A stretch of 64,000 bases of DNA. It comes from an uncultured Coriobacteriia bacterium (lineage in GTDB: Bacteria; Actinomycetota; Coriobacteriia; Coriobacteriales; QAMH01). The stretch spans positions 1 through 64,000 of the forward strand of contig CAOKAE010000001.1 of the NCBI GenBank assembly GCA_948466335.1, in the 5' to 3' direction. The translations under genes were made by a program, and so were the position numbers. The notes under the pieces are model-generated. The model saw only the letters and a list, made by a program, of their open reading frames with translations, had not been told where the DNA came from and did not search any database. This document shows, piece after piece, positions 1-64,000 of this stretch (positions are counted from its first letter, which is position 1; the number at the start of each line of letters is the position of its first letter).

Positions 1-1509
1 CGCCCCCATCGACCCGGTGTGGTTGCCCATGCCGGTCACGGTAACGGTGTGCTTGCCGACGCTCTTCATGTCGGCGGGGAACGACAGACGGTAATCCGTG
101 CCCTCCGAGAGCACGCGATCACCGGACTTGACGGTGAAGATGGGCCTCTTCTCGAGTCCGTCATAGGTGAAGCGCGTCTGGCTCATCTCGACGGCGGTGA
201 TGTTCGCGGGCACGATGTTGAAATCCACCCTCTTGATTCCCGTATACCTTCCGATGCCCGTGATGGTCATGCGGGCAACGCCGACGTTGGTGTTGTACAC
301 GTAGCTCACCGTGTAATCGGTGCCCTTGACGAGCGCCTTGCCGTTGGCGGTCACGGTGGGGTTGGGCTCGATGGGCTTGCCCGTATAGGTTTGCGCGGGA
401 ATGGAGGGCGTGGGAAGGTTGGCGATCGACTCGCTCACCGTCCACTCGTGGGTGAGCTGCCTGCCCGACTTGAGACGTGCGGTGATCGTGGCCTTGCCAG
501 CACCCCTGGCCGTGACCTTGCCGTTCGCATCAACGACGCACACGCTGGTGTTCGAACTCGTCCACGTCACGATCTTCGGATCGATGGTGCCATACACCTG
601 GGGGAATCCGGTGTTGTACAGGCAGTACTTCATCGTGTACGTGCTGCCGACGGTCAGGACCTTCATCTGCTCCATCTTCGTGTCCAGGTTGAAGGCCTGG
701 TCCTTTCCGCAGACGCCATAGTTGATGTTGATGGTCCGCGTCGTGTTGCGGTTATCGTTCCAAACGGTGCCGCTGCCGGCAGCGGAGCTAAACTCCTGGG
801 ACCAGTAGAACGGCCCCTGGGAGAAGCAGCCGATGCCGATGGACTTGAAGTTCGGGTTGATGATGTTGAGGTAGTGGCCGACTTCCTTGTAGAACTCCGG
901 AGCCGCCTTGCTCAGCTCGTATCCGGACATGGTCTGCCAACCGGTGGGCAGCGCCTTGCCGTTGTAGGTGCCGGATTTGGCGGCGGCCGCCCAGGTGTCT
1001 CGCTCGTCGTAGAACCAGCTCTGCATGACCGCGGCGGGGCTCTCCTGGCCAAGGGCGATGTTCTCGCCTCCTCCACGTTTGCTGATAGGAACGGCGGTGT
1101 TCGATTCCGACCCGTCGGGACGCGTGTGACTGTAGAAGATCGCAAGCTCGGCGGCGCGCTGCATGGCGGACTCCGTCAGCTCGTAGTCGAGCGTGAGCGG
1201 ACTGCGGCCCAATGCCTGGCGCTCCTTGTTCACGATGGCGAGCACCTGATGGGCATAGCTGTAGTACGCCGCGCCGTTCACCAGCACCTGCTCGTTGTTG
1301 GCGGCCTGAGCTACGAGACCCGCATCGGCATCGTCCGTCGCTGCCACTTCCTCGGCCACCGCGGAAAGAAGCGGCGCGACTTCGACCTGCTCGTCGGCAA
1401 AGGCCTGCGAGGCAGCCCCCGGCCATGCCATGACGGGCATGAGCCCCATCGCCAAGACGAGCGCCAGTGCGGCGCTCGCGATTCTCTTCGTTAACGATAC
1501 CGTGCTCAT
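1..1509 (-). CDS. Secreted CAP-domain surface protein with Ig-like repeats (C-terminus beyond left edge)
   Basis: The frame is open from the ATG at 1509 to base 1 (503 codons, no stop), so the C-terminus lies outside the window. An AAGGGAAG ribosome site precedes the ATG, 14 bases after the stop of the upstream gene. Residues 1-40 are a signal peptide. Residues about 75-235 are a CAP (SCP/PR-1) domain with SHTRPDG near 127, GENIA, and GHYLNIINPNFKSIGIGC near 211. Residues about 300-345 resemble a bacterial Ig-like (BIG2) domain. From about 370 there are two repeats of the type seen in the neighbouring proteins (QTYTGKPIEPNPTV, FTYDGLEKRPIF). By analogy with its neighbours it may end in DUF5648 modules, but that part is not visible. 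Role: extracellular adhesion or cell-surface function, not further defined. Confidence 0.85.
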   Translation of the reverse strand, partial: MSTVSLTKRIASAALALVLAMGLMPVMAWPGAASQAFADEQVEVAPLLSAVAEEVAATDDADAGLVAQAANNEQVLVNGAAYYSYAHQVLAIVNKERQALGRSPLTLDYELTESAMQRAAELAIFYSHTRPDGSESNTAVPISKRGGGENIALGQESPAAVMQSWFYDERDTWAAAAKSGTYNGKALPTGWQTMSGYELSKAAPEFYKEVGHYLNIINPNFKSIGIGCFSQGPFYWSQEFSSAAGSGTVWNDNRNTTRTININYGVCGKDQAFNLDTKMEQMKVLTVGSTYTMKYCLYNTGFPQVYGTIDPKIVTWTSSNTSVCVVDANGKVTARGAGKATITARLKSGRQLTHEWTVSESIANLPTPSIPAQTYTGKPIEPNPTVTANGKALVKGTDYTVSYVYNTNVGVARMTITGIGRYTGIKRVDFNIVPANITAVEMSQTRFTYDGLEKRPIFTVKSGDRVLSEGTDYRLSFPADMKSVGKHTVTVTGMGNHTGSMGA

Positions 1510-1523
1510 CGTCTTCCCTTTCG

Positions 1524-2591
1524 TCACTTCAAGCCGTACCAGCTGATACCCTCGTTGTTCCACCCTTCGTTGAGCAGAAAGTCACGCTCGACCTCGCTCG
1601 TGGTGTAATGATGGTTGTTCGCGAACTCGTTGGGATTGTAGACACGGTACAGCGGCACGCTGTAGCCCGTGTCGGAATACCAGCCGATTCCCTCGTCGTT
1701 CCAACCGGCGGCAACGAGACTGTCACGCTCGAAGGTCGAGAGCGTGTAGTGGTGCTCTCCACCGTACTCGTTGTAAAGGCGATAGACCGCATCGCCCTTG
1801 GACGGGGCCTTCCAGCCCTCACCCTCGTCGTTCCAGCCCACCGAGATGAGGTTATCGCGCTCGACGGTCGAGAGCGTGTAGAAGTGCTCGCCGGAATTGG
1901 GATTGTAGAGACGGAACATCACCTGGCCGGGATCGTTGGGGTCGGTCGGGGTCGAATCGTCGTTCGCAGGGCTCTTGATGCCGGAGTCCTCGTCCTCGAG
2001 GGGCTCGAGAATCTCGAAGTCGGCGGTCAGGACGCCCGCGTAGTTCGCCGTGCCCTTGACGGTCAGGGTATGCACGCCCACGCTACTCAGGTCCTGGGTC
2101 TGCATGCCCACGACGATGTAGTCCTGGCCGTTGACCAGCTCCTTGTCGCCGGACTTCACGGTCACGATGGGCGTCTTGCGCTTGCCGTCGTAGAAGTAGC
2201 GCGTCTCGCTCAGCGAGATTGACGTGATCTGGGCCTGGATGATGTCGAAGGTGACGATCTTCCTACCCGAATACGCGCCGATGCCATTGACGTAGACATG
2301 GGCGGTGCCCTCGCCCAAGTTCCTTCCGTACTCGAGCGTGTAGTCGGTGCCCTCGACAAGGGTCTTGCCGCCAATCATGACCTTCGGCTTGGGCTTGATC
2401 TGCACGCCCGTGTAGACCTGGTCGGGAATGGGCTCGACGTACGCGTCCGTGATGGGCGTGGTGCTCATGGCCTGCTCGGCATGGGCCTGCTGCGTCGCGT
2501 TCGCGATCATCGCGATGGGCACGAAGCTCATCGCCAGCACGACCGCCAGCGCGGTGCGCGCGATTTTGGTAGCTATCGTTTTAGTGCTCAT
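1524..2591 (-). CDS. Secreted protein with Ig-like repeats and C-terminal DUF5648 triplet
   Basis: 355 aa with a signal peptide at 1-38 (TKIARTALAVVLAMSFVPIAMIA). Residues about 48-200 hold two MBG-like Ig repeats (YTGVQIKPKPKVMIGG, YFYDGKRKTPIVTVKSG). Residues about 225-355 hold three DUF5648 units of about 45 aa, each with a YRLYNPNSGEHFYTLS core, an ER motif and a GWNDEG motif. The third carries the NNHHYTT variant typical of the last unit. The ATG at 2591 lies 6 bases after the stop of the upstream gene (TGAGGAACGATG), so translation is probably coupled. There is no LPXTG motif, so the DUF5648 units may provide surface attachment (inference). Function unknown beyond being a secreted repeat protein. 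Confidence 0.88.
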   Translation of the reverse strand: MSTKTIATKIARTALAVVLAMSFVPIAMIANATQQAHAEQAMSTTPITDAYVEPIPDQVYTGVQIKPKPKVMIGGKTLVEGTDYTLEYGRNLGEGTAHVYVNGIGAYSGRKIVTFDIIQAQITSISLSETRYFYDGKRKTPIVTVKSGDKELVNGQDYIVVGMQTQDLSSVGVHTLTVKGTANYAGVLTADFEILEPLEDEDSGIKSPANDDSTPTDPNDPGQVMFRLYNPNSGEHFYTLSTVERDNLISVGWNDEGEGWKAPSKGDAVYRLYNEYGGEHHYTLSTFERDSLVAAGWNDEGIGWYSDTGYSVPLYRVYNPNEFANNHHYTTSEVERDFLLNEGWNNEGISWYGLK

Positions 2592-2597
2592 CGTTCC

Positions 2598-4241
2598 TCA
2601 CTCTCCGATGCCGTACCAGCCGATGCCCTCGTCCTTCCAACCCAGGCCGAGCAGGTGGTCGCGCTCGACCTCACTCGTCGTGTAGTTGTGGTTGTTGGCG
2701 TAGGCGTTGGGATTGTACTGGCGATACAGCGGGACCGTGCCGGCCGTGCGCCAGCCGATGCCCTCGTCGTTCCAGCCCACCGAGATGAGCTGGTCACGCT
2801 CCTCGACGCTCACGGTGTAATGATGCTCGCCCGCGTTGGGATTGTAGAGGCGGTAGACCGGCTCGCCGCCGCTGGGGGCAACCCAGCCGACGCGCTCGTA
2901 GGTCCAACCCACGCTGACGAGGTGGTCACGCTCGACTTCGCTGGCGGTGTAGAAGTGCTCGCCGGAGTTGGGGTTGTAGAGGCGGTACATGTTGATGGGT
3001 TCCGAATACGCCGGGTCGTCCGAGACGGTGAACGTGGTGCTCGCGGTGCCCGTCGCCGACATGATGTCGAGGGCATGCTCGCCAATGGAAAGTCCCACGA
3101 GGTAGCCCGGCGCGAACGTGACATTGGTCTGGTTGCCCTTCAGGTCGTAGTTCTCGGGCAGCACGACGTTACCGTCGACCTTCACGCAGACGAAGTCCTC
3201 GATGGAGGCGCTGGAGCGGAACATCGCGCCAGTCTTGAGACCGATGCCCCAGATGGCTTCCGCACCGCTCACGATGGTGGGGCCGGGGTACTCGGGCCTG
3301 CTCTTGACGTAGGTGTCGGCGACGTTCTTGCGCTGCGTGGCAATCTGGTTTGCGGTGTAGCTCCTGCCGGCAACGGACGACAGCCAGGTTACCTGGGGCA
3401 GCTCGCAGGACTCGTCGACGAAGGCGAACTTGGCGCCCAGCTTCACGCGCTCGAGCGCATCGCATTCCTCGAAGAGATAGCCCATACTCGTCACGTTGGC
3501 GGTATCGAATCCCGAGATGTCGAGAACCCCCAGGGACGTGCAGCCGTAGAACATGCCCCACATGTCCTCGAGACTCGAGGTATCGAAACGCGAGAGATCG
3601 AGATACTTGATGCCCGCATCGGAGAACATGCGCTGCATGTTCGTGACCCGCTCCGTGTTGAAGTTCGTCAGGTCAAGGTCGGTGAGCTTGGCGCAGCTTG
3701 AGAACATGTAGGACATGTTGGTGACGTTCGCGGTGTTGAAGTTGCTCACGTCAATGGACTCGAGCGCGACGCAGCCCCTGAACATGCCCGTCATGGTGGT
3801 GGCCGACGAGGTGTTGAGACCCGAAACGTCGATGGTGGTGAGCGCGGAGCAGCCGTCGAACAGTGCGCTCATGCCGCGGGTGTTGGAGCTATCCAGTCCC
3901 GACAGGTCGACGCTGCGTAGCTTGTCGCAGTTCGCGAATAGGCCATCGAGGCTCGTGGCACCCTTCACGCCAGCGAGGATGCGCGCCGACGTGATGTTGT
4001 CGGCGTGGACGCGCCACGGTGCGAGGCCGTCGATATCCCCGAGCCTTCCCTCGCCAGACTTGGGGCTGATGGTAAGCAAGCCCGAATCGTCGATGGACCA
4101 GGCGCACTCGCCATAGGTGCCGTGGGCGACCTCGCGAGCCTGCGCAGGCGCCGCAAAAACGGGGATAAAGGCCACGACCAGGACAAGCGCGAGGATGGCG
4201 CTCACGATTCGCTTGGTCAGTGTTGTCGTGCTCGTCATCAT
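2598..4241 (-). CDS. BspA-like DUF285 surface protein with DUF5648 triplet
   Basis: 547 aa. The start is the first of two adjacent ATGs (4241), with GGAAG five bases upstream. Signal peptide at 1-34 (LTKRIVSAILALVLVVAFIP). Residues about 75-265 are DUF285 leucine-rich-like repeats of about 23 aa (LDLSRFDTSSLEDMWGMFYGC, MFRGCVALESIDVSNFNTAN). A linker with a short Ig-like stretch follows, and 420-547 is the DUF5648 triplet. DUF285/BspA-type proteins are known surface adhesins of gut and oral bacteria and mycoplasmas; the ligand here is unknown. It appears to lead a three-gene operon with the Ig-like and CAP proteins (gaps of 6 and 14 bases). Confidence 0.9.
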   Translation of the reverse strand: MMTSTTTLTKRIVSAILALVLVVAFIPVFAAPAQAREVAHGTYGECAWSIDDSGLLTISPKSGEGRLGDIDGLAPWRVHADNITSARILAGVKGATSLDGLFANCDKLRSVDLSGLDSSNTRGMSALFDGCSALTTIDVSGLNTSSATTMTGMFRGCVALESIDVSNFNTANVTNMSYMFSSCAKLTDLDLTNFNTERVTNMQRMFSDAGIKYLDLSRFDTSSLEDMWGMFYGCTSLGVLDISGFDTANVTSMGYLFEECDALERVKLGAKFAFVDESCELPQVTWLSSVAGRSYTANQIATQRKNVADTYVKSRPEYPGPTIVSGAEAIWGIGLKTGAMFRSSASIEDFVCVKVDGNVVLPENYDLKGNQTNVTFAPGYLVGLSIGEHALDIMSATGTASTTFTVSDDPAYSEPINMYRLYNPNSGEHFYTASEVERDHLVSVGWTYERVGWVAPSGGEPVYRLYNPNAGEHHYTVSVEERDQLISVGWNDEGIGWRTAGTVPLYRQYNPNAYANNHNYTTSEVERDHLLGLGWKDEGIGWYGIGE

Positions 4242-4259
4242 GCACTTCCTTTCATGTAT

Positions 4260-4285
4260 TAAGGGACCTGGCCCCCTGGCACGTT
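4260..4285. repeat. Degenerate copy of the GTGTAA/GGGTCTGACCC palindrome family (family B)
   Basis: Read on the minus strand, the stop codon of the 578-aa protein leads straight into AACGTGCCAGGGGGCC and then AGGTCCC. This parallels AACGTGTCACGGGGTC after ferritin and AACGTGTAAAAGCGCC after rnr. The outer arms have decayed. It lies 18 bases upstream of the next gene's start. Confidence 0.5.
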
Positions 4286-6020
4286 ACTTGCTCACGCCGT
4301 GCCAGCCCACGCCCTCGTCGCGCCAGCCGACGCTAATCAGGTGATCGCGCTCGACCTCGCTCGTGGTGTAGTGATGGTTGTTGGCGTACTCGTACGGGTT
4401 GTAGACGCGGTACAGGGCGACCTTCTGGTCCTTGTCGGAATACCAGCCCACACCCTCGTCATTCCAGCCGGCGTCCACGAGCATGTCACGCTCGGCAGAC
4501 GACAGCGTGTAATGGTGCTCGCCGGCGATCGGGTTGTACAGACGATAGACCGGGTCGCCGTTGGTGGGTGCCACCCAGCCGATTCCCTCGTCGCGCCAGC
4601 CCTCGTAGATGAGGTGGTCGCGCTCGACGGGGCTCACGGTGAAGAAGTGCTCGCCGGAGTTGGGATTGTAGAGACGCAGCATCAGGTGGCCATAGGTGGA
4701 GCCGCCGTTGTTGCCCGAATTGTTCGAGTCGCCCGGCTTGTTCTGGTCGCCGTCACCCGGCTTGTTGGGCTCGCCCGTAACCTTGAACTCGGTGGACGCC
4801 GTGCCCGTCGAGGTCACGAAGTCGATGGAGTGGTCACCGCCGCCGAGCGATTCGAGGAATTCGGGCTTGAGGGTGATGGCACCGGTCTCCTCGTCGATGG
4901 TGTAGTCGTCCTTGTCGACGACCTTGCCGTCCACGACCACGCAGACGAGGTCATCGGGGTCGATGTCGGTACCGATCTCGAGGCCGTCGGAAGAACCGGG
5001 CTCCCAGGGCTCGGGCTTGTTCTCCTCGTCGATGACGGGGGGCTTCGCACCGGGGTCATCGCCCTTGTCCTTGACGAAGGTGATGGGGCCGTCGCCGGCG
5101 CTCATGCCGTCGGAAGAGACAGAGCCGCCCGTGGCCGAGGAAATCCAGTCGGCATCGGGAAGCATGGCCGACTCGTCGATGAACTCGAACTTGGGACCCA
5201 GCGTGATGCGGTCGATGTTGGTGCAGCCCGAGAACATGCTTCCCTGGCTGTGCACTTTGGAGGTATCGAAGTTCGAAAGGTCAAGTTCCTTGAGCCCCGA
5301 GCAGCCCTCGAACATAGACTGCATGTTCTCGACCTTGCTCGTCTTGAAGTTCGAAAGGTCAAGTTTCTCGAGGTTCTCACAGCCCTGGAACATCACGCTC
5401 ATGTTCGTGACCCTAGAGGTGTCAAAGCTCGAGAGATTGAGCGTCTTGAGGGAGGAGCAGCCATAGAACATACCGCTCATATTTGTCACCTTGGCCGTGT
5501 TGACACCGGAGAGGTTGATCGTCTCGAGATTCTCGCAGCCATAGAATAGCGAGCCCATGTCGGTCACGTTTTCGGTGTGACGGCCCAGCAGGCTCACTTC
5601 CTTGAGGGACTTGCAGTAGTAGAACATGCCGCGCATGGACGTTGCGTTGATCGTGTCCAAGCCGCTCAGGTCGACGCTCTCCAGCTTATCGCACCAGTTG
5701 AACATGTCGTTGAGACGCCCGTTTGCCTTGACGCCCGGCTCGATGACCGCCGTCTTGATTCTCCAGGCATCGTTTCTCCAGCTCTCGTCGCCAAAGCCAT
5801 CGCCAAGCTTGCCGCCGGCAGTGCCGGGGCGGATGGTGAGCTTGCCTTCGTCGTCGATCTCCCACTCGCAGTCACCGCTGACGCCGCTGGCAACGACGCT
5901 TGCCTGCGGACTTGCCGTGTTCGCCAGGGCCGCCGCGGGAACGAGTGCGGCGACGAGCGCAAGCGAAAAGGCGAGCGCGGCGATCTTCTGCAAGATCGAT
6001 AGGTTTCGTTTCATGGTCAT
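4284..6020 (-). CDS. BspA-like DUF285 surface protein with Asp-rich linker and DUF5648 triplet
   Basis: 578 aa from the ATG at 6020. This start is chosen because GGAGG lies 7 bases upstream and a signal peptide follows at once (MTMKRNLSILQKIAALAFSL), whereas the 49 upstream in-frame codons look non-coding. Residues about 50-290 are DUF285 repeats (SNFDTSKV, MFSGCTN). About 300-440 is an acidic linker with an Ig-like stretch and a Pro/Asn/Gly hinge (NKPGDGDQNKPGDSNNSG). About 445-578 is the DUF5648 triplet ending GVGWHGVSK. Predicted secreted adhesin-like protein. It is the second gene in the tandem surface-protein cluster and is followed by a degenerate family-B repeat. Confidence 0.9.
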   Translation of the reverse strand: MTMKRNLSILQKIAALAFSLALVAALVPAAALANTASPQASVVASGVSGDCEWEIDDEGKLTIRPGTAGGKLGDGFGDESWRNDAWRIKTAVIEPGVKANGRLNDMFNWCDKLESVDLSGLDTINATSMRGMFYYCKSLKEVSLLGRHTENVTDMGSLFYGCENLETINLSGVNTAKVTNMSGMFYGCSSLKTLNLSSFDTSRVTNMSVMFQGCENLEKLDLSNFKTSKVENMQSMFEGCSGLKELDLSNFDTSKVHSQGSMFSGCTNIDRITLGPKFEFIDESAMLPDADWISSATGGSVSSDGMSAGDGPITFVKDKGDDPGAKPPVIDEENKPEPWEPGSSDGLEIGTDIDPDDLVCVVVDGKVVDKDDYTIDEETGAITLKPEFLESLGGGDHSIDFVTSTGTASTEFKVTGEPNKPGDGDQNKPGDSNNSGNNGGSTYGHLMLRLYNPNSGEHFFTVSPVERDHLIYEGWRDEGIGWVAPTNGDPVYRLYNPIAGEHHYTLSSAERDMLVDAGWNDEGVGWYSDKDQKVALYRVYNPYEYANNHHYTTSEVERDHLISVGWRDEGVGWHGVSK

Positions 6021-6207
6021 GTCAAAGCCTCCGGGTGTTCGAGGACGTACGGCTGTTTGGCTCCTGCCAATTGCAGGCACGATTATACGGACGAAAACGC
6101 CCGTGTACAGGGGATATTTGCCCAGGCGGATAAAGCGGCAAGGTAGAGGGAAGGCGGTTTCACCCACGTCACAAAACCGTCACCTGTCCTCGACGTTTTC
6201 TCGACAA

Positions 6208-6298
6208 AATGAGACAGCTCGGTCAGACCAAACTGTCTCATTATTTTCTGGTACCTGTATTAAATGAGACAAACTCGTCTGACCAATTTGTCTCATTT
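6208..6298. repeat. Composite two-hairpin repeat, family A (TGTCTCATT), copy 1
   Basis: Hairpin 1 has AATGAGACAG (6208-6217) pairing with CTGTCTCATT (6233-6242). Hairpin 2 has AAATGAGACAAA (6262-6273) pairing with TTTGTCTCATTT (6287-6298). The linker contains CTGGTACC. Both loops contain a TCAGACCA/TCTGACCA core. The TGA stop of the upstream 945-aa gene (6293-6295) lies inside the outer arm of hairpin 2. Copies with the same layout occur at 20345 and 48986. Confidence 0.9.
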
Positions 6299-9130
6299 GA
6301 CGCCGTACCAGGCGATGCCCTCCCCGTGCCAACCGAGCGCGACCAGGTAGCCACGTTCGAAATCGTTGGTGGTGTAATGGTGGTTGTTCGCGAACTCGTT
6401 GGGGTTGTAGACGCGATACAGGGGCGTGCCATGGGCCGGGTCGGAATACCAGCCGATACCCTCGTCGTTCCAGCCGGCGGCGATGAGGCTATCACGCTCG
6501 ACAGTCGACAGCGTGTAGTGGTGCTCGCCGGCGTTGGGATTGTAGAGGCGGTAGACCGCGTCGCCCGCCTTGGGGGCCGTCCAGCCCTGACCCTCGTCGT
6601 TCCAGCCCAGGCCAATCAGGTGCTGACGCTCCACGGTGCTGGCCGTGAAGAAGTGCTCGCCGGAGTTGGGGTTGTAGAGGCGGTACATGGGCTGGGAGCC
6701 GTCCTGCCCGGGGTTATCCGGGTTGTCGGGCGTATCGGGATTGGAAGCCTCGACGATCTCGTAGCTTGCCTCGAGCGTGCCCGCGTAGTTGCCCTTGGCC
6801 GTGACCTTCACGGACTTCTTGCCGGCCTTCACGCGGTCGGCGGGCAGCGTCACGTCGTAGTCGGTGCCGGCCTTGAGGACCTTGTCGCCGCACTTCACGG
6901 TGACGGTGGGCGCCTTCTCCTTGCCGTCGTAGGTGAACTTGGTCTCGGACAGCTCGATCTTGTCGATGGCCGCCGGCACGATTTCGTAGGCCGCCTCGAG
7001 CGTGCCCGCGTAGTTGCCCTTGGCGGTGGCCTTGACGGACTTCTTGCCGGCCTTCACGCGGTCGGCGGGCAGCGTCACGTCGTAGTCGGTGCCGGCCCTG
7101 AGGACCTTGTCGCCGCACTTCACGGTGACGGCAGGCGCCTTCTCCTTGCCGTCGTAGGTGAACTTGTCGGCGCTGAGCGAAACCGTGAGGGCCGTTGCCG
7201 CGGCAATCTCGTAGCTGTTCTCGAGATTGCCCGTGTAGTTGCCCTTGCCCGTTGCCTTCACGACCTTCGTGCCGATGCTGACGCGCTCGGTGGGCAGGAC
7301 CAGTTCGTAATCGGTGCCGACGGAGAGCGTCTTGTCGCCGCACCTCACGGTGATGGTGGGAAGCTTCTCGGCGCCATCGTAGATAAACGTGCCGGTGTCA
7401 AACTCGACGGCGGTGATGGCCGCGGGAACGACCTCGTAGCTGGCGGCGAGCTCGCCCTCGAAATTGCCCTTGGCAGTGACGATAAGGCCCTTCTTGCCGG
7501 CGTTGACAGCATCGTCCGGCTCGGTCACGTCGAAGTCAGTCGCGGGGTCGAGCGTGAGGTTGCCTGCTTTGACGGTCATGGCGGGAATGCGCTTGGTGCC
7601 ATCGTAGGTGAGCTCGGTGGCGTCGAGCGTGAACTCGGTGATGGGAGCAGGGGTGATTTCGTACTCAGCCGTGAACTCTCCACTGTATGCGCCCGCACCG
7701 ATAATCTTCAGGGTCTTCGTACCAGCACTCACGTTGTCATCGGAAACAGTGACAACATAGTTGGCTTCCTCTACGAGCGTTCTGTCGCCGCTCATCACGA
7801 CAACGGTGGGAGTTTTCGGAGTTCCGTCATAAACGAACGTTTCGTCGTAGGTTGCGTTGGTCAGCTCCATCTCTCTCGTATACGTGTCAGCGACATTGGC
7901 CCGTTCCATCGCGATTCGCCGCGCCGTAAAAGGATCAGCACTCTCATCGGCATCCGTAACGGATTTTGAGCTCCAGCTTCCCGCAGGTAGCCAACATGTC
8001 TCATCGGCCTTGTCGAAAGCGAAACCGGCACCAAGCGTAATCTTGACGAGGGCTTCGTCATCGGCGAACAGGGAATTCATGGACGTCACCTTGGAGGTAG
8101 TGAAGCCGGAAATGTCGAGCGTCTTGAGCGCAGCGCAGCCGGAGAACATGGCCTCCATGTCCGTCACGCTTGCCGTCGTAAATGCCGAGAGATCAAGGCT
8201 CTCGAGCACGGCACAGCCCTCGAACATGCGCGCCATGGTGGTGGCACTGGTGGTAACGGCGCCAGTGAAATCGAGCGCCTTGAGGGAAGAGCAGCCCGAG
8301 AAGGCACCGCTCATGTCGGTAGCGTTCGCGGCGTTAAACGCGGGAAGCGTAAGCGTGGCAAGGGAGGCGCATCCGGCGAACATGTCCTTCAACGTCGTGA
8401 CGTCGGTCATATCAAAACCGGAAAGATTGAGGCCCTCGAGCTTCTCGCAACCGGCGAACATGGACTGCACATTCGTGACGCTCGGGGCGGTGATGCCCGC
8501 AAGGTTAAGCTTCTTCAACGAGGAACAATTTTCGAACATAGACTGCATGTTCGTGACGCTCGCAGTATTAATGCTCGAAATCGTAAGATCCCTCAACGCC
8601 GTGCAGTCTTTGAACATATCCTGCATATCCGTAACGCTTGCAGTGTTGAGCCCAGAGATGTTTACCGCAGGCAACGCAGCACAGCCCTCGAACATCGAGC
8701 TCATATCCGTAGTGGCTGAAGTATCAAAATCAGAAAAGCTCACGAAGACCAACGAGGTGCAATTCGCGAACATGCCATGAAGGGTGGCTCCGCTTTTTAT
8801 GCCCGAGCCGATGAAGACATATTTAATATCAGCAGCATGATCTGCCCAGGGGACGGTATAGAGGTTAGGAAGCGTGCCGGTTCCGCTTTCGGGAGCCTCA
8901 ATGGAGAGCTCATTATTTGCGCCGATTGTCCATGTGCAGTCGCCAATCGTGCCCTGAGCAATGGGTCCGGGCGTCGGGTCGACCGAGTCAGTCGTCTCCT
9001 CCGCAGGCTGCACCTGTGGCTCAGCTGGGCTCGCAAGCGCCGCTGCAGGCACAAGCGCAGCGACGAGCGCAAACGAGAAGGCAATCGCCATCGCCTTGTG
9101 CAGGATGTCCATGGGATGTCTCTTGGTCAT
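6293..9130 (-). CDS. Large DUF285 surface protein with five Ig-like repeats and DUF5648 triplet
   Basis: 945 aa from the ATG at 9130 (GGGAGG six bases upstream). The in-frame extension further upstream lacks coding character. Signal peptide at about 1-33 (MAIAFSFALVAALVPAAALA). Residues about 60-400 are DUF285 repeats (MFAGCEKLEGLNLSGFDMTD). About 420-795 holds five MBG-like Ig repeats of about 75 aa, the last two almost identical (FTYDGKEKAP, TVKCGDKVLKAGTDYDVTLP). The DUF5648 triplet closes the protein. Its stop codon is supplied by the family-A repeat. It is preceded by a long non-coding region with a poly-C tract. Likely an extended cell-surface stalk with a ligand-binding head; the ligand is unknown. 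Confidence 0.9.
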   Translation of the reverse strand: MTKRHPMDILHKAMAIAFSFALVAALVPAAALASPAEPQVQPAEETTDSVDPTPGPIAQGTIGDCTWTIGANNELSIEAPESGTGTLPNLYTVPWADHAADIKYVFIGSGIKSGATLHGMFANCTSLVFVSFSDFDTSATTDMSSMFEGCAALPAVNISGLNTASVTDMQDMFKDCTALRDLTISSINTASVTNMQSMFENCSSLKKLNLAGITAPSVTNVQSMFAGCEKLEGLNLSGFDMTDVTTLKDMFAGCASLATLTLPAFNAANATDMSGAFSGCSSLKALDFTGAVTTSATTMARMFEGCAVLESLDLSAFTTASVTDMEAMFSGCAALKTLDISGFTTSKVTSMNSLFADDEALVKITLGAGFAFDKADETCWLPAGSWSSKSVTDADESADPFTARRIAMERANVADTYTREMELTNATYDETFVYDGTPKTPTVVVMSGDRTLVEEANYVVTVSDDNVSAGTKTLKIIGAGAYSGEFTAEYEITPAPITEFTLDATELTYDGTKRIPAMTVKAGNLTLDPATDFDVTEPDDAVNAGKKGLIVTAKGNFEGELAASYEVVPAAITAVEFDTGTFIYDGAEKLPTITVRCGDKTLSVGTDYELVLPTERVSIGTKVVKATGKGNYTGNLENSYEIAAATALTVSLSADKFTYDGKEKAPAVTVKCGDKVLRAGTDYDVTLPADRVKAGKKSVKATAKGNYAGTLEAAYEIVPAAIDKIELSETKFTYDGKEKAPTVTVKCGDKVLKAGTDYDVTLPADRVKAGKKSVKVTAKGNYAGTLEASYEIVEASNPDTPDNPDNPGQDGSQPMYRLYNPNSGEHFFTASTVERQHLIGLGWNDEGQGWTAPKAGDAVYRLYNPNAGEHHYTLSTVERDSLIAAGWNDEGIGWYSDPAHGTPLYRVYNPNEFANNHHYTTNDFERGYLVALGWHGEGIAWYGVK

Positions 9131-9203
9131 GACTGGCCTCCCGAAACTAGGAATTCGCCTCTTGGCATGATGGATTCGCATGGCTGGATGGTGCCTGCGA
9201 CCG

Positions 9204-9212
9204 CCCCCCCCC
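9204..9212. repeat. Homopolymeric C9 tract upstream of the 945-aa surface gene
   Basis: Nine consecutive C on the + strand (G on the coding strand), 74-82 bases upstream of the ATG at 9130. It runs directly into a small hairpin, CCGCAA (9211-9216) with TTGCGG (9222-9227). Tracts of this length can slip during replication. A second C9 tract occurs at 37323-37331. Confidence 0.9.
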
Positions 9213-9318
9213 GCAAGGGTTTTGCGGGTTGAAGAGTGCAGGCGGAGCAGGACGCTCGATATGCGGGGCGCGGGAAGGGCGCAGTTCGTAGAGCGGCGAT
9301 ACAAAAGGCATACTTGCG

Positions 9319-9645
9319 GCACATAACTCATAGGGCTATGACAAAAAGGGCGGGCTTGTGACGCGTGGCTTATAGGATCGTGACAAGAAAAATGAACTTG
9401 TGACGCACACCCCGTGCCATAAATGTGGTGTTCTTGCCATGCGTGGCAAGGATTGCCGCATTATGACCCATACTCCGCGCCACAATCATATGATCTTTGC
9501 CATCAAACTAGCCCCATGGGCCACAATCATGCGATTCTTGCCAACAGGACAACTTCCATAAGCCGTAAAGATGCAATTCTTGACCACAAAGCAGCTTCCA
9601 TGTGCCGTAAGCACGCAATCTTTGTCAGCGTAAGGCATCAGGCCC
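9319..9645. repeat. Degenerate tandem repeat array, 42-bp unit (GCCACAATCATGCGATTCTTGCC)
   Basis: The 619-base gap 9131-9749 has no convincing gene. It holds this array. The clearest units begin with GCC(A/G)(C/T)AA at 9416, 9479, 9520, 9562 and 9604, giving spacings of 63, 41, 42 and 42 bases. Each has an A(T/C)CTTTG(C/T)C or TTCTTGCC box about 20 bases in and often CTTCCAT near the end. More decayed units extend back to about 9319. The same unit recurs at 37.4-37.5 kb in both orientations. Confidence 0.75.
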
Positions 9646-9669
9646 GGCGATGACATCGGGAAACAAAAA

Positions 9670-9691
9670 CGGGGCCGCGGATGCGGCCCCG
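9670..9691 (-). terminator. Intrinsic terminator of the ferritin transcript
   Basis: On the minus strand, GGGGCCGC pairs with GCGGCCCC around an ATCC loop and is followed by TTTTTG. It lies about 60 bases beyond the ferritin stop codon. Confidence 0.85.
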
Positions 9692-9716
9692 AGTCGTGCG
9701 GTATGTAGCTGGTACT

Positions 9717-9745
9717 CGTGTGTCAGGGTCTGACCCCGTGACACG
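9717..9745. repeat. Family-B palindrome after ferritin
   Basis: Outer arms CGTGTGTCA and TGACACG enclose the inner palindrome GGGTCTGACCCC. It begins four bases past the ferritin stop codon (TAAAAAACGTGTC on the minus strand). Confidence 0.85.
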
Positions 9746-9749
9746 TTTT

Positions 9750-10265
9750 TTACTCCGCGGCGAGCGGAGAGGGCGTGCTGTAGGTGCGCGCCAGGTACTC
9801 CTGGTCGAGCTCGTAGAGCGATTTGGCATCGGAGCCGAAGAGCTTCATCTTCGTGACCATATCGGTCGCGTTGACCTCCTCCTCGAGCTGTTCGTCAATG
9901 AACCAGTCGAGAAACTTCATCGTGCGGAAGTCATTGACCTCCTTGGCGGCGGCGTAGATGTCGTTGATGAGGCTCGTGACGTACTTCTCATGCTCGAGGC
10001 CCGCCTCAAGCGGCTCGAGATGGTTCTTGAAGGTCTTGTCGGGCTTGTCGATTGCCTCGAGCACGACTTTGCAGTCGTTGTCGAGCAGGTACTTGCGGAA
10101 GATGAGGGCATGGTCACGCTCCTCGGCGGCCTGGATGAGATACCAGTTCTCGTAGCCGTCCAGCCCTTCGTCCGCGTAATAGTCGGCAAAGGAGAGGTAC
10201 AGGTAGGCCGAGTACAGCTCCTTGTTGATCTGGTCGTTGAGAAGTTCGTAAACCTTGGAATCCAT
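9750..10265 (-). CDS. ftn: Ferritin
   Basis: 171 aa, the usual length for a bacterial non-haem ferritin. It should oxidise Fe(II) and store it as ferric mineral inside a 24-subunit shell in the cytoplasm. The four-helix pattern is clear, with the ferroxidase ligands in LLNDQINKELYSAYLYLS (E), EERDHALIF (E and H of ExxH) and DEQLEEEVNA (E). It is monocistronic with its own terminator. In an anaerobe it probably limits iron-driven oxidative damage. Family assignment is firm. Confidence 0.95.
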   Translation of the reverse strand: MDSKVYELLNDQINKELYSAYLYLSFADYYADEGLDGYENWYLIQAAEERDHALIFRKYLLDNDCKVVLEAIDKPDKTFKNHLEPLEAGLEHEKYVTSLINDIYAAAKEVNDFRTMKFLDWFIDEQLEEEVNATDMVTKMKLFGSDAKSLYELDQEYLARTYSTPSPLAAE

Positions 10266-10325
10266 GGTTGTTCCTTTCTAGATCGAAGTTCGATGTGCAT
10301 TACATGATAGCGCGAATAATGGCAT

Positions 10326-11528
10326 TTAGCCGTTCTTCGCAAGTTCTTCTTGAATCGCCTCATCGAAAAGATGCGGGAAGCTGTTGAGCTTGAGCGTGAG
10401 GATGCGCGTGAGCGACTGGTCGATGCGCTCCGCGGGAATGCGGCCGCTCCCGATCGCGTCCACCAGCCCGGCATAGGCCGCGCCGAGCTCGGAGGGCATG
10501 AGCGCGATGTCACAACCGGCCTCTATGGCGGCAACGGCGACGTCGGCCGGCGCACAGAACTCGAGCAGCGCCCCCATCGAAAGCGAATCGGTCACCACGA
10601 CGCCGTCATAGCCGATGTCATCGCGCAGAATGCCCTGCACGATATCGGGAGAAATCGAGGCGGGAATGGCGCTTCCCGTAACCTGGGGCACCGAGAGGTG
10701 TCCCACCATCACCATGGGCACACCGGCCACGATGGCGGCAACGAAAGGCGCGAGCTGCATGGCGAGCTCGCCGCGCGTCTTGTTGGTGTATATCGACGAG
10801 GCGTGACTGTCGTCTTCGGGGTCGCCGATACCGGGAAAGTGCTTGGCGCAACACAGGATGCCCTCGTCCTCGAAGGCCTCGACCTGCGCGGCGGCCATAC
10901 GGCCCACGAGGGCTACCTCGGCGCCGAACGAGCGGCGGCGCATGTTGCTGCGCTCGGTCGTGGCCACGTCGCAGGAGGGCGCGAAGTCGACGTTGAACCC
11001 AAGGTCGCGCAGCGAGGTCGCGATGATACGCGCCTGTTCGCGCGCGATGGCCACGTCGCCGGTCGCACCGATATCGGAAGCGTCGCCGACGAACGGCGCG
11101 TCGAAGCCCTGCTTGCCACCGATGCGCTGCACCGTGCCGCCCTCCTCGTCCACGCACAAAAACAGCGGCGTCATGCCAAGCTCGCGCGCCGCGGCTTGCG
11201 TGTCGGCGAGCATCGCGCTGGTTTGCGCGGCGTCGATGATATTGCCATCGAAGTAGGTGATGCCGCAGACGGGCAGCGCCTCGAGCCCCGCGCAAAAGGC
11301 CTCATCCGCTTGCCAGACGAGCTCCGTTGCGCTGACCTGCTCGGGTGTCACGACGAAGAGCTGCGCGGCCTTCTCCTCCACGCTCATCTGCTCGATGAGA
11401 GCGCGGGCGACATCGCGCTCGGGAAAGCGAGGCGGTTGCGGACGCGACGTGCAACCCGCAAGCGTCGTGGTGCACACGGCGGCGGCAAGGCCACATGCTT
11501 CGAGGAATCGACGTCTGGAGAGGTTCAT
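10326..11528 (-). CDS. GH3 family glycosidase lipoprotein (NagZ-like beta-N-acetylhexosaminidase)
   Basis: 400 aa. The N-terminus combines a twin-arginine motif (SRRRFLEACG) with a lipobox (TTLAGC), so it is probably a Tat-exported lipoprotein. Residues 35-400 match glycoside hydrolase family 3: FVDEEGG-type segment LCVDEEGGTVQRIGG, KHFPGIGDPEDDSH (the catalytic His/Asp loop of NagZ-type enzymes; the usual KHFPGHG has Ile for the second His) and the nucleophile segment GVVVTDSLSMGAL. It would remove GlcNAc from cell-wall fragments or glycans outside the membrane. It lies 22 bases after the metal-sensor gene in the same direction. Confidence 0.9.
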   Translation of the reverse strand: MNLSRRRFLEACGLAAAVCTTTLAGCTSRPQPPRFPERDVARALIEQMSVEEKAAQLFVVTPEQVSATELVWQADEAFCAGLEALPVCGITYFDGNIIDAAQTSAMLADTQAAARELGMTPLFLCVDEEGGTVQRIGGKQGFDAPFVGDASDIGATGDVAIAREQARIIATSLRDLGFNVDFAPSCDVATTERSNMRRRSFGAEVALVGRMAAAQVEAFEDEGILCCAKHFPGIGDPEDDSHASSIYTNKTRGELAMQLAPFVAAIVAGVPMVMVGHLSVPQVTGSAIPASISPDIVQGILRDDIGYDGVVVTDSLSMGALLEFCAPADVAVAAIEAGCDIALMPSELGAAYAGLVDAIGSGRIPAERIDQSLTRILTLKLNSFPHLFDEAIQEELAKNG

Positions 11529-11549
11529 GGGGTTTCCGATGAGACGCGC

Positions 11550-11855
11550 CTACTCGGTCACGTGCTCCATGCCGAGCGAGAGGATGGACACGACATGGTC
11601 GTCAGCCAGCGAGTAGAAGACTTCCTTGCCCTGGCGGTGGTCGATGACGAGGTTGCCCTGGCGCAGCATGCGCAGATGATGGCTCACGGCGGCGGCGCTC
11701 ATGGACATCTGCGCGGCCACGTCGCCCACGCACTTCTCGCCATCGAGCAGGATGTTGAGGATCCTCACGCGCGTGGGGTCGGAGAACATCTTGAAGAGGC
11801 CGGCAAGGTTGGCCATGAGTTCGTCGTCTTGTCTGTCAGCCGCTTGAGCAGCCAT
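11550..11855 (-). CDS. ArsR/SmtB-family zinc-responsive repressor
   Basis: 101 aa from the ATG at 11855. A GGGAGG lies just upstream; the earlier in-frame ATG at 11870 would place that site inside the coding sequence. Winged-helix fold: FSDPTRVRILNILLDG, then the recognition helix SAAAVSHHLRMLRQ. The C-terminal helix DDHVVSILSLGMEHVTE aligns residue for residue with the SmtB alpha-5 zinc site (Asp, His, then His and Glu at +11 and +14). The alpha-3 thiolate site is incomplete (only EKCVGD). It should release DNA when zinc binds and so derepress the adjacent exporter. Confidence 0.9.
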   Translation of the reverse strand: MAAQAADRQDDELMANLAGLFKMFSDPTRVRILNILLDGEKCVGDVAAQMSMSAAAVSHHLRMLRQGNLVIDHRQGKEVFYSLADDHVVSILSLGMEHVTE

Positions 11856-11905
11856 GGGTGCCTCCCGCATCGTCGGATGCGGGTATTGTACCGCGAGCGC
11901 GTTTG

Positions 11906-13912
11906 TCATTTCGAGCGCAGCAGGCGCATGGCGTTGAGGACGCAGAGGATGGCGACGCCCGTATCGGCGAAGACCGCCATCCACATGTTGGCGATGCCGA
12001 GCGCGCCGAGCACGAAGACCGCGAACTTCACCGCAATCGCCAGCGTGACGTTCTCGCGCGCGTTGGCGACCGTCTTGCGCGACAGCTTCACGGCGTCGGC
12101 GATGCGCGCGGGGTTGTCGTCCATGAGCACGATGTCGGCCGCCTCGATGGCCGCATCCGAACCCATCGCCCCCATGGCGATGCCCACGTCGGCACGGGCA
12201 AGCGCCGGCGCGTCGTTGATGCCGTCGCCCACGAACGCGAGCGTCTTCTTCGCATCGGAACCCCGCTGCTCAAGCAGCTCCTCGACGCAGGCGACCTTGT
12301 CACCCGGCAGCAATTGCGCGAAGAAGCGGTCTAGCCCGAGCTTGCCGGCGATGCGGCGGGCGACGGGCTCCTTGTCACCCGTGAGCATGACCGTCTGGCC
12401 CACCCCGAGCGCCTTGAGCTTCTCGATGGCCTCGTGGGCCTGGGGCTTTATCTCGTCGGCGACGACCAGATAGCCAAGGTAGGCACCATCGAGCGCGACG
12501 TGAATGACCGTTCCGGGCTGGCCGGCATCGGTCCAGACGACACCCTCGCGATCCATGAGCTTGTCGTTGCCCACGCAGATGACGCCCTCGATGCACCGGG
12601 CGCACATGCCGTAGCCAGGAACTTCGGTGACGTCATCGTTGTGCTCGGGCATGTTGAGCGTGGGCGCGATACCCAGCCGCTCGGCATAGGCGTCGCAGAT
12701 GGACTGCGCGATGGGATGCGTCGAGCGCTGCTCGACATGGGCGGCCAGCCCCAGCAGGCGTTCGGGTGTGACGCCCTCGACGGGCGCGATGGTCTCGACA
12801 TGGAACGAACCCTTCGTGAGCGTGCCGGTCTTGTCGAAGACGACGGTCTCGACGCGGGCAAGCTGCTCGAGGTAGTTGCCGCCCTTGGCGAGGACGCCAC
12901 GACGCGAGAGGCTGCCGATGCCGCAGTAGAAACTCAGCGGCACCGATATGACGAGGGCACAGGGGCAGGAGATGACGAGGAAGACGCAGGCGCGCTCGAC
13001 GAAGTCGGCCCAGACTGCCGCGCTCGTCGCGTCGATGACGAGCGGCGGAATGACGGCGAGCAAGACCGCGGCGCCCACGACGATGGGGGTGTAGATGCGG
13101 GCGAAGCGACGTACGAAGTTCTCGGTCTTGGCCTTCTTGGAGGCGGCGTTGCTCACCATGTCGAGCACGCGCGAGACGGCGGAATCCTCGAAGGGCCGGG
13201 TCACGCGCACGTACAGCGTGTTCGTGCCGTTGACGAAGCCGGAAAGCACTTCCTGTCCCGGCTCGAGGAAGCTCGGCATCGATTCGCCCGTGAGCGCGGA
13301 GGTGTCGAGCTCGCTCGCGCCTTTCACGATGACGCCGTCGAGCGGCACACGCTCACCCGCGATAATGACGATAGTGTCGCCCACCTGCACGCTTGCCGGG
13401 TCGACGCGCACGATGGCGCCGTCGCGCTCGACGTTCGCGTAGGTTGCCTTAATCTCGACGAGGGAGGAGATGGACTTGCGCGAGTTGTCGACCGCGCGAT
13501 CCTGGAACCACTCGCCCACCTGGTAGAAGAGCATGACCGCCACGGCCTCGGCAGCCTCGCCAATGACGAAGGCGGCGATGGTGGCCACGGCCATGAGGAA
13601 CTGCTCGTCAAGAAGCTCGCGCCGGGCGAGGCCCTTGGCCGCGCCGATGAGCACCGGTAGGCCCACCATCAGGTAGGGGACGACGAAGATCGCGTACTTG
13701 ACCCAGGCGGCCTCCATGATGCCGTTGGGATTGAAGAAGTCGACGGCGAGGCCTGCCGCGTAGATGCAGGCAGTCACCACGATGAGCTTGAGGGAGACTT
13801 CCCACCCGCCGGCATTGTCGTGGCAATGGCAACGCCCGTCATCATGGCCGTGGTCGTGACCATGGTCATGGCCGTGACAATGGCCATCCTTGCATGCTAC
13901 TGCTTCGCTCAT
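11906..13912 (-). CDS. zntA: Zinc/cadmium-exporting P1B-type ATPase
   Basis: 668 aa from the ATG at 13912 (CGGAG just upstream; ten upstream codons are discarded). The N-terminus is a Cys/His-rich tail (GHCHGHDHGHDHGHDDGRCH) in place of a folded HMA domain. The membrane CPC motif (ISCPCALVISVP), phosphorylation site DKTGTLTK, the HP motif (STHPIAQS) and GDGINDAPALARAD are all intact. It pumps Zn(II)/Cd(II) out of the cytoplasm with ATP. It is co-directional with the SmtB-type sensor 50 bases downstream, a common operon arrangement. ZntA rather than copper ATPase is supported by the sensor's zinc site and the His-rich tail. Confidence 0.93.
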   Translation of the reverse strand: MSEAVACKDGHCHGHDHGHDHGHDDGRCHCHDNAGGWEVSLKLIVVTACIYAAGLAVDFFNPNGIMEAAWVKYAIFVVPYLMVGLPVLIGAAKGLARRELLDEQFLMAVATIAAFVIGEAAEAVAVMLFYQVGEWFQDRAVDNSRKSISSLVEIKATYANVERDGAIVRVDPASVQVGDTIVIIAGERVPLDGVIVKGASELDTSALTGESMPSFLEPGQEVLSGFVNGTNTLYVRVTRPFEDSAVSRVLDMVSNAASKKAKTENFVRRFARIYTPIVVGAAVLLAVIPPLVIDATSAAVWADFVERACVFLVISCPCALVISVPLSFYCGIGSLSRRGVLAKGGNYLEQLARVETVVFDKTGTLTKGSFHVETIAPVEGVTPERLLGLAAHVEQRSTHPIAQSICDAYAERLGIAPTLNMPEHNDDVTEVPGYGMCARCIEGVICVGNDKLMDREGVVWTDAGQPGTVIHVALDGAYLGYLVVADEIKPQAHEAIEKLKALGVGQTVMLTGDKEPVARRIAGKLGLDRFFAQLLPGDKVACVEELLEQRGSDAKKTLAFVGDGINDAPALARADVGIAMGAMGSDAAIEAADIVLMDDNPARIADAVKLSRKTVANARENVTLAIAVKFAVFVLGALGIANMWMAVFADTGVAILCVLNAMRLLRSK

Positions 13913-13931
13913 GTCTACTCCGAAATCCCTA

Positions 13932-14004
13932 CGTTCAAACACTCAAACATTCAAACGAACTTTTGATAATAACGAAGTAAACATCACCGGAGGAAACGTG
14001 TCAA
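13932..14004 (-). promoter_or_regulatory. Candidate promoter and metal-sensor operator of the zinc exporter
   Basis: On the minus strand, TTGACA (13999-14004) is followed after 17 bases by TTTACT (13976-13981), a weak -10. Just downstream, three direct repeats of TTTGA(A/G)(T/C)G lie between 13932 and 13958. SmtB-type sites are AT-rich TGAA/TTCA arrays close to the promoter, so this is the probable binding site. Not a perfect inverted repeat, so tentative. Confidence 0.45.
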
Positions 14005-14025
14005 GGGAAGATTTGTGTCGTGATC

Positions 14026-14727
14026 CTAGTGGGCGGCGTTGAGATCGCCGGGGATGAATCCCTGCATGAGCAGCTGCGCAGCATCGAGCTCATCGCGGTT
14101 GTCATCTTGCAGCGGGTAGCGAATCTCCATCTGGTTGATAGAGCCGGGACCGATGTTGACCCAGTAGAAATACTCGTATTCGTCATCGTACTGGTAGATG
14201 ATGACGCGGTTGCCCTCGGCACGGGCGATGCTGTCCTCGCTCCCGTTCCACAGTGAGGCGAGAATGGCGTCCGCATCGAGGTTATCGACGTTGTTGTAGC
14301 CGGTCACGTTCACCGTCATGCGCAGGGCGCTGTTGGTGAGCACGACACCGGCGCCGTTGTCGACCTCCGACCCGAGCACAAAGCCCTCGGGCACGTCGAG
14401 CTGATAACCGAAGAGGGCGTTGACATAGACCTGCGGCTCGGCCATGGCGGCAGAGCTGCTCTCCGACGCCGTGGGTTCGGACGCTTCGGAAGGCTGCGCC
14501 TGGCCGGGTTCCTGTTGGGATGCGGCGCTACTCGAAGATGCGGACGTACTCGAGGCCTGCGGCATGGAAAACGGCAGCTCCACCTTGCCCGTCATGACGA
14601 GAAAGATGGCGGTACCCGCAAGCGCGAGCACGAGGATGACGCAGATGACGATGGCGACGACCTTGCCCCGGCCCTTTCGCTCGGGCTTGGGCTCTTCCGG
14701 CCGCTTGACGCTATGCGCACCCTTCAT
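14026..14727 (-). CDS. Membrane-anchored extracytoplasmic protein of unknown function
   Basis: 233 aa from the ATG at 14727. The upstream in-frame codons run inside the HAD gene in another frame and are not used. Residues 1-22 are basic and cytoplasmic. Residues about 23-45 form one membrane helix (VVAIVICVILVLALAGTAIFLVM). A Ser/Ala/Gln-rich spacer covers about 55-95. A globular domain from about 98 to the end (NALFGYQLDVPEGFVLGSEV) resembles small extracytoplasmic domains seen after such anchors in actinobacteria. It starts 20 bases before the end of the HAD gene, so the two are probably co-transcribed. Function not recognised. Confidence 0.8.
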   Translation of the reverse strand: MKGAHSVKRPEEPKPERKGRGKVVAIVICVILVLALAGTAIFLVMTGKVELPFSMPQASSTSASSSSAASQQEPGQAQPSEASEPTASESSSAAMAEPQVYVNALFGYQLDVPEGFVLGSEVDNGAGVVLTNSALRMTVNVTGYNNVDNLDADAILASLWNGSEDSIARAEGNRVIIYQYDDEYEYFYWVNIGPGSINQMEIRYPLQDDNRDELDAAQLLMQGFIPGDLNAAH

Positions 14728-14747
14728 GGACCGTCCCCGCCTCTCGT

Positions 14748-15440
14748 CTACTCGTCCTGATGATCCGGGGCCTGCGAAGCCTCGTCGAGAAGTTCCGCGT
14801 AGCCCATGATGAATCGGTCCACGATGCCCTTGAGCTCGTCGGTTGCCTGCTGCTTGTGCTCGTCGTAGACGCCGACGACGTAGGCGCCTGTCTCCTTGGC
14901 CGAACGAGCCGCCGTGGCGACGTCCTCGAAGATGGCGCAGCGTTCGGCGGGAATGCCCAACTGGCGCGCGGCCTCGAGGTATACCACCGGATTTGACTTG
15001 CCGCCGCACTTCAACTCGTCGCACACGCAGATGGCATCGAAGAGCTCGAGCACGCCATTGTTCACGAGCGCCGGTTCGAGCAGGTGGCGCTGCAGGGATG
15101 TGGCGATGGCCAGGGGCATGCCCTGCGCCTTGCAATACCGCAGGTACTCGAGCGCGCCGGGCTTGAGCATGACATGCGTCGCGTAGCCCTCCTCGGCTGC
15201 CGCCTTCCACTCCTCGATGATGTCGGCGGGCTTCTCGTCGAGCCCGAAGTGCTCGATGGCGAAGTCGGCCCCCAGCTCGAAGCCGAGAACGGCGATCATC
15301 TCGCCGAATTCGTCGGTGTAGGGGATGCCCCGCTTGGCGAGGAACACGCGGTCGACCTCGTCCCAGACCCACATGGAGTCCGCGAGCGTGCCATCGAAAT
15401 CGAAGATGACGGCATCGACGTCTCGTGTTCCAATTAGCAT
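14748..15440 (-). CDS. HAD-superfamily phosphatase (phosphoglucomutase-like subfamily)
   Basis: 230 aa. Motif I FDFDGTLADS carries the nucleophile and acid/base Asp, motif II is AIATSLQ, motif III is the Lys in CGGKSNP, and motif IV is IFEDVATAARSA. The alpha-helical cap follows motif I (residues about 20-90), as in beta-phosphoglucomutase and phosphoglycolate phosphatase relatives. It probably hydrolyses a small phosphorylated metabolite in the cytoplasm; the substrate cannot be told from sequence. AGGGGA precedes the ATG. It lies after the rplI terminator. Confidence 0.88.
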   Translation of the reverse strand: MLIGTRDVDAVIFDFDGTLADSMWVWDEVDRVFLAKRGIPYTDEFGEMIAVLGFELGADFAIEHFGLDEKPADIIEEWKAAAEEGYATHVMLKPGALEYLRYCKAQGMPLAIATSLQRHLLEPALVNNGVLELFDAICVCDELKCGGKSNPVVYLEAARQLGIPAERCAIFEDVATAARSAKETGAYVVGVYDEHKQQATDELKGIVDRFIMGYAELLDEASQAPDHQDE

Positions 15441-15473
15441 GATTCCCCTTCTTGCCGACGTGGCCTCTAAAAG

Positions 15474-15502
15474 CGAGGGGCGAGCCTACGACCCGCCCCT
15501 CG
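15474..15502 (-). terminator. Terminator after rplI
   Basis: On the minus strand, CGAGGGGCG pairs with CGCCCCTCG over an 11-base loop, followed by CTTTTA. It closes the rpsF-ssb-rpsR-rplI transcript about 20 bases after rplI. Confidence 0.85.
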
Positions 15503-15522
15503 AGAAGCTATGCCTTGCGAGA

Positions 15523-16077
15523 TTACTCGGCCTCTTCGACGACTTCGTCGATGACCTCGGTCTCCTCAACAACCTCTCCGTCGGCCTCTTCGACGACGGT
15601 CTCTTCCGTCTCGACGATTTCGATGGAGTCGTCATCGCTCACGACGTTGACCTCGAGCGTGGCCTTGATGTCGCGGTACACCGAAACGGTGAACTCGTGC
15701 TTGCCGGCCGTCTTGATGGCCTTGCCCAGATCGATCTTCTTGCGCTCGACCGTGACGCCGAGCTGCTCGAGGATGGCCTCGGCGAGCATGGCGGTCGTGA
15801 TGGAGCCGAAGAGCTGGCCCTCCTCGCCGACCCTGGCGTAGACCTTGATGGTCTTGCCGTCGAGGGCGTTCTTGAGGACGTTGGCGTCGGTGGTACGAGC
15901 AAGCTCGCGCTTCTCGATGTTGTGACGACGCTGCTCGAGCTGCTTGAGCTCGCCCTTGGTGGCCTCGATCGCGATGCCCTGCGGAAGCAGGTAATTCACC
16001 GCATAACCCTGGGCGACATCGACGACATCGCCTTCGCCACCACGGCCCTTGAGTTCCTTCAGCAGAATAACTTTCAT
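15523..16077 (-). CDS. rplI: 50S ribosomal protein L9
   Basis: 184 aa. The N-terminal domain is typical (MKVILLKELKGRGGEGDVVDVAQGYAVNYLLPQG shortened here), followed by the long connecting helix (LKQLEQRRHNIEK) and the C-terminal RNA-binding domain (VTVERKKIDLGKAIKTAGKH). The last 35 residues are an extra acidic tail (EIVETEETVVEEADGEVVEE) that makes it longer than the roughly 150 aa of most L9 proteins. L9 binds 23S rRNA near the L1 stalk and supports reading-frame maintenance. It is the last gene of the rpsF operon. Confidence 0.97.
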   Translation of the reverse strand: MKVILLKELKGRGGEGDVVDVAQGYAVNYLLPQGIAIEATKGELKQLEQRRHNIEKRELARTTDANVLKNALDGKTIKVYARVGEEGQLFGSITTAMLAEAILEQLGVTVERKKIDLGKAIKTAGKHEFTVSVYRDIKATLEVNVVSDDDSIEIVETEETVVEEADGEVVEETEVIDEVVEEAE

Positions 16078-16212
16078 GTCTTCTAACCTTCTCTATGTCC
16101 CGCTATGGCGCAGGACTGCTTACATATATGTACGCGCCTCGTTTACCCGGATACGGGCTTGGGGCAAGGAGCCGCCATGCGGTCACCCTGCCGGCCAGCG
16201 CACCAAGATGCG

Positions 16213-16473
16213 CTAGCGGTTCCTGCGACCACCGCTACCGGAAACGATCTTCACGGTATAGGGCAGCAGGGCCATCTCGCGAGCGCGCTTGATAGCGGTC
16301 GCGAGCTCATGCTGGTGCTGGGTGCAGACACCCGTCACGCGGCGGGACTTGATCTTGCCGCGATCGGTGATGTAGCGGCGCAGCGTCTGCGCGTCCTTGT
16401 AGTCGATGAACTCGACCTTGTCCTTGCAGAAGGGGCAATACTTGCGACGCGGTGCGCGAGCGTAATCAGCCAT
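16213..16473 (-). CDS. rpsR: 30S ribosomal protein S18
   Basis: 86 aa, with the S18 signature [22 protein letters not shown] and the C-terminal ALLPYTVK. An N-terminal CPFC pair with a later Cys/His (CTQHQHE) suggests the zinc-binding form of S18. S18 pairs with S6 on the small-subunit platform. A strong GAGGAGG site precedes the ATG. The 135 bases between rpsR and rplI contain no gene or clear structure. Confidence 0.97.
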
Positions 16474-16510
16474 GGTTCCTCCTCACTGATTCTTGAATGC
16501 GAAAACGTTA

Positions 16511-17014
16511 CTAGAAGGGAATGTCGCTATCGTCATAGGCGCTCGGAGTCGGAGGCTCCGGGACGACGTTTCCCTGCGGTTGCTGATAGGACTGGCCGCC
16601 ATAGTTGCCACCGGCATTCTGGCCACCGTAGTTGTTGCCGCCGCCGTAGCTATTACCGCCATCGTAATTCTGGCCGCCGCCATTGCGTGACGACATGAAT
16701 TCGAGCTCGTCGACGGTCACGTCGACCTTGCTCCTCCTCTGGCCAGAGTTGCGATCCTCCCAGGAGCTGTAATGCAGCCTACCTTCAATGGCCACCTTCA
16801 CACCCTTGGTGAGGTACTGGGCAAGCGCCTCGGCGCGACGACCGAACATCGTACAATCGATGAAATTTGCGTAATCCTCCCACTCGCCGTTCTGGTTGCG
16901 ACGGCGATCGTTGACCGCGACGCCAAAACTCAAGATGGACGTGCCCGAGGGGGTGGTCCTCAGCTCGGCATCGCGCGTGAGATTGCCTGAAATCATTACC
17001 CTGTTGATGCTCAT
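16511..17014 (-). CDS. ssb: Single-stranded DNA-binding protein
   Basis: 167 aa. The OB fold covers residues 1-107 (MISGNLTRDAELRTTPSG, WEDYANFIDCTMFGRRAEAL, KVAIEGRLHYSSWED). A Gly/Asn/Gln-rich flexible linker follows (NYDGGNSYGGGNNYGG). The tail ends DDSDIPF, the acidic tip that recruits replication and repair proteins. It binds single-stranded DNA as a tetramer in replication, repair and recombination. Its place between rpsF and rpsR is the conserved arrangement in Gram-positive bacteria. Confidence 0.97.
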   Translation of the reverse strand: MSINRVMISGNLTRDAELRTTPSGTSILSFGVAVNDRRRNQNGEWEDYANFIDCTMFGRRAEALAQYLTKGVKVAIEGRLHYSSWEDRNSGQRRSKVDVTVDELEFMSSRNGGGQNYDGGNSYGGGNNYGGQNAGGNYGGQSYQQPQGNVVPEPPTPSAYDDSDIPF

Positions 17015-17053
17015 GTTTAATCGTTCCTTTCAGCTGAGCGCAAAAGCGGTGCT

Positions 17054-17365
17054 TTACGCGCTCTCAACCGAAGCGGCCTCACCGTTGCGGCGCGTGATCA
17101 TGTAACGCTGGACGGCGTCCATGATGTGGAGCACGCGGTCGAGCTCTGCAATCGCAGTGGGATCAGCTTCGAAATCGATGAGAGTGTAATCGCCTTCGGC
17201 AAGACCGTTGATTTCGTAGGCCAGCTTGCGCTTGCCCCAATCCTCAACGTTGCTCACCTTGCCGCCTTGCTCCGTAATCGCGGTATCGATACGCTTGCTC
17301 GTTGCAAGACGCGTCTCCTCGTCAATGGACGGGTCGACGAAAAACAGCAGTTCGTAAGCCTTCAT
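17054..17365 (-). CDS. rpsF: 30S ribosomal protein S6
   Basis: 103 aa with the S6 ferredoxin-like fold (KAYELLFFVDPSIDEETR, NVEDWGKRKLAYEINGLAEGDYTLIDFEADP). It forms a dimer with S18 on the 30S platform. The ribosome site AGGAGGTGA overlaps the TGA stop of the upstream peptidase gene, which ends four bases before the S6 ATG. S6:S18 autoregulation through an RNA leader is known in many bacteria. Here any such leader would lie inside the peptidase coding region, and I could not identify one. Confidence 0.97.
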   Translation of the reverse strand: MKAYELLFFVDPSIDEETRLATSKRIDTAITEQGGKVSNVEDWGKRKLAYEINGLAEGDYTLIDFEADPTAIAELDRVLHIMDAVQRYMITRRNGEAASVESA

Positions 17366-17369
17366 GTGG

Positions 17370-18551
17370 TCACCTCCTCTGGGCTATGCGGCTTCGGGAC
17401 ATGAAGGCTGCGCCCGAAGCAGGAAATAACTTTTGCATGCTACCACCTCCACAGGGCAATGACAAGCGCGGCCTTTGGGTTTTCAGAGTATCGCGTCGCT
17501 GTGACACGAAACGCCGCGCGCAGATCAGGACAAGCCCGAGAAGCGCGCAGGGGGCAAGGACGCAGGTACCCGCGACCAGGGCGGGAAGCGTGATGCCCGT
17601 CAGACGCGAGAGCTCCGAAAGCGCCTCGAGAAGCCCGGCACATTGTCCCGCGCACGCAACGCCGAGCTGCGAGAACCCGTCCGTGACGAAGCTCAGGGGA
17701 GACGAAGCCTGCGACTCGTTTCGGGCAAGTTCGTAGTCGCCCGTCTCGATGGCCCCGAAGCTCTCGGCACTTGGCGCAGGAACGCCTTCGGGTACGGCAA
17801 CGGGCTCTGACTGCGCCGACGGCACCGGCACGGGCTCGAGAGCCGCGAGACCCGCCGTATCAGCGAGGGCAGGCGCGGATGCCTCCACGCCCACGGCGGG
17901 AGATGCCGCCTCGGGCGAAGCTGCCGGTGAGCCATGCGCCCCATCGGCCGCGCCGCCGAAGAGCAGCATCGGGTCAAGGTAAGTCGATCCCCGTTTGTAG
18001 CCCATGTGCAGATGCGTCGTGGAAGTCGAGACATCGCCCGATGCCGCCAGGGTGCCAAGACTCGCACCCTCGGTGACGGCCTGGCCCTCGCGCACGTCGA
18101 TGGATGCAAAGGGCATGAGGGTGACGACGTGCCCGTCGTCCAGCTCTATGGAAACGGCACGCATCGTCTTGGCAGACGCCGTGCCGCCTGTTCGAGAATC
18201 GCCGGACGGTACGGCGCCGGTAAAGCGTACCGTTCCGGCTAGTGGGGAAGATATCTGCATTCCGGCAGACGCGGGTATGTCAATGCCGCTATGTACATAG
18301 CTTCCGATACCGGCCGAATAGGACTGATGGAACGCGAGCGTTGCGGAAAGCCCCGAGGTGGGGACGGGCCAAGTCGCTGCAAGGGCCGGCTGCGCCACGA
18401 GCACGATGCATAGGGAGAACAGGGGCAGGGCACAGACGATGCGGGCCAGCCGCGTACGCGCGAGTGAGGAGGAACTCAAGCCTCGCATAGGGCACGCGTC
18501 CCGACGCGCTCGTCCGTCTTCGCGTGTGAGGGAACTGTCGATTCGGTTCAT
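17370..18551 (-). CDS. M23-family peptidoglycan endopeptidase with C-terminal membrane anchor
   Basis: 393 aa from the ATG at 18551 (GGAGG eight bases upstream; the GTG three codons earlier overlaps that site). Signal peptide at about 25-60 (RIVCALPLFSLCIVLVAQPALA). M23/LytM domain at about 60-205, with zinc and catalytic residues in HSGIDIP and THLHMGY. A Pro/Ala/Ser-rich stretch covers about 210-290. A hydrophobic segment near 345 (LVAGTCVLAPCALLGLVLIC) with Arg residues after it would anchor the C-terminus in the membrane. It would cut peptide cross-links or support division-linked hydrolysis. The final 40 residues lie in what looks like leader DNA of rpsF and may be the least conserved part. 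Confidence 0.88.
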   Translation of the reverse strand: MNRIDSSLTREDGRARRDACPMRGLSSSSLARTRLARIVCALPLFSLCIVLVAQPALAATWPVPTSGLSATLAFHQSYSAGIGSYVHSGIDIPASAGMQISSPLAGTVRFTGAVPSGDSRTGGTASAKTMRAVSIELDDGHVVTLMPFASIDVREGQAVTEGASLGTLAASGDVSTSTTHLHMGYKRGSTYLDPMLLFGGAADGAHGSPAASPEAASPAVGVEASAPALADTAGLAALEPVPVPSAQSEPVAVPEGVPAPSAESFGAIETGDYELARNESQASSPLSFVTDGFSQLGVACAGQCAGLLEALSELSRLTGITLPALVAGTCVLAPCALLGLVLICARRFVSQRRDTLKTQRPRLSLPCGGGSMQKLFPASGAAFMSRSRIAQRR

Positions 18552-18670
18552 GGTGAGCACCTCCTTCCACCTCGGCTTTCCGTGGAAAGATGATGCACCT
18601 CGAATCTGTCAAAATCGCCGAATGTTCATGGTCGAATCACCGAATTTTTTCCGAGTGAAATCCGACATGC

Positions 18671-18688
18671 GTCCGAACGACTTCGGAC
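18671..18688 (-). terminator. Hairpin after purN
   Basis: GTCCGAA (18671-18677) pairs with TTCGGAC (18682-18688) around a 4-base loop, five bases beyond the purN stop. There is no T-run directly after it, so it may protect or terminate the purMN transcript only weakly. Confidence 0.5.
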
Positions 18689-18693
18689 CAGAA

Positions 18694-19269
18694 TCAGACC
18701 TGGACTTCGCCCCTGGCAATCCGCTGCAGGACCTGCGGATAGCACTCGTGTTCGGCCGCGTGAATGCGGGTCTCGAGGTCGTCAATCGTGTCATCGGGCA
18801 GCACGGGAACCTCGTGCTGGAAGATGATCGGGCCCTTGTCGTACTCCTCGTTCGCGAAGTGGATGGTGATTCCCGTCACCTCGTCACCCGCCTCGAAGGC
18901 ATCCTGAATGGCGTGCGCGCCGCGATGCTTTGGCAGCAGCGCCGGATGCAAGTTGACCACGCGATTGGGAAACGCGTCGAGCAGGACGGGCGTGACCTTG
19001 CGCATGTAACCGGCCATCGCGACGTACTCGATGTCACGCTCGTTGAGCGCCTCGACAATCTTTGCGTCGACGGCCTGGGGGTCGTCATAGTCGGCCGGAA
19101 CGAAGACCAGCACGTCGAGACCTTCGCCACGGGCGTACTCGATGCCCTTGGCATGGTCGTTCGAGGAAACCACGAGCTCGATCGTCGCGTCGAGTTCGCC
19201 TTGCTTGATAGCGTTGTGGATGGCGACCATGTTCGTGCCCGTGCCCGAGATGAACACGGCGAGCTTCAT
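18694..19269 (-). CDS. purN: Phosphoribosylglycinamide formyltransferase
   Basis: 191 aa from the ATG at 19269, seven bases after the purM stop (TAAGGAACCCATG). The formyl-transfer motifs are present: ISGTGTNM (phosphate loop), the catalytic NLHPALLPKHRGAHAI and a GDEVTGITIHFANEEYDKGP segment with the key Asp. It transfers a formyl group from 10-formyl-THF to GAR, the third step of purine synthesis. It is co-transcribed with purM. Confidence 0.95.
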   Translation of the reverse strand: MKLAVFISGTGTNMVAIHNAIKQGELDATIELVVSSNDHAKGIEYARGEGLDVLVFVPADYDDPQAVDAKIVEALNERDIEYVAMAGYMRKVTPVLLDAFPNRVVNLHPALLPKHRGAHAIQDAFEAGDEVTGITIHFANEEYDKGPIIFQHEVPVLPDDTIDDLETRIHAAEHECYPQVLQRIARGEVQV

Positions 19270-19276
19270 GGGTTCC

Positions 19277-20326
19277 TTAGCCACGGTACACGACCTTTCC
19301 GTCACCGGGGATGATGCGGCCGATCTTGAAGACCTTCTCGCCCGTGGACTCGAGCTGCTCGATGGCGACCTGCTCGACCTCGGGCGGACAGATCACGCAC
19401 ATGCCGATGCCGCAGTTGAAGGTCTTGAGCGCTTCGGCGCGGGAAAGGCCGGCCTTTTCGACCACGAAGTCGATGATGGGCGGCTGCGTCCAGCTCCCCT
19501 CGTCGACCTGCGCGTCGACACGGTCGTTGAGGGCACGGTTGAGGTTTTCGGTGATACCGCCGCCGGTGATGTGCGCGACGGCGTGAACCTGGGGCACGGC
19601 GCGGCGCAGCTCCAGGATGGACTTGACGTAGATGCGCGTGGGGGCGAGCAGAGCGTCGAGCACGGAGACGCCATCGAGCTCGTCACGCTCGACCGTGAGC
19701 TCGTCCATGGTCATGACCTCGGTGACGGCACGGCGCACGAGCGAGAATCCGTTGGAGTGGATGCCGGTCGAGGCAAGGCCCAGTATGACATCGCCCTCGG
19801 CCACGTCATCGGGATTGAGCATCTTGGGGCGATCGACCGCACCCACGCAGAAGCCCGAAAGGTCGTAGTCGTCCGGGTCCATGACGCCGGGATGCTCTGC
19901 CATCTCGCCACCGACGAGCGCGCAGCCCGCCTGACGGCAACCCTCGGCGATGCCACCCACGACCTGTGCGATGTGATCGCTCTTGAGCTTGCCGATGGCA
20001 ACGTAATCGAGGAAGAACAGCGGCTCGGCTCCGCAGGCCAGCACATCGTTGACGCACATGGCGACCAGGTCGATGCCGACGGTATCGTGCTTGCCGGCCA
20101 TCTGGGCCAAGGCGAGCTTGGTGCCCACGCCATCGGTGCCGCTCACGAGGATGGGATCGTCCATCTCCTTGAGCGCGGCGGCGGAGAACAGACCGCCAAA
20201 TCCACCGATATCGCCAATGACCTCGGGACGATACGTCGACTTCACGCTCGCACGAATCGCATCGACGGCACGTGCGCCCTCGTCGATATCGACACCCGCG
20301 TCCTTGTAGGTGATCTGCTCTGCCAT
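19277..20326 (-). CDS. purM: Phosphoribosylformylglycinamidine cyclo-ligase (AIR synthetase)
   Basis: 349 aa from the ATG at 20326 (GGAGG seven bases upstream; an in-frame GTG two codons earlier is not needed). PurM-type ATP-binding signatures are present: YKDAGVDIDEG, SGTDGVGTKLALA, ALVGGEMAEHPG, ITGGGITENL. It closes the imidazole ring of AIR from FGAM using ATP. First gene of the purM-purN operon. The family-A repeat at 20345-20434 sits immediately upstream of its ribosome site, so the promoter must lie in, or upstream of, that repeat. Confidence 0.95.
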   Translation of the reverse strand: MAEQITYKDAGVDIDEGARAVDAIRASVKSTYRPEVIGDIGGFGGLFSAAALKEMDDPILVSGTDGVGTKLALAQMAGKHDTVGIDLVAMCVNDVLACGAEPLFFLDYVAIGKLKSDHIAQVVGGIAEGCRQAGCALVGGEMAEHPGVMDPDDYDLSGFCVGAVDRPKMLNPDDVAEGDVILGLASTGIHSNGFSLVRRAVTEVMTMDELTVERDELDGVSVLDALLAPTRIYVKSILELRRAVPQVHAVAHITGGGITENLNRALNDRVDAQVDEGSWTQPPIIDFVVEKAGLSRAEALKTFNCGIGMCVICPPEVEQVAIEQLESTGEKVFKIGRIIPGDGKVVYRG

Positions 20327-20344
20327 GCTCACTCCTCCTGTAGA

Positions 20345-20434
20345 AATGAGACAGTTTGGTCTGACCAGATTGTCTCATTATTAGCTGGCACCTAAAAGAA
20401 ATGAGACAGATGTGTCTGACCAAACTGTCTCATT
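20345..20434. repeat. Composite two-hairpin repeat, family A, copy 2
   Basis: Hairpin 1 pairs AATGAGACA (20345-20353) with TGTCTCATT (20371-20379). Hairpin 2 pairs AATGAGACAG (20400-20409) with CTGTCTCATT (20425-20434). The linker has CTGGCACC and both loops have GTCTGACCA. It fills the gap between the lytR-like stop (20444) and the purM ribosome site. Confidence 0.9.
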
Positions 20435-20443
20435 GGTTTCGGG

Positions 20444-21157
20444 CTACAGGCCGAGCGCCTTCTTGAGGGAGGAGACGCGGCGGCGCGATACGGGAATCTG
20501 CTCGTCCTCGCCGGTCAACGTGAGCAGCAGGGTGCCGCCGCTGACGGGGTCGACCTCGCTTACGCACGCAAGGTTCACGAGGTAGCGACGGTGTACACGG
20601 AAGAAGCCAAGCGGCTCGAGCTTGGCCTCGAGCTGGGCGAGCGAAACCGTGGAGAGATAGCGGTCGTTCTCGGTGTGCAGATAGGAATAGTCGTCCTTCG
20701 CCATGATGAAGTGGATCTTGCTGGCGGGGATGAGCAGCTTCTTGCCACCCTTCTCGACGGGGATGCGTTCGTTGGTGGTGGAACGCCCCTGGGCGGTGAT
20801 GAGTTGCTTGACCTTGCCGATCGCCTGCATGAGGCGGTCGGTCTCGACCGGCTTGACCAGGTAGTCGGTCGCATTGACCTCGAACGCCTTGACGGCAAAC
20901 TCGCTGTAGGCGGTCACGAAGATGATGTAGGGCGGGTACTTGAGCTCGTTGAGGGCCTCGGCAAGTTGCAGGCCATCAACGCCGGGCATGTTCACGTCGA
21001 GGAACATGATGTCGGCACCGACCTCTTTGAGCTGCTCGATGGCCTCGCGTACGTTGGTGGCCTCGGCGGCTACCTCGACCTCGCCAGTCTCATCGAGAAG
21101 GAAGCGCAGCTCAGAGCGCGCAGGTGCTTCGTCATCAACAATTATGGCTTTGAGCAT
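20444..21157 (-). CDS. LytTR-family response regulator
   Basis: 237 aa. Receiver domain at 1-120, with the acidic pocket IVDDEAPA, phospho-acceptor MFLDVNMPGVDG, FVTAYSEFAVKAF and the conserved Lys in DYLVKPVE. LytTR DNA-binding domain at about 135-237 (KLLIPASKIHFIMAKDDYSYLHTE, FFRVHRRYLVNLACV). Phosphorylated by the histidine kinase gene 72 bases upstream, it would act on target promoters through the LytTR fold. In Gram-positive bacteria such pairs control cell-wall or surface functions. AAGGAG precedes the ATG. Confidence 0.94.
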   Translation of the reverse strand: MLKAIIVDDEAPARSELRFLLDETGEVEVAAEATNVREAIEQLKEVGADIMFLDVNMPGVDGLQLAEALNELKYPPYIIFVTAYSEFAVKAFEVNATDYLVKPVETDRLMQAIGKVKQLITAQGRSTTNERIPVEKGGKKLLIPASKIHFIMAKDDYSYLHTENDRYLSTVSLAQLEAKLEPLGFFRVHRRYLVNLACVSEVDPVSGGTLLLTLTGEDEQIPVSRRRVSSLKKALGL

Positions 21158-21229
21158 AGAGTGTCTCCTTTGTGCATCGTTCGCTTGATTCTAACATCAA
21201 ACGATGCACGCATGCGAATAATACATAAG

Positions 21230-22624
21230 CTAGATAATATCCTGCAGGTCACGCGCGTCTGACGGAGTCTCGGACACATCCGCCTCGGCGTCCTTCGCAG
21301 GGCCGCCGCCCACCTCTTCGTCGCTGATGTCGATACCCTGATCGACGAGCGCATCGTAGAGGTTGAGGTACACCGTCGTGCCCTTCCCGTACTCCGAGTC
21401 GATGTAGAGGCCCGATATTGCGCCGAAGAACGCCTTGATGCGCCCGTTGACGTTCTTGAGCGCGATGCCCATGCCCGTCTCGGACTCGCGGTCGAGAAGG
21501 TTCTCGAGGCGTTCGGGCGGGATGCCGACGCCGTCATCGGAAACCGAGATCGTGACGCTGTCCGATGCTCGGTAGGCCTTGATGGTGATGTTGAGGGGAG
21601 TCCCGTCGTCGCGCCTGCCATGACCGACGGCGTTCTCGACGAGGGGCTGCAGCATGAACGACGGCATCTTGAGCAGCTCGAGTCCGGGCTCGACGTCGAC
21701 GTGCAGCTTGATGGCGTCATCGCCGAAGCGCGCGTTCTGGAACATGAGGTAGCGCTCGGTCTGCTCGACCTCCTTGGACAGGGGGATGAAGTCCTCGGCG
21801 TTCTCGAGCATGCGGCGGTAGTAGGTCGCGAACTCGCGCAGCATGACGCGCGCCTTGACGGGATCGGTGCGGGTCACCGAGGCAATGGTGTTGATGGTGT
21901 TGAAGAGGAAATGCGGGTTGATCTGCGCCTGCATGGCCTTGAGCTCCATGCGCGCGGCGAGCTCGATTTGCTGCTGCAGGTAGGAAAGGGACAGCTGCGT
22001 GGAGAGCAGCTGCGCGAAGCCCTCGGCGATGGCCTTCTGGTTCTCGCCCAGGTTGTGCGGATAGCGGTAGTAGAGCTTGAGCGCACCCACGATGCGCTTG
22101 TTGACGATGAGGGCGACGACGATGCCCGCCTTGAGCTTGCCCGCCTCGCGGCTGAAGCCCACGGCACCGGACGTCTCGAGCACGCGCGTGATGCCGTCTT
22201 CGAGCGTCATGTACGTGCTCATCGTCTGGATGGGCGAGTTGGGCAGGTGGTTCTCCCGGTCCAGGCCCGAGAAGCCGAGGACGCGCTCCCGGTTGGTGAT
22301 GGCGACGGCGTCGGCCGTGGCCGCCGGCAGCAGCAGCTCGCACACCGCCTGGGCCGAATCGGCATCGAGTCCCTGGCGCATGAAGGTCACCGTCTTGCTC
22401 GCCAGGTCGAGCGTCTGGTTGGACTGGCGCGCGCGGGCGTGGTCGGAAGAGCCCGCCGAGCGCAAGCCGATGATGGTGAGCACGAACATCGCGATGATGG
22501 CGACGAGCGCGACCCATGACGACGCATCGTCCTCGTAGAAGAAGATGCCCACAATCGCGATGAGACTGAAGACGGTATAGGACACGACGAGCAAGATGTA
22601 GGCCGTTGCCTTTTGCATGTCCAT
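21230..22624 (-). CDS. LytS-type sensor histidine kinase
   Basis: 464 aa. Two membrane helices at about 8-30 and 33-55. A GAF-like sensor region spans about 75-205 (AVAITNRERVLGFSGLDREN). The His_kinase segment QINPHFLFNTINTIASVTRTD at about 235 carries the phospho-acceptor His. The ATPase domain spans about 325-430 (MLQPLVENAVGHG, SVSDDGVGIPPERLENLL, GIALKNVNGRIKAFFG). The last 35 residues are an acidic tail. Partner of the downstream LytTR regulator and co-directional with the upstream glycosyltransferase (27-base gap). Signal unknown. Confidence 0.94.
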   Translation of the reverse strand: MDMQKATAYILLVVSYTVFSLIAIVGIFFYEDDASSWVALVAIIAMFVLTIIGLRSAGSSDHARARQSNQTLDLASKTVTFMRQGLDADSAQAVCELLLPAATADAVAITNRERVLGFSGLDRENHLPNSPIQTMSTYMTLEDGITRVLETSGAVGFSREAGKLKAGIVVALIVNKRIVGALKLYYRYPHNLGENQKAIAEGFAQLLSTQLSLSYLQQQIELAARMELKAMQAQINPHFLFNTINTIASVTRTDPVKARVMLREFATYYRRMLENAEDFIPLSKEVEQTERYLMFQNARFGDDAIKLHVDVEPGLELLKMPSFMLQPLVENAVGHGRRDDGTPLNITIKAYRASDSVTISVSDDGVGIPPERLENLLDRESETGMGIALKNVNGRIKAFFGAISGLYIDSEYGKGTTVYLNLYDALVDQGIDISDEEVGGGPAKDAEADVSETPSDARDLQDII

Positions 22625-22651
22625 CGTGATGCCTCTTCTATGCGCGGACGG

Positions 22652-23905
22652 TTAATCCTGCTCGGCCGTGACCGCCGAGAAACGGCTCGTGTAACTCGCG
22701 GACGAGCTTTGCAGCCCGCTCGTTCCGAGCTGCGTGGCGAGCGCCGAGTTGGACCACATGGCGCGCACGATGTTGGGCCACTGGTGCTGCAGCTCGAAGT
22801 AGTTCGCGCAGTTCTCGCGGGCGAACTCGCCGGCGTCCCTGATGGTCTTGTTGCCGATGCGCAGGTACTCGCCGTGCTCCTTGTGGCCGATGGCGCGCAG
22901 GTACGCGGTGAGGCGCGCGCGGCGATGGATGGACGAATCGAGCCACGGACCGGGATAGGGGTCGAGCGTCGAGGGCGTGATCTGCATGAGGTCGATCTGC
23001 GTCTTGGCGAACTCGATCTTGCGCACCTCGTAGAACCAACGGTAGACGTCCTGCTCGAAGCGGCTCGAATGCTGCGAGCCCTCGGGCGGAAGGTGCAGCA
23101 GGCTGAACTGGTTATCGAACCAGACGTCGTTGCCGTACATGCGCGCGTTGATGAGATAGTCGAGGTCCTCGCCACGGGCAATCCACGGGTCGAAGGCGAT
23201 GTTGCCGTAGGAGTCGGCGTGCAGCACCATGCAGCCACCGCAGCAGACGTTGGAACGGCTCAGGCGCGGGCCGCGCAGGGCGCCGTCGATGTAATCGTTG
23301 AAATCGGCCGCCTTGTTCCAGAAGTGGTCGTACCAGGGGACGTCCTCGGGAGCCTTGGGACTATCGTAGCTATCGTAGAAGAAGCCGGTCTTCGCCGTGA
23401 TGATAGAGCCGGTGGGCGTCTTGCACGCGATGCCGTGCATGGCGCGCTCGAGGAAGTCCGCGTTGGGGATGACCTCGTCGTCGTCGATGAAGACGACCGT
23501 GTCGTGACCGAAGATCGACGCGACGATGAGCCCGAGGTTGCGGATGGCGCCGTATCCCGTGAGGCAGGCCGCGCCCTTGTACTCGCCCACGCCCACCTGC
23601 TCGAAGCGACGGTGGATGTGGCGCATCTCGGCATCGCCGATGACCACGATGTTGAGGTCCATGAAATGATCGACGATGGCGCGCACGCGCTCGGCCGCCT
23701 GGTTCTCGACGCCCGGCTCGGCCGCGACGAGCAAGATGATGCGGTCGACGCCGACGACGTGGCGTAGCGACTCGAGGCAGCGGGGCAGCTCGCCCGGCTG
23801 GTCGATGGGGGTCATGTGATCGTACACGACACCGCGGTTAATCGAATGCGATGATCTGCGACCACACCAGTACGTGGGAATGACGATTGCCGGATTCAGG
23901 TTCAT
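22652..23905 (-). CDS. Glycosyltransferase family 2-like protein
   Basis: 417 aa with no signal or membrane helix. The N-terminus NPAIVIPTYWCGRR is a GT-A fold start, the metal-binding acidic motif is VVFIDDDEVIPNADFLERAM, and the acceptor-side motif is DPWIARGEDLDYLINARM, with Glu-Asp as general base candidates. The C-terminal 130 residues are helical and unrecognised. It probably transfers a nucleotide-sugar unit to a surface glycan in the cytoplasm. It is the first gene of a glycosyltransferase-kinase-regulator operon, an uncommon arrangement. The 3' end (to AEQD) precedes the kinase ribosome site. Confidence 0.8.
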   Translation of the reverse strand: MNLNPAIVIPTYWCGRRSSHSINRGVVYDHMTPIDQPGELPRCLESLRHVVGVDRIILLVAAEPGVENQAAERVRAIVDHFMDLNIVVIGDAEMRHIHRRFEQVGVGEYKGAACLTGYGAIRNLGLIVASIFGHDTVVFIDDDEVIPNADFLERAMHGIACKTPTGSIITAKTGFFYDSYDSPKAPEDVPWYDHFWNKAADFNDYIDGALRGPRLSRSNVCCGGCMVLHADSYGNIAFDPWIARGEDLDYLINARMYGNDVWFDNQFSLLHLPPEGSQHSSRFEQDVYRWFYEVRKIEFAKTQIDLMQITPSTLDPYPGPWLDSSIHRRARLTAYLRAIGHKEHGEYLRIGNKTIRDAGEFARENCANYFELQHQWPNIVRAMWSNSALATQLGTSGLQSSSASYTSRFSAVTAEQD

Positions 23906-23990
23906 GGAAGATGTCTCTCCTCGACTGCGTTATGCATGGCGTCAATGGTCATTTGACGCAACTAGTATAGAGTATCACCGAAAGCCCAGA

Positions 23991-24021
23991 ACGTGTAAAA
24001 GGGTCTGGCGCTTTTACACGT
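23991..24021. repeat. Family-B palindrome after rnr
   Basis: ACGTGTAAAAG (23991-24001) pairs perfectly with CTTTTACACGT (24011-24021); the loop GGTCTGGCG is a partial GGGTCTGACC core. On the minus strand it begins three bases past the rnr stop (TAGTAAACGTG). Confidence 0.9.
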
Positions 24022-24024
24022 TTA

Positions 24025-25938
24025 CTACGCGAGCGAGAACGATACGCTTCGCTCGCGGGGGTCGACTTCCTCGACGCGCACGCGGAGCTGCTGGCCGATG
24101 CGATAGGTGCGCCCCGTCTCCTCGCCCACGAGCGTCTGCGTGAGCGAATCGAATTCGTGATACTCGCCGTGCAGGTAATCGAAGCGCACGAAGCCCTCGA
24201 GCGTGTTCTCGAGCCGCACGAACAGGCCGCGGGGTACGACCGTCGATATCGTCCCCGTGAACACCTCGCCGATGTGCTCGGCAAGATACTCGCAGAGCTT
24301 GAGCTCGACGCTGTCGCGCTCGGCCTGCTCGGCGAGGCGTTCCATCTTGGAGGAATGCTTCGCGAGCCACTGCAGATGCGTCTCCATGGCATGCGGATCC
24401 TTGAGCAGGCGATGGACCATGAGGTCGGGATAGCGCCTGATGGGACTCGTGAAGTGGCAGTAGAAAGTGGAGGCCAGGCCAAAGTGTCCGAGAGGCTCGG
24501 TGTTGTAGAACGCGCGCTCCATGGCCCTGAGCACCAGATGGTTCACAAGCGGCTCCTCCCGCGTGCCCCGGGCCTCGTCGAGCACGTCCTGGAAGGCCAC
24601 GGGGTTACCGGTGGCCAGTTCCGAGACGTTGTAGCCCAGCTCGCGCAACGGCGGGAGCAATGCCTCGAGGGCCGCGGCGCTTGGCGGCTCGTGTACGCGG
24701 TACACGAAGGGGATGTGGTTGCCGTGCGCATGGCGCGCGACGGTCTCGTTGGCGAGGATCATCGCCTCCTCGATCATCGAGGTGGCGTCGGTCTTGCGGC
24801 GCAGCTCGATGCGCGTCACCATGCCGCGCTCGTCGAGGATGGGCTTGGCCTCGACCGTGTCGAAGTCGATGGCGCCACGCTCGATGCGCAGGGACAGGAG
24901 CTTCTTGGCGAGCGCGTCGAAGCGCTTGAGCTTGGGAGCATAGGGGTCTTCGCGCTGCCCGTCTATGATTTCCTGCACCTCGTCATAGTTGAAGCGGCGC
25001 TTGCTGCATATGACGCTTGGGTAGATCTCGTAACGTTTGACGTCGGCCGCATCGTCCAGGTACATGTCGCAGGTCATGGTCAGGCGGTCGACGCCGGGTC
25101 TGAGGGAGCAGACGTCGTTGCTGAGCTTTTCGGGCAGCATGGGCAGCACGCGGTCGACGAGGTAGACGCTCGTCGCGCGATCACGTGCGCAAATGTCGAT
25201 ATGACCATCCCAGGTGACGTAGTGCGAGACATCGGCGATGTGCACGCCCAGGCGCAACATGCCGTCGACCTCGTCGAGGGATATCGCATCGTCGAAGTCC
25301 TTGGCATCCACGGGATCGATGGTGAAGATGTCGCGCATGCGCAAGTCATGCCGCCCGGGTTTGGCGAGCGCGCCTTGGACGTCGACCTCGATCGACTCGG
25401 CCTGCTCGAGGGCCTGGGGGCTGAACTTCGTGGGGAGGTCGAGGTTGTGGATGATAATGTCGACATCCATGCCCGGGGCATCTGCCGCGCCCAACACCTC
25501 GACGACGTAACCCTGCATGGGCTGGCGACGGTCGGGGTAGCTCGTGATGCGCGCGAGCACCACGTCGCCGTCCTGGGCCTCGCCGATGTTGCCGTCGGTG
25601 ATGAAGAGGTCGTGACGCACGCGCGGGTCCTGTGCGACGACCACGGCCAACGGGTCGTTGATCTCGAGCGTGCCGATGAGGTATTCGGTCGCGCGGCTCA
25701 CCACGCGCACGACGCGGGCCTGGCGCTTGCCTCCCTCGGGCACATCGCGCCCGCTCACGCGCAGCTCGACCTTGTCTCCCGGCATCGCGCCGCCAAGCCC
25801 GGATTTGGGTATGAAGAAACTGCCCTCGTCGGTATCGCAAAAGGCGTAGCCGCGGGCGAGAATGTCGATGGTCCCGATGGGACCGACGCTCGACCTGCGC
25901 GATGCGCCGTAGTTTCTATAGGATCTGCGCCGTGCCAT
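24025..25938 (-). CDS. rnr: Ribonuclease R
   Basis: 637 aa, slightly short for RNase R because the N-terminal helix-turn-helix region is reduced to a basic stretch (MARRRSYRNYGASRRS). Cold-shock domains cover about 20-160. The RNB catalytic domain spans about 200-540, with the metal-binding Asp cluster in TIDPVDAKDFDDAISLDEVD and TSPIRRYPDLMVHRLL. A C-terminal S1 domain covers about 555-635 (FTGTISTVVPRGLFVRLENT). It is a processive 3'-5' exoribonuclease that degrades structured RNA. It follows the PRC-barrel gene by eight bases. Confidence 0.95.
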   Translation of the reverse strand: MARRRSYRNYGASRRSSVGPIGTIDILARGYAFCDTDEGSFFIPKSGLGGAMPGDKVELRVSGRDVPEGGKRQARVVRVVSRATEYLIGTLEINDPLAVVVAQDPRVRHDLFITDGNIGEAQDGDVVLARITSYPDRRQPMQGYVVEVLGAADAPGMDVDIIIHNLDLPTKFSPQALEQAESIEVDVQGALAKPGRHDLRMRDIFTIDPVDAKDFDDAISLDEVDGMLRLGVHIADVSHYVTWDGHIDICARDRATSVYLVDRVLPMLPEKLSNDVCSLRPGVDRLTMTCDMYLDDAADVKRYEIYPSVICSKRRFNYDEVQEIIDGQREDPYAPKLKRFDALAKKLLSLRIERGAIDFDTVEAKPILDERGMVTRIELRRKTDATSMIEEAMILANETVARHAHGNHIPFVYRVHEPPSAAALEALLPPLRELGYNVSELATGNPVAFQDVLDEARGTREEPLVNHLVLRAMERAFYNTEPLGHFGLASTFYCHFTSPIRRYPDLMVHRLLKDPHAMETHLQWLAKHSSKMERLAEQAERDSVELKLCEYLAEHIGEVFTGTISTVVPRGLFVRLENTLEGFVRFDYLHGEYHEFDSLTQTLVGEETGRTYRIGQQLRVRVEEVDPRERSVSFSLA

Positions 25939-25946
25939 GGCACCCC

Positions 25947-26771
25947 CTAATCGTCGTGGGAGGCCTTGTCGAACTCCTCCTTGAAGCCCTTGAACATGCC
26001 CGATGCGCGCCCAAGTTGCTTGCCGAGGAGGTTTGCCGCCTTGTCGACGCCCGTGTACTCGCCACGCTCTTCGGCCTCGCGCTTCTTGGCCTCGTGCTCC
26101 TCGGCCACCTTGCTCGCCTTGTCACGCACGGAGCCGATGACCTCGCCGGCCTTGTACGCGCCCTCGTTGATGGCCTCGCCGGCCTTCTTCGTGCCTTCCG
26201 AGGCCGCATGCTTGGTCTTTGCCCAGGCGACGCCTGCCTTGGCCGCCGCACCGCCCGTCTCCTCGACGTCGGCCTCCTCGTCGGCGACGACGATGGCGCC
26301 ATCGCGATAGCCGATGATTTTCTCGCGGGGGATGAGCGAGCTTCCCAACAGCACGCGATTTGCCGAGTTCGTCGATATGTCGATGTGTTCGATCGTGAAA
26401 TCGTCAGCGTCGAAGGTGACGTTGCCCACGAGGCCGATATCCTGGCCGGACTCGGTGCGCACGGGCATGTACTCCCAGATGATGCAGCGATCGTAATCGA
26501 CGCCCAGGTGCTTGCAGGCCTCCGCATCCCAGGAATCCGACGCGTCGATAACGCTGATGCCCCCCTCGACGGGCTCGATGCGATCGATGGCCGCGAAGCG
26601 CTCCTTGCGCTTGACCATGAGCAAGGCGTCGGGGCGCTTGATGACGAGCCCCACGACGCGGGGCTCGTCGGGATGGAAGACGGTGGCGCGTACGCGACCG
26701 AAGCGCTTGAGCTCGCCTTTGGAGTTGCGCACGTAGACGTGCAGCTTATGGACGTCGTCAGTCGAGGGCAT
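25947..26771 (-). CDS. PRC-barrel domain protein with helical tail
   Basis: 274 aa from the ATG at 26771; a TTG two codons upstream is possible and no strong ribosome site is visible. Two PRC-barrel-like units cover about 15-80 (FGRVRATVFHPDEPRVVGLVIKR is split here) and 95-165 (DIGLVGNVTFDADDFTIEHID, LIPREKIIGYRDGAIVV). The rest is a charged helical tail (KAGEAINEGAYKAGEVIGSV). PRC barrels are found in ribosome-maturation RimM proteins, photosynthetic H subunits and stress proteins. Linked tightly to rnr, a role in RNA metabolism is possible but unproven. Confidence 0.82.
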   Translation of the reverse strand: MPSTDDVHKLHVYVRNSKGELKRFGRVRATVFHPDEPRVVGLVIKRPDALLMVKRKERFAAIDRIEPVEGGISVIDASDSWDAEACKHLGVDYDRCIIWEYMPVRTESGQDIGLVGNVTFDADDFTIEHIDISTNSANRVLLGSSLIPREKIIGYRDGAIVVADEEADVEETGGAAAKAGVAWAKTKHAASEGTKKAGEAINEGAYKAGEVIGSVRDKASKVAEEHEAKKREAEERGEYTGVDKAANLLGKQLGRASGMFKGFKEEFDKASHDD

Positions 26772-26797
26772 ATGCAATCGGCGTTGCAGCCCGCGTG

Positions 26798-27217
26798 CTA
26801 CTTGCTCTTGATGGCGTCAGCGGCGGTCTTGGCGGCGTCCTCGGCAGCGTCGGCAGCTTTGTCGGCGGCGTCGGAAACGCCAGCGGCGGCGTCGAGCGCG
26901 ACATCGGAAACGTCTGCGGCGACGTCCTGCGGCGCGGAGCTGTTCTTCGTGATCTGCTCGGCGATGCGGTCGCGGGCCTCGTTGATCTTCTCGCGGATGT
27001 CGTCTGCATCGGCGTTGGTGGCGACGTCTGCCACGCCACGGGCCTTGCTGCGGATGGTGTCGGCCGTTTGCTGGAGGACCTGCTCGCCATGGGCGGTGTA
27101 GTAGTCGACCTTGTCCGCGACGATCTCGCGGTTGCGCTCGCCGGAATTAGGCGAAAGAAGCAGGGCAGCGATCGCGCCAGCAGCGGCTCCGATGGTGAAA
27201 ACGAGAGGCTTGTTCAT
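26798..27217 (-). CDS. YtxH-like membrane-associated protein
   Basis: 139 aa from the ATG at 27217 (AGGAAGGGCG upstream; the codons further upstream lack a site). One membrane segment at 4-24 (LVFTIGAAAGAIAALLLSP), followed by the YtxH hallmark SGERNRE. A long amphipathic Ala/Asp-rich helix follows (DKAADAAEDAAKTAADAIKSK). YtxH/general-stress proteins of this build are usually stress-induced envelope-associated factors. First gene of the apparent YtxH-PRC-rnr operon. Confidence 0.82.
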   Translation of the reverse strand: MNKPLVFTIGAAAGAIAALLLSPNSGERNREIVADKVDYYTAHGEQVLQQTADTIRSKARGVADVATNADADDIREKINEARDRIAEQITKNSSAPQDVAADVSDVALDAAAGVSDAADKAADAAEDAAKTAADAIKSK

Positions 27218-27348
27218 GATAACCACGCCCTTCCTGAGAAAACTGGTGACAGTCATTGTATTCAACTAGAAATACAATACCGTTAGGGTACCACCCCCGT
27301 ATGCATCTGGGTATGAGAAACCCGCATTTTATCGAACGCACAAATAAT

Positions 27349-27453
27349 GCGCACCGGCAGGTCGCCTCGCGTCGATGGTCGCTTCCCGACAGACCGCTTC
27401 GCGGTCTTTACGACGCGCTCCCTTAACCTCCGCTCGACGACCCGCCGGTGCGT
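27349..27453. ncRNA. Long nested inverted repeat: candidate structured RNA
   Basis: Nested arms: CGCACCGGC (27350-27358) with GCCGGTGCG (27444-27452); GGTCG (27360-27364) with CGACC (27438-27442); CGCGTCG (27368-27374) with CGACGCG (27411-27417); AGACCGC (27391-27397) with GCGGTCT (27401-27407) closed by a 3-base loop. There is no coding potential and no U-run on either side, so it is not a simple terminator. It lies in the 256-base gap between the flavodiiron and YtxH genes. No known RNA family was recognised and the strand is unknown. Confidence 0.45.
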
Positions 27454-27473
27454 GCTTGGAAGGCGCAAACCCA

Positions 27474-29030
27474 CTAGCTGACGGGAACCATTTTCTCGCG
27501 CACGAGGATGAACTGTCCGGGACCCACCTTGAGGCAGACGGGGCAGACGAAGGTGTCCATGTCGGTGCCCTTGGGGACCTCGGCCTGGTAACCGCAGAAG
27601 GTGCAGCGCCAAATCTGGATGACCTTGGTCTTGCCCTGCTCCGGCTCCTGGATTGGCGCCTCGCTCTCATGCGTGACCTTGTCCTCCATGCCCGGCGCGA
27701 TGGGCACGCCACCTTTGGTGCGCACCGGCTCGACGCTGGGAGGCGCCACGCGCGGCTTGACGGCGCCCACGATGGGCGTGGGCTCGGGAGCGACGTGGCT
27801 CACGTCGGCCATGATGGGCTCTTCGGGATGGCGAATCGAGTCGACGATGGCCTGCGCGAGCTTATCGAGCTCCCCGTCCTGTTCGTCGGTCATGCGCGAC
27901 TTGATGGTGAAGAGGTCGCCCACGATCTCGTGCTCGGGAATGGCCTCGACGGCCTCCATCATCTTCTTGCCGGCGATGGGACCCCAGCTACCGTTCTGGA
28001 TGAACGAGAAACGGCGACGGCGCAGGTTATGGTCGACGAAGCAATCGACGAGTTCGCGCATCTTGGGAAAGACGCCTGCATTGAAAGTTACGGATGCGAG
28101 CACGATGTTGCTCGCGCGGAAGGCGTCGGCCAGCACGTAGCTCGGGTCGGTCATCGACAGGTCAAACAACGCAAGGTCGTGGATACCCGCATCGCTCAGC
28201 TTGAAGGCAAGCTTCTCGGCAACGTCGCGCGTGCCGCCGTAGACCGAGGCGTAGGCTATGACGACGGCCTCGTCCTCGGGCTCGTAGCTTGCCCAGGTGC
28301 GGTACTTGGCCTTGATGAGCTCGATGTTGTCGCGGATGATCGCGCCGTGCAGCGGGCAGATCATCCTGACGTCGAGCGTGTCCATCTTGTCGAGCAGTTC
28401 GTTGACCTGCGTGCCGTACTTGCCCACGATGTTGGCGTAGTAACGGCGCATCTCATCAAGGAGCTCATCTTCGAAATCGTACATATCATCGAAGAGCTTG
28501 CCGTCAAGGCCGCCGAAGGAGCCGAAGGCATCGGCCGAGAACAGGATCTTGTCCTCGACGTCATAGGTAACCATGACCTCGGGCCAATGGACCATGGGGG
28601 CCGTCGCGAACGCTAGTGTGTGGGTGCCGGTCGAAAGCGAGTCGCCGTCTCCCACGACCATGGTCCGCGCCTCGAGCTCGGGACCGAAGAACTGCCCGAT
28701 GAGCGTCTTGCAGACCTTGGTGCCCACGAGCTTTGCCTCGGGATGCGCCTTCGCCACCGCGCCAAGCGTCGCGCTGTGGTCGGGCTCCATGTGCGAGACG
28801 ATGATGTAGTCGATCTTGCGCCCGTCGAGCAGGTACTCGAGCGTCTCGAAGAAGCGCTCCTCCACCGCGCGGTCGATGGTGTCGAAGAGCACGACCTTCT
28901 CATCGAGCAGCAGGTAGTTGTTGTAGGACATGCCGTCGGGAACGGGATGACAGCCCTCGAAGAACCCGAGGCGCTTGTCGTCTCCGCCAATCCAATAGAG
29001 TCCCTTAGCCAGCTTCTGTTCGCAATGCAT
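27474..29030 (-). CDS. Flavodiiron protein with C-terminal rubredoxin-like domain
   Basis: 518 aa. The metallo-beta-lactamase-like diiron domain covers about 1-250, with HMEPDHSA, the later His in PMVHWPEV, Asp in SADAFGS and His in CPLHGAI. A flavodoxin domain covers about 255-400 (VVIAYASVYGGTRDVAEKLA, SFIQNGSWGPIAGKKM). A Pro-rich linker leads to a zinc/iron ribbon with CTFC and CPVC pairs 16 residues apart, closer to the rubrerythrin-type rubredoxin fold than to classic rubredoxin. Such proteins reduce O2 to water and/or NO to N2O in the cytoplasm of anaerobes. Monocistronic, 52 bases from the next gene. Confidence 0.93.
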   Translation of the reverse strand: MHCEQKLAKGLYWIGGDDKRLGFFEGCHPVPDGMSYNNYLLLDEKVVLFDTIDRAVEERFFETLEYLLDGRKIDYIIVSHMEPDHSATLGAVAKAHPEAKLVGTKVCKTLIGQFFGPELEARTMVVGDGDSLSTGTHTLAFATAPMVHWPEVMVTYDVEDKILFSADAFGSFGGLDGKLFDDMYDFEDELLDEMRRYYANIVGKYGTQVNELLDKMDTLDVRMICPLHGAIIRDNIELIKAKYRTWASYEPEDEAVVIAYASVYGGTRDVAEKLAFKLSDAGIHDLALFDLSMTDPSYVLADAFRASNIVLASVTFNAGVFPKMRELVDCFVDHNLRRRRFSFIQNGSWGPIAGKKMMEAVEAIPEHEIVGDLFTIKSRMTDEQDGELDKLAQAIVDSIRHPEEPIMADVSHVAPEPTPIVGAVKPRVAPPSVEPVRTKGGVPIAPGMEDKVTHESEAPIQEPEQGKTKVIQIWRCTFCGYQAEVPKGTDMDTFVCPVCLKVGPGQFILVREKMVPVS

Positions 29031-29082
29031 GTGTCCTCCTCAGATTGCGGATGATGCTTCTGCATCCAGTATAAAGGGGTCC

Positions 29083-29556
29083 CTACATGGCGGCAAGAAA
29101 GGCGATCATGCCATCGACATCGGGCATGTCACCCGTGTCGGGCTCGGACGCCCAGTTGATGATCTCGAGCGCGCAGTTCATCGCACCGAGCGCGACGAAG
29201 TCGTTGGCGAAGGTAACGGTCGTGCGCATGAGCGCGTAGCCCTGCGGAGCCGTGACCTCAAGTTCCTCGAGCCAGGACGTATGTCCGGTCAGCTCGTCTG
29301 CCTGCGACGACGCCTTGCCCTGCAGCTCGATGATGAGATGCTCGAGCAGATGCGCGAGCTCCGTGCCCACGAGCTCGTCGCCGAAACTGCCGTCGCCCGC
29401 ACCGTTCACGCAGACGTGATGGGCGAGGTTGGGCAGCAGCTCGAGAATGCGGCGCGCCTGCTCGTCGGTGACGTGGAGCGCGTCGGCCGCCATGGCGACC
29501 TCGAGGTCGAGCGCGCCATTGCGTACGCGAATGCTCTGGATTTCGAGGATGTTCAT
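29083..29556 (-). CDS. Stand-alone domain resembling the N-terminus of cyanophycin synthetase
   Basis: 157 aa from the ATG at 29556, four bases after the stop of the RlpA-like gene, so translation is probably coupled (no strong ribosome site). The segment LPNLAHHVCVN, GTELAHLLEHLIIELQGKAS and a GYALMRTTVTFAND strand resemble the N-terminal regulatory/oligomerisation domain of CphA. No ATP-grasp or Mur-ligase domain follows. Function unknown; recognition is by motif memory only, so moderate confidence. Confidence 0.6.
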   Translation of the reverse strand: MNILEIQSIRVRNGALDLEVAMAADALHVTDEQARRILELLPNLAHHVCVNGAGDGSFGDELVGTELAHLLEHLIIELQGKASSQADELTGHTSWLEELEVTAPQGYALMRTTVTFANDFVALGAMNCALEIINWASEPDTGDMPDVDGMIAFLAAM

Positions 29557-29560
29557 GGGA

Positions 29561-30058
29561 TTAGGCCATGACGCGGTACTGGACCGTACCGACGCCATCG
29601 AAGTCGAGCGCCCAGGCGATTGCGGGCTGGAGGTCAAGGTCGCGACCCGAAACGAAGGGACCGCGATCGTGCACGGTCGCGTTCACGACCTTGCCGTTGT
29701 ACATGATCTGGATCTGGGTGCCCAAGGGCAGCGTCTTGTGCGCCACGCCCAGGGAGGTCTCGGTGACGATGGTGCCGTCCGAGCACCCCGAGCCCATGAG
29801 CCCGTCCCCGATGCCGTAGGTGCTGGCACCGCAGCTCGTCCATTCGACGGTCTCGTCGAGCCTGACGAGATAGCCCTCGGCGTCGAGGGCCCCGCCCGAT
29901 GCGAGGGCCGCATCGTCGAGAGTGCGGGCGACGGCTCCGATGAGCTTGCTGCCGAGCGTTTCGTCGGAATCGGCCGCAAGGGCCGGCGCGCTCGAACCGA
30001 GTATGAGCACACCGGCAACCCCGAGTGCAGCCAGCGATCTTGCTACGTTTGCTTTCAT
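29561..30058 (-). CDS. Secreted RlpA/3D-like double-psi beta-barrel protein
   Basis: 165 aa from the ATG at 30058; the signal peptide follows at once (ANVARSLAALGVAGVLILGSSAPALA). The C-terminal half is a double-psi beta-barrel: ASTYGIGDGLMGSGCSDG, GVAHKTLPLGTQIQI, VNATVHDRGPFVSGRDLDL. The catalytic-type Asp and the HDRGPF signature match RlpA lytic transglycosylases and resuscitation-factor-like enzymes. It probably acts on peptidoglycan outside the cell. It is coupled to the small CphA-N-like gene. Confidence 0.85.
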   Translation of the reverse strand: MKANVARSLAALGVAGVLILGSSAPALAADSDETLGSKLIGAVARTLDDAALASGGALDAEGYLVRLDETVEWTSCGASTYGIGDGLMGSGCSDGTIVTETSLGVAHKTLPLGTQIQIMYNGKVVNATVHDRGPFVSGRDLDLQPAIAWALDFDGVGTVQYRVMA

Positions 30059-30213
30059 GATTCTGTCCGTGTTCGTCGTCTTGTTGTGCTTCGTTTTGCG
30101 TTGCAACGGCTAAAAACCCTAGCCGAAGCCCCCGCAACGACGCAAGGAAATGTGGAGAATCTGTGAACCTAAAGGCAGGACGACCACGAATGTGAAGAGG
30201 GCGTGAAGAAAAA

Positions 30214-30233
30214 GACGCCCCCGAAGGAGCGCC
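30214..30233 (-). terminator. Terminator of the transglutaminase-like surface gene
   Basis: On the minus strand, GGCGCTCC and GGGGCGTC pair around a TTCG tetraloop, followed by TTTTTC. It lies about 25 bases after the stop at 30257. Confidence 0.85.
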
Positions 30234-30256
30234 TTTGCCATTTAGAAGGGGCTGGG

Positions 30257-32104
30257 CTAGTTCACGCCATACCAGGCGATACCCTCGTCCTGCCACCCGA
30301 TGCTCAACAGATGGTCGCGCTCGAAGGTGCTCGTCGAGTAGTGGTGGTTGTTGGCGTACTCGTTAGGGTTGTAGAGACGGTACAGGGGCGATTCTCCTCC
30401 CGTGCGCCAGCCAATGCCCTCATCGTTCCAGCCGATGGAGACGAGCATGTCGCGCTCGCCAGCGCTAATCGTGTAGTGGTGTTCGCCAGCGTAGGGGTTG
30501 TACAGGCGATAGACCGGATCCCCCTCGACCGGCGCAGTCCAACCCGTGCCCTCGTCGTTCCAGCCGACGTCGATGAGATGGTCGCGCTCGACCGTGCTCG
30601 AGGTGTAGAAATGCTCGCCGGAGTTGGGGTTGTAGAGGCGGTACATGGCCTGGGTCGAAACGCCCTCATTGTCGCTAGCACCGGGAGTCGACGGATTTGC
30701 GGGCTGGTCGGGAGTCGGGGTGTTGCCAGGGTTCGTGGGCTGCGTCGGCTTCGTAGGCTGCTCGGGATTCGAAGGCTCGCTGGGCTTGGGGTTTTCGAAG
30801 GCGAGCTTCTGGATGCCGTTGATCTTGTAGAGGTTGCGGGGATTGGAGAGGTCGATGGTGGAGTAGGTAACCGCTCCCGTCGGGGTCAGGGGACATGCCT
30901 GGTAGAAGGCCTCCTTGGTCCCGTCCGAGCAGTAGCACAGATAATGGCCATTCGCCCAGCTATAGCTATAGTCCGCGTAATGGCTGTACAGATTGTCAAT
31001 CTTGGTAAACCCGCCAATGCGTTCGGCAAACTGGCAAAGCGCGCCGGGCGATATCATGGAGTCCCAGCGGTTCGTCACGAAGTACGGGCTGCTCGGCTGC
31101 GATGCGAGAGTGAGCGGGTGACCGTTGCCGTCATTGGTCAGGTATTTGAAGCGCGGCAACAGGTAATTGCTTATGGCCTGCATCTTCTGGAACTTGTCCA
31201 TGCTGGGCGTCGTTGCCTGGGCGATGACCGAGTCCATCCACGCATCGCGCGCCTTTGCATAGTCGCCCACGGTCAGGTTGAATTTGTCGGCGATGACGTA
31301 GCCATCCTTCTGGTATTCGCGCACCTCGAACTCGTGCGTGCCGGAGTCCTCCGTATTGAAGATCCAGATGTAACCGCCCTCGACCCTGACCTTATCGGCC
31401 TGGGTGTAGATGTATTCGTCCTTGAAATCGATATCGGGATACGAGGAGGCAGCCGAAGTGGTACCCCATATCTTCGCATCGGTCACGAAATCGAACGAGG
31501 AAGGGTCGGGATTGTCCGTCTTGACGTAAATGGGAACCGTGCAGCCATCGTATATCGTGGTGCTCGCGCTACTGAGCACGTAGAGCTCGTAGGTGTACTT
31601 GGGATCTTGGGCTAGATGCTTGGTGTAGTACGGGATGTCGATGGTCGTCACCGCACTCCACGAGCTATATGTCGACGAACCGTTTGGCGACGTGGTTCCG
31701 TCAACATTCTTGTAGCTACGCACCTTCACATAGTACGTCTTTCCGCCAAGGAGATTGTCCCCCACCCAGGAAGACAACACACTCAAGTGCGCATAACCTT
31801 GCCTGTTCCATTCGTAATCCGCATAGATCGCACGGGGGTTGGAGAAGTCGGGGGACGGGGAGACGTAGGCCTGAAAGCCCGTATAGGCCGTCCCGAATTC
31901 GTTACCGGGACACAGAAGGCCCAGGGTGGCGTAAGGGGTGCCCGAGGCAATCTGGCTATATTCGTACGAATAGATTGACGGCACGTACAGAGACCGATCA
32001 ACCTTCTCGGCCGCATAGGCACTTGTACATACGCTCATCGTCAATGTAAGCACCATGGCGCACGTAAGAAGCGCACTGATGAGCCTTCTGAAAGCGGTGG
32101 ACAT
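30257..32104 (-). CDS. Secreted transglutaminase-like surface protein with DUF5648 triplet
   Basis: 615 aa. Signal peptide at 1-32 (LISALLTCAMVLTLTMSVCTSAYA). Residues about 40-270 contain fibronectin-like beta-rich segments (GGKTYYVKVRSYKNVDG). About 290-430 looks like a transglutaminase/protease-like core, with KMQAISNYLLPRFKYL, a Cys in SPGALCQFAERIGG and a His in SWANGHYLCYC spaced as in the Cys-His-Asp fold. A Pro/Thr/Asn hinge (TKPTQPTNPGNTPTPDQPAN) leads to the DUF5648 triplet. It shares only its C-terminus with the 1-9 kb cluster. Possible peptide-crosslinking or protease-type surface enzyme; activity is inferred. Confidence 0.75.
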   Translation of the reverse strand: MSTAFRRLISALLTCAMVLTLTMSVCTSAYAAEKVDRSLYVPSIYSYEYSQIASGTPYATLGLLCPGNEFGTAYTGFQAYVSPSPDFSNPRAIYADYEWNRQGYAHLSVLSSWVGDNLLGGKTYYVKVRSYKNVDGTTSPNGSSTYSSWSAVTTIDIPYYTKHLAQDPKYTYELYVLSSASTTIYDGCTVPIYVKTDNPDPSSFDFVTDAKIWGTTSAASSYPDIDFKDEYIYTQADKVRVEGGYIWIFNTEDSGTHEFEVREYQKDGYVIADKFNLTVGDYAKARDAWMDSVIAQATTPSMDKFQKMQAISNYLLPRFKYLTNDGNGHPLTLASQPSSPYFVTNRWDSMISPGALCQFAERIGGFTKIDNLYSHYADYSYSWANGHYLCYCSDGTKEAFYQACPLTPTGAVTYSTIDLSNPRNLYKINGIQKLAFENPKPSEPSNPEQPTKPTQPTNPGNTPTPDQPANPSTPGASDNEGVSTQAMYRLYNPNSGEHFYTSSTVERDHLIDVGWNDEGTGWTAPVEGDPVYRLYNPYAGEHHYTISAGERDMLVSIGWNDEGIGWRTGGESPLYRLYNPNEYANNHHYSTSTFERDHLLSIGWQDEGIAWYGVN

Positions 32105-32229
32105 ATGCGAGTCCTTTCATGACTATTGTCACCAAAATACGAGAGCTGCTTGCTAGCTCAGAACACACTCCCCGCAAATGAGAGCGTCAAGAACCGGCTC
32201 GCCAATGGAGAAGGAGGATTTCCAATTCA

Positions 32230-32262
32230 TACTTTCGTGTTACAATGTGTCTTACGAAAGTA
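32230..32262 (+). promoter_or_regulatory. Operator/promoter of the BrnTA-like module
   Basis: Perfect 9-bp arms TACTTTCGT (32230-32238) and ACGAAAGTA (32254-32262) flank a TACAAT -10 box (32241-32246). The layout, an inverted repeat over the promoter, is typical of an autorepressed toxin-antitoxin operon. Confidence 0.7.
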
Positions 32263-32272
32263 AGGGCATGTT

Positions 32273-32554
32273 ATGTTGGCAGATGCGATAGTTCATCCAC
32301 GAGCGAACGAGAGGCATCCCGAGCTTACCGAACAGGACGTGCTGGATGCCTGGGAGGCATGCATCAAGTATGCCCCGCGCATGGACAGGGAAAACGACGA
32401 AGTTATCGCCGTGGGGATGGATTCACGAGGTCGGCTTCTAGAGATGATTGCACGCCGTATAGAAAATGGGTCGTTCGTCATCTTCCACGCATTCACTCCC
32501 CCAACGAAAAAGGCACTTTTCGAGCTGGGCTTCACAAAGAGGAGGGACTCATGA
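32273..32554 (+). CDS. Probable BrnT-like/DUF4258-type toxin
   Basis: 93 aa, first gene of a two-gene module. The pattern RHPELTEQDVLDAWEAC, IAVGMDSRGRLLEMIARR and GSFVIFHAFTPPTKKALFELG follows the small RNase-like fold of BrnT/RelE-related toxins: an early His, a conserved G-x-D-x-x-G-R, then a late strand and helix. It would cut RNA in the cytoplasm when not held by its partner. Toxin-first order matches brnTA. Family assignment is by pattern only. TAAGGG lies upstream of the ATG. Confidence 0.65.
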   Translation: MLADAIVHPRANERHPELTEQDVLDAWEACIKYAPRMDRENDEVIAVGMDSRGRLLEMIARRIENGSFVIFHAFTPPTKKALFELGFTKRRDS

Positions 32555-32823
32555 AGCGACAGGATATGAACAAGGAGCTCGGCCTTACAGAAGCGGAGCT
32601 TGATGCCATTGCCAACGAGTACGAAGCGGACACATGGGACGCGTCGCAGCTTGGCAAGGTCAAAATGGGACGGCCAACGCTTTACGACGCTCCCATGAAA
32701 TCGGTTACGTTCAAGGAGTCCGGTGCGGTAATCGAGAAAATGGACGAGCGAGCAACAAAGCTACAGATGAGTCGTTCAGATTACATTCGCGGCCTCATCG
32801 AGCGCGACCTCGCGCTCGCGTAG
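32551..32823 (+). CDS. Probable ribbon-helix-helix antitoxin partner
   Basis: 90 aa from the ATG at 32551, overlapping the toxin stop in ATGA with GGAGGG just upstream. The N-terminal half would contact the toxin (LGLTEAELDAIANEYEADTW). The C-terminal half is RHH-like: MKSVTFKESGAVIEKMDERA then MSRSDYIRGLIERDLA. It would neutralise the toxin and repress the promoter palindrome upstream. It ends six bases before the convergent purE stop. Confidence 0.7.
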   Translation: MKRQDMNKELGLTEAELDAIANEYEADTWDASQLGKVKMGRPTLYDAPMKSVTFKESGAVIEKMDERATKLQMSRSDYIRGLIERDLALA

Positions 32824-32829
32824 CTGCCT

Positions 32830-33294
32830 CTACTTGCCGGCGAGCTCGCGCTTGTAGGCGATGATGGCGTCGCGGTACTCGGGCATGGCGGTGCCGAGTA
32901 TCTGCGTGGCGAGGATGGCGGCGTTCTTCGTGCCGTTGATGGCGACGCAGGCCAAGGGCACGCCCGTGGGCATCTGCACCGTGGAGAGCAGCGAGTCCAT
33001 GCCGCCCAGGTCGCTCGTCTTCATGGGCACGGCGATGACGGGCAGCGGCGTGTGCGACGCGACCACGCCACCCAGGGCCGCGGCCTTGCCGGCGCCGGCG
33101 ATGATGACCTTGAGGCCGCGCAGCTCGGCGCTGATGGCCCACTCGCGCACGTCGTCGGGGTTGCGGTGTGCGGAGTGGATGACGAACTCGTAGGGCACAC
33201 CGAACTTCTCGAGCATCTCCTTGCAGCCCTCGAACTCCGGGGCGTCGGACTTGGAACCGAGAATGATTCCCACCAGCGGCTTATCAGTGGACAT
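32830..33294 (-). CDS. purE: N5-carboxyaminoimidazole ribonucleotide mutase
   Basis: 154 aa from the ATG at 33294 (GGGAG six bases upstream). PurE motifs: GSKSDAPEFEGC, SAHRNPDDV, AGAGKAAALGGVVA, STVQMPTGVPLACVAING. It moves the carboxyl group from N5 to C4 to give CAIR in purine synthesis. No purK is seen in this window. Last gene of purA-purD-nudix-purE. Confidence 0.96.
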   Translation of the reverse strand: MSTDKPLVGIILGSKSDAPEFEGCKEMLEKFGVPYEFVIHSAHRNPDDVREWAISAELRGLKVIIAGAGKAAALGGVVASHTPLPVIAVPMKTSDLGGMDSLLSTVQMPTGVPLACVAINGTKNAAILATQILGTAMPEYRDAIIAYKRELAGK

Positions 33295-33305
33295 GAACTT
33301 CTCCC

Positions 33306-33875
33306 TTACATTCTGTGGCGCAGCGCATCGCAGATGAGCGCCGCGATGACGGTCTTGGAGTCCTCGATGCGCCCGTCGAGGACGGAGTCTATGAGCGATT
33401 CGATGCCCACCCACTCGGAGATGACGAACTCGTCGTCGTCCGGATGGGCGGGGCCGGGCTCGAGGTCGGTCGCCATGTATATGTGGATGATCTCGTCACT
33501 GTAGCCCACGGCCGAGACGATGGATGCCAGGCGTCGGATGTCGCCGGCCACGTAGCCGGTCTCCTCGGCAAGCTCGCGGCGCACGGCGTCTTCGGGATCT
33601 TCGCCGGGATCGATCTTGCCTGCGGGCACCTCGATGGTCACGCGCTCGAGCGCCGTGCGGTACTGGCGCACGACCAGGACGCGGCCTTGCGTGTCGAGGG
33701 CGACGACGCATACGGCGCCGGGATGGCGGATGACCTCGTGCCTCGTCTTGTGGCCGTTGGGCAGTTCGATGTCGACGGAGTCGACCTTGAGCAGACGTCC
33801 CTCGAAGGAGCGCGTCGAGCCGATGATCTTCTCGCTGATGGAGGGATCCTCGAAGTGCTCGATTAGTTCTCCCAT
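33306..33875 (-). CDS. nudF: NUDIX hydrolase (ADP-ribose pyrophosphatase family)
   Basis: 189 aa. The Nudix box runs GEDPEDAVRRELAEETGY with the expected REL.EE.G core. Before it lie VVALDTQGRVLVVRQYR and VTIEVPAGKID, typical of ADP-ribose pyrophosphatases. It would cleave ADP-ribose to AMP and ribose 5-phosphate, a PRPP precursor; this fits its place among purine genes. Its start overlaps the purD end by 13 bases, so translation is coupled. Confidence 0.9.
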   Translation of the reverse strand: MGELIEHFEDPSISEKIIGSTRSFEGRLLKVDSVDIELPNGHKTRHEVIRHPGAVCVVALDTQGRVLVVRQYRTALERVTIEVPAGKIDPGEDPEDAVRRELAEETGYVAGDIRRLASIVSAVGYSDEIIHIYMATDLEPGPAHPDDDEFVISEWVGIESLIDSVLDGRIEDSKTVIAALICDALRHRM

Positions 33876-35146
33876 GCGCTCCGGCCCTTCATGGCACGCG
33901 CGCCGATGTCGCGACGCATGAACTTGCCGTCCCAGTTGATGAGGTCACAGGCCTCGTAGGCACGGTTGCGCGCCTCCTCGAAGGTGTCACCGAGCGCGGT
34001 GACGTTGAGGACGCGACCGCCGTTGGTGTAGACCTTGCCATCGGCGACTTTGGTGCCCGCATGGTAGACATGCACGCCCTCAAGGGCGTTGGCCTCGTCG
34101 ATGCCGGTGATCTCGAGCCCCTTCTCGTAGGAGCCGGGATAGCCCTCGCTTGCGAGCACGACGCTCACGGCCCACTCGGGACGCCAGGAGAGCTCGACCT
34201 CGTCAAGGCGCTTTTGGGCCGTGGCGACCATGACGTCGACCAGATCGGTCTCGAGGCGCGGCAGGACGACCTGCGTCTCGGGATCGCCGAAGCGGGCGTT
34301 GAACTCGAGCAGCTTGGGACCTTCCGGCGTGAGCATGAAGCCGCCGTACAGGACGCCGCGATAGTCGATGCCCTCCTCGCGCAGGCCCGCGACGGCACGC
34401 TCCATGATGTCGATCATGGTCGCGTGCTCCTCGTCGGTGACGATGGGAACGGGCGAGTACACGCCCATGCCGCCCGTGTTGGGGCCCTCGTCGCCCTCGT
34501 AGGCGCGCTTGTGGTCTTGCGACGGGGCCATGGGGAGCACCGTGATGCCGTCGGTGAAGACGAGCATGGAACACTCGGGGCCGGTCATCATCTCCTCGAT
34601 GACGACGGTCGAGCCGGCGTCGCCAAAGCGACCGTCGAAGCACTCGCAGATGGCCTCGTCGGCCTCCTCCTTGGTGAGCGCGACCGTCACGCCCTTGCCC
34701 GCCGCCAGGCCATCGGCCTTGACGACGATGGGGGCGCCGTGCTCGTTAAGGTATGCCAGCGCGGAATCGCAGTCGGTGAAGGTACCGTAGGCCGCCGTGG
34801 GCAGGTCGTACTTCATCATGAGGCGCTTGGAGAAGTCCTTGGAGCCCTCGAGGCGCGCACCGGCGGCGCCGGGACCGAAGCAATCGATGCCCGCATCACG
34901 CACGGCATCGGCAACACCGACGACGAGCGGGGCCTCCGGGCCGATGACCACGAGCTCGCAGTTGTTCTCACGGGCAAAGTCGACGACGGCCTGGCCATCC
35001 TCGGCATCGAGGACGACGTTGGTGCCGAGCTCGGCCGTGCCGCCATTGCCAGGAGCGATGAAGAGCTGGTCGCACGTGGGCGACTCGACGAGCGCCGTGG
35101 CGATGGCGCACTCGCGACCGCCGCTTCCCAGAAGCAGAATGTTCAT
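33863..35146 (-). CDS. purD: Phosphoribosylamine-glycine ligase
   Basis: 427 aa. N-terminal NILLLGSGGRECAIA, the ATP-grasp core APIVVKADGLAAGKGVTVA, and MMTGPECSMLVFTDG, with catalytic LLEFNARFGDPETQ. It makes GAR from phosphoribosylamine, glycine and ATP. The ATG lies one base after the purA stop. Confidence 0.97.
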   Translation of the reverse strand: MNILLLGSGGRECAIATALVESPTCDQLFIAPGNGGTAELGTNVVLDAEDGQAVVDFARENNCELVVIGPEAPLVVGVADAVRDAGIDCFGPGAAGARLEGSKDFSKRLMMKYDLPTAAYGTFTDCDSALAYLNEHGAPIVVKADGLAAGKGVTVALTKEEADEAICECFDGRFGDAGSTVVIEEMMTGPECSMLVFTDGITVLPMAPSQDHKRAYEGDEGPNTGGMGVYSPVPIVTDEEHATMIDIMERAVAGLREEGIDYRGVLYGGFMLTPEGPKLLEFNARFGDPETQVVLPRLETDLVDVMVATAQKRLDEVELSWRPEWAVSVVLASEGYPGSYEKGLEITGIDEANALEGVHVYHAGTKVADGKVYTNGGRVLNVTALGDTFEEARNRAYEACDLINWDGKFMRRDIGARAMKGRSAWEN

Positions 35147-35147
35147 G

Positions 35148-36428
35148 CTAGTTCCACCCTCTCATGATGGTCTGGTCGCGGTCGGGACCGACCGTGACGA
35201 TGCTGATGGGAACACCGGCGAGCTCCTCGAGACGCTCGACGTAATCGCGCGCCTCCTGGGGAAGCTCCTCGTAGGTACGGCAATTGGAGATGTCGCATTG
35301 CCAGCTGGGCATCTCCTCGTAGATGGGCTTGGCGTGGTGGAACGCCGTCTGCTGGCTCGGGACGTTCTCGTAGATGACGCCATCGGCCTCGTAGGCCGTG
35401 CAAATCTGGATCTTGTCGACGGCGCCGAGCACGTCGAGCTTGGTGAGCGCGATGTCGGTGAGGCCGTTGACATCGGCGGCATAGCGGATGATGACGGCGT
35501 CATACCAGCCACAGCGGCGCTTGCGTCCGGTGGTGACGCCCACCTCGTGGCCGGCCTCGCCCAAGATCTTGCCGTACTCGTCGAAGAGCTCGGTGGGGAA
35601 CGGACCGCTGCCGACGCGCGTCATGTAGGCCTTGGCGATGCCGAGCACCTTGTCGATGCGCGTGGGACCCACGCCCGTGCCCGTCATGGCGCCACCTGCG
35701 GTGCAGTTGCTCGAGGTGACGAAGGGGTAGGTGCCGTGGTCGATGTCGAGCTGGGTGGCCTGGGCGCCCTCGAAGAGCACCGACTTGCCGGCACGCAGCT
35801 CGGCGTTGAGCAGCTGGCTCGCGTCAACGACGTGCTCGCGAATCATGTCCGCGTAGCCCAGGTACTCGTCCAGAATCTCGTCAACCGTGAACGTGGGCAT
35901 GTCGTAGACGTTTTGGAGGATGTCGTTCTTGATGGCGAGCGCCGTCTCGAGCTTTTCGCGCAGGATCTTCTTGTCGAGCAGGTCCTGGATGCGGATGCCG
36001 ATACGCGCGTACTTGTCCTGGTAGCACGGGCCGATGCCGCGCTTGGTCGTGCCGATCTTGTTCGCGCCCAGACGTGCCTCGGTCGCACCGTCGAGCACGC
36101 GATGATAGGGCATGATGACGTGGGCGTTGCTGCTGATGAGCAGGCGCTTGGTGGAAATGCCCTGGTCCTCGAGGCCCTTCATCTCGTCGCAGAGCACCTG
36201 CGGGTCGACGACACAGCCGTTGCCGATGAGCGGCGTCACGCTGTCGTACATGATGCCCGAGGGGATGAGGTGCAAGGCGAGCTTGGTGTCGCCGTGAATG
36301 ACCGTGTGGCCGGCGTTGTTGCCGCCCTGGAAACGGACGACGTAATCGTAGTTGGAAGAAAGCAGGTCCGTGACCTTGCCCTTTCCCTCGTCGCCCCATT
36401 GGGTGCCTACTAATATGGTGCCCGACAT
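35148..36428 (-). CDS. purA: Adenylosuccinate synthetase
   Basis: 426 aa from the ATG at 36428 (GAGGAG upstream; the 15 upstream codons are discarded). The N-terminal GTP-binding start GTQWGDEGKGKVTDLL, FQGGNNAGHTVIHG, TKRGIGPCYQDK and TTGRKRRCGWYDAV are intact. It joins IMP and aspartate with GTP, the first step toward AMP. First gene of a four-gene purine cluster. Confidence 0.97.
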   Translation of the reverse strand: MSGTILVGTQWGDEGKGKVTDLLSSNYDYVVRFQGGNNAGHTVIHGDTKLALHLIPSGIMYDSVTPLIGNGCVVDPQVLCDEMKGLEDQGISTKRLLISSNAHVIMPYHRVLDGATEARLGANKIGTTKRGIGPCYQDKYARIGIRIQDLLDKKILREKLETALAIKNDILQNVYDMPTFTVDEILDEYLGYADMIREHVVDASQLLNAELRAGKSVLFEGAQATQLDIDHGTYPFVTSSNCTAGGAMTGTGVGPTRIDKVLGIAKAYMTRVGSGPFPTELFDEYGKILGEAGHEVGVTTGRKRRCGWYDAVIIRYAADVNGLTDIALTKLDVLGAVDKIQICTAYEADGVIYENVPSQQTAFHHAKPIYEEMPSWQCDISNCRTYEELPQEARDYVERLEELAGVPISIVTVGPDRDQTIMRGWN

Positions 36429-36509
36429 GTGATTCTCCTCGATAGGAAGCATGGGCGCTTTTGCGCACAGCATGTCATTGTATCGAATGTGGGAGAGGGG
36501 GCACTCCCG

Positions 36510-36542
36510 AATGAGACAAATACCCTGTGTATTTGTCTCATT
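36510..36542. repeat. Family-A hairpin, copy 4 (single, second half decayed)
   Basis: AATGAGACAAATA (36510-36522) pairs perfectly with TATTTGTCTCATT (36530-36542). A decayed second half (GCGAGACA, TGTCGC) follows within 35 bases. It lies between the divergent purA and the PIN-domain toxin module. Confidence 0.85.
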
Positions 36543-36598
36543 GTCCCGTGTGGGAAGCGAGACAGCGCTTGTCGCCGGGTGGGTGGGATTTTCGCTGT

Positions 36599-36617
36599 AT
36601 GTTATACTTTATAACAT
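36599..36617 (+). promoter_or_regulatory. Palindromic operator/promoter of the PIN toxin module
   Basis: ATGTTATA (36599-36606) and TATAACAT (36610-36617) form a perfect inverted repeat with a 3-base centre. It is AT-rich in a GC-rich setting and contains TATACT/TATAAC -10-like hexamers. It lies 20 bases before the antitoxin start, as expected for autoregulation. Confidence 0.65.
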
Positions 36618-36636
36618 AGTACGGATGGAGGTCGTT

Positions 36637-36876
36637 ATGCCCCAGCTTTCGCTCTACCTCACCGACGATGCGGCAAGCATCCTACGCGAAGACGCAAAAC
36701 GCTCCGAACAATCTGTGTCCCGCTATGTCTCCGGCCTGGTCATCGATCGGCACAATCACGCCTCTGCCTGGCCGGATGGGTATTGGGACTCTGTCTACGG
36801 CTCCCTGAAAGACCCTTCGTTCACGGTTCCGCCCGAGCTTGACCCCGCGCTCGATGGCCCGCTGCCTGAGTTCTAG
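36637..36876 (+). CDS. Antitoxin of a VapBC-type module
   Basis: 79 aa from the ATG at 36637 (GGAG six bases upstream; an ATG 12 bases earlier overlaps that site). Residues 1-40 are ribbon-helix-helix-like (PQLSLYLTDDAASILREDAK, SVSRYVSGLVIDR). Residues about 45-79 (WPDGYWDSVYGSLKDPSF) would wrap the toxin. It should block the PIN RNase and repress the promoter. The stop lies eight bases before the toxin start. Confidence 0.82.
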   Translation: MPQLSLYLTDDAASILREDAKRSEQSVSRYVSGLVIDRHNHASAWPDGYWDSVYGSLKDPSFTVPPELDPALDGPLPEF

Positions 36877-36884
36877 GAGCGGCC

Positions 36885-37295
36885 ATGTTCTTTCTCGATT
36901 CCGACATCTGCATCAACTTGATGCGGGGCAAGTTGCCCACGACGTATAACCACATCAAAAACAACAGCCCGGAAATCTTCGGGATACCAGCTGCCGTCGA
37001 GGCGGAGCTGCGGTGCGGTGCCGCAAAGAGCAACAATCCCGTCGAGAACCTGCTGTTGCTCGAGCGCTTCCTCGCGCCCTTCACGAGCGTTCCCTTCGAC
37101 AGGCAATGCGCCATAGCCTATGGCCGCATCAGGGCAGACCTCGAGCAACGTGGCATGAAGATTGGGCCGAACGATCTCTTCATCGCCGCCACGGCATTTG
37201 CCCATGGAGCTATTCTCGTCACAGGCAACACGCGTGAGTTCGGGCGCATCGACGGGCTCGTCACCGAGTCATGGGACGAGGTCGAGCTGGATTAG
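36885..37295 (+). CDS. vapC: PIN-domain ribonuclease toxin (VapC)
   Basis: 136 aa. The four acidic positions of the PIN active site are visible: FLDSDICINLM, VEAELRCG, PNDLFIAATA and the terminal TGNTREF region. VapC toxins cut initiator tRNA or rRNA in the cytoplasm. It is paired with the upstream antitoxin (GGAG in the gap). No other gene before dnaB. Confidence 0.9.
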   Translation: MFFLDSDICINLMRGKLPTTYNHIKNNSPEIFGIPAAVEAELRCGAAKSNNPVENLLLLERFLAPFTSVPFDRQCAIAYGRIRADLEQRGMKIGPNDLFIAATAFAHGAILVTGNTREFGRIDGLVTESWDEVELD

Positions 37296-37322
37296 GCACC
37301 TGTGGCGGATGCCGTGAAAATG

Positions 37323-37331
37323 CCCCCCCCC
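37323..37331. repeat. Second C9 homopolymer tract
   Basis: Nine C on the + strand, 28 bases after the vapC stop and just before the second 42-bp repeat array. Same length as the tract at 9204-9212. Confidence 0.9.
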
Positions 37332-37359
37332 TGTCAACATTTTTGGAAAACCGGAGAGA

Positions 37360-37535
37360 CGCGGGCGCTGGCAAAAAACGTAGGATTGTGGCCCATGGGC
37401 AAAGGTGCCCTGACAAGAAACAGTGAGTTATGGCCCACTGAATGGGACGCAAGTACGCGAATTATGCCAATTGCGACAGAGATTGCCCGGTTGTGGCGCA
37501 TCGGACGTGCCACAAACACATGATGCTTGCCAGGA
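37360..37535. repeat. 42-bp repeat family, second site with units in both orientations
   Basis: Read on the minus strand, units start GCC(A)(C/T)AA at 37497, 37434 and 37392, spaced 63 and 42 bases. A + strand unit starts at 37509 (GCCACAAACACATGATGCTTGCC). The two orientations meet as TTGTGGC, 11 bases, GCCACAA. This fills most of the gap 37296-37563, which has no gene. Confidence 0.75.
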
Positions 37536-37563
37536 GCGGAAATGCTGCCTCTAGTTGCTGCCC

Positions 37564-38955
37564 CTAGTACCTGTCGTCGGGGCGGGCAAGGTTGTCGAAG
37601 CGCGTGAACTCGCTTTGGAACGCGAGGCTCACGGTGCCGATGGGGCCGTTGCGATGCTTGGCGACGATGACGTCTGCCGTGTTGAGCGCGGGACGGTCCT
37701 CCTGCTCGGCCTCCTTCTCTGAGAGCGAGCGGTCGAGGAACATGACGATGTCGGCGTCCTGCTCGATAGCGCCGGATTCGCGCAAGTCTGACAGGATGGG
37801 GCGCTTGCCCTGGCGCGACTCGACGGCACGGGAGAGCTGCGAGAGCGCGATGATGGGCATGTCCATCTCTTTGGCGAGAATCTTGAGACCACGGGAAATC
37901 TCTGCGATTTCGACCTGACGCGACTCCGTGCGCGTGTTCTGCGGCTGCATGAGCTGTAGGTAGTCGACGATGATGAGGCCCTTTTGCGGCTCGACGTTGC
38001 GGAGCTGGCGACGGGCCTTGGCGCGCACCTCGAGAATCGAGGCGCTTGGGGTGTCGTCCACCCACAGGTTAAGCTTGGACAGCGTGTCTGACGCGTTGAC
38101 GAGCGTCACCCAATCCTGGCCGCTCATCTGGCCCGTCTGCATCTTCTTGGAGTTGATGCGCGTCTCGATGGAGAGCACGCGTTGGACGAGCTGGGTGGCT
38201 GACATCTCGAGCGAGAAGAAGGCGACCGAGGTGCCGAGCTGGGCGGCGCGGTTCGCGATGTTGAGCGCGAGGGCCGTCTTGCCCACGGAGGGGCGGGCGG
38301 CGAGGATGACGAGGTCTCCACCGCGCAGGCCGCCGAAGAGATCGTCGAGATCCTTGAAGCCAGTGCGCACGCCGTTGTAGCGGCTCTTGGTGTTGGCGAG
38401 CTCCTGGAGCTCGTTGAAGGTCTCGACCACGAGCGAGCTCATGGACTTGAAGTTGGTGGAAACGCGCTTGTTGGTGACCTCGAAGAGGAGCTTCTCGGAG
38501 GTCTCGACGACCTCATCGAGATCGTCTGGCGCGTCGTAGCCCAGCGCGGTGATGCGCACGGCGGCGCCGATGAGATCGCGCAGCATGGCGGCACGCTTGA
38601 CGATGTCTGCGTGATGGGCCCAGTTTGCCAGCGCGTAGGTGTTGTTACCGAGCTCGACGATGTAGGGCTTGCCGCCCACGGCGTCGAGATCTCCACGCGT
38701 CTTGAGGCGGTCTGCCAGGGAAAGCTGGTCGATGGGGGCGTTCTTGTTGTAGAGCTCTTCCATGGCCTCGAAGATCTTGCGGTGCGCGGGACGGTAGAAC
38801 TCCTTGGCCGAAAGCTTCATGAGGGCTTCCTCGACGACCTCGGTGTCCTGACCGAGGAGCATGGCTGCGAGGACGGCCTTCTCGGCATCGACGTCCTGGG
38901 GCATGATGCGCTCGACCGAACTGTTGGCATTCGATGTGTAGGCAAGCTCTGGCAT
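37564..38955 (-). CDS. dnaB: Replicative DNA helicase
   Basis: 463 aa from the ATG at 38955 (AAGGAG about 12 bases upstream); the in-frame region further upstream is not DnaB-like. The N-terminal domain covers about 20-125 (MPQDVDAEKAVLAAMLLG), and a linker follows. The RecA-like ATPase has the Walker A motif AARPSVGKTALALN, Walker B GLIIVDYLQLM and the arginine-finger region SDLRESGAIEQDADIV. It unwinds DNA 5'-3' at replication forks as a hexamer. No intein is present. No dnaC- or rplI-linked context here. Confidence 0.97.
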   Translation of the reverse strand: MPELAYTSNANSSVERIMPQDVDAEKAVLAAMLLGQDTEVVEEALMKLSAKEFYRPAHRKIFEAMEELYNKNAPIDQLSLADRLKTRGDLDAVGGKPYIVELGNNTYALANWAHHADIVKRAAMLRDLIGAAVRITALGYDAPDDLDEVVETSEKLLFEVTNKRVSTNFKSMSSLVVETFNELQELANTKSRYNGVRTGFKDLDDLFGGLRGGDLVILAARPSVGKTALALNIANRAAQLGTSVAFFSLEMSATQLVQRVLSIETRINSKKMQTGQMSGQDWVTLVNASDTLSKLNLWVDDTPSASILEVRAKARRQLRNVEPQKGLIIVDYLQLMQPQNTRTESRQVEIAEISRGLKILAKEMDMPIIALSQLSRAVESRQGKRPILSDLRESGAIEQDADIVMFLDRSLSEKEAEQEDRPALNTADVIVAKHRNGPIGTVSLAFQSEFTRFDNLARPDDRY

Positions 38956-39137
38956 GGTGCTTTCGCGTCTCCTTGTTGGGTGGTTCCTCCTCGGGGGTGA
39001 ACACCATACCCGTTTGGTGAGACACGAACACCCTCGTTTGCGCTCTTCAACACCCGATGTGGAGAGCAGGGTGCCATCACAAGGGGAAAATGCCGAGTTT
39101 TCCACTTATAAACGGATTTTCGGACTTTCTCGAGCGG

Positions 39138-40712
39138 CTAGATGTGGGCGGGGGCGTCGGTGCCGCTTTCGGCGCGCTGCACGTTGTGGCGGTGCTGGTC
39201 GATCATGCGATTGAGCGCGTTGACGTAGGCTTTGCCCGAGCTCACGGTGATGTCGCGATCGCTGCCGCGGCCGATGAAGATCGAGCCGTCACGGTCCATG
39301 ATGCGCACGGTCACTTCGCCGAGGGCGTCGATGCCACGCGTCACGGCGTTGACCGAGTACTCCATGAGGTCGTTCTCGGCCTGCACGATCTTGTTGATCG
39401 CCGAGTACATGGCGTCGATGGGGCCCGACCCGATCTCGCAGGCGGTGCGCACCTCTCCGTCTTCGTCGGTAATGGTCACGGTCGCCGTCGAGACGAGTGG
39501 CTGGCCGCAGGAAATCTGCACGGCATCCAGCCGGTAGATGGCGTTCTCGTTGCGCTCGCGCTCGCCCATGAGCGAATGCAGGTCGTCATCGTAGATCTCC
39601 TTCTTGCTGTCGGCGAGCTCGAGGAAGGCGGCGTGAATCTGCTCGAACTTGTCATCGGGAATGCCCGCGTAGCCCAGGTCCTCGAGGCGTTTGCGCAAGG
39701 CGGCATGGCCGCTGCGGGCCGTGAGCACGATCTGGCTACCGGAAACGCCCACGTCCTCGGGCGCGATGATCTCGTAGGTGGTGCGGTTCTTGATGACGCC
39801 GTCCTGGTGGATGCCCGAGCTGTGCGCGAAGGCGTTGGCGCCGACCACGGCCTTGTTCGGCTGCACGTTGATGCCGGTGATGGACGATACAAGACGGCTC
39901 GCGTGCGCGAACTCGGTCGTGTTGATGTCGGTGTGGGCGTCGAGCTCGGCCTCGTGCATCTTGATGGCCATGACGACTTCTTCCATGGCGGTGTTACCCG
40001 CACGCTCGCCCAAGCCGTTGATGGTGCATTCGACCTGCGTGGCGCCGTTCATCACGCCCGCGAGCGAAAGCGCCGTGGCCATGCCCAGGTCGTTGTGGCA
40101 GTGCACCGAGACGCAGACGTCCTCGATGCCATTGACGTGCTCCATGAGGTAGCGAATGCGCTGGCCGAACTCCCAGGGCACGCTGAAGCCCGTGGTGTCG
40201 GGGATGTTCACGACCGTGGCCCCGGCCTTGATGACGGCCTCGAGCATGCGGGCGAGGTCTTCGTAAGGCGCGCGACCGGCATCTTCGGCATAGAACTCGA
40301 CATCGTCGACGAACTTTCGCGCATGGCGCACCGCGGCGAAGCCCTGGTCGATGGCCTCCTCGAGCGTCATGCCCTTGAACTTGAAGCGAAGGTGCTCGGG
40401 CGAGACGCCGATACCCGTGTGGATGCGCGGACGGGCCGCGACCTCGAGCGCTTCGGCGCATACGTCGATGTCGTGCTCGACGGCACGCGTGAGACCCGCG
40501 ACGACGCACTGGTCGCCACAGGTGAGGGCGATATCCTGCACGGATTTGAAGTCGCCGGGACTCGACACGGGAAAACCCGCCTCGATCACATCGACGTTGA
40601 GGCGCAGGAGCTGACGCGTGATGACGAGCTTCTCCTGGGCGTTCATGCTCGCACCCGGCGATTGCTCGCCGTCGCGCAGCGTGGTGTCGAATATGGCTAT
40701 CTTTCTGCTCAT
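39138..40712 (-). CDS. leuA: 2-isopropylmalate synthase
   Basis: 524 aa, the usual length of the LeuA1 form. TIM-barrel start IFDTTLRDGEQSPGASM, catalytic metal site VSVHCHNDLGMATALSLAG, and the C-terminal allosteric LeuA-dimer domain from about 385 (QISCGQPLVSTATVTITDEDG). It condenses acetyl-CoA with 2-ketoisovalerate, the first leucine step, and is feedback-inhibited by leucine through the C-terminal domain. It is monocistronic. No leader peptide or T-box was recognised in the 203-base divergent gap to pntA. GGGAGG precedes the ATG. Confidence 0.97.
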   Translation of the reverse strand: MSRKIAIFDTTLRDGEQSPGASMNAQEKLVITRQLLRLNVDVIEAGFPVSSPGDFKSVQDIALTCGDQCVVAGLTRAVEHDIDVCAEALEVAARPRIHTGIGVSPEHLRFKFKGMTLEEAIDQGFAAVRHARKFVDDVEFYAEDAGRAPYEDLARMLEAVIKAGATVVNIPDTTGFSVPWEFGQRIRYLMEHVNGIEDVCVSVHCHNDLGMATALSLAGVMNGATQVECTINGLGERAGNTAMEEVVMAIKMHEAELDAHTDINTTEFAHASRLVSSITGINVQPNKAVVGANAFAHSSGIHQDGVIKNRTTYEIIAPEDVGVSGSQIVLTARSGHAALRKRLEDLGYAGIPDDKFEQIHAAFLELADSKKEIYDDDLHSLMGERERNENAIYRLDAVQISCGQPLVSTATVTITDEDGEVRTACEIGSGPIDAMYSAINKIVQAENDLMEYSVNAVTRGIDALGEVTVRIMDRDGSIFIGRGSDRDITVSSGKAYVNALNRMIDQHRHNVQRAESGTDAPAHI

Positions 40713-40915
40713 GGCGTCCTCCCGCGAATCTTGAAGCGAATACTACCTGAGACGTGCGCAAACGCAAGGAAAAGCTTGGGCTTCGTACCGCGAGAACGAT
40801 GTCGTACCACCCGTCTGAATTCACTTACCCCTCTTTTTCGGTATATGTATGCGCGCGTGCATGCATTACCATACGCATCTATACATAGCGAGTTTCTCAT
40901 CATGGGGAGGAGAAC

Positions 40916-42454
40916 ATGCGCATAGGCATACCTCGGGAGCCAAATCCCGAACAGACGCTTGTCGCCGGAACGCCCGACAGCGTCAAGAAACTCATCAAGC
41001 TTGGCTACGAAATCGTCGTCGAATCGGGCGCCGGTGCCCGGGCGAGCTACTTCGACGAGGCGTACGCAGAGGCGGGCGCGAAAATCGTGAGCCGCGAGGA
41101 GGCATGGGGCGCCGACATCGTCGTGTGCCTGGACACGCCGCCGGAGGCGGAGCTTGCCCTCATCAAGCGCGGCGCGACGCTCATCGCGCGCATGAATCCG
41201 GGCGCGAACCCGGAGGTCATCGAGAAGTTCGAGGAGATGGGCATCACGGCGCTCGCCATGGACATGGTGCCGCGCCTGTCCCGTTCGCAGTCCCTCGACG
41301 TGCGCTCGTCCATGGCCAACGTGGGCGGATACCGCGCGGTCATCGAGGCGGCCAACGTTTTCGGACGCCTGTTCACCGGCCAGGTGACCGCCGCCGGCAA
41401 GATGCCCCCGGCCCATGTCTACGTCATCGGCGTCGGCGTCGCGGGGCTGGCGGCCATCGGCACGGCCAACTCCATGGGCGCCGAGGTCTCGGCCACCGAC
41501 GTGCGCGCGGACGTGGCCGACCAGGTCGAGTCGCTGGGCGCGACCTTCGTCGAGATTCCCGTCAAGCAGGAGAGCTCGGACGGCTACGCCAAGGCGCTTG
41601 ACGAGGACGAGCAGGCGCGCGTCCTCAAGGTCTACGAGGACCAGGCCGCCGTCAACGACATCGTCATCACGACGGCGCAGGTGCCGGGTCGCCCCGCACC
41701 GCTGCTGCTCACGGAGGCGGCGGTCGCCGCCATGAAGCCCGGCAGCGTCATCGTCGACATGGGCGCAAGCCCCCTGGGCGGCAACTGCGCGCTGTCCAAG
41801 CCGGGCGAGGTCATCGTCACCGACAATGGCGTGACCATCATCGGCTACACCGACCTGCCGGGCCGCCTGCCCGGCCAGGCCTCGCAGCTCTACGGCCAGA
41901 ACATTGTGAACTTCTTCAAGCTCACCACGCCGGACAAGGACGGCGAGCTCGTGCTGGACGAGAACGACGAGGTCATCCGCGGCGTTACCGTCACGCTCGA
42001 CGGAAAGGGCATGTGGCCACCGCCCGCGGTCAGCGTCTCGGCAGCTCCCAAGAAGGAGGAGGCGCCCGCCGAAGCTGCCCCGGTCGAGGAGCCGAAGGAG
42101 AAGTCGGCGTTCGCGAAGTGGTGGTGGAAGGTGCTCGCCGTGCTGCTGGGCGCTGTCGTCGTCATGCTCGCCCCGCCGTCCATGACCTCGCACTTCGTCG
42201 TGCTCGAGCTGGCCATTGTCGTGGGCTTCTACGTGATCGGCGGCGTATCGCACACGCTGCACACCCCGCTCATGTCGGTGACCAATGCGGTCTCGGGCAT
42301 CATCATCGTGGGTGCGATCCTGCTCATCAGCTCGTCGAACATCGTGGTCACCATCCTCGCGTTCATCGCCATGGCCGTGGCCTCCATCAACATCTTCGGC
42401 GGCTTCCTCGTGACCCATCGAATGCTCAAGATGTTCGAGAGGAGCTCTGATTAA
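40916..42454 (+). CDS. pntA: NAD(P) transhydrogenase subunit alpha
   Basis: 512 aa. The N-terminal dI NAD-binding domain ([41 protein letters not shown]) reaches about residue 380. A Pro/Glu/Ala linker follows, then about four membrane helices from 405 ([18 protein letters not shown]). It is the complete single-chain alpha form, not the split PntAA/PntAB. With PntB it uses the proton gradient to reduce NADP+ with NADH. GGGGAGGAG precedes the ATG, and pntB starts two bases after its stop codon. Confidence 0.96.
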
Positions 42455-42456
42455 CG

Positions 42457-43899
42457 ATGAACTCCACGATTCTCGACGCCCTCGCGCACTTCGAATCGCT
42501 CGCGTATCTCGTCGCGGCGCTGCTCTTCATCCTCGCCCTTGCGGGGCTTTCCAAGCAGAAGACCGCCCAGCGCGGTAACTTCTTCGGCATCGCGGGCATG
42601 GTGCTCGCGCTCGTCGCCGTCATCCTCGTGACGCTCGTCTCGTCCACGCAGCCCGTCGGCCCCGTTGTTGGCTTCATGGCCGCGGCCATCGTCATCGGCG
42701 CCATCATCGGCATATGGCGTGCCAAGACCGTGCAGATGACCGCCATGCCGCAGCTCGTGGCCATGCTGCATTCGTTCGTGGGCGCGGCTGCCGTGCTCGT
42801 GGCCTTCGGCTCGTTCTTCACGACACCGGGGCACCTGACCGGAGGTGCCGAAAACGCCTTCCACATGGCCGAGACCGGCCTGGCAGTCTTCATCGGCGCG
42901 GTCACCTTCACCGGCTCGATCATCGCCTATCTCAAGCTCGCGGCGCGCATTTCGGGCAAGCCGCTCACGCTTCCGGGACGCAACATCCTCAACCTCATCA
43001 TGGTCATCGCGTCCATCGCCCTCATCGTGTGGTTCGCGAACACCGAGGGCGTCGATGCAGGCCTCGTGCCGCTCGTCATCCTGACAGTCATCTCGCTCGT
43101 GCTTGGCCTGCACCTGGTCATGGCCATTGGCGGCGGCGACATGCCCGTGGTCATATCGATGCTCAACTCGTACTCGGGCTGGGCGGCCGCCATGGTCGGC
43201 CTCACGCTCGGAAACGACCTGCTCATCATCACCGGTGCGCTTGTGGGATCGTCGGGTGCGTACCTGTCCTACATCATGTGCCAGGGCATGAACCGCTCGT
43301 TCGTGTCGGTTATCCTGGGCGGCTTTGGCTCCACGCCCGCCGCGTCCTCGGGTAGCGGCGCCACGCAGGGCGGCGAGCACACCGAGACGACCCCCGAGGA
43401 GGTCGCCGAGATGCTGCGCAACGCCAAGAGCGTCGTCGTCACTCCCGGTTACGGCATGGCCGTGGCGCAGGCGCAGTTCCCCGTGGCCGACCTCACGCGC
43501 AAGCTCATCGAGCGAGGCGTGGACGTGAAGTTCGGCATCCACCCCGTGGCAGGGCGCATGCCGGGCCACATGAACGTGCTGCTGGCCGAGGCCAAGGTGC
43601 CCTACGACGCGGTCTACGAGATGGACGAAATCAACGACGACTTCGGCGATGTGGACGTGGTGCTCGTCATCGGCGCCAACGACACCGTGAACCCGTCGGC
43701 CGCCACCGAACCGGGCAGCCCCATCGCCGGCATGCCGGTGCTGCACGTGTGGGAAGCCGGCAAGGTCATCGTCTCCAAGCGCAAGATGGGCTCGGCGGGG
43801 TACTCCGGCGTGGACAACCCGCTGTTCTACAACGAGAACACCGACATGCTGCTAGGCGACGCGAAGGACAGCGTCGACGCGATCATCGCGGCGCTGTAG
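42457..43899 (+). CDS. pntB: NAD(P) transhydrogenase subunit beta
   Basis: 480 aa. About nine membrane helices cover 1-290 (dII), then the NADP-binding dIII domain from about 310 ([55 protein letters not shown]). It binds NADP(H) and couples hydride transfer to proton movement. It forms an operon with pntA, closed by the hairpin at 43926-43955. Confidence 0.97.
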
Positions 43900-43925
43900 G
43901 CGCGGGTGACATAGAGTTTCAAGCG

Positions 43926-43955
43926 AAGCGGGCCTCGCGATTGCGGGGCCCGCTT
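43926..43955. terminator. Bidirectional terminator between pntB and the nuclease
   Basis: AAGCGGGCC (43926-43934) pairs with GGCCCGCTT (43947-43955). It can serve both convergent genes, which end 26 bases before and 12 bases after it. Confidence 0.8.
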
Positions 43956-43967
43956 TCGTGTGCACGC

Positions 43968-44876
43968 CTACGGCTTGCAGCTGCCGCAGGGTTTGTAGCC
44001 TGCGGCGATGAGCTCGTCACGGGTCTGCGTGCTAGCTTGCTTGTTATGGGCGCTGATCGTCGGCACGGAATCGCAGGTGGGCAGATGAAAGCGCATGCTG
44101 CGCGTATTGAGGATGTAGCTCGCCTCGATGTCTTGGGCGGAGCTTGAGCTGCCCTGCGACGGCGCATCGCTCGAAAGCCAGTTGACACCCGTCGCATAAT
44201 CAATCTCGACGCCCTCTTGCTCATTGGGGATGAACACGTTGAAGCAAATCGCCTCGCCGCCGTCCTCGACGGAGAGAGCCTCCATCTGCACGCCGCGCGC
44301 CACCAGCTCGTGGCCCTCGAAGATGGGCGTGACCCGGTAGAGCACGTGATTGCCAGTCGTGTCGATGTAGCGGGCAACCTGGTTCTCGAACTGCGTCATG
44401 GCCAGGTTCATCTGCCGCGTGCCGGTTATGAGGTTGCGGTCGTTGAGATCCTCGGCCGCGAGACTGTAGGCGATGAGGTGGCAACGGTTGTAGAGCAGGC
44501 CGCCGTCGATGAAATCGTATTCGGCGCGCTGCCAGCCGCTGGGCTTGATGGAGCTGATCTGCTCGCGCTCCTTCGTGGGCATCGTGTCCTGCCCGATGCA
44601 AGCAAGCGCCGGGCCGCAGCGTCCGAGCCAATCGAGGTTGCTGTATTCCTCAAACGAGACGGTCGCATTCTCGTAGCCCGTGAAGTCCGGTGCACCGAGG
44701 TCTTGGGCGCACTCGGTAGAGAAATCGACGTTGGTGCTGTGGTCTTCAAGCGAGCACCCAGGAAGAGCTGAGAGCATGGCGACCGCAAACGCCAAGGCGA
44801 GGATACATGCGCGAAGAAGCGAGCGAAAAGAGGCGGCGCAACGGTTGCGTTTGGACTGTGAGGCTACGGTGTTCAT
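43968..44876 (-). CDS. Lipoprotein DNA/RNA non-specific endonuclease (DNA-entry nuclease type)
   Basis: 302 aa. Lipoprotein signal at about 20-42 (ILALAFAVAMLSALPGC). The nuclease core has YNRCHLIAYSLAAEDLNDRNLITGTRQMN shortened here, in which the His is the catalytic base and the Asn positions hold the metal, as in EndA/NucA-type enzymes; YNRCHL replaces the classic DRGH. The C-terminus (NTRSMRFHLPTCDSV, GYKPCGSCKP) is a small zinc-ribbon-like module common in this subfamily. It would degrade extracellular DNA or help its uptake or recycling. No com genes are nearby. Confidence 0.88.
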   Translation of the reverse strand: MNTVASQSKRNRCAASFRSLLRACILALAFAVAMLSALPGCSLEDHSTNVDFSTECAQDLGAPDFTGYENATVSFEEYSNLDWLGRCGPALACIGQDTMPTKEREQISSIKPSGWQRAEYDFIDGGLLYNRCHLIAYSLAAEDLNDRNLITGTRQMNLAMTQFENQVARYIDTTGNHVLYRVTPIFEGHELVARGVQMEALSVEDGGEAICFNVFIPNEQEGVEIDYATGVNWLSSDAPSQGSSSSAQDIEASYILNTRSMRFHLPTCDSVPTISAHNKQASTQTRDELIAAGYKPCGSCKP

Positions 44877-44904
44877 GGGCTCACTGTATCACGCCGGTCA
44901 CTTT

Positions 44905-44935
44905 GTGTGACAAGGGGTCTGACCCCGTGGCACAC
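44905..44935. repeat. Family-B palindrome in the nuclease/DUF3810 divergent gap
   Basis: Outer arms GTGTGACA (44905-44912) and TGGCACAC (44928-44935) match at 7 of 8 positions; the inner core is GGGGTCTGACCCC. A TATGAT -10 box for the downstream gene begins five bases later (44940). Confidence 0.8.
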
Positions 44936-44951
44936 GCGGTATGATTGCCCC

Positions 44952-46097
44952 ATGCAAAACGAAGAGAGAACATCGCGGAAAGATGCGGCCAAGGCTGCCT
45001 GGCTCAAGGAACTGCGACGGCTGTGGTTGCTGGTGCCGGGCGTCATCGCGCTCGTGCTCACGATGCTCGCACGGGCGAATCCGGATACATGTGAACATCT
45101 CTTCAGTCGTAGCGTCTACCCGTGGGTTTCGAGCGTATGGGGCTACCTGCCGTCACTTGTAGGTTTCTCGGTGGCGCAATGGGTCGTCATCATCGCCGTC
45201 GTGTCGATTGCATGCATGCTCGTCTATTACATCGTGCGCATCATTAGGCGCGGCGGCGAGCGTCTGCATCACCTCTATCGCCTGGTCATGTCCGTGCTGG
45301 GCATCGTCTCCATCGCGTTTTTCCTCTACGCCATGCTCTGCGGCCTCAATTATTACCGCCACACGTTTGCGCAAAACGAGGGCTTTGACGTACGCGAGTC
45401 CACCACGCAGGAGCTGGTCGACCTGTGTAACGAGCTTGCCGTCGAGCTCAACACCACGCGCGCCGAGATTGGCGATGATATGCAGGCACATATCGACGAA
45501 CGTGGGGGCTTTGCGGGTTACGCCGCGCGCAGCGTCGATGAGATGAAGGCCCTCGCGGAGGAGTACCCCACGCTCCAGCGGCCGGTCTACTCGCGACCCA
45601 AGCCGGTGACGCTGTTCTCGCAGCTCATGTCCTATGGTGACATCACTGGCATGTACTTCGCGTTCACGGTGGAGAGCAACATCAACACGCTGCCGCCGTT
45701 CTTCACCATTCCCTCGACCATGGGGCACGAACTCGCCCATCAATGCGGGTACATGCGTGAGGATGAAGCGAACTTCATCGGCTATCTCGCATGCAAGCAA
45801 AGCGGCGACCCACTCATTCGGTACGGCGGTTACTATTGCGCGTATTCCTATGCGTTCTCGGCGCTCTATCAGGTTGACAAGGAGGCTGCCCGCACGGTTG
45901 ATGCGCAGCTTTCGAATGAGGTGTGTGCGGACTATGCGGCAAGCCGGGAGTTCTGGGCAGGCTACGAGGGACCATTCCGCGAGGTGGCCCAGGGCATGAA
46001 CGACGCGTATCTGAAGGCCAACGACCAGGCCGATGGCACGCGCAGTTACGGCCGCATGGTGGACTTGCTGCTGGCAGAGAGACGAGAGCATGTGTAA
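44952..46097 (+). CDS. DUF3810 membrane metalloprotease-like protein
   Basis: 381 aa from the ATG at 44952. There is no ribosome site, but TATGAT ends seven bases before it, so the mRNA may be leaderless; an in-frame GTG at 44907 lies inside the repeat. Three membrane helices at about 22-40, 60-90 and 105-125. Extracytoplasmic domain from about 130 to the end, with the zinc motif TMGHELAHQCGYMREDEANF (HExxH plus downstream Glu), typical of DUF3810. Substrate unknown. Its TAA stop is formed by the start of the 68-bp palindrome. Confidence 0.85.
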   Translation: MQNEERTSRKDAAKAAWLKELRRLWLLVPGVIALVLTMLARANPDTCEHLFSRSVYPWVSSVWGYLPSLVGFSVAQWVVIIAVVSIACMLVYYIVRIIRRGGERLHHLYRLVMSVLGIVSIAFFLYAMLCGLNYYRHTFAQNEGFDVRESTTQELVDLCNELAVELNTTRAEIGDDMQAHIDERGGFAGYAARSVDEMKALAEEYPTLQRPVYSRPKPVTLFSQLMSYGDITGMYFAFTVESNINTLPPFFTIPSTMGHELAHQCGYMREDEANFIGYLACKQSGDPLIRYGGYYCAYSYAFSALYQVDKEAARTVDAQLSNEVCADYAASREFWAGYEGPFREVAQGMNDAYLKANDQADGTRSYGRMVDLLLAERREHV

Positions 46098-46157
46098 AAG
46101 GGTCAGGGGCAATTACACATACGCGTATGTGTAATTGCCCCTGACCCTTTTACACAT
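46090..46157. repeat. Perfect 68-bp palindrome (double family-B unit) between convergent genes
   Basis: Two 34-base arms are exact reverse complements (ATGTGTAAAAGGGTC to CATACG, then CGTATG back out). Each arm is itself a TGTGTAA/TTACACA hairpin around GGGTCAGGGGC. The DUF3810 stop (46095-46097) lies inside it and the accDA stop (46157-46159) touches its end. It can act as a two-way terminator. Confidence 0.95.
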
Positions 46158-48490
46158 CAGTACCTCGCGAAGCGCTCCTGCCGCTGGGCGAGCAGTTCGT
46201 CGGGCGAGAGCTCGCTGAGCTCCTCGAGGGTTTCGTTCACGTAGGCGAAGACGACCTCAGCCGCCTGTTCGGGATTCTCGTGCGCCGCACCTTCGCCCTC
46301 GGGCAGCACCGCGTCCACGATACCCAGCTCGAAGACGTCATTGGCGCTCATTCCCATGACTTCCGCCGCCTCGGGCGCACGCGACCCATCCTTCCAGAGA
46401 ATCGACGCGAAGCCTTCGGGAGATAGCACCGAATACACCGCGTGCTGCTGCATGGCCACGCGGTTGGCGAGCGCGAGCGCAAGTGCGCCGCCGCTGCCGC
46501 CTTCGCCGAGCAGGACGCTCACGACCGGCACGTGCAGGCTCGCCATGAGCTCGAGGTTTTCGGCAATGGCGTTGCCCTGACCGCGTTCTTCGGCCTCCAT
46601 GCCGCAGAACGCGCCCTGCGTGTCGACCAAGCAGACGATGGGACGGCCGAACTTCTCGGCCTGGCGCATGAGGCGCGCCGTCTTGCGGTAGCCTTCCGGC
46701 TGCGGACAGCCGAAGTTGCGCTTGATGCGTTCGGGCAGCGTCGCGCCCTTCTCCTGCGCGATGATGGTGACGGGACGGCCATTGATGCGGCCCAGACCGG
46801 CGACGATGGCCTTGTCATCGGCAAACTCGCGATCGCCGTGCAACTCGAGGAACGACGGCGAGAGCACCTTGATGTAGGAGCTCGCCGTGGGACGGTGGGT
46901 GTTGCGGGCGATCTGCACGCTCGCCCAGGCGCTTCCGGGCGCGGGCTCGGCCACGCCATCGACTTGCTCGGCGCCACGTTTGGCGCGGAACGGGAGCTTC
47001 TGGTTCACCTTGTCGATACCGGCCTCGGCGCCCTTCCTGATGTTCTCGACGAAGGGAAGGCGGTCGATCTGGTCGCCAATCCACTTGCGCGCGGCATCGC
47101 CGACCTTCGCCTTGTCCTCGTCTTCGTATTGCTCGGCCTTGAACGAACCGAACAGGGCGTTATGGTCGTTACCGCGCCAGGGGCGGTGAAACGCCACGCC
47201 GGCGCGCAGCACGTCTCGCAGCTCCCCCCGCTCGACGATGGCGTCGATGAGGCCGTGGTCGAGGGCGAACTCCGCCGTCTGGAAGCCCTCGGGGAGGTCC
47301 TGCTTGATGGTGTCGCGGATGACGCGCTGTCCGGCAAAGCCGATGAGCGCGTTGGGCTCGGCCAAGATCATGTCGCCGAGCATGGCAAACGATGCCGTGA
47401 CGCCACCGGTGGTGGGGTCGGTGAGCACGGAGATGTAGAGCAGCCCCGCGCGGTCGTGACGCTCCACGGCGCAGGAGGTCTTGGCCATCTGCATGAGCGA
47501 GGCCAGGCCCTCTTGCATGCGGGCACCGCCCGACGCGCAGAAGATGATGACCGGCAGCCCCTCCTCGGTGGCGCGGTCGAACAGGCGGCTCACCTTCTCG
47601 CCGACAAGCGTCCCCATGGAACCCATGAGGAAGTCCGACTCCATGAAGCCGAAAGCCACGGGCAGGTCGCCGAGCATGCCGCGACCGGTGCGGACGGCCT
47701 CGTGCCTGCCGGTCCTCTCGCGATACGAGGCGATCTTCTCGGCATAACCGGGAAAGCCGAGCGGGTCGACGTCCTCGAGGTCGGTGTCCCACTCCTCGAA
47801 GGTTCCCTTGTCCACGATGAGCGCAATGCGCTCGTCGGATGTGAGGCGCGCGAGGGTGTCGCACGAGGGGCACGCGTAATCGTTATCGACGAATTCGGCG
47901 TTGTCGAAGGTGAGCTTGCACTTGTGGCAAGTACGCCACGTCGTGGGCTGGGCCGCATCGGCATCACCCGACGGCTGGCACTCGACCCAGTTCTCGAAGG
48001 TCGTATCGATGTCGAGCGTCTTGAACACGCGCAGGCCCGCATCGGCCGCACGTTGCAGAAAGCGGTTGTCCTCGGCAAGGGCGAGCGAGTCGGTGCCGAG
48101 CAAGATGCACTGCACCTGGGCATCATCGGCCGCCTTGAGGACGGCGTAGGCGTTGGTGAACAGCTTGCGCGTGGGCTTGTTGCCCAGCTCGACGGTCGTG
48201 TAGGCGAAGCGCGGGTTGCTATCGAGTCGCCAATCGCCCGTGAGCGGCATGACGCTCGCGATGCCCGCGCCGTTGATGGCGTTGTGGGCTTGCTTGGCGG
48301 GCTTGCCCTGAACCATGACCAGGGCCGATGGGCCCGTCACGGAGAGGCTGTCGTCCTCGTCCGCGGGAACCGAGAGGTGGATCAGCCCCTTGTCGTGCAT
48401 GTCCGAGGCAATCTCGAGGGCGATGCGGTCGAGGCGATAGACGACGTCGACGCCCTGGTTGTTTACGGTCTTGCTCGCTTGTTCTTCCAC
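46157..48490 (-). CDS. accD: Fused acetyl-CoA carboxylase carboxyltransferase (AccD-AccA) with extra N-terminal domain
   Basis: 777 aa. Residues 1-180 are an unrecognised extra domain (VYRLDRIALEIASDMHDKGL, VELGNKPTRKLFTNAYAVLK). Residues about 186-210 are the AccD zinc ribbon (CHKC, CPSC), and 210-480 the AccD crotonase fold (CASGGARMQEGLASLMQMAK). Residues about 530-777 are the AccA half (SYIKVLSPSFLELHGDREFADD, LGEGGSGGALALALANRVAM, VYSVLSPEGFASILW). It moves CO2 from carboxybiotin to acetyl-CoA. accB and accC are not in this window. Last gene of the fab cluster, 24 bases after fabZ. Confidence 0.95.
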   Translation of the reverse strand: MEEQASKTVNNQGVDVVYRLDRIALEIASDMHDKGLIHLSVPADEDDSLSVTGPSALVMVQGKPAKQAHNAINGAGIASVMPLTGDWRLDSNPRFAYTTVELGNKPTRKLFTNAYAVLKAADDAQVQCILLGTDSLALAEDNRFLQRAADAGLRVFKTLDIDTTFENWVECQPSGDADAAQPTTWRTCHKCKLTFDNAEFVDNDYACPSCDTLARLTSDERIALIVDKGTFEEWDTDLEDVDPLGFPGYAEKIASYRERTGRHEAVRTGRGMLGDLPVAFGFMESDFLMGSMGTLVGEKVSRLFDRATEEGLPVIIFCASGGARMQEGLASLMQMAKTSCAVERHDRAGLLYISVLTDPTTGGVTASFAMLGDMILAEPNALIGFAGQRVIRDTIKQDLPEGFQTAEFALDHGLIDAIVERGELRDVLRAGVAFHRPWRGNDHNALFGSFKAEQYEDEDKAKVGDAARKWIGDQIDRLPFVENIRKGAEAGIDKVNQKLPFRAKRGAEQVDGVAEPAPGSAWASVQIARNTHRPTASSYIKVLSPSFLELHGDREFADDKAIVAGLGRINGRPVTIIAQEKGATLPERIKRNFGCPQPEGYRKTARLMRQAEKFGRPIVCLVDTQGAFCGMEAEERGQGNAIAENLELMASLHVPVVSVLLGEGGSGGALALALANRVAMQQHAVYSVLSPEGFASILWKDGSRAPEAAEVMGMSANDVFELGIVDAVLPEGEGAAHENPEQAAEVVFAYVNETLEELSELSPDELLAQRQERFARY

Positions 48491-48514
48491 GTCAACACTC
48501 CGTTAGCAGCTTTG

Positions 48515-48970
48515 CTATGCGACCTGTTCGGCGGTAGCAAGCACGTATTTCTGGGTTGCGGTCGCACATACGGTGTCGCCGACCGAGGCCTTGACCTCGG
48601 CAACGCACAGGCGGCGCGACGACTTCACGATGGTCGCCTCGAGCGTCACGACATCGCCGGGACGCACCTGGTTGCGGAACTTCGCGTTGTCGATGCCCGC
48701 GAAGAAGCCGAGCGCTCCTTCGGCATCGCGCGCGACCAGGATGGAGAACGAGGCCGCCTGGGCCAGCGCCTCCATGATGATGACGCCCGGCAGCACGGGA
48801 TAATCGGGAAAATGGCCCTCGAAGAGCGGCAGGTTGGGCGATACGTCGAGTTCCGCCTTGACGGAAACGCCCGGCTCGCACTCGAGCACGCGGCTCACCC
48901 ATACGAAGGGGTCACGATGGGGCAGCACGGACTCGATGACGTCACGTCCCGCGGGATAGCTGATTTCCAT
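48515..48970 (-). CDS. fabZ: 3-hydroxyacyl-ACP dehydratase
   Basis: 151 aa from the ATG at 48970 (AAGGAAGAG upstream). Hot-dog fold with the catalytic His and Glu in LPHRDPFVWVSRV, FEGHFPDYPVLPGVIIMEALAQ and GIDNAKFRNQVRPGD. It dehydrates hydroxyacyl-ACP in each elongation cycle. A family-A repeat lies directly upstream of its ribosome site. Confidence 0.96.
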   Translation of the reverse strand: MEISYPAGRDVIESVLPHRDPFVWVSRVLECEPGVSVKAELDVSPNLPLFEGHFPDYPVLPGVIIMEALAQAASFSILVARDAEGALGFFAGIDNAKFRNQVRPGDVVTLEATIVKSSRRLCVAEVKASVGDTVCATATQKYVLATAEQVA

Positions 48971-48985
48971 GACTCTTCCTTTCAA

Positions 48986-49094
48986 AATGAGACAGATTCG
49001 TCTGTCATCTTTGTCTCATTAGTTACTGGGTCCTGTGGAAAATGAGACAAATGTGTCCGACCAATTTGTCTCATTCGTAGTGTCTCATTCGTAG
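48986..49094. repeat. Composite two-hairpin repeat, family A, copy 3, inside the fab operon
   Basis: Hairpin 1: AATGAGACA (48986-48994) with TGTCTCATT (49012-49020). Hairpin 2: AATGAGACAAA (49041-49051) with TTTGTCTCATT (49065-49075). Then TGTCTCATTCGTAG is repeated twice in tandem (49067-49080 and 49081-49094). The fabF TGA stop (49085-49087) is inside the second of these. Confidence 0.92.
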
Positions 49095-50371
49095 GGGCTG
49101 AAGGCGAGGGTTGCGTTGTGACCGCCGAAGCCGAGCGAGTTGGAGAGCGCGACCTTCTGCGGCGCGTTCTCGATGGGCTCGACGACGACGTTGACGGCGC
49201 ATTCAGGGTCGGCCTCGGCAAAGCCGGCCGTGGGCGGAACGCAGTCGCGGGCAACCGAGAGCGCGCAGACGATGGCCTCGACGGCACCGGCCGCACCCAG
49301 GGTGTGGCCCGTCGTGCCCTTGATGGAGGTCACCGGAATCTTCGCGGCAAGATCATCGTCATCGCACAGCGCGTAGAGCGCGATCGACTCGGTCTTGTCA
49401 TTGGCGGGCGTGCCTGTGCCATGGGCGTTGACGTGGCCGATGTCGGCGGGCGTGAAACCGCCCTCCTCGAGCGCCTGGCGCATGGAGCGCACGATGCCGG
49501 CACCCTCGGGATCGGGAGCCGTCATGTGGTAGGCGTCGCCGGTCGAACCGTAGCCAGTAATCTCGGCGATGGGCGTCGCGCCACGCTTGAGCGCATGTTC
49601 AAGTGATTCGATGACAAGCGCGCCAGCGCCCTCACCGGCGACGAAGCCCTTGCGGCGCACGTCGAAGGGAAGGGACGCCTGCGTGGGGTCCTCGGTCTTG
49701 GAGAGCGCACCGAGGTTGGTGAAGCCGGCGATGCAGATGGGCGACACCGACTCCTCGGAACCACCGACGAGCGCAGCGTCGGCATAGCCGTGGCGGATGG
49801 CGCGGACGGCCTCGCCGATGTTGTGCGCACCAGTCGCGCAGGCCGTGACCACGTTGATGCAGGCGCCATGGATGCCGTAGCGGATGGCGAGGTTGCCGGC
49901 GGCGATGTTGCCGATCATGGTGGGGACAAACAGCGGGCTCACGCGCTTGGGGCCCTTGTCGGAAAGCGTTTCGAAGCCCTTCTGCAGCTCGTCGATGCCA
50001 CCGATGCCCGTGCCGAAGGCGATGGCGACGCGCGTGGAGTCGACCTCGTCCATGTTCAGACCAGCCTGGGCCATGGCCTCGTCGGCCGCGACCATGGCGT
50101 ACTGGACGAAACGCTCGAAGCGGCGGGCCTCCTTCTTGGAGAGGCCGTGCTCGGTGGCGTCGAAGTCACGCACCTCGCCGGCGTTGTGCACCTCGTATTC
50201 GGAGGTGTCGAATCGCTCGATGGGCGCGATGCAGCAGCGCTTGCCCATGACCGCATCCCAGAGCGCATCTACGCCGACACCGGCCGGCGAGACGGCGCCC
50301 ATGCCCGTGATGACGACGCGTTGCGTGCCATCGGGACGGCGTAGGTTCATGTTCTCGTTTGTCGTGCTCAT
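49085..50371 (-). CDS. fabF: 3-oxoacyl-ACP synthase II
   Basis: 428 aa. Cys-His-His triad: the catalytic Cys in NVVTACATGAHNIGEA, with His in NAHGTGTPANDKTES and KGTTGHTLGAAGAVE. It extends acyl-ACP with malonyl-ACP. The start overlaps the fabG stop (ATGA), with GGAGG nine bases upstream. The last residues SPYE are followed by a TGA provided by the family-A repeat. Confidence 0.96.
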   Translation of the reverse strand: MSTTNENMNLRRPDGTQRVVITGMGAVSPAGVGVDALWDAVMGKRCCIAPIERFDTSEYEVHNAGEVRDFDATEHGLSKKEARRFERFVQYAMVAADEAMAQAGLNMDEVDSTRVAIAFGTGIGGIDELQKGFETLSDKGPKRVSPLFVPTMIGNIAAGNLAIRYGIHGACINVVTACATGAHNIGEAVRAIRHGYADAALVGGSEESVSPICIAGFTNLGALSKTEDPTQASLPFDVRRKGFVAGEGAGALVIESLEHALKRGATPIAEITGYGSTGDAYHMTAPDPEGAGIVRSMRQALEEGGFTPADIGHVNAHGTGTPANDKTESIALYALCDDDDLAAKIPVTSIKGTTGHTLGAAGAVEAIVCALSVARDCVPPTAGFAEADPECAVNVVVEPIENAPQKVALSNSLGFGGHNATLAFSPYE

Positions 50372-51129
50372 AGGGAAAGTCCTCCGTCGATGCTGATTAC
50401 CTGGCCGGTGATGTAGGATGCCGCGGGGCTTGCCAGGAAGGCCACGAGGTCGGCCACGTCCGCGGCCTCGCCCAGGCGGCCAAGGCCGATCTGGGACGTG
50501 ATGGCTTCCTTCTGCTGGTCGTTCAGGGCGTCGGTCATGTCGGTCGCGATGAAACCGGGGGCAACGGCGTTGACCCTGATGCTGCGACGCGCGAGCTCCT
50601 TGGCAAGCGACTTGGTGAGGCCGATGACGCCGGCCTTGGAGGCCGCGTAGTTGGCCTGGCCCGCGTTGCCCGCAATGCCGACGATGCTGCTCATGTTGAC
50701 GATCGCGCCACTGCGCTGCTTCATCATGTACTTGGCCGCGGCCTTGCAGCAGTTGAAGGTGCCCTTGAGGTTCACGTCGATGACGGCGTCGAAGTCGTCC
50801 TCGCCCATGCGGGCGATGAGGCCGTCACGCGTGATGCCGGCGTTGTTGACCAGCACGTCGATAGAGCCGAGCTCGGCTACCGTCTCGTCCACGAGCGCCT
50901 TGGCGGCATCGGCATCAGCGACGTTTGCCACGACGACCAGCGTGCGCACGCCGTAATCGTTGGCGATTTGCTCGGCAGCCTGGGTGGTGCGCTCGAAGCT
51001 CGATTCGCTCGAGCAGTTGAGGCACACGTCATGGCCACTTGCGGCGAGCGCCTGCGCACAGGCAAGGCCTATGCCACGACCCGAGCCGGTGACGAGAGCG
51101 ACGGGAGCGCCCTGATCGGTGTTACTCAT
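50368..51129 (-). CDS. fabG: 3-oxoacyl-ACP reductase
   Basis: 253 aa short-chain dehydrogenase: VALVTGSGRGIGLACAQAL, VLVNNAGITRDGL, SSIVGIAGNAGQANYAASKAG with the Tyr-x3-Lys pair, and the C-terminal ITGQVISIDGG. It reduces 3-oxoacyl-ACP with NADPH. It overlaps fabD by eight bases and fabF by four. Confidence 0.96.
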   Translation of the reverse strand: MSNTDQGAPVALVTGSGRGIGLACAQALAASGHDVCLNCSSESSFERTTQAAEQIANDYGVRTLVVVANVADADAAKALVDETVAELGSIDVLVNNAGITRDGLIARMGEDDFDAVIDVNLKGTFNCCKAAAKYMMKQRSGAIVNMSSIVGIAGNAGQANYAASKAGVIGLTKSLAKELARRSIRVNAVAPGFIATDMTDALNDQQKEAITSQIGLGRLGEAADVADLVAFLASPAASYITGQVISIDGGLSL

Positions 51130-52090
51130 CGCTTTCCCTCCACGATTGTTCGAGCTCCTCGAAGCTCGGCCTATCTTGCACGCAGCCGCGCTTGACCTCC
51201 TTGTCGATGCGACGCACGAGGCCGCTCAGCACGCCGCCGAAGCCGACCTCGATGAAGGCGTCTGCGCCGGCTTGCCTGAGCGCCTCGACGCTTTGCTGGA
51301 AGCGCACCGGATGCGTGAGGTGGTCGACCAGATGCCGGCGCACGCTCGTCGCGTCGAGCGGCTTGGCATCGGTGTTGCAGATCACGGGAATGGACGGCTC
51401 CTTGAAGTCGACCGTCGCGAGGTATTCCGCGAAGGGCTCGCAAGCCGACTCCATGAGCGGGCTGTGAAACGCGCCCTGCGTGGCAAGACGGCTGAGCTTG
51501 CCGCCCTGTTCCTTCCATGCCTCCTCCGCGCGCTCGATGGCCTCGGCGCTACCGGCCACGACAATCTGGCCGGGGCAGTTGTAGTTCGCGGGCGCGAGCA
51601 CGTCGCCTTGGGCGCATTGCTCGCACAGCGCGACAACGCTTTCCTCGTCACCCTTGAGCATCGCGGTCATCGCGCCGGGATGGGAGCGAGCCGCCTCGTC
51701 CATGACGCGCGAACGCACCTCGATGAGGCGGAAGGCCTCCTCGTCGGTGAGCATGTCGGCGAGCGCGAGAGCGCTGATCTGGCCGAGCGAGAAGCCGAGC
51801 AGCGCGTCGGGCGTGATGCCACGGGCCATGAGGGCGCGGCCGATGCCGATGGAGAGCGCAGCGATGGCGACCTGCGCGTTGCGCGTCTCGTTGAGCTGCG
51901 CCTGTGCCTCGTCGCCTTCGCTGTTGACGAGCGCGGCGATGTCGCGGCCGAACACATCGGATGCGCATTCGAGCGAGGCCTTCACCTCGGGCACGCCAAA
52001 GAGCGAGACGCCCATACCGGGCTTCTGCGAGCCCTGGCCCGAGGCCATGAACACGGTCTTCACGGGACCGATTCCTTCGAGTTGATCCAT
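51122..52090 (-). CDS. fabD: Malonyl-CoA:ACP transacylase
   Basis: 322 aa from the ATG at 52090; upstream codons overlap fabK in another frame and are not used. Motifs: FMASGQGSQKPGMG, the nucleophile GFSLGQISALALADM (GFSLGQ, where GHSLGE is usual), and the catalytic His in LATQGAFHSPLMESA. It loads malonyl groups onto ACP. Confidence 0.95.
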   Translation of the reverse strand: MDQLEGIGPVKTVFMASGQGSQKPGMGVSLFGVPEVKASLECASDVFGRDIAALVNSEGDEAQAQLNETRNAQVAIAALSIGIGRALMARGITPDALLGFSLGQISALALADMLTDEEAFRLIEVRSRVMDEAARSHPGAMTAMLKGDEESVVALCEQCAQGDVLAPANYNCPGQIVVAGSAEAIERAEEAWKEQGGKLSRLATQGAFHSPLMESACEPFAEYLATVDFKEPSIPVICNTDAKPLDATSVRRHLVDHLTHPVRFQQSVEALRQAGADAFIEVGFGGVLSGLVRRIDKEVKRGCVQDRPSFEELEQSWRESDE

Positions 52091-52103
52091 GATGCTCGTC
52101 TTC

Positions 52104-53087
52104 CTAAACGTCAGCGTCTTCCAGGCAGCGGCCCTGACGGGCGTTGAGCTCGGCCTGCGCCGCGAGGTCAAGCGCGCCAAGCGCCTCGGCCTCGGCCATG
52201 AGCTCGGTGATGAGCTCGCGGGCCGTGCCACGCTTCTTCACGAGCGCGGCAACCTGACCGGCGAGGATGGAGCCGTTCTCCATGTCGCCCTCAACTGCAC
52301 GTTTGAGCGAACCTGCATACATGCCCTCGAGATCTTCGGGGTTGTTGCACTCCATCTCGCGCTTGCGGCAGGCGCGGGCGAACTTGTTCTTGAGGCCGCG
52401 TACGGGATGACCCGTACCGCGTCCGGTCACGATGGTGTCGGAGTCCTTGGCGCCGAGTACCTTCTCCTTCCACGGGTCGCAGACGGTGCACTCCTCGATG
52501 GTGAGGAAGCGCGTGCCCATCTGCACGCCCTCGGCACCGAGCGCGAACGCCGCGCAGATGCCGCGACCGTCGGCAATGCCACCGGCGGCGATGACGGGGA
52601 TGGAGACGGCCTCGCGCACGGACGGCACGAGCGCCATCGTCGTGAGCTCGCCAACGTGACCGCCGGATTCGGTGCCTTCGGCGACCACGGCATCGACACC
52701 CAGTCGCTCCATGCGACGGGCCTGCGCCGTCGTGGCGATGACGGGGATGACCTTGATGTCCGCCTCGCGCCACAGGGGCAGGTACTCGACGGGGCTACCG
52801 GCGCCCGTGGTGACGACCTTGACGCCGAGCTCGACCATGAGCTTGGCGACCTCGGGGGCGAGCGGGTCCATGAGCATGACGTTGCAGCCGAAGGGCTTGC
52901 TCGTCTGGGCCTGGGCCTGCTTGACCTGGTCGGCAATCCAGTCGAGCTTGGCACCGCCACAGGCGATAATGCCCAGGCCACCGGCCTCGCTGACCGCAGC
53001 AGCAAGGGACGCGTCCGCAACGCGCGCCATGCCACCTTGGATGATGGGCGCTTCGATGCCCAGCAGTTCAGTTACTCTCGTCTTCAT
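52104..53087 (-). CDS. fabK: Enoyl-ACP reductase II (FMN-dependent)
   Basis: 327 aa. TIM-barrel start PIIQGGMARVADASLAAAVS, catalytic His in VAEGTESGGHVGE, and FMN-phosphate site IPVIAAGGIADGRG, AEGVQMGTRFL. FabK reduces enoyl-ACP with NADH and is the anaerobe-typical alternative to FabI; no FabI is seen here. It follows acpP by 13 bases. Confidence 0.93.
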   Translation of the reverse strand: MKTRVTELLGIEAPIIQGGMARVADASLAAAVSEAGGLGIIACGGAKLDWIADQVKQAQAQTSKPFGCNVMLMDPLAPEVAKLMVELGVKVVTTGAGSPVEYLPLWREADIKVIPVIATTAQARRMERLGVDAVVAEGTESGGHVGELTTMALVPSVREAVSIPVIAAGGIADGRGICAAFALGAEGVQMGTRFLTIEECTVCDPWKEKVLGAKDSDTIVTGRGTGHPVRGLKNKFARACRKREMECNNPEDLEGMYAGSLKRAVEGDMENGSILAGQVAALVKKRGTARELITELMAEAEALGALDLAAQAELNARQGRCLEDADV

Positions 53088-53100
53088 GAAGCGCGTCGAC

Positions 53101-53322
53101 CTACTTCAGAGAGTCGATGTGGGCGACGATGTCGCCGATGGTCTTCAGATCGCCCGGCTCGCCGAAGTCAATCTCGCACTTGTCCTCGATGTCGCAGACG
53201 AGCTCGACCATATCGAGCGAATCAATGCCCAGATCTTCGATGACGGCATCTTCGGTGATAGCCTCCGGATCGAGATCCTGATTCTCGACCAGCACCTCGC
53301 GAACGATGTCGATTGTAGCCAT
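53101..53322 (-). CDS. acpP: Acyl carrier protein
   Basis: 73 aa from the ATG at 53322 (AAGGAA upstream). The phosphopantetheine attachment Ser is in LGIDSLDMVELVCDIE. The small acidic four-helix protein carries the growing acyl chain. First gene of acpP-fabK-fabD-fabG-fabF-fabZ-accDA. A TACAAT -10 box lies on the minus strand at 53363-53368. Confidence 0.96.
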   Translation of the reverse strand: MATIDIVREVLVENQDLDPEAITEDAVIEDLGIDSLDMVELVCDIEDKCEIDFGEPGDLKTIGDIVAHIDSLK

Positions 53323-53337
53323 GACGGTTCCTTTCAC

Positions 53338-53514
53338 ACGTGTCTAACTTTCGAGCGCGATAATTGTAGACGAAGTTCGCGCACGCAAGCCACAATGGAA
53401 AATCTTGCGCAAACATAGATGGGCATGTCCCGTGAGCGGGAGACATGCATTAAGATTGTCACGCATTGTCCCGCTTGAGGCGGGGCGTCGGGCTATCAGC
53501 AAGGAGATGCGGTA
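53338..53514. promoter_or_regulatory. Divergent acpP/fabH control region with two hairpins
   Basis: For acpP, TACAAT lies at 53363-53368 (minus strand). For fabH, two hairpins lie in the leader: GCATGTC...GACATGC (53423-53448, extended by CCG/CGG) and CCCGC...GCGGG (within 53469-53486). The second ends 28 bases before the fabH start. They could be a repressor site and an attenuator, but no known FapR/FabT box was recognised. Confidence 0.45.
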
Positions 53515-54588
53515 ATGGGATGCAAGATCGTCGGACATGGTAAGGCCCTGCCGGAGCTCATCGTGAGCAATGACGACATGGCGAAGATCGTCGACACCAG
53601 CGACGAGTGGATCGTCGAGCGCACGGGCATCCACAACCGCCGCATCGCCCTGGAAGAAACGACCACGAGCCTTGGCACGGATGCGGCGCGCAACGCCCTT
53701 GCCGACGCTGGCCTCGCTGCCGATGATATCGACCTCATCGTCTGCATGACCATCTCGGCTGACGCCGTGGTGCCTTCCCAGGCCGCCCTCATCAAGATGC
53801 AACTGGGCGCAAGCAACGCCGTCGCCTTTGACCTGAACGCCGCGTGCACGGGATGCATCTACGGCATGGACGTGGCCTCCACGATGATCGAGGCCTCGGT
53901 TGCTAGCGAGGACGGAAGCGGCATCGGGCACAGGCGCAACGCGATGCGCCGCGCGCTCGTCGTGGGTGCCGAGCGCCTCTCGCGCATCACCGACTGGACC
54001 GACCGCGCCACCTGCGTGCTCTTTGGCGACGGCGCCGGTGCCATCGTGCTCGAGTGGGACGACAACGCGCCGGGTATCCTGGCGAGCTTCCTGAAGAACA
54101 CCGACGACGAGGCGCTGTGCCTGACCGTCGACGCGAATCACGACCTGCGTCCCTTCCCCTTTGGCGATGGCGTGCGCATGGAAAGCCTGGGCGAGGTCAT
54201 GGACATCCGCAACGACGACGGCGAATTCTGGCCGCAACTGCCCTACATCCGCATGCACGGCCAGCGCGTCTTCAAGTTTGCCACGGCCGCCATCGTGGAA
54301 GCAGGCCGTGAGGTGTGCGAGCGCGCGGGCATCAAACTCGAGGATGTTGCCTGCGTCATCCCCCACCAGGCCAACGACCGCATCATCCGCTTCGCGGCCA
54401 AGAAGCTCGGCGTGCCCTACGAGCGCTGGCAGGTCTCCATTGGCGAAACCGGCAACACGAGCGCATCGAGTGTGCTCATGGCGCTGCATGATGCCTACGA
54501 GTCCGGGCGCATCCGCCCGGGCGACTTCGTGATGTGCGTGGGCTTTGGCGGCGGACTCACGAGCGGCGCGCTTGTGTTCGAGGCGTAG
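53515..54588 (+). CDS. fabH: 3-oxoacyl-ACP synthase III
   Basis: 357 aa, a little longer than usual (about 320) because of inserts near 130-145 and 190-235. Catalytic Cys in LNAACTGCIYGMD, His in IPHQANDRII and Asn in GETGNTSASSVLMAL. It starts fatty-acid synthesis by joining acetyl-CoA (or a branched acyl-CoA) to malonyl-ACP. GGAG precedes the ATG. Its last 12 codons recur at 62510-62548 beyond the low-GC island. Confidence 0.95.
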   Translation: MGCKIVGHGKALPELIVSNDDMAKIVDTSDEWIVERTGIHNRRIALEETTTSLGTDAARNALADAGLAADDIDLIVCMTISADAVVPSQAALIKMQLGASNAVAFDLNAACTGCIYGMDVASTMIEASVASEDGSGIGHRRNAMRRALVVGAERLSRITDWTDRATCVLFGDGAGAIVLEWDDNAPGILASFLKNTDDEALCLTVDANHDLRPFPFGDGVRMESLGEVMDIRNDDGEFWPQLPYIRMHGQRVFKFATAAIVEAGREVCERAGIKLEDVACVIPHQANDRIIRFAAKKLGVPYERWQVSIGETGNTSASSVLMALHDAYESGRIRPGDFVMCVGFGGGLTSGALVFEA

Positions 54589-54590
54589 AG
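54551..54590. repeat. Left copy of a 40-bp direct repeat flanking the island (fabH 3' end)
   Basis: Matches 62511-62550 at 36 of 40 positions, in the same orientation. It covers the last 12 codons and stop of fabH. Candidate attachment-site or recombination boundary. Confidence 0.85.
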
Positions 54591-54784
54591 GCGCTGGTTT
54601 TGTCACTCACTCCAGGAGCCGTAACCAGCATGGGCGGAAGACTACGGCCGCATTGGCTGCACTTCCTCTCTCCCTTCTTGACAAGAAGGCCGCAATCAGG
54701 ACATCTCAATGGCCTTAAGGACATGTCATAGAGACCATCCGTAATCTTGCCGCATTTATTGCAAAGATTGCAGGTAAAGCACAT
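54557..54784 (-). CDS. Small zinc-ribbon protein
   Basis: 75 aa from the ATG at 54784 (GGAGG four bases upstream). Three Cys-pair groups: CFTCNLCNKCGK, CPDCGLLVKKG and CSQCGRSLPPM, a rubredoxin/zinc-ribbon pattern. Its 3' 32 bases overlap the convergent fabH end, and the last residues have no domain character, so the gene may have been extended by fusion to the fabH end. Function unknown. Confidence 0.65.
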   Translation of the reverse strand: MCFTCNLCNKCGKITDGLYDMSLRPLRCPDCGLLVKKGERKCSQCGRSLPPMLVTAPGVSDKTSASTPRTQARRS

Positions 54785-54821
54785 CGAGCCTCCTCGCGAG
54801 AATGCCACACGTCGAATGATA

Positions 54822-54853
54822 AGGGACCGCTTCCCAAGCGGGATGCGGTCCCT
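54822..54853 (-). terminator. Hairpin after the first MFS gene
   Basis: AGGGACCGC (54822-54830) pairs with GCGGTCCCT (54845-54853). It lies 34 bases after the MFS stop on the minus strand. There is only a short T stretch, so a moderate terminator. Confidence 0.65.
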
Positions 54854-54886
54854 ACTCTTGAATCCGAATGATTAGAAAAGGATGCC

Positions 54887-56113
54887 CTAATCCGTGTCTC
54901 CTTTCCCAACATCCTTCTTGCCCCTGATAATCAGATTCTTGAAGGGCAGGAAAAGCATAACGACTGCCGCCACCAAGAACACGATACCGCTTACCATCAA
55001 GGGCCCAGCAGGGCCAAGCGAGGGCATCGTCTCCTGAACAAACGACAGGTAGTAAGCTCCCAGAAAGGAGCCCAGGTTCATCGCCGCCATCATCAATCCG
55101 TTTGCGACAGGAATCTTCGAGGGCGGCGAAGCATTTCCTGCCGCGTTCTGGGCCGCCGTAAACAACCCGATGTGGGCGATACCAAGAATGGTGATGCCGA
55201 AGCTGAAAACAATGACATTATCGGAGGAATACATAATTAAAAGCCCTGCGCCACCCACAAACGCGAGAGCCGAGAAAACCTTGTTCCTGAATACGAGAAT
55301 AAGCACAGCATAAATCGCGCCAGCAATAGTGCCGCCAACTGTGAAGAGCGCTGACACGACACCGGCCACGCTCGCATCACCCATGCCGCGTATATCGAGC
55401 AGTGTCGAGCAGAGGAAAACCGCGACGATATCGAGTATCAACATAATCGTGGCAAAGAGGAAATAACCCCATACGGCAGGAGGGAGCTTTTCCTTCTTTG
55501 CATCGGACGAGACGGCAGCTGTTGTATCCTCGACGGGTTTTACTCCTTTGAGTTCTGGCAGGAAGACTATAACCAGAAGCCAGGGAATGAAGGCGACCAG
55601 ATAGCCAAGGAACGTATAGTTCCACGCAATGCTCGCAAGATACCCTCCCGCAAGCTGATACAGAATGCCCGATCCGAAGAAGATGAGGTTTCCCACGCCA
55701 AGCAACGTCGCCCGCTGCTTCCCCTTGTAGAGCGCGATAATCATTGCGCCGCCCAAGGGGCTCACCATGCCATCACCAATGCCGACGACAATGCGTGAGA
55801 TGATGATTGGCCAATACTCGGTGAGACCCGGGAAAAAGAATGGAGACAGACCACCAAACATGGCCAGGGCGACTCCAACAATTCCCATGAAACGATAGCC
55901 GACGCGGTTAACGAGAATGCCCGCAATAATGCTTACGGGCACGACGACAACTCCGGTGATAGTGTTGGCCAACAGGATTGTCGTCATCGACGTGGAAGGA
56001 AACGCGTTGGACAGCGTATTCAGGGCAGGCGTGAGTATCGCGAAATCACATAGGGTGCAATAGAGCGCGAAGATGCCGATGAGCGCTATTTTTGAATTGG
56101 GTGCTACTCTCAT
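54887..56113 (-). CDS. MFS transporter (island copy 1)
   Basis: 408 aa with 12 predicted membrane helices. The loop 2-3 motif is NRVGYRFMGIVGVALAMFGG, loop 8-9 is weak, and the central cytoplasmic loop is charged (GVKPVEDTTAAVSSDAKKEK). It is clearly paralogous to the next MFS gene: both have TTILLANTITGVV, GNLIFFGSG/GNLVFFGGG and NGLMMAAMNLG/NGMMMAAMNLG. It probably imports the substrate, or exports the product, of the island oxidoreductase. 48 bases separate the two MFS genes. Confidence 0.88.
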   Translation of the reverse strand: MRVAPNSKIALIGIFALYCTLCDFAILTPALNTLSNAFPSTSMTTILLANTITGVVVVPVSIIAGILVNRVGYRFMGIVGVALAMFGGLSPFFFPGLTEYWPIIISRIVVGIGDGMVSPLGGAMIIALYKGKQRATLLGVGNLIFFGSGILYQLAGGYLASIAWNYTFLGYLVAFIPWLLVIVFLPELKGVKPVEDTTAAVSSDAKKEKLPPAVWGYFLFATIMLILDIVAVFLCSTLLDIRGMGDASVAGVVSALFTVGGTIAGAIYAVLILVFRNKVFSALAFVGGAGLLIMYSSDNVIVFSFGITILGIAHIGLFTAAQNAAGNASPPSKIPVANGLMMAAMNLGSFLGAYYLSFVQETMPSLGPAGPLMVSGIVFLVAAVVMLFLPFKNLIIRGKKDVGKGDTD

Positions 56114-56161
56114 AAACCATCCCTCCCTTGCTGTTCTACGAGACGCGCCGGTCGCCTTTTT

Positions 56162-57442
56162 CTAGACCTCGGAATTCTCGGAAGATCCGGAGGCGCTTGC
56201 GGCGGGAAGCTGCTTTGGCTTGATGCAACCGGGCACGAAGAAGAACAGGACAGCGCACACCAGCAGAAGAACGCCACTCGCCAGCACAGGGGCACCGATG
56301 CCCATCTGCGGGAACGTTACGGCGGCAAATTCCATGTAGTAGCTCGCGAAGAACACGCCGAGGTTCATCGCGGCCATCATCATGCCATTTGTGACACCGA
56401 CACGTACGGCCGGTGATGCCTTGCCTCCAGCCTCCTGGGCGGCCGTGAAGACTCCGATATGGCCGATACCCAGGAGAATCATGCCAAGGCCGAACACGAT
56501 TGCCGAAGTGGCGTTAAAGATAATGAACATGGAGACCGCGCTGCACAGGGTGAATACGGCAAACACCTTGCGCTTGGTCGCAGCGTAAACGACGGCAAAT
56601 ATCGCGCCTGCTATCATGCCGCCACCCGTGAACAGGGACGATACAACACCAGCTACGCCGGCATCTCCCATGCCGCCCTCGGCCAGCATGGTTGAGCAAA
56701 GGAACACCGCGGGCATATCAAACATGATGACGACGAAGGCTATGGCGACATAGCCAAAGACGCTCGCGGGCAGTGGGGGCTTCGGTGCGCTTGCATCAAC
56801 CTTGGGCTCTTCCTTCTTGGCGTCCTGTACGGCAACGCCCTTCTTAGCCCTCAACTTTGCCGGTTCTGGCAAGAAGACGGCTACGAGGATGAAGGGGATG
56901 ACGGTGAGGAAATATGCCAAGAAATGATAGTTCCAGCCGATATTCGCCAATCCACCCGAAAGCATCTGGTAAATCATGCCACCACCGAAGAACACCAGAT
57001 TGCCGATGCCAAGATACAATGCGCGTTTCTTGCCCGTAAAGAGCTCAATGACGAGCGCGCCTGCCAAAGGATTAACCATGCCGAGGCCAATGCCCACAAG
57101 CACACGAGAAGCGATGACTGGCTCATAGCTTGTCACATCGCCCATGAAGAAGGGGAACGCGCCACCAAGCGTGGCGATGACTAGGCCCAGGATAGCCCAT
57201 TTCCGGTAGCCCCACTTGACCCACATGCCAACCAAGATACTGACGGGAATGCTGACCACGCCCGTAATGGTGTTGGCCAGAAGAATCGTAGTGAGGGGCG
57301 TACCTTCAAAATGCACCGCAAGACTGTTGATGGCAGGAGTGATTATTCCGAATGCGCATTGGGTAAAGTAAAGCGCAAAAATGCCAATGAGCGCTAGAAC
57401 CATGCCCTTTTTGCTCAACAGAGTTTCAGAGTTCTCTGTCAT
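56162..57442 (-). CDS. MFS transporter (island copy 2)
   Basis: 426 aa with 12 membrane helices (MVLALIGIFALYFTQCAFGI, VVSIPVSILVGMWVKWGYRK). Arose by duplication together with copy 1, since they match along their whole length. A conserved Lys-rich central loop separates the halves (AKKGVAVQDAKKEEPKVDAS). GGAAG precedes the ATG. A terminator hairpin separates it from the FKBP gene, so the two transporters may form their own transcript or rely on read-through. Confidence 0.88.
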   Translation of the reverse strand: MTENSETLLSKKGMVLALIGIFALYFTQCAFGIITPAINSLAVHFEGTPLTTILLANTITGVVSIPVSILVGMWVKWGYRKWAILGLVIATLGGAFPFFMGDVTSYEPVIASRVLVGIGLGMVNPLAGALVIELFTGKKRALYLGIGNLVFFGGGMIYQMLSGGLANIGWNYHFLAYFLTVIPFILVAVFLPEPAKLRAKKGVAVQDAKKEEPKVDASAPKPPLPASVFGYVAIAFVVIMFDMPAVFLCSTMLAEGGMGDAGVAGVVSSLFTGGGMIAGAIFAVVYAATKRKVFAVFTLCSAVSMFIIFNATSAIVFGLGMILLGIGHIGVFTAAQEAGGKASPAVRVGVTNGMMMAAMNLGVFFASYYMEFAAVTFPQMGIGAPVLASGVLLLVCAVLFFFVPGCIKPKQLPAASASGSSENSEV

Positions 57443-57466
57443 TTGACTTCCTTTCTCTTAAAACCG

Positions 57467-57500
57467 TGGCAGCCACGCGCCTTTTCGGCGGTGGCTGCCA
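57467..57500 (-). terminator. Terminator between the FKBP and MFS genes
   Basis: On the minus strand, TGGCAGCCAC pairs with GTGGCTGCCA over a 14-base loop and CGGTTTTAAG follows. It lies 10 bases past the FKBP stop, ending or attenuating the oxidoreductase transcript before the transporter genes. Confidence 0.85.
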
Positions 57501-57509
57501 TAGGTGAAC

Positions 57510-57950
57510 TTATTCCGCAGACTCTCCCTCAACGCTGAGAAGCTCTATTTCATAGATCAAGGTCTTTCCTGCTAACGCGTGGTTAAAATCCAGAGAAACG
57601 ATGCCGTCTTCTACGCCAAGGACCTTTACGATAGCGGGACGCTGGGTTTTGGGGCTCGTAAGGGAGATCATCTCCCCTACCGGAAATTCTCTGCCACCTC
57701 CGAAGACGTAGGCCGGTATCCTTTGCACGGCGTCTTCTTGATAGAAACCGTAAGCGTCTTCAGGAGGTATGGTGACGGTAATCGTATCACCGACCTCCAT
57801 AGCCCCTACTGCCTTTTCAAATCCTGGAATCACCGAAGATGTTCCCATCACGAAAGTGAAGGCTTCCTCCGGCTTGCACTCATCGAAGAGGCTTCCGTCT
57901 TCGAGATAGCCCCTGTAGGCAACGCTTACTTTCTGGCCGTTCCTTTTCAT
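57510..57950 (-). CDS. FKBP-type peptidyl-prolyl isomerase (SlyD-like core)
   Basis: 146 aa. FKBP/IF pattern of SlyD-type proteins: VSVAYRGYLEDGSLFDE, VIPGFEKAVGAMEVGD, VTIPPEDAYGFYQEDAVQRI, and SLDFNHALAGKTLIYEIELL. The His/Cys-rich tail of SlyD is absent. Lying 43 bases after the ferredoxin gene in an oxidoreductase operon, it may help fold or mature the molybdenum enzyme; SlyD has known roles in metalloenzyme assembly. Cytoplasmic. Confidence 0.88.
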   Translation of the reverse strand: MKRNGQKVSVAYRGYLEDGSLFDECKPEEAFTFVMGTSSVIPGFEKAVGAMEVGDTITVTIPPEDAYGFYQEDAVQRIPAYVFGGGREFPVGEMISLTSPKTQRPAIVKVLGVEDGIVSLDFNHALAGKTLIYEIELLSVEGESAE

Positions 57951-57993
57951 GAAGCCTCCCTCTCCTCTGAAACTTCACCATGCCGCAGGATGC

Positions 57994-58326
57994 CTAGCAA
58001 GGAACGAACAGCGCCTGCTTCGGCTTCCTGTCAAGGTCTGCAACGAGCTCGTCGACAGGACCGAACTTCAGCACCTGGGCTAGGCAATGATGCACGCATG
58101 TGGGCTTTCTGCCCTCCGCAATGCGGTCGGCGCAAAGATCGCACAGGTCTGTGGGGACGGCGATCTTATTCCAGTTCCACACCTTTTCCGATATCTGCCA
58201 AGGGCCCTCATCCATAACCTTGATGCCCCATTGGCCCACGGGGATACCGTGTTCTTCCTTACAGGCGACCTCGCAAGACTGGCAGCCAGTGCAGAATTCA
58301 TAATCAATCAAAAGGCCGTTCCTCAT
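57994..58326 (-). CDS. Small [4Fe-4S] electron-transfer subunit
   Basis: 110 aa. First cluster motif CTGCQSCEVAC, second group CDLC with CVHHC. This is a shortened form of the DmsB/NrfC family (four-cluster, about 200 aa). It should carry electrons to or from the molybdenum subunit whose start codon lies upstream; the gap is zero bases. No membrane anchor gene is present, so the electron donor is probably soluble. Cytoplasmic (no signal). Confidence 0.9.
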   Translation of the reverse strand: MRNGLLIDYEFCTGCQSCEVACKEEHGIPVGQWGIKVMDEGPWQISEKVWNWNKIAVPTDLCDLCADRIAEGRKPTCVHHCLAQVLKFGPVDELVADLDRKPKQALFVPC

Positions 58327-60672
58327 TTACGCCACCTCCTCTGCATCCTTAACGCCGGAGTTCTGGATATTGAACTTCTCCCAGATTTCCTCCATGTCCG
58401 TATCCCAATTGCCATCCACCTTCTTGACGCTGCAGATAGCGCATTTGAAGGGGGCGCCAAAACCGAGCTTTCCAACATGGAAGTGGGGGATCAGACTGTT
58501 GATGTTGGAACGCCAGACATCGTAGAGTACCGGCTCTTCGGCATCTTTCTCGGGGAACCAGAAGCCATGCTGCGCATGAACGACGCCCTTCTTCACGATG
58601 GGAGTCACCTTCGCCTTCATCACGATCTTGCCGAACTGGTTCTCCAGCTCAACCCAATCGCCATCTTTGATGCCGAGGCCCTTCGCGTCTTCGGTATTGA
58701 TCTCGACCAGCGGGTCGGGATTCATCTCGCGAAGGTAGGGTACCTGCTTGCCCTCAGAGTGGAAATAACAATAGGTCCTGGCGCCGGTCGTCAAAACGAA
58801 CGGATACTCCTCCATCAGCTCCGGGGTGGAAACGGGGCTGTATTGTGGTTCCTCGTAATAAGGCAACGGATCCTCGCCGAATTTCTGGAACATGGTGGAA
58901 TAGAGCTCGACACGACCAGTGGGCGTGTTGAATCCAGGGGTCATGTCCGGTCGCAGGTGACCATTCTCGTACTTCCGATAGCTCACATTTCGTTGGCGCG
59001 TCACTTCCTTCTTGAGCTCTTCGACCTTGACCGTGTTTCCAAGCCTAAAGTCCTCAACGAATTCGTCGAAGTTGTCATACATGCTGAAGGCCTCTGGCAT
59101 GCATCGACGACCGAGGTCGTACATGAATTCGAAGTCGGAATGTGTCTCGCCAGCATCTACCGCCTTGTTCACGGAACCGATTACGTTAGGTGAGCCGGCG
59201 TAATGATTCAACACCACCGCCTGGTGCTCGGGATAGGCGGCAAGGGGAACAAAAACGTCAGCGCAGGCCATGGCGGTCGGTGTCATCCACACATCCGTGC
59301 AGAAGTTGAAATCAAGCTTGGCAATCGCATCATGCCAGCGCTTGGGTTGTGCCGCACATGTACCAGCGAGCAGGTTTGTGGAGCTGATGTAGGCCATCTT
59401 GATGGGATAGGGTTTCCCGGTCTCCATGGCCTCGAGCATCATATCTGCCTGGGCATTCAGAATGATGCCCACGTAAGCCGGATACTCTTGGAGGCCGATG
59501 ATCTTGTACTGCAGCTCGGGACCGAGCTCTGCCCAGCCATAACCGCCCACCACGGCCTCTGCAATGCCGTCATGAGCATCTACGAGAATCTGACCGCCGG
59601 GAATATCGATGTTTCCGGTGATTGCCATGAGCGCCAGGATCGAATGGCCCATCTGAACGCCGTTGGCTTTCTGGTCTGTAGCCAAACCCCAAAGGATGGT
59701 CGCGTTCTTCGCGTTGGCATACATTCTCGCAGCCTTGTAGATATCCTCTACATCGAGGCCGCAAATCTCAGCGGCCTTCTCGGGCGGCATCTCTGCCACG
59801 CGCTCGGCCAGCTCATCGAAGCCATAGCAGAAGCGGTCCACGAAATCATGATCGTACAAATCCTCTGAAATGATGATGTGGAGCATTGCCATGGCCAAAG
59901 CGGTATCAGTGCCCGGCCTTAACTGCAGATGACAAGCTGCGCGGGTGGCAAGCCAATTCACCCTAGGATCAATGGATATCAGCTTGGTGCCTCGCTTCAT
60001 GACGTCAATCAGAGCATGACCGAAGAGACCATCCGGATTGGACGGCAGCGGCTCCTTGCCCCATACGATGGCGACTTCGGGAACCTCATACATCGGATCA
60101 TCATAACGACCTGGCAGACCACCGGCATAGTCCATCTCCGGATAAGGTGCTCCAAGAACATAGCTGGTGCCAGCAACGCGAGGTGCATAGCACGCATAGC
60201 CGCTCTGGGTGTAGCATGCGTTAGGTGTACCAAGCATACGGTGGGCATAGGAACCGCACATGGGGCCGCCCTGCCGCCCCGTTCCACCAAGAACGGTTAT
60301 GGCCTCGGCACCATATTCCTTTTTGACCTCTGCCACCTTTTCTGCAATCAGATCAAGCGCTTCGTTGTAGGTAATCCGCTCCCACTTGTCCTTACCGCGG
60401 TCTTTGGGATCCCGCTTCATGGGATAGAGAACACGGCTCGGGTTATACATGGTGTCGGTCAATGCGAGGCAACGGACGCAGAGCCTTCCCTGGGTAATGG
60501 GATGATTCTCGTCGCCTTCGACCTTTTCGACAATGCCGTCTTTGTTCACGTACAATTTCACGCCGCATCCTACTGGATGACAGCCCGGGGGCGAATATGC
60601 GGCAGTACGAGTAACGGTGTATTCCCCGTCCTCATATCGCCACGGCTTGCCAATGTCGTCCTTAAACTCCAT
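58327..60672 (-). CDS. Molybdopterin-dependent oxidoreductase, catalytic subunit
   Basis: 781 aa from the ATG at 60672 (GGAGGAG upstream). No Tat signal, so probably cytoplasmic. The N-terminal cluster region has C31 (GCHPVGCG), C36, C65 and C68 rather than the usual Cys-x2-Cys-x3-Cys spacing. MGD-binding and DMSO-reductase-family segments run through AEAITVLGGTGRQGGPM, IVWGKEPLPSNPDGLFG, KLISIDPRVNWLATRA, GSVNKAVDAGE, VLTTGARTYCYFHSEG and the C-terminal GDWVELENQFGKI. A Cys at YACYAPR is a possible Mo ligand. In Eggerthellaceae, relatives reduce or dehydroxylate aromatic and other dietary compounds; the substrate here cannot be named. Confidence 0.92.
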   Translation of the reverse strand: MEFKDDIGKPWRYEDGEYTVTRTAAYSPPGCHPVGCGVKLYVNKDGIVEKVEGDENHPITQGRLCVRCLALTDTMYNPSRVLYPMKRDPKDRGKDKWERITYNEALDLIAEKVAEVKKEYGAEAITVLGGTGRQGGPMCGSYAHRMLGTPNACYTQSGYACYAPRVAGTSYVLGAPYPEMDYAGGLPGRYDDPMYEVPEVAIVWGKEPLPSNPDGLFGHALIDVMKRGTKLISIDPRVNWLATRAACHLQLRPGTDTALAMAMLHIIISEDLYDHDFVDRFCYGFDELAERVAEMPPEKAAEICGLDVEDIYKAARMYANAKNATILWGLATDQKANGVQMGHSILALMAITGNIDIPGGQILVDAHDGIAEAVVGGYGWAELGPELQYKIIGLQEYPAYVGIILNAQADMMLEAMETGKPYPIKMAYISSTNLLAGTCAAQPKRWHDAIAKLDFNFCTDVWMTPTAMACADVFVPLAAYPEHQAVVLNHYAGSPNVIGSVNKAVDAGETHSDFEFMYDLGRRCMPEAFSMYDNFDEFVEDFRLGNTVKVEELKKEVTRQRNVSYRKYENGHLRPDMTPGFNTPTGRVELYSTMFQKFGEDPLPYYEEPQYSPVSTPELMEEYPFVLTTGARTYCYFHSEGKQVPYLREMNPDPLVEINTEDAKGLGIKDGDWVELENQFGKIVMKAKVTPIVKKGVVHAQHGFWFPEKDAEEPVLYDVWRSNINSLIPHFHVGKLGFGAPFKCAICSVKKVDGNWDTDMEEIWEKFNIQNSGVKDAEEVA

Positions 60673-60706
60673 ACGCTCCTCCTTTTCGGTCTGACACGCA
60701 CTTTTC

Positions 60707-60724
60707 CTTGCATGGCCATGCAAG
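60707..60724. promoter_or_regulatory. Perfect 18-bp palindrome upstream of the molybdenum enzyme
   Basis: CTTGCATGG and CCATGCAAG join without a spacer, 35 bases upstream of the ATG at 60672. The position and symmetry fit an operator for the adjacent LuxR-type regulator. Confidence 0.6.
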
Positions 60725-60814
60725 GTCCTCAAGGGGGATTATGGGAAGCGAGGCCGCGCTTCGAAATCGTCTATGAAACTGAAATAGAGCCGTAGGTTGA
60801 TGGTGTGGTTGATT

Positions 60815-60831
60815 TCATACTGATGGTATGA
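60815..60831. promoter_or_regulatory. Second inverted repeat in the same control region
   Basis: TCATAC (60815-60820), five bases, GTATGA (60826-60831). It lies about 145 bases upstream of the oxidoreductase start. The 254-base gap between the regulator and the enzyme has no gene; this and the palindrome at 60707 are its only clear structures. Confidence 0.4.
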
Positions 60832-60926
60832 GCCCCTTATGGGCGCTTTTCACAGATTGGTTCGTTAGTTCACCCAAAGTGTTCAGCGCTGACAATCAAA
60901 GCAAGAGAAGGTCGCTTCTGTGATTA

Positions 60927-62378
60927 TCATCTCGGAATGCTTTCGGACACAGGCTGGCTCGACCTCAAAACCTGCATTCTTTCATCGACAAGGCTGATCA
61001 ACTCCTGCTGGGAATGTATCCCCAGCTTGCGATAGAGCATGTAAACGTGGCTTTTTACGGTAGAGGTGGAAACAACAAATTCCTCCGAGATAAATCGAAC
61101 GTCCCGCCCTTTCGCCAAAAGACCTAAAACCTCGGCCTGCCGAGGAGAGAGGCCAAATTCGCGCGACATCTCATCCATCATCATGTTCCAGCGCCCGCCT
61201 TCTTCAGTAGCTAGAGATACAGCAGGGCTCACGGTCTTTTCTTCTGGAAGCTCCGGAATAAATGGATAGAGGCTATTATCGAGCACTCTCGTCTGAAAAT
61301 AGCTAATGACAATCGCCGCTGCGCCACATATCCACGGCGCATTCGAAGGGCTTAAGGCACATATTCCCATAACCAGAATGCCCAGCATAACTCCTAATAC
61401 ATAGTATCCACTTTCACGCCCGTACATCCATACCGGAGATAGCTGCTCAAAACGAGTTGTCTCGGTCAGAGCAAGAAGCAATATCATCGCGTATGCAGTC
61501 ATAAACAGTGCGAAAAGGGAGAGCGAGAGCCATTGCCACTCCACAGGAACGCAAAGAATGCAGAAGACCTCTGCTATCAAGACTGGACCGATTGCCTTCT
61601 TCATCGAAGCGCTGTAGGGCGCTTCGGAGTGCCAGAGCAATAGTGCGGATATGATCCCTCCACAGGCGATAGCAATTCCGCAAAAAACAAGATTCGTGCC
61701 CACGCCAAATGGAGCCGGGAAGAATGGGGCAAACAACACAATGCCGAGCCCCATTCCCAACGAGAAAAGCGCGTAGAAATTACTCTCGCTTTCGCTATCC
61801 TTCATTATGGCTAGACAGTCTTCCCGCGACATAAACACTGAGCTGGAGAATGCAGATTTCCTTAGCAGCCACGCACAGACCAACGAGAATATCGTCGTGA
61901 GGCCGTAAACGACAAGCGCAATCCACTCATGAGGATAACGGGGCACAAGCATGTATAATCCCGCCACCACGATGGCAGCTGAGAACACGGCGATCCTTTC
62001 GTGCTGGGGAAGGCTGTCAAAAAAGGATAGCCAGAAAACTATAGCCCCGCTCATTGCCAGAGCTGCCCCGAGAATGGCCACAGGGGGAAGCGCAACCCAA
62101 CATCCAACAAAAAGCGCAAGCCCCATGACAACTGCCCCAATTAGAGTGCGAGTTCTCTTTCCGGGCTTTAGGTAATCATTGCAGCGAGCTGCGGCAAGAA
62201 AAATACAGGCGGCAAATAAAAGCAGCAGAGCAACCAGAAAATATGGGGACGTGCCGGTATCTGAAGTGCAGATTATCGTCAGCAGCTCGACCATCGACAC
62301 GGAAAAGAATAGGACTCCAAGGCATCCGTAGAGCATTAGCCATGCAGAAATGCCCTGGTCATTAGCAGTTTTACCCAT
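60927..62378 (-). CDS. LuxR-family regulator with polytopic membrane sensor
   Basis: 483 aa from the ATG at 62378 (GGTGG eight bases upstream; a GTG four codons earlier is possible). Residues 1-390 hold about 12 membrane helices with no other domain. Residues about 415-475 are a LuxR/GerE HTH (GLSPRQAEVLGLLAKGRDVR, STSTVKSHVYMLYRKLGIHS). This build is characteristic of Eggerthellaceae, where such genes neighbour substrate-specific molybdenum reductases. It should sense a ligand at the membrane and switch the operon next door. Confidence 0.93.
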   Translation of the reverse strand: MGKTANDQGISAWLMLYGCLGVLFFSVSMVELLTIICTSDTGTSPYFLVALLLLFAACIFLAAARCNDYLKPGKRTRTLIGAVVMGLALFVGCWVALPPVAILGAALAMSGAIVFWLSFFDSLPQHERIAVFSAAIVVAGLYMLVPRYPHEWIALVVYGLTTIFSLVCAWLLRKSAFSSSVFMSREDCLAIMKDSESESNFYALFSLGMGLGIVLFAPFFPAPFGVGTNLVFCGIAIACGGIISALLLWHSEAPYSASMKKAIGPVLIAEVFCILCVPVEWQWLSLSLFALFMTAYAMILLLALTETTRFEQLSPVWMYGRESGYYVLGVMLGILVMGICALSPSNAPWICGAAAIVISYFQTRVLDNSLYPFIPELPEEKTVSPAVSLATEEGGRWNMMMDEMSREFGLSPRQAEVLGLLAKGRDVRFISEEFVVSTSTVKSHVYMLYRKLGIHSQQELISLVDERMQVLRSSQPVSESIPR

Positions 62379-62509
62379 GATATCAACCACCGTTCTTCAT
62401 GGGAGCGTCTTGTGATTATGGAGTTGTAAGGACGACGGCCCTATTATCCAGGCTTCGTATATTTTTCGTCAACTTGATTCTCTGTGTAATCGGCTGCGAA
62501 TAATTTGCC

Positions 62510-62548
62510 GGCGAGCTCACGAGCGGCGCGCTCGTGTTCGAGGCGTAG
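62510..62548 (+). pseudogene. fabH: Orphan 3' end of fabH (12 codons plus stop)
   Basis: The sequence translates as GELTSGALVFEA then TAG, against GGLTSGALVFEA in intact fabH (54550-54588). It has core-genome GC in an AT-richer setting. No more of fabH is present upstream. It marks the right edge of the island, with 62511-62550 matching 54551-54590 at 36 of 40 bases. Confidence 0.8.
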
Positions 62549-62551
62549 GGG

Positions 62552-63736
62552 TTAAACGAAGAGAGGGATATCGCCCGCTAGGAAATCCTCGACCGGAGCT
62601 TCTGCCGACCCAACAACGATGCAATGGGTTTTGGGGTATTTGCTCGTAAAGGCATCAAAGCCGCCAACTCTCTTTATTCTGCCGCTCTTGACTTCGATGG
62701 CGGTTCGAGCAAGCCCATCTTGAATAACGAAGTCAACCTCTTGGTCTCCTTCACGCCACCAGAACACATCGAAATGCTCCTCGCGCTCACGTTTGAGCAG
62801 ATAGGCCCCAATTGCACTTTCGACTAAGTGCCCACGCAAATCGGGGTCTGTCAAAAGCTGCTCTCGGTTCCTGCCATAAGAGGCCACCATGAGCGAGGTG
62901 TCATGAGTTATAAGCCGAGGAGATGACGCTCTCGTTTTCAGAAGCTTCTCCGAGTATTTCTGAAGACCCGTCAAAAGCCCCGCATCAGAGAGAAGGGACA
63001 GATAGTGAGCTATTGTCGTCGCGTTACCCGCATCATCTAACTGCCCCATAATCTTGCGATACGAAATCTCCTGGCCCGAATAGGCCGACCCAAGCGTAAA
63101 CAATGCCTCCATAAGGGCAGGTTTGGTTATGCGATCGAGAGAAATGACATCCTTGAAAACGCTTGGCGCGATAATAGAATCCTGTACGTATTCAAGCCAT
63201 CGGTCGCGGTCATCTTTGAATCTCGCCGCACCGGGATAGCCCCCAAAGTACAAATAGTCGTCGATAGAGTATCCAAATGCCTCTGCACATTCGTGGTAAT
63301 ACCACTGCGGGCAGTGTATGAGCTCGAAACGCCCCGTAAGCCCCTCACGCATCCCCCTCTGTAGAAGCAAGGACGATGAACCTGTGAGCACAACCGTCAG
63401 GTCTATTCCCGTCCTTATATCCTCATCCCACAGACCCTTTACGATGGACGACCATTGAGAAATCAGCTGCACTTCATCGATTATGAGGAGTGCGCGTCCG
63501 TCGGTGGCAAGAAACCTAGCCTCCTGCCATTCGCGACGTAGCCAATCCTCTGAGTTCGCGCTGCCCTGCACTGCTTGGGCATAGTGCGACGGCATGGACG
63601 CGCCTGCCATGGCCTGACGCACGGCAGTTGTCTTGCCAGTCTGGCGTGGCCCGACGATGATTTGCATCAGGCCTTTAGGTTCGCTAATCCTCTTGGCTAT
63701 GGTGTTGGCTACATCGCGTCGATAGGAGGGAAGCAT
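62552..63736 (-). CDS. AAA ATPase with DUF4143 nuclease-like domain
   Basis: 394 aa. Walker A IVGPRQTGKTTAVRQ and Walker B GRALLIIDEVQL (AAA_14). The C-terminal DUF4143 part contains WWREGDQEVDFVI and TAIEVKSGRI, a PD-(D/E)xK nuclease-like signature. Such genes are common, often multicopy and horizontally moved; their role is unclear (proposed stress or toxin-related). AAGGAG lies upstream of the ATG. It lies four bases beyond the fabH remnant. Confidence 0.88.
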   Translation of the reverse strand: MLPSYRRDVANTIAKRISEPKGLMQIIVGPRQTGKTTAVRQAMAGASMPSHYAQAVQGSANSEDWLRREWQEARFLATDGRALLIIDEVQLISQWSSIVKGLWDEDIRTGIDLTVVLTGSSSLLLQRGMREGLTGRFELIHCPQWYYHECAEAFGYSIDDYLYFGGYPGAARFKDDRDRWLEYVQDSIIAPSVFKDVISLDRITKPALMEALFTLGSAYSGQEISYRKIMGQLDDAGNATTIAHYLSLLSDAGLLTGLQKYSEKLLKTRASSPRLITHDTSLMVASYGRNREQLLTDPDLRGHLVESAIGAYLLKREREEHFDVFWWREGDQEVDFVIQDGLARTAIEVKSGRIKRVGGFDAFTSKYPKTHCIVVGSAEAPVEDFLAGDIPLFV

Positions 63737-63793
63737 CGCGGAAACTCCTTAGCGGATTGTTCGCGTTGAATAGAATTGTACCAGCCATTGAAC

Positions 63794-63820
63794 AAAAATG
63801 TTCAGTGACTGAACATTTTT
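63794..63820. promoter_or_regulatory. Operator-like palindrome upstream of the DUF4143 ATPase
   Basis: AAAAATGTTCAG, three bases, CTGAACATTTTT: perfect 12-bp arms. On the minus strand it overlaps where a -35 would lie for a TACAAT -10 box about 20 bases downstream. A further TTGAACA half site abuts it. Confidence 0.6.
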
Positions 63821-63937
63821 CTCGGATTTTCGGAAGCACGAGATCCGGATTTTCGGAAATGCGGAGAATAGGACGCTATTCGCCGCATAATTTGCGAGGA
63901 ATAGGTGCGTTCTTTGTCCTAGCGCCCTTCTTTTCTT

Positions 63938-63955
63938 GTATCACAATTGTGATAC
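63938..63955. promoter_or_regulatory. Perfect 18-bp palindrome before the gene at the right edge
   Basis: GTATCACAATTGTGATAC, nine bases before the ATG at 63965. Typical position for an autorepressor or antitoxin operator. The stretch 63737-63937 holds no gene. Confidence 0.65.
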
Positions 63956-63964
63956 GTTTGGCGT

Positions 63965-64000
63965 ATGTCGCAGAGCAAGCGCATGAGAGAGGCCGCCATG
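63965..64000 (+). CDS. Start of an unidentified gene (right edge)
   Basis: Only 12 codons are inside the window (MSQSKRMREAAM). The palindrome just upstream and the basic N-terminus would fit a small antitoxin or regulator, but nothing more can be said. Confidence 0.4.
   Translation, partial: MSQSKRMREAAM

Follow-up and report, generated by a model that had tools for sequence, protein, structure and literature searches.

Repetitive extragenic palindromes (REPs) and their paired forms, the REPINs, are described from Pseudomonas, Stenotrophomonas and Escherichia as short dispersed palindromes, present as singles and pairs, that flank the gene of a cognate Y1 HUH transposase (RAYT or TnpA-REP). 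Textbook REPINs consist of two close inverted repeats. IS elements that insert into REPs are also known, and ISPpu9 reportedly uses a REP as its insertion target. PMC3733652 and PMC6006769 describe a further group, the TIRYT or TnpAY1 subclass 2.1; according to PMC6006769, no REP-like sequences were detected next to subclass 2.1 genes. For GTAG REPs, a preference for 3' ends and the supply of stop codons are described in PMC3733652, and the mode of REP spread is given as unknown in PMC8266576. The closest published idea to the findings below is the REP 'orthoswitch' (Nunvar et al. 2013, PMC3686654), which describes syntenic RAYTs with different REP classes in related strains, where a new class spreads while the old repeats stay and decay.

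The palindromes analyzed here share with the REP/REPIN systems their short dispersed form, their occurrence as singles and pairs and the flanking of a cognate Y1 HUH gene. They differ from them by the lack of a GT[AG]G tag, by pairs that are inverted as well as direct, by a host from the Coriobacteriia and by the loop core YCTGWCC. The likeness to the orthoswitch extends to syntenic RAYTs, different repeat classes in related strains and a spreading new class; here, however, the new repeats occupy the positions of the old ones, and the RAYT gene itself has changed as well (55% identity). In contrast to the IS elements that target REPs, the incoming element in this case is itself a REP. Site-by-site replacement of REPs was not found in the open-access literature searched, which is no proof of its absence.

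The window, i.e. the whole stretch of DNA analyzed, covers 64 kb from the start of contig C1 (317,922 bp) of genome G000 (1.89 Mb, 35 contigs); bare positions refer to C1. Among named relatives, those nearest in the RAYT scan are Coriobacteriia records. G000 was compared with its sister species G002, to which it is ∼95% identical. Both genomes are fragmented and form a single pair; G001, from the same genus, was used as a further comparison. Five contigs of G000 start less than 100 bp from a family-B copy (C3:6, C7:79, C9:56, C19:4 and C30:91), and family-B repeats probably break the assembly. The 91 bp palindrome pairs may be misassembled. Assembly error is an unlikely source of the family exchange reported below, given that the two genomes are colinear on either flank.

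Each repeat family is a palindrome of 25-35 bp that occurs singly or paired at a fixed spacing. Family A has the consensus AATGAGACA-n-GTCTGACC-n-TGTCTCATT and often consists of two palindromes 55 bp apart. With up to 3 mismatches, this pattern gave 84 forward matches, compared to 0 for the reversed-pattern control. A pairs differ from textbook REPINs in that only some of them are inverted; others are direct, e.g. the one at 94430/94485. The A pairs of the window include the following three, to which no strand was assigned. In the pair at 6207..6297, two AATGAGACA..TGTCTCATT palindromes are spaced by 55 bp; the flanking gene takes its TGA stop from this pair, which has an A pair as its counterpart in G002. 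At 20344..20434 G002 has two family-C palindromes instead, and the pair at 48985..49075 is located beside a kept right arm TGTCTCATT that belongs to a single C in G002. Family C (AATGAGACAAATACCCTGTGTATTTGTCTCATT; 36510..36542, no strand assigned) has few copies in G000 (8 in 444 kb) and many in G002, where many copies are identical to the one in the window. G002 has some 10 kb of additional DNA (C2:1816-11899) that starts beside the C palindrome at window 36510-36549.

The family-B pattern matched 25 times, and its reversed-pattern control not at all. The commonest form, gatgTGCCACGGTGCCTGACCCCCTGACAcatc (also written TGCCACGGTGCCTGACCCCCTGACA), occurs at 17 places without mismatch to TGNCANGGTGCCTGACCCCNTGACA; its core is GGTGCCTGACCCCC. 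The preliminary description had taken GGGTCTGACCC as the usual B core, which does not hold: in the window this core is exact only at 9726 and 44915, and in the whole genome it occurs five times, four of them in B hairpins. This minority is the older form of B or an old layer of copies, because its copies at 9717, 44905 and C2:56524 are common to G002. One B pair (C7:42181/42217) is inverted. The main B form has a weak single-strand fold (z -0.42). Covariation of the B arms was rejected as proof of a hairpin, since 86.1% of cells were paired compared to 84.6% in shuffles, 56 of 500 of which reached as high a value. Shifted controls favour a structure that was itself drawn from the consensus. 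A separate GTGTAA/TTACAC family comprises 5 palindromes at 3 sites genome-wide, namely 23991, a pair at 46090 and a second pair at G000:C8:58786/58824; both pairs are inverted. G001 contains no match to the B, hybrid/A or GTGTAA patterns.

In their palindromic nature, their many copies and their mainly intergenic location near 3' ends the elements resemble canonical REPs, with the weak folding of main-form B as a limit to this likeness. A GT[AG]G tag within 8 nt of the hairpin foot was present in 1/39 A, 0/14 B and 0/8 C copies, where ∼4% are expected at random, so the canonical tag is absent. A role of A, B and C as intrinsic terminators was also considered and rejected: the palindromes that were read have no T-run after them, and the one at 9717 has a distinct terminator-like hairpin downstream of it. 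A longer repeat, GTCATTTCGAGCG...GAGAAATCTCGA, of about 100-200 bp was observed at the same gene-end positions that the palindromes take (L127, L131, L190, L216 and the G002 counterparts of window 4263 and 46090).

The preliminary description had listed palindromes at 4260, 9717, 23991, 44905 and 46090 as copies of one family B. All five exist, but a single family of five copies is ruled out, as the GTGTAA/TTACAC and B patterns split the sites: 9717 and 44905 are B, 4260 is degraded B-like, and 23991 and 46090 belong to the separate GTGTAA/TTACAC family. Four are in contact with a stop codon or lie shortly after one, whereas 44905 has a gene start on either side. That the stop codon runs straight into AACGTG is correct in substance and exact only for some copies (ends were read at the ferritin, ribonuclease and LRR/DUF285 genes and at 46090). 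The ferritin gene (PF00210) ends with TAA followed by AAAACGTGTCACGG. The family-B palindrome after this stop is of the older GGGTCTGACCC form with one arm shortened (9715..9745, minus strand; fold z -2.30), and its orthologue is present in G002 (L109). Downstream of the same gene, a hairpin resembling an intrinsic terminator (CGGGGCCGCATCCGCGGCCCCG then TTTTTG; 9663..9691, minus strand) was read by eye. The order is thus stop codon, B element, terminator-like hairpin. The B palindrome GTGTGACAAGGGGTCTGACCCCGTGGCACAC (44905..44935, minus strand) is located between two gene starts rather than at a stop, and is also found in G002 (L113).

Directly after the stop of the gene at 4284, which encodes a surface-type LRR/DUF285 protein and ends with TAA followed by CGTGCCAGG, lies the degraded B-like palindrome (4263..4283, minus strand); G002 has an intact palindrome, GTGCCAAGGGGAGCTGCCCCTGGCAC, at this place. 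Window 1-9000 is a gene run with repeated domains, in which the scanned gene 4284-6167 contains LRR/DUF285 and DUF5648. The GTGTAA/TTACAC palindrome at 23990..24022 (minus strand; GGGTCTGGCGC; fold z -7.25) lies 2 nt after the TAG of an RNB-domain ribonuclease gene (PF00773), the end of which reads TAG then TAAACGTGTAAAAG, and has an orthologue in G002 (C1:85687). In the inverted pair, a called plus-strand gene ends at a TAA inside the first palindrome (46090..46120, plus strand; GGGTCAGGGGC). The last base of the second (46127..46157, minus strand) overlaps the TGA of an accA-type carboxyltransferase gene by one base, and G002 carries a GTCATTTCGA-type repeat there instead.

A bias towards stop codons was observed directly in a 444 kb sample of G000 with 355 genes, called by a custom hexamer script rather than a published gene finder. 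Whole sites were compared with random insertion into intergenic space from which resident elements had been removed; intragenic and contig-edge sites (2 A, 1 B) were excluded. Within 30 nt of a stop we found 20/25 A sites (p = 2.5e-12) and 9/12 B sites (p = 9e-6), compared to a null of 0.159, as well as 4/7 C sites (p = 0.015). Within 10 nt the counts were 14/25 for A and 7/12 for B (null 0.067). A smaller earlier sample agreed with this (A 20/25, B 10/14, null 0.22). The count proposed in the preliminary description, GTCTGACC within 60 nt of stops, yielded 26 of 45 copies, while only 9.0% of bases lie in this range. The core is therefore commoner near stops than elsewhere, the opposite of the result named there as refuting the idea. 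Of these 45 copies, 39 lie inside elements, and none of the 6 outside copies falls in the 60-nt range. The proposed stop preference thus stands as a bias well above chance, which a true target preference and selection on surviving insertions would produce alike. In family A the element often provides the stop itself: the TGA of the A arm AATGAGACA is the gene stop at 6207, 72980, 95747 (for both genes), 98405, 101052, 115875, C3:5449 and C3:14447. In other bacteria, at least 12 of 80 RAYT genes, judged by eye, end within or at their own palindrome. Because the same is described for GTAG REPs in PMC3733652, stop bias and stop supply are a known REP behaviour in a new place.

The TnpA-REP-like transposase suggested in the preliminary description was found: G000 has two Y1_Tnp genes. 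RAYT1 (C1:95003-95752) has A pairs on both sides, with its TGA inside an A arm. RAYT2 (C1:207963-208760) has an upstream pair whose core, GGGGGTCTGTCCCC, resembles that of older B, GGGGTCTGACCCC, but whose arms differ. G002 contains the RAYT2 orthologue (L027), and at its comF locus a different, C-flanked RAYT, 55% identical, stands in place of RAYT1. G001 gave no Y1_Tnp match. The REPtron arrangement is accordingly present for A (RAYT1) and for C (RAYT of G002). RAYT1 and the G002 RAYT score above the PF01797 cut-off, and RAYT2 reached 23.7 and 21.5 bits in two scans (cut-off 23). RAYT1, the G002 RAYT and RAYT2 match NCBIfam NF047646 (REP-associated tyrosine transposase) with 64.5, 63.1 and 71.1 bits; all three values lie below the equivalog cut-off of 80 bits, so that the proteins are not equivalogs by this model. 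A Y1_Tnp domain and the motifs NHFH and YIHKNP, whose meaning as HUH and Tyr motifs follows Table 1 of PMC6006769, identify them as Y1 HUH transposases. A search of solved structures with a two-RAYT profile returned nothing at E 0.01.

By eye, the proteins appear to share the motifs NHFH, FQ and YIHKNP with subclass 2.1 (PMC3733652, PMC6006769), together with a length of ∼250 aa and an HTH-like C-terminus, although HTH_7 reached only 20.5 bits on RAYT2 (cut-off 23.8). The TIR consensus GGGGWSAS of this subclass fits B and the RAYT2 flank (GGGGTCAG or GGGGACAG), but not A (TTGGTCAG). In contrast to subclass 2.1, the flanks here are self-complementary, and family A has ∼84 copies.

Family A is the cognate repeat of the RAYT1 that it flanks, and B was accordingly rejected as the partner of this gene. 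Most likely B belongs to a different RAYT, be it RAYT2 or one now lost; a B-flanked RAYT was found neither among the 2 of G000 and the 2 of G002 nor among 80 from other genomes. A copies are dense around RAYT1: of the 25 in C1:1-184 kb, 17 fall between 80 and 120 kb, a stretch of 40 kb, and the sampled stretches C1:124-184 kb and C1:244-304 kb contain none. This clustering at the RAYT gene (G000:C1:80000-120000, outside the window; L203, L204) looks as if spread were local. The comF gene of G000 (L023 630-718) contains an A pair in frame, at the equivalent of which G002 has a single in-frame C. The breakpoints of an inversion (G000:C1:95747-101142 versus G002:C2:64112-69200) coincide with A pairs next to the RAYT gene or lie close to them.

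The suggestion that A and B share a core and may be related is supported in modified form. The loops are GTGTCTGACC in A and GTGCCTGACC in B, the octamer GTCTGACC is common to A and older B, and a rare hybrid pair (C1:126665/126720) combines A arms with the B-type core GGTCAGGCACC. In the window GTCTGACC is only mildly enriched (6 versus 2.4 expected). Beside the RAYT genes of other bacteria the degenerate core YCTGWCC recurs on either strand. Among 77 usable loci (80 surveyed, 3 unusable), it was present downstream in 26 (5.7 expected from shuffles), upstream in 31 (9.1 expected) and on both sides in 20, compared to 6/63 control stretches ∼2 kb upstream. This recurrence makes the shared core plausibly a recognition feature common to these RAYTs, as far as sequence comparison can tell.

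Different families were directly observed at the same positions in the two species, where G002 carries family C instead of A. For 30 of 38 C sites of G002 both flanks are present in G000; the other 8, dropped as they gave no joint flank match, are C1:2492, C2:1781, C2:63288, C2:64090, L187, L213, L218 and L156, and a C-like site common to both species (C3:6984) was excluded from the 30. At these 30 places G000 has 13 C or decayed C (one with an adjacent A), 10 A, 1 A/B hybrid, 2 B, 3 other repeats and 1 empty site. Conversely, of 17 A sites in G000 C1:1-124 kb, 7 were dropped as not alignable; at the remaining 10 G002 holds 3 A and 7 C, and none is empty. For B, 12 of 16 flank pairs were taken on, two of which (L126, L138) are without a true orthologue, and copies at contig ends were left out. 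Among 13 B sites with an orthologous place, 7 hold B (one in opposite orientation, one single versus pair), 2 C and 2 other elements, and 2 are without palindrome. Leaving aside the C sites shared by descent, 17 remain, 13 of which carry A, B or a hybrid. The chance of this is 5e-10 at a gap occupancy of 11%, as estimated from the 444 kb sample, and 1.2e-5 at 25%.

Individual sites allow a closer look at the exchange. At 98405 CAGGGCATTTGTCTCATGCC comes after the A pair of G000; it is the right half of a C present in full in G002, and this half-C relic was read directly. At 86766 both boundaries agree between the species and the core alone differs. In G002 one C lies inside the loop of another (L180). 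Two cases of clean presence or absence were found, each with its border at a stop codon: at L214 G002 reads TA then AATGAGACA where G000 has TAG, and at L124 G002 continues directly after AATAG. The best reading of these alignments is that resident REPs have been replaced, by a mechanism that we infer. Arm homology is not the whole story, because exchange is also seen between families whose arms differ (B and C, and the GTCATTTCGA repeats), which shows that hotspots contribute.

We consider it likely that the elements are RAYT-mobilized, REP-like mobile elements that collect at gene ends and reuse taken sites. The RAYT, to judge from its family, would nick folded single-stranded palindromes by its HUH/Tyr site and rejoin them elsewhere. 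New copies would survive mainly at gene 3' ends, between stop codon and terminator, some of them supplying the stop, and a site already occupied by a palindrome would tend to be reused. RAYT and cognate family would have been exchanged between the two sister species, with one family supplanting another at many unchanged positions, either because the newcomer inserts into the palindrome already there or because A and C recombine via their shared arms. Mobility, catalysis and the choice between these two routes are inferred. Arguments against this explanation are the lack of a B-flanked RAYT, the weak fold of main B, the absent covariation and GT[AG]G tag, the missed NF047646 cut-off, the mixed orientation of the A pairs and the restriction to two fragmented genomes.

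The strong stop bias would also be expected if the palindromes were functional 3' untranslated hairpins that protect mRNA ends or attenuate readthrough, with A, B and C interchangeable under selection. Such functions have been ascribed to REPs (PMC3733652), a stop codon, B and a terminator-like hairpin follow one another at 9717, L123 and L142, and hairpins persist in place while their sequence changes. This explanation nevertheless appears doubtful: near-identical dispersed copies, as at the 17 identical-pattern B places, and the linkage of A to a RAYT speak for mobility, the fold of main B is weak, and some copies are found within genes (comF, L023) or with a gene start on either side (44905).

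Unlikely, too, is that stop-proximal spots are general insertion hotspots at which A, B, C and the GTCATTTCGA repeats arrived independently in each species, without interaction between elements. The B/C, B/GTCATTTCGA and C/GTCATTTCGA exchanges between elements without shared arms and the stop-codon boundary of both clean cases (L124, L214) would fit independent arrival; the relic at 98405, the kept arm at 48985, the base-exact borders around the changed core at 86766 and the 13/17 non-shared C sites, improbable even at one-quarter gap occupancy, argue against it. The presence of GTCATTTCGA-type repeats at these positions could nonetheless mean that shared hotspots explain part of the exchange. 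An ancestor with A and C side by side, from which each species lost a different member, would account for the adjacency of C and A in the C3:112260 region of G000 and at L184 in both species. Such differential loss is improbable, as it would need many parallel precise deletions, a second element would not fit between the boundaries at 86766, and at 98405 the C is the older element, with the A pair placed within or over it.

Within the preferred explanation of RAYT-mobilized elements, it is possible, and we propose it only tentatively, that REP families succeed each other site by site: a RAYT would insert its repeat into the palindrome present at a gene end, or swap the two, and a RAYT exchanged at its locus would thereby overwrite all resident REPs in place, stops included, with hardly any new sites. 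Two sisters of ∼95% identity with different RAYTs at one locus and different repeats in place let the states before and after be compared in nature, with target choice and replacement readable at base level. They also add an example from the Coriobacteriia, with a RAYT resembling subclass 2.1, a subclass reported without REPs. If resident REPs are the targets, this would explain the confinement of these elements to gene ends, the harmless amplification by RAYTs and the turnover of REP classes between close relatives.

Follow-up and report, generated by a model that had tools for sequence, protein, structure and literature searches.

The region downstream of fabH in this uncultured Coriobacteriia bacterium raises the question of how the end of a housekeeping gene came to be present twice, once on the intact gene and once as an orphan tail some 8 kb further on, with a block of minus-strand genes in between. 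The window analysed covers bases 1 to 64,000 of a contig 317,922 bases long, which belongs to a 35-contig genome of 1.9 Mb with 97% completeness. The preferred reading, given a probability of about 0.5, is that a foreign cassette of about 8 kb was inserted behind fabH by site-specific recombination at the fabH 3' end, and that the two 48-bp tails are its boundaries.

The essential fatty-acid gene fabH (beta-ketoacyl-ACP synthase III, 53515..54588, plus strand), the proposed insertion target, is an intact ORF with a 96% identical orthologue in the sister species, and the order of the fab cluster is kept in relatives. Its 3' end (54544..54591, plus strand), the left boundary of the island, is repeated at 62504..62551 (plus strand), the right boundary, with 43 of 48 bases (90%) identical and a longest exact run of 17 nt. 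The first-pass annotation had reported 36 of 40 bases shared between 54551-54590 and 62511-62550, which is exact; the repeat merely extends further, to 48 bases. A search of the genome with the fabH tail returned the orphan with an E value of 3.4e-12 and a next best match of 0.25. Elsewhere in 109 kb the best further match to the 48-mer was 28/48, and of 300 48-mers drawn at random from nearby sequence none scored above 38. The orphan encodes a near-complete FabH C-terminal end. Its description as an orphan held in a shuffle alignment, where the sequence 5' of it had no clear similarity to fabH (29 of 500 shuffles scored equally high). Among 399 genomes of the order, no second fabH tail was found outside the present genome. 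A perfect 8+3+8 dyad at 62518-62536 in the orphan tail (CACGAGCGGCGCGCTCGTG, composed of CACGAGCG GCG CGCTCGTG) has one mismatch in the fabH copy; it carries no weight as evidence.

Only one relative was found to share this fabH locus, the sister species G002 (identity about 95%; the locus is also on CATLBX010000002.1, L015). Its colinearity with the window, at 95.5%, begins at 50886 and stops exactly at 54591, which is 3 nt past the fabH stop and the last base of the first repeat copy. Between 54591 and 63994 it matches only in short promoter and hairpin stretches, and homology resumes at 63994, the start of a shared DUF3427 helicase gene. None of the island genes is present in G002, and no second fabH tail was found there. 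In place of the island it carries 3.2 kb with Fic/nucleotidyltransferase, HepT-like and DUF4238 genes, none of which occurs in the window. A second relative, G001, gave no fabH or fabK matches, and the locus is probably absent from that assembly. The first-pass annotation had pointed to Eggerthellaceae/Slackia genomes as relatives; by co-occurrence of loci, the host family (f1) differs from that of Hugonella massiliensis (f3), within the same order.

The sequences flanking the two tails bear directly on where the break lies. Directly 3' of the fabH stop, G002 has GGGACTGACGAGAAG and the orphan GGGTTAAACGAAGAG, which agree at about 10 of 20 positions in register and share the pattern GGGG....ACGA..AG. 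The orphan's right flank, on the side of the DUF4143 gene, is TAGGGGTTAAACG. The flank of the intact fabH is AGGCGCTGG, unrelated to the native flank of G002. A hairpin flanked by tracts of A and T (TGTTCAGYGACTGAACA, AACAAAAATGTTCAGYGACTGAACATTTTT; 63787..63821, no strand assigned) follows the fabH stop by 33 nt in G002 but is 9.2 kb from fabH here. Across 7 genomes of the family, and with one mismatch allowed, this hairpin occurred at this locus only; its exact form, TGTTCAGTSACTGAACA, is present in 1 of 399 genomes of the order, the present one. Both the G002 copy and the copy described here fold stably. Together, the break at the repeat, the native-like flank of the orphan and the displaced hairpin indicate that fabH was separated from its native downstream flank by an insertion, an event which on this comparison is very probable.

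G002 thus reads as a near-empty site, and an imperfect one, since the DUF4143 gene that follows the orphan tail is also missing there. The empty site predicted beforehand, with fabH directly next to DUF4143, was therefore not found. The DUF4143 gene may have arrived at this site before the cassette, or it may have been lost from G002.

The cassette is foreign in composition and codon usage, unlike both the host core and the host's own paralogues. Its G+C content is 51-56% against 65-67% in the fab cluster, and GC at third codon positions is 0.55-0.69 in island genes against 0.84-0.86. For the molybdopterin oxidoreductase (MopB) of the island this value is 0.66, compared with 0.86-0.90 for the host's own MopB paralogues, and the codon distance is 0.25 against 0.09-0.14. 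The earlier claim of a low-GC island is upheld as regards G+C content. It does not hold for the right-hand limit: low G+C runs past the second repeat, across the genes for the DUF4143 ATPase, the DUF3427 helicase and AlbA, as far as about 68 kb. The AT-rich region is therefore only partly enclosed by the repeats.

Integrative elements and genomic islands, for example of the SGI1 type, insert into the 3' ends of genes and restore the gene. The present locus resembles SGI1-type islands in its block of foreign composition and in a short direct repeat with a distal orphan gene end; the target gene is intact and its 3' end is repeated directly at both boundaries, the arrangement by which islands at gene 3' ends are recognised. 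The two tails also resemble attL and attR: they share a 33-bp core, the orphan's left arm has diverged, and the right flanks are unrelated. Mismatches number 1 in 33 in the core, 3 in 12 in the left arm and 1 in 3 on the right, a distribution that att sites differing in their arms would show; the difference in divergence between arm and core is borderline (Fisher p 0.052). Under the preferred reading, the fabH 3' end would act as attB for the incoming cassette, with crossover within the near-identical core. At attL the fabH reading frame would stay intact, and attR would be the orphan tail with its diverged, element-side arm. The integrase would then have been lost, or would have acted in trans. 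Taken by itself, this site-specific mechanism with fabH as attB has about an even chance of being right.

Differences from SGI1-type islands are the target, here fabH, the lack of an integrase and the lack of recurrence. There is no integrase in the island, as the first-pass annotation had stated. In the 97%-complete genome only two PF00589 proteins were found, both XerC/XerD-like, with TrmFO-like and peptidase-T-like ORFs as neighbours; there was no match to large serine recombinases (PF07508). Inspection by eye of ORF lists from relatives revealed no apparent integrase next to fabH. The break in G002, the native-like orphan flank and the displaced hairpin support the proposed insertion at the end of fabH; its further part, an integrase-bearing element that restored fabH with its own copy, is possible, only Xer-type enzymes having been found in the genome. 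XerCD/dif-type insertion was considered and set aside, the core being unlike dif when compared by eye. A tRNA target was likewise rejected: the sole ARAGORN call, a tRNA-Trp at 53593-53684 (minus strand), lies antisense inside fabH and was taken as a false positive.

No att core was shared with other elements or hosts among the 399 genomes or viral contigs, the latter searched with strict and degenerate fabH-tail patterns. With no second tail in those genomes and no viral contig carrying the site, these searches gave no sign of recurrence at fabH. Megablast gave no match pointing to a phage or plasmid origin, and nothing relevant on fabH as attB was found in the open-access literature. The broader idea, that the fabH 3' end is an undescribed integration target in a Coriobacteriia lineage where integrase-less metabolic islands are mobilised in trans, by a turnover spot of defence genes, is improbable.

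The strongest alternative, possible though tentative, is insertion anchored by homology without an integrase. This could be homology-facilitated illegitimate recombination, in which incoming DNA with a fabH 3' end recombines in fabH and joins inside the resident fabH tail, or a single crossover of a circle carrying part of fabH. In either case the scar would be identical, with part of the gene end duplicated, and the fact that no integrase was found speaks for this alternative. In E. coli conjugation most such recombinants carry a partial duplication of the target-gene end, of 109-950 bp in sequenced clones (PMC3240628), and orphan gene arrays in Vibrio have been explained by a homology-anchored/illegitimate model (PMC5361080). 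The present locus shares with those integrations a partially duplicated end of a conserved gene around acquired genes, with no need for an integrase. The two tails also share three states that differ from G002, which suggests that both derive from one species or from very near ones, as homology anchoring would have it. Against it, the duplication of about 48 bp is very short, below the lengths in the E. coli experiments, and similarity in the orphan's left arm tapers off, with no sharp start (TGCG.....TTTG.CGGCG..CTCACG). Moreover, divergence from G002 is not clearly raised near the fabH end, so no donor tract is visible.

Loss from G002 of an island ancestral to the genus, with an old orphan tail, is a poor candidate. 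It draws on there being one informative sister genome only, G001 probably lacking the locus, and on a locus that clearly turns over, with sequence like that upstream of Fic present here in the absence of a Fic gene. However, the native flank of G002 runs straight from fabH, resembles the right flank of the orphan and still has the hairpin close to fabH; the composition of the cassette is foreign; and a deletion between repeats would still imply a prior insertion. It is very improbable that the orphan is the remnant of an ancient fabH paralogue or of a segmental duplication, an option named earlier as one that would undo the insertion: the near-complete C-terminal end speaks for it, but there is no clear upstream fabH similarity, divergence is abruptly higher beyond 33 bp, and relatives have no second tail. 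An assembly or binning artefact, suggested by the many fragmented drafts in the family and by the difference in composition between island and fab cluster, is just as hard to credit, given that the longest exact match, 17 nt, is below the length at which k-mer misjoins typically arise and that the 318 kb contig is colinear with G002 on both sides.

The insert of about 8 kb contains six clear genes and one small zinc-ribbon ORF between the copies, all on the minus strand, in agreement with the seven genes counted earlier. The zinc-ribbon ORF (54557..54784, 75 aa), with weak, sub-threshold Zn-ribbon Pfam matches, overlaps the fabH tail at its 3' end. It is followed on the map by an inverted repeat after the first transporter gene (54822..54853, minus strand; -29.3 kcal/mol, z -6.9), which is likely the terminator of the island operon. 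Two MFS transporters (54887..56113, PF07690, E 1.4e-32; 56162..57442, PF07690, E 4.7e-29) and an FKBP-type peptidyl-prolyl isomerase (57510..57950, PF00254, E 5.8e-19) come next; in most relatives examined, an FKBP gene is near MopB/Fer4 pairs. A 4Fe-4S ferredoxin-like partner (57994..58326, PF13247/PF12797) adjoins the molybdopterin oxidoreductase (58327..60675, 782 aa; PF00384, PF01568, PF04879), which is probably of the acetylene-hydratase-like/catechol-dehydroxylase type. The best PDB match of the latter, 2e7z, is acetylene hydratase, the nearest solved structure, and no Tat signal is evident in the protein. The last gene (60927..62390) encodes a LuxR-type regulator whose N-terminal domain is long and hydrophobic, with PF00196 at residues 414-467 of 487; its transmembrane domain, judged by eye from the sequence, is putatively of the 12-TM type.

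Catechol dehydroxylases of Coriobacteriia occur with 4Fe-4S proteins, MFS importers and LuxR regulators of 10-12 transmembrane helices (PMC9734109, PMC12771579). The cargo has the gene set of these clusters, namely a MopB protein (in both cases lacking an evident signal peptide), a 4Fe-4S partner, MFS transporters and a LuxR regulator with a long hydrophobic N-terminus. It differs in the FKBP gene of its operon and in being AT-richer than the host's own paralogues. These shared companion genes suggest that the cargo is likely a cytoplasmic dehydroxylase or reductase unit of the catechol-dehydroxylase type, for an aromatic substrate. Searches with MopB and LuxR found no close donor of the cassette: the best MopB match reached 71% within the host genome and 68% outside it, and no close relative of the LuxR protein was present among the 399 genomes. 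On the island's own contig, the region G000:C1:222000-241000 (L150) holds at least four MopB and 4Fe-4S paralogues of host-like G+C content, at about 222-233 kb. One MopB match there (C1:230905-233172) lies within an open frame listed with one TAG.

The comparison gives good support for a metabolic island with clear limits that was acquired horizontally at the 3' end of fabH, a known kind of event at an unusual target. A dehydroxylase or respiratory reductase unit of the gut type can, on this evidence, enter as one block at a housekeeping gene and leave that gene undamaged. Such clusters are numerous in Coriobacteriia, and the island offers a concrete, testable boundary for the study of their spread.

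The gene to the right of the insert, a DUF4143 ATPase (62552..63736, minus strand; PADLOC candidate PDC-S01), abuts the orphan tail directly and lies outside the repeat-bounded block. Type IV restriction models match the helicase, and SoFic matches the G002 Fic protein; like PDC-S01, these are matches to a defence model library, and the functions are putative. From this gene content, the fabH neighbourhood appears to be a turnover spot with defence-type genes. The cargo of G002 (L014:3704-6874; Fic-nucleotidyltransferase, HepT-like, DUF4238) corresponds to window positions 63737-63993, and the Fic-upstream-like sequence of the window (GGAAATGCGG..TATTCGCCGCAT) is at about 63855-63900. Further along the contig, a single AlbA_2/HATPase_c_4 gene (G000:C1:67323-69150; L009:15324-17151) is absent from G002, where 3 bases separate the flanking matches; relative to G002 it appears to have been inserted cleanly. 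A dispersed 33-bp repeat is present at 36510-36542 of the window and at C1:102795-102827, and is identical in G002 at L014:14067-14099 and L015:5543-5575.
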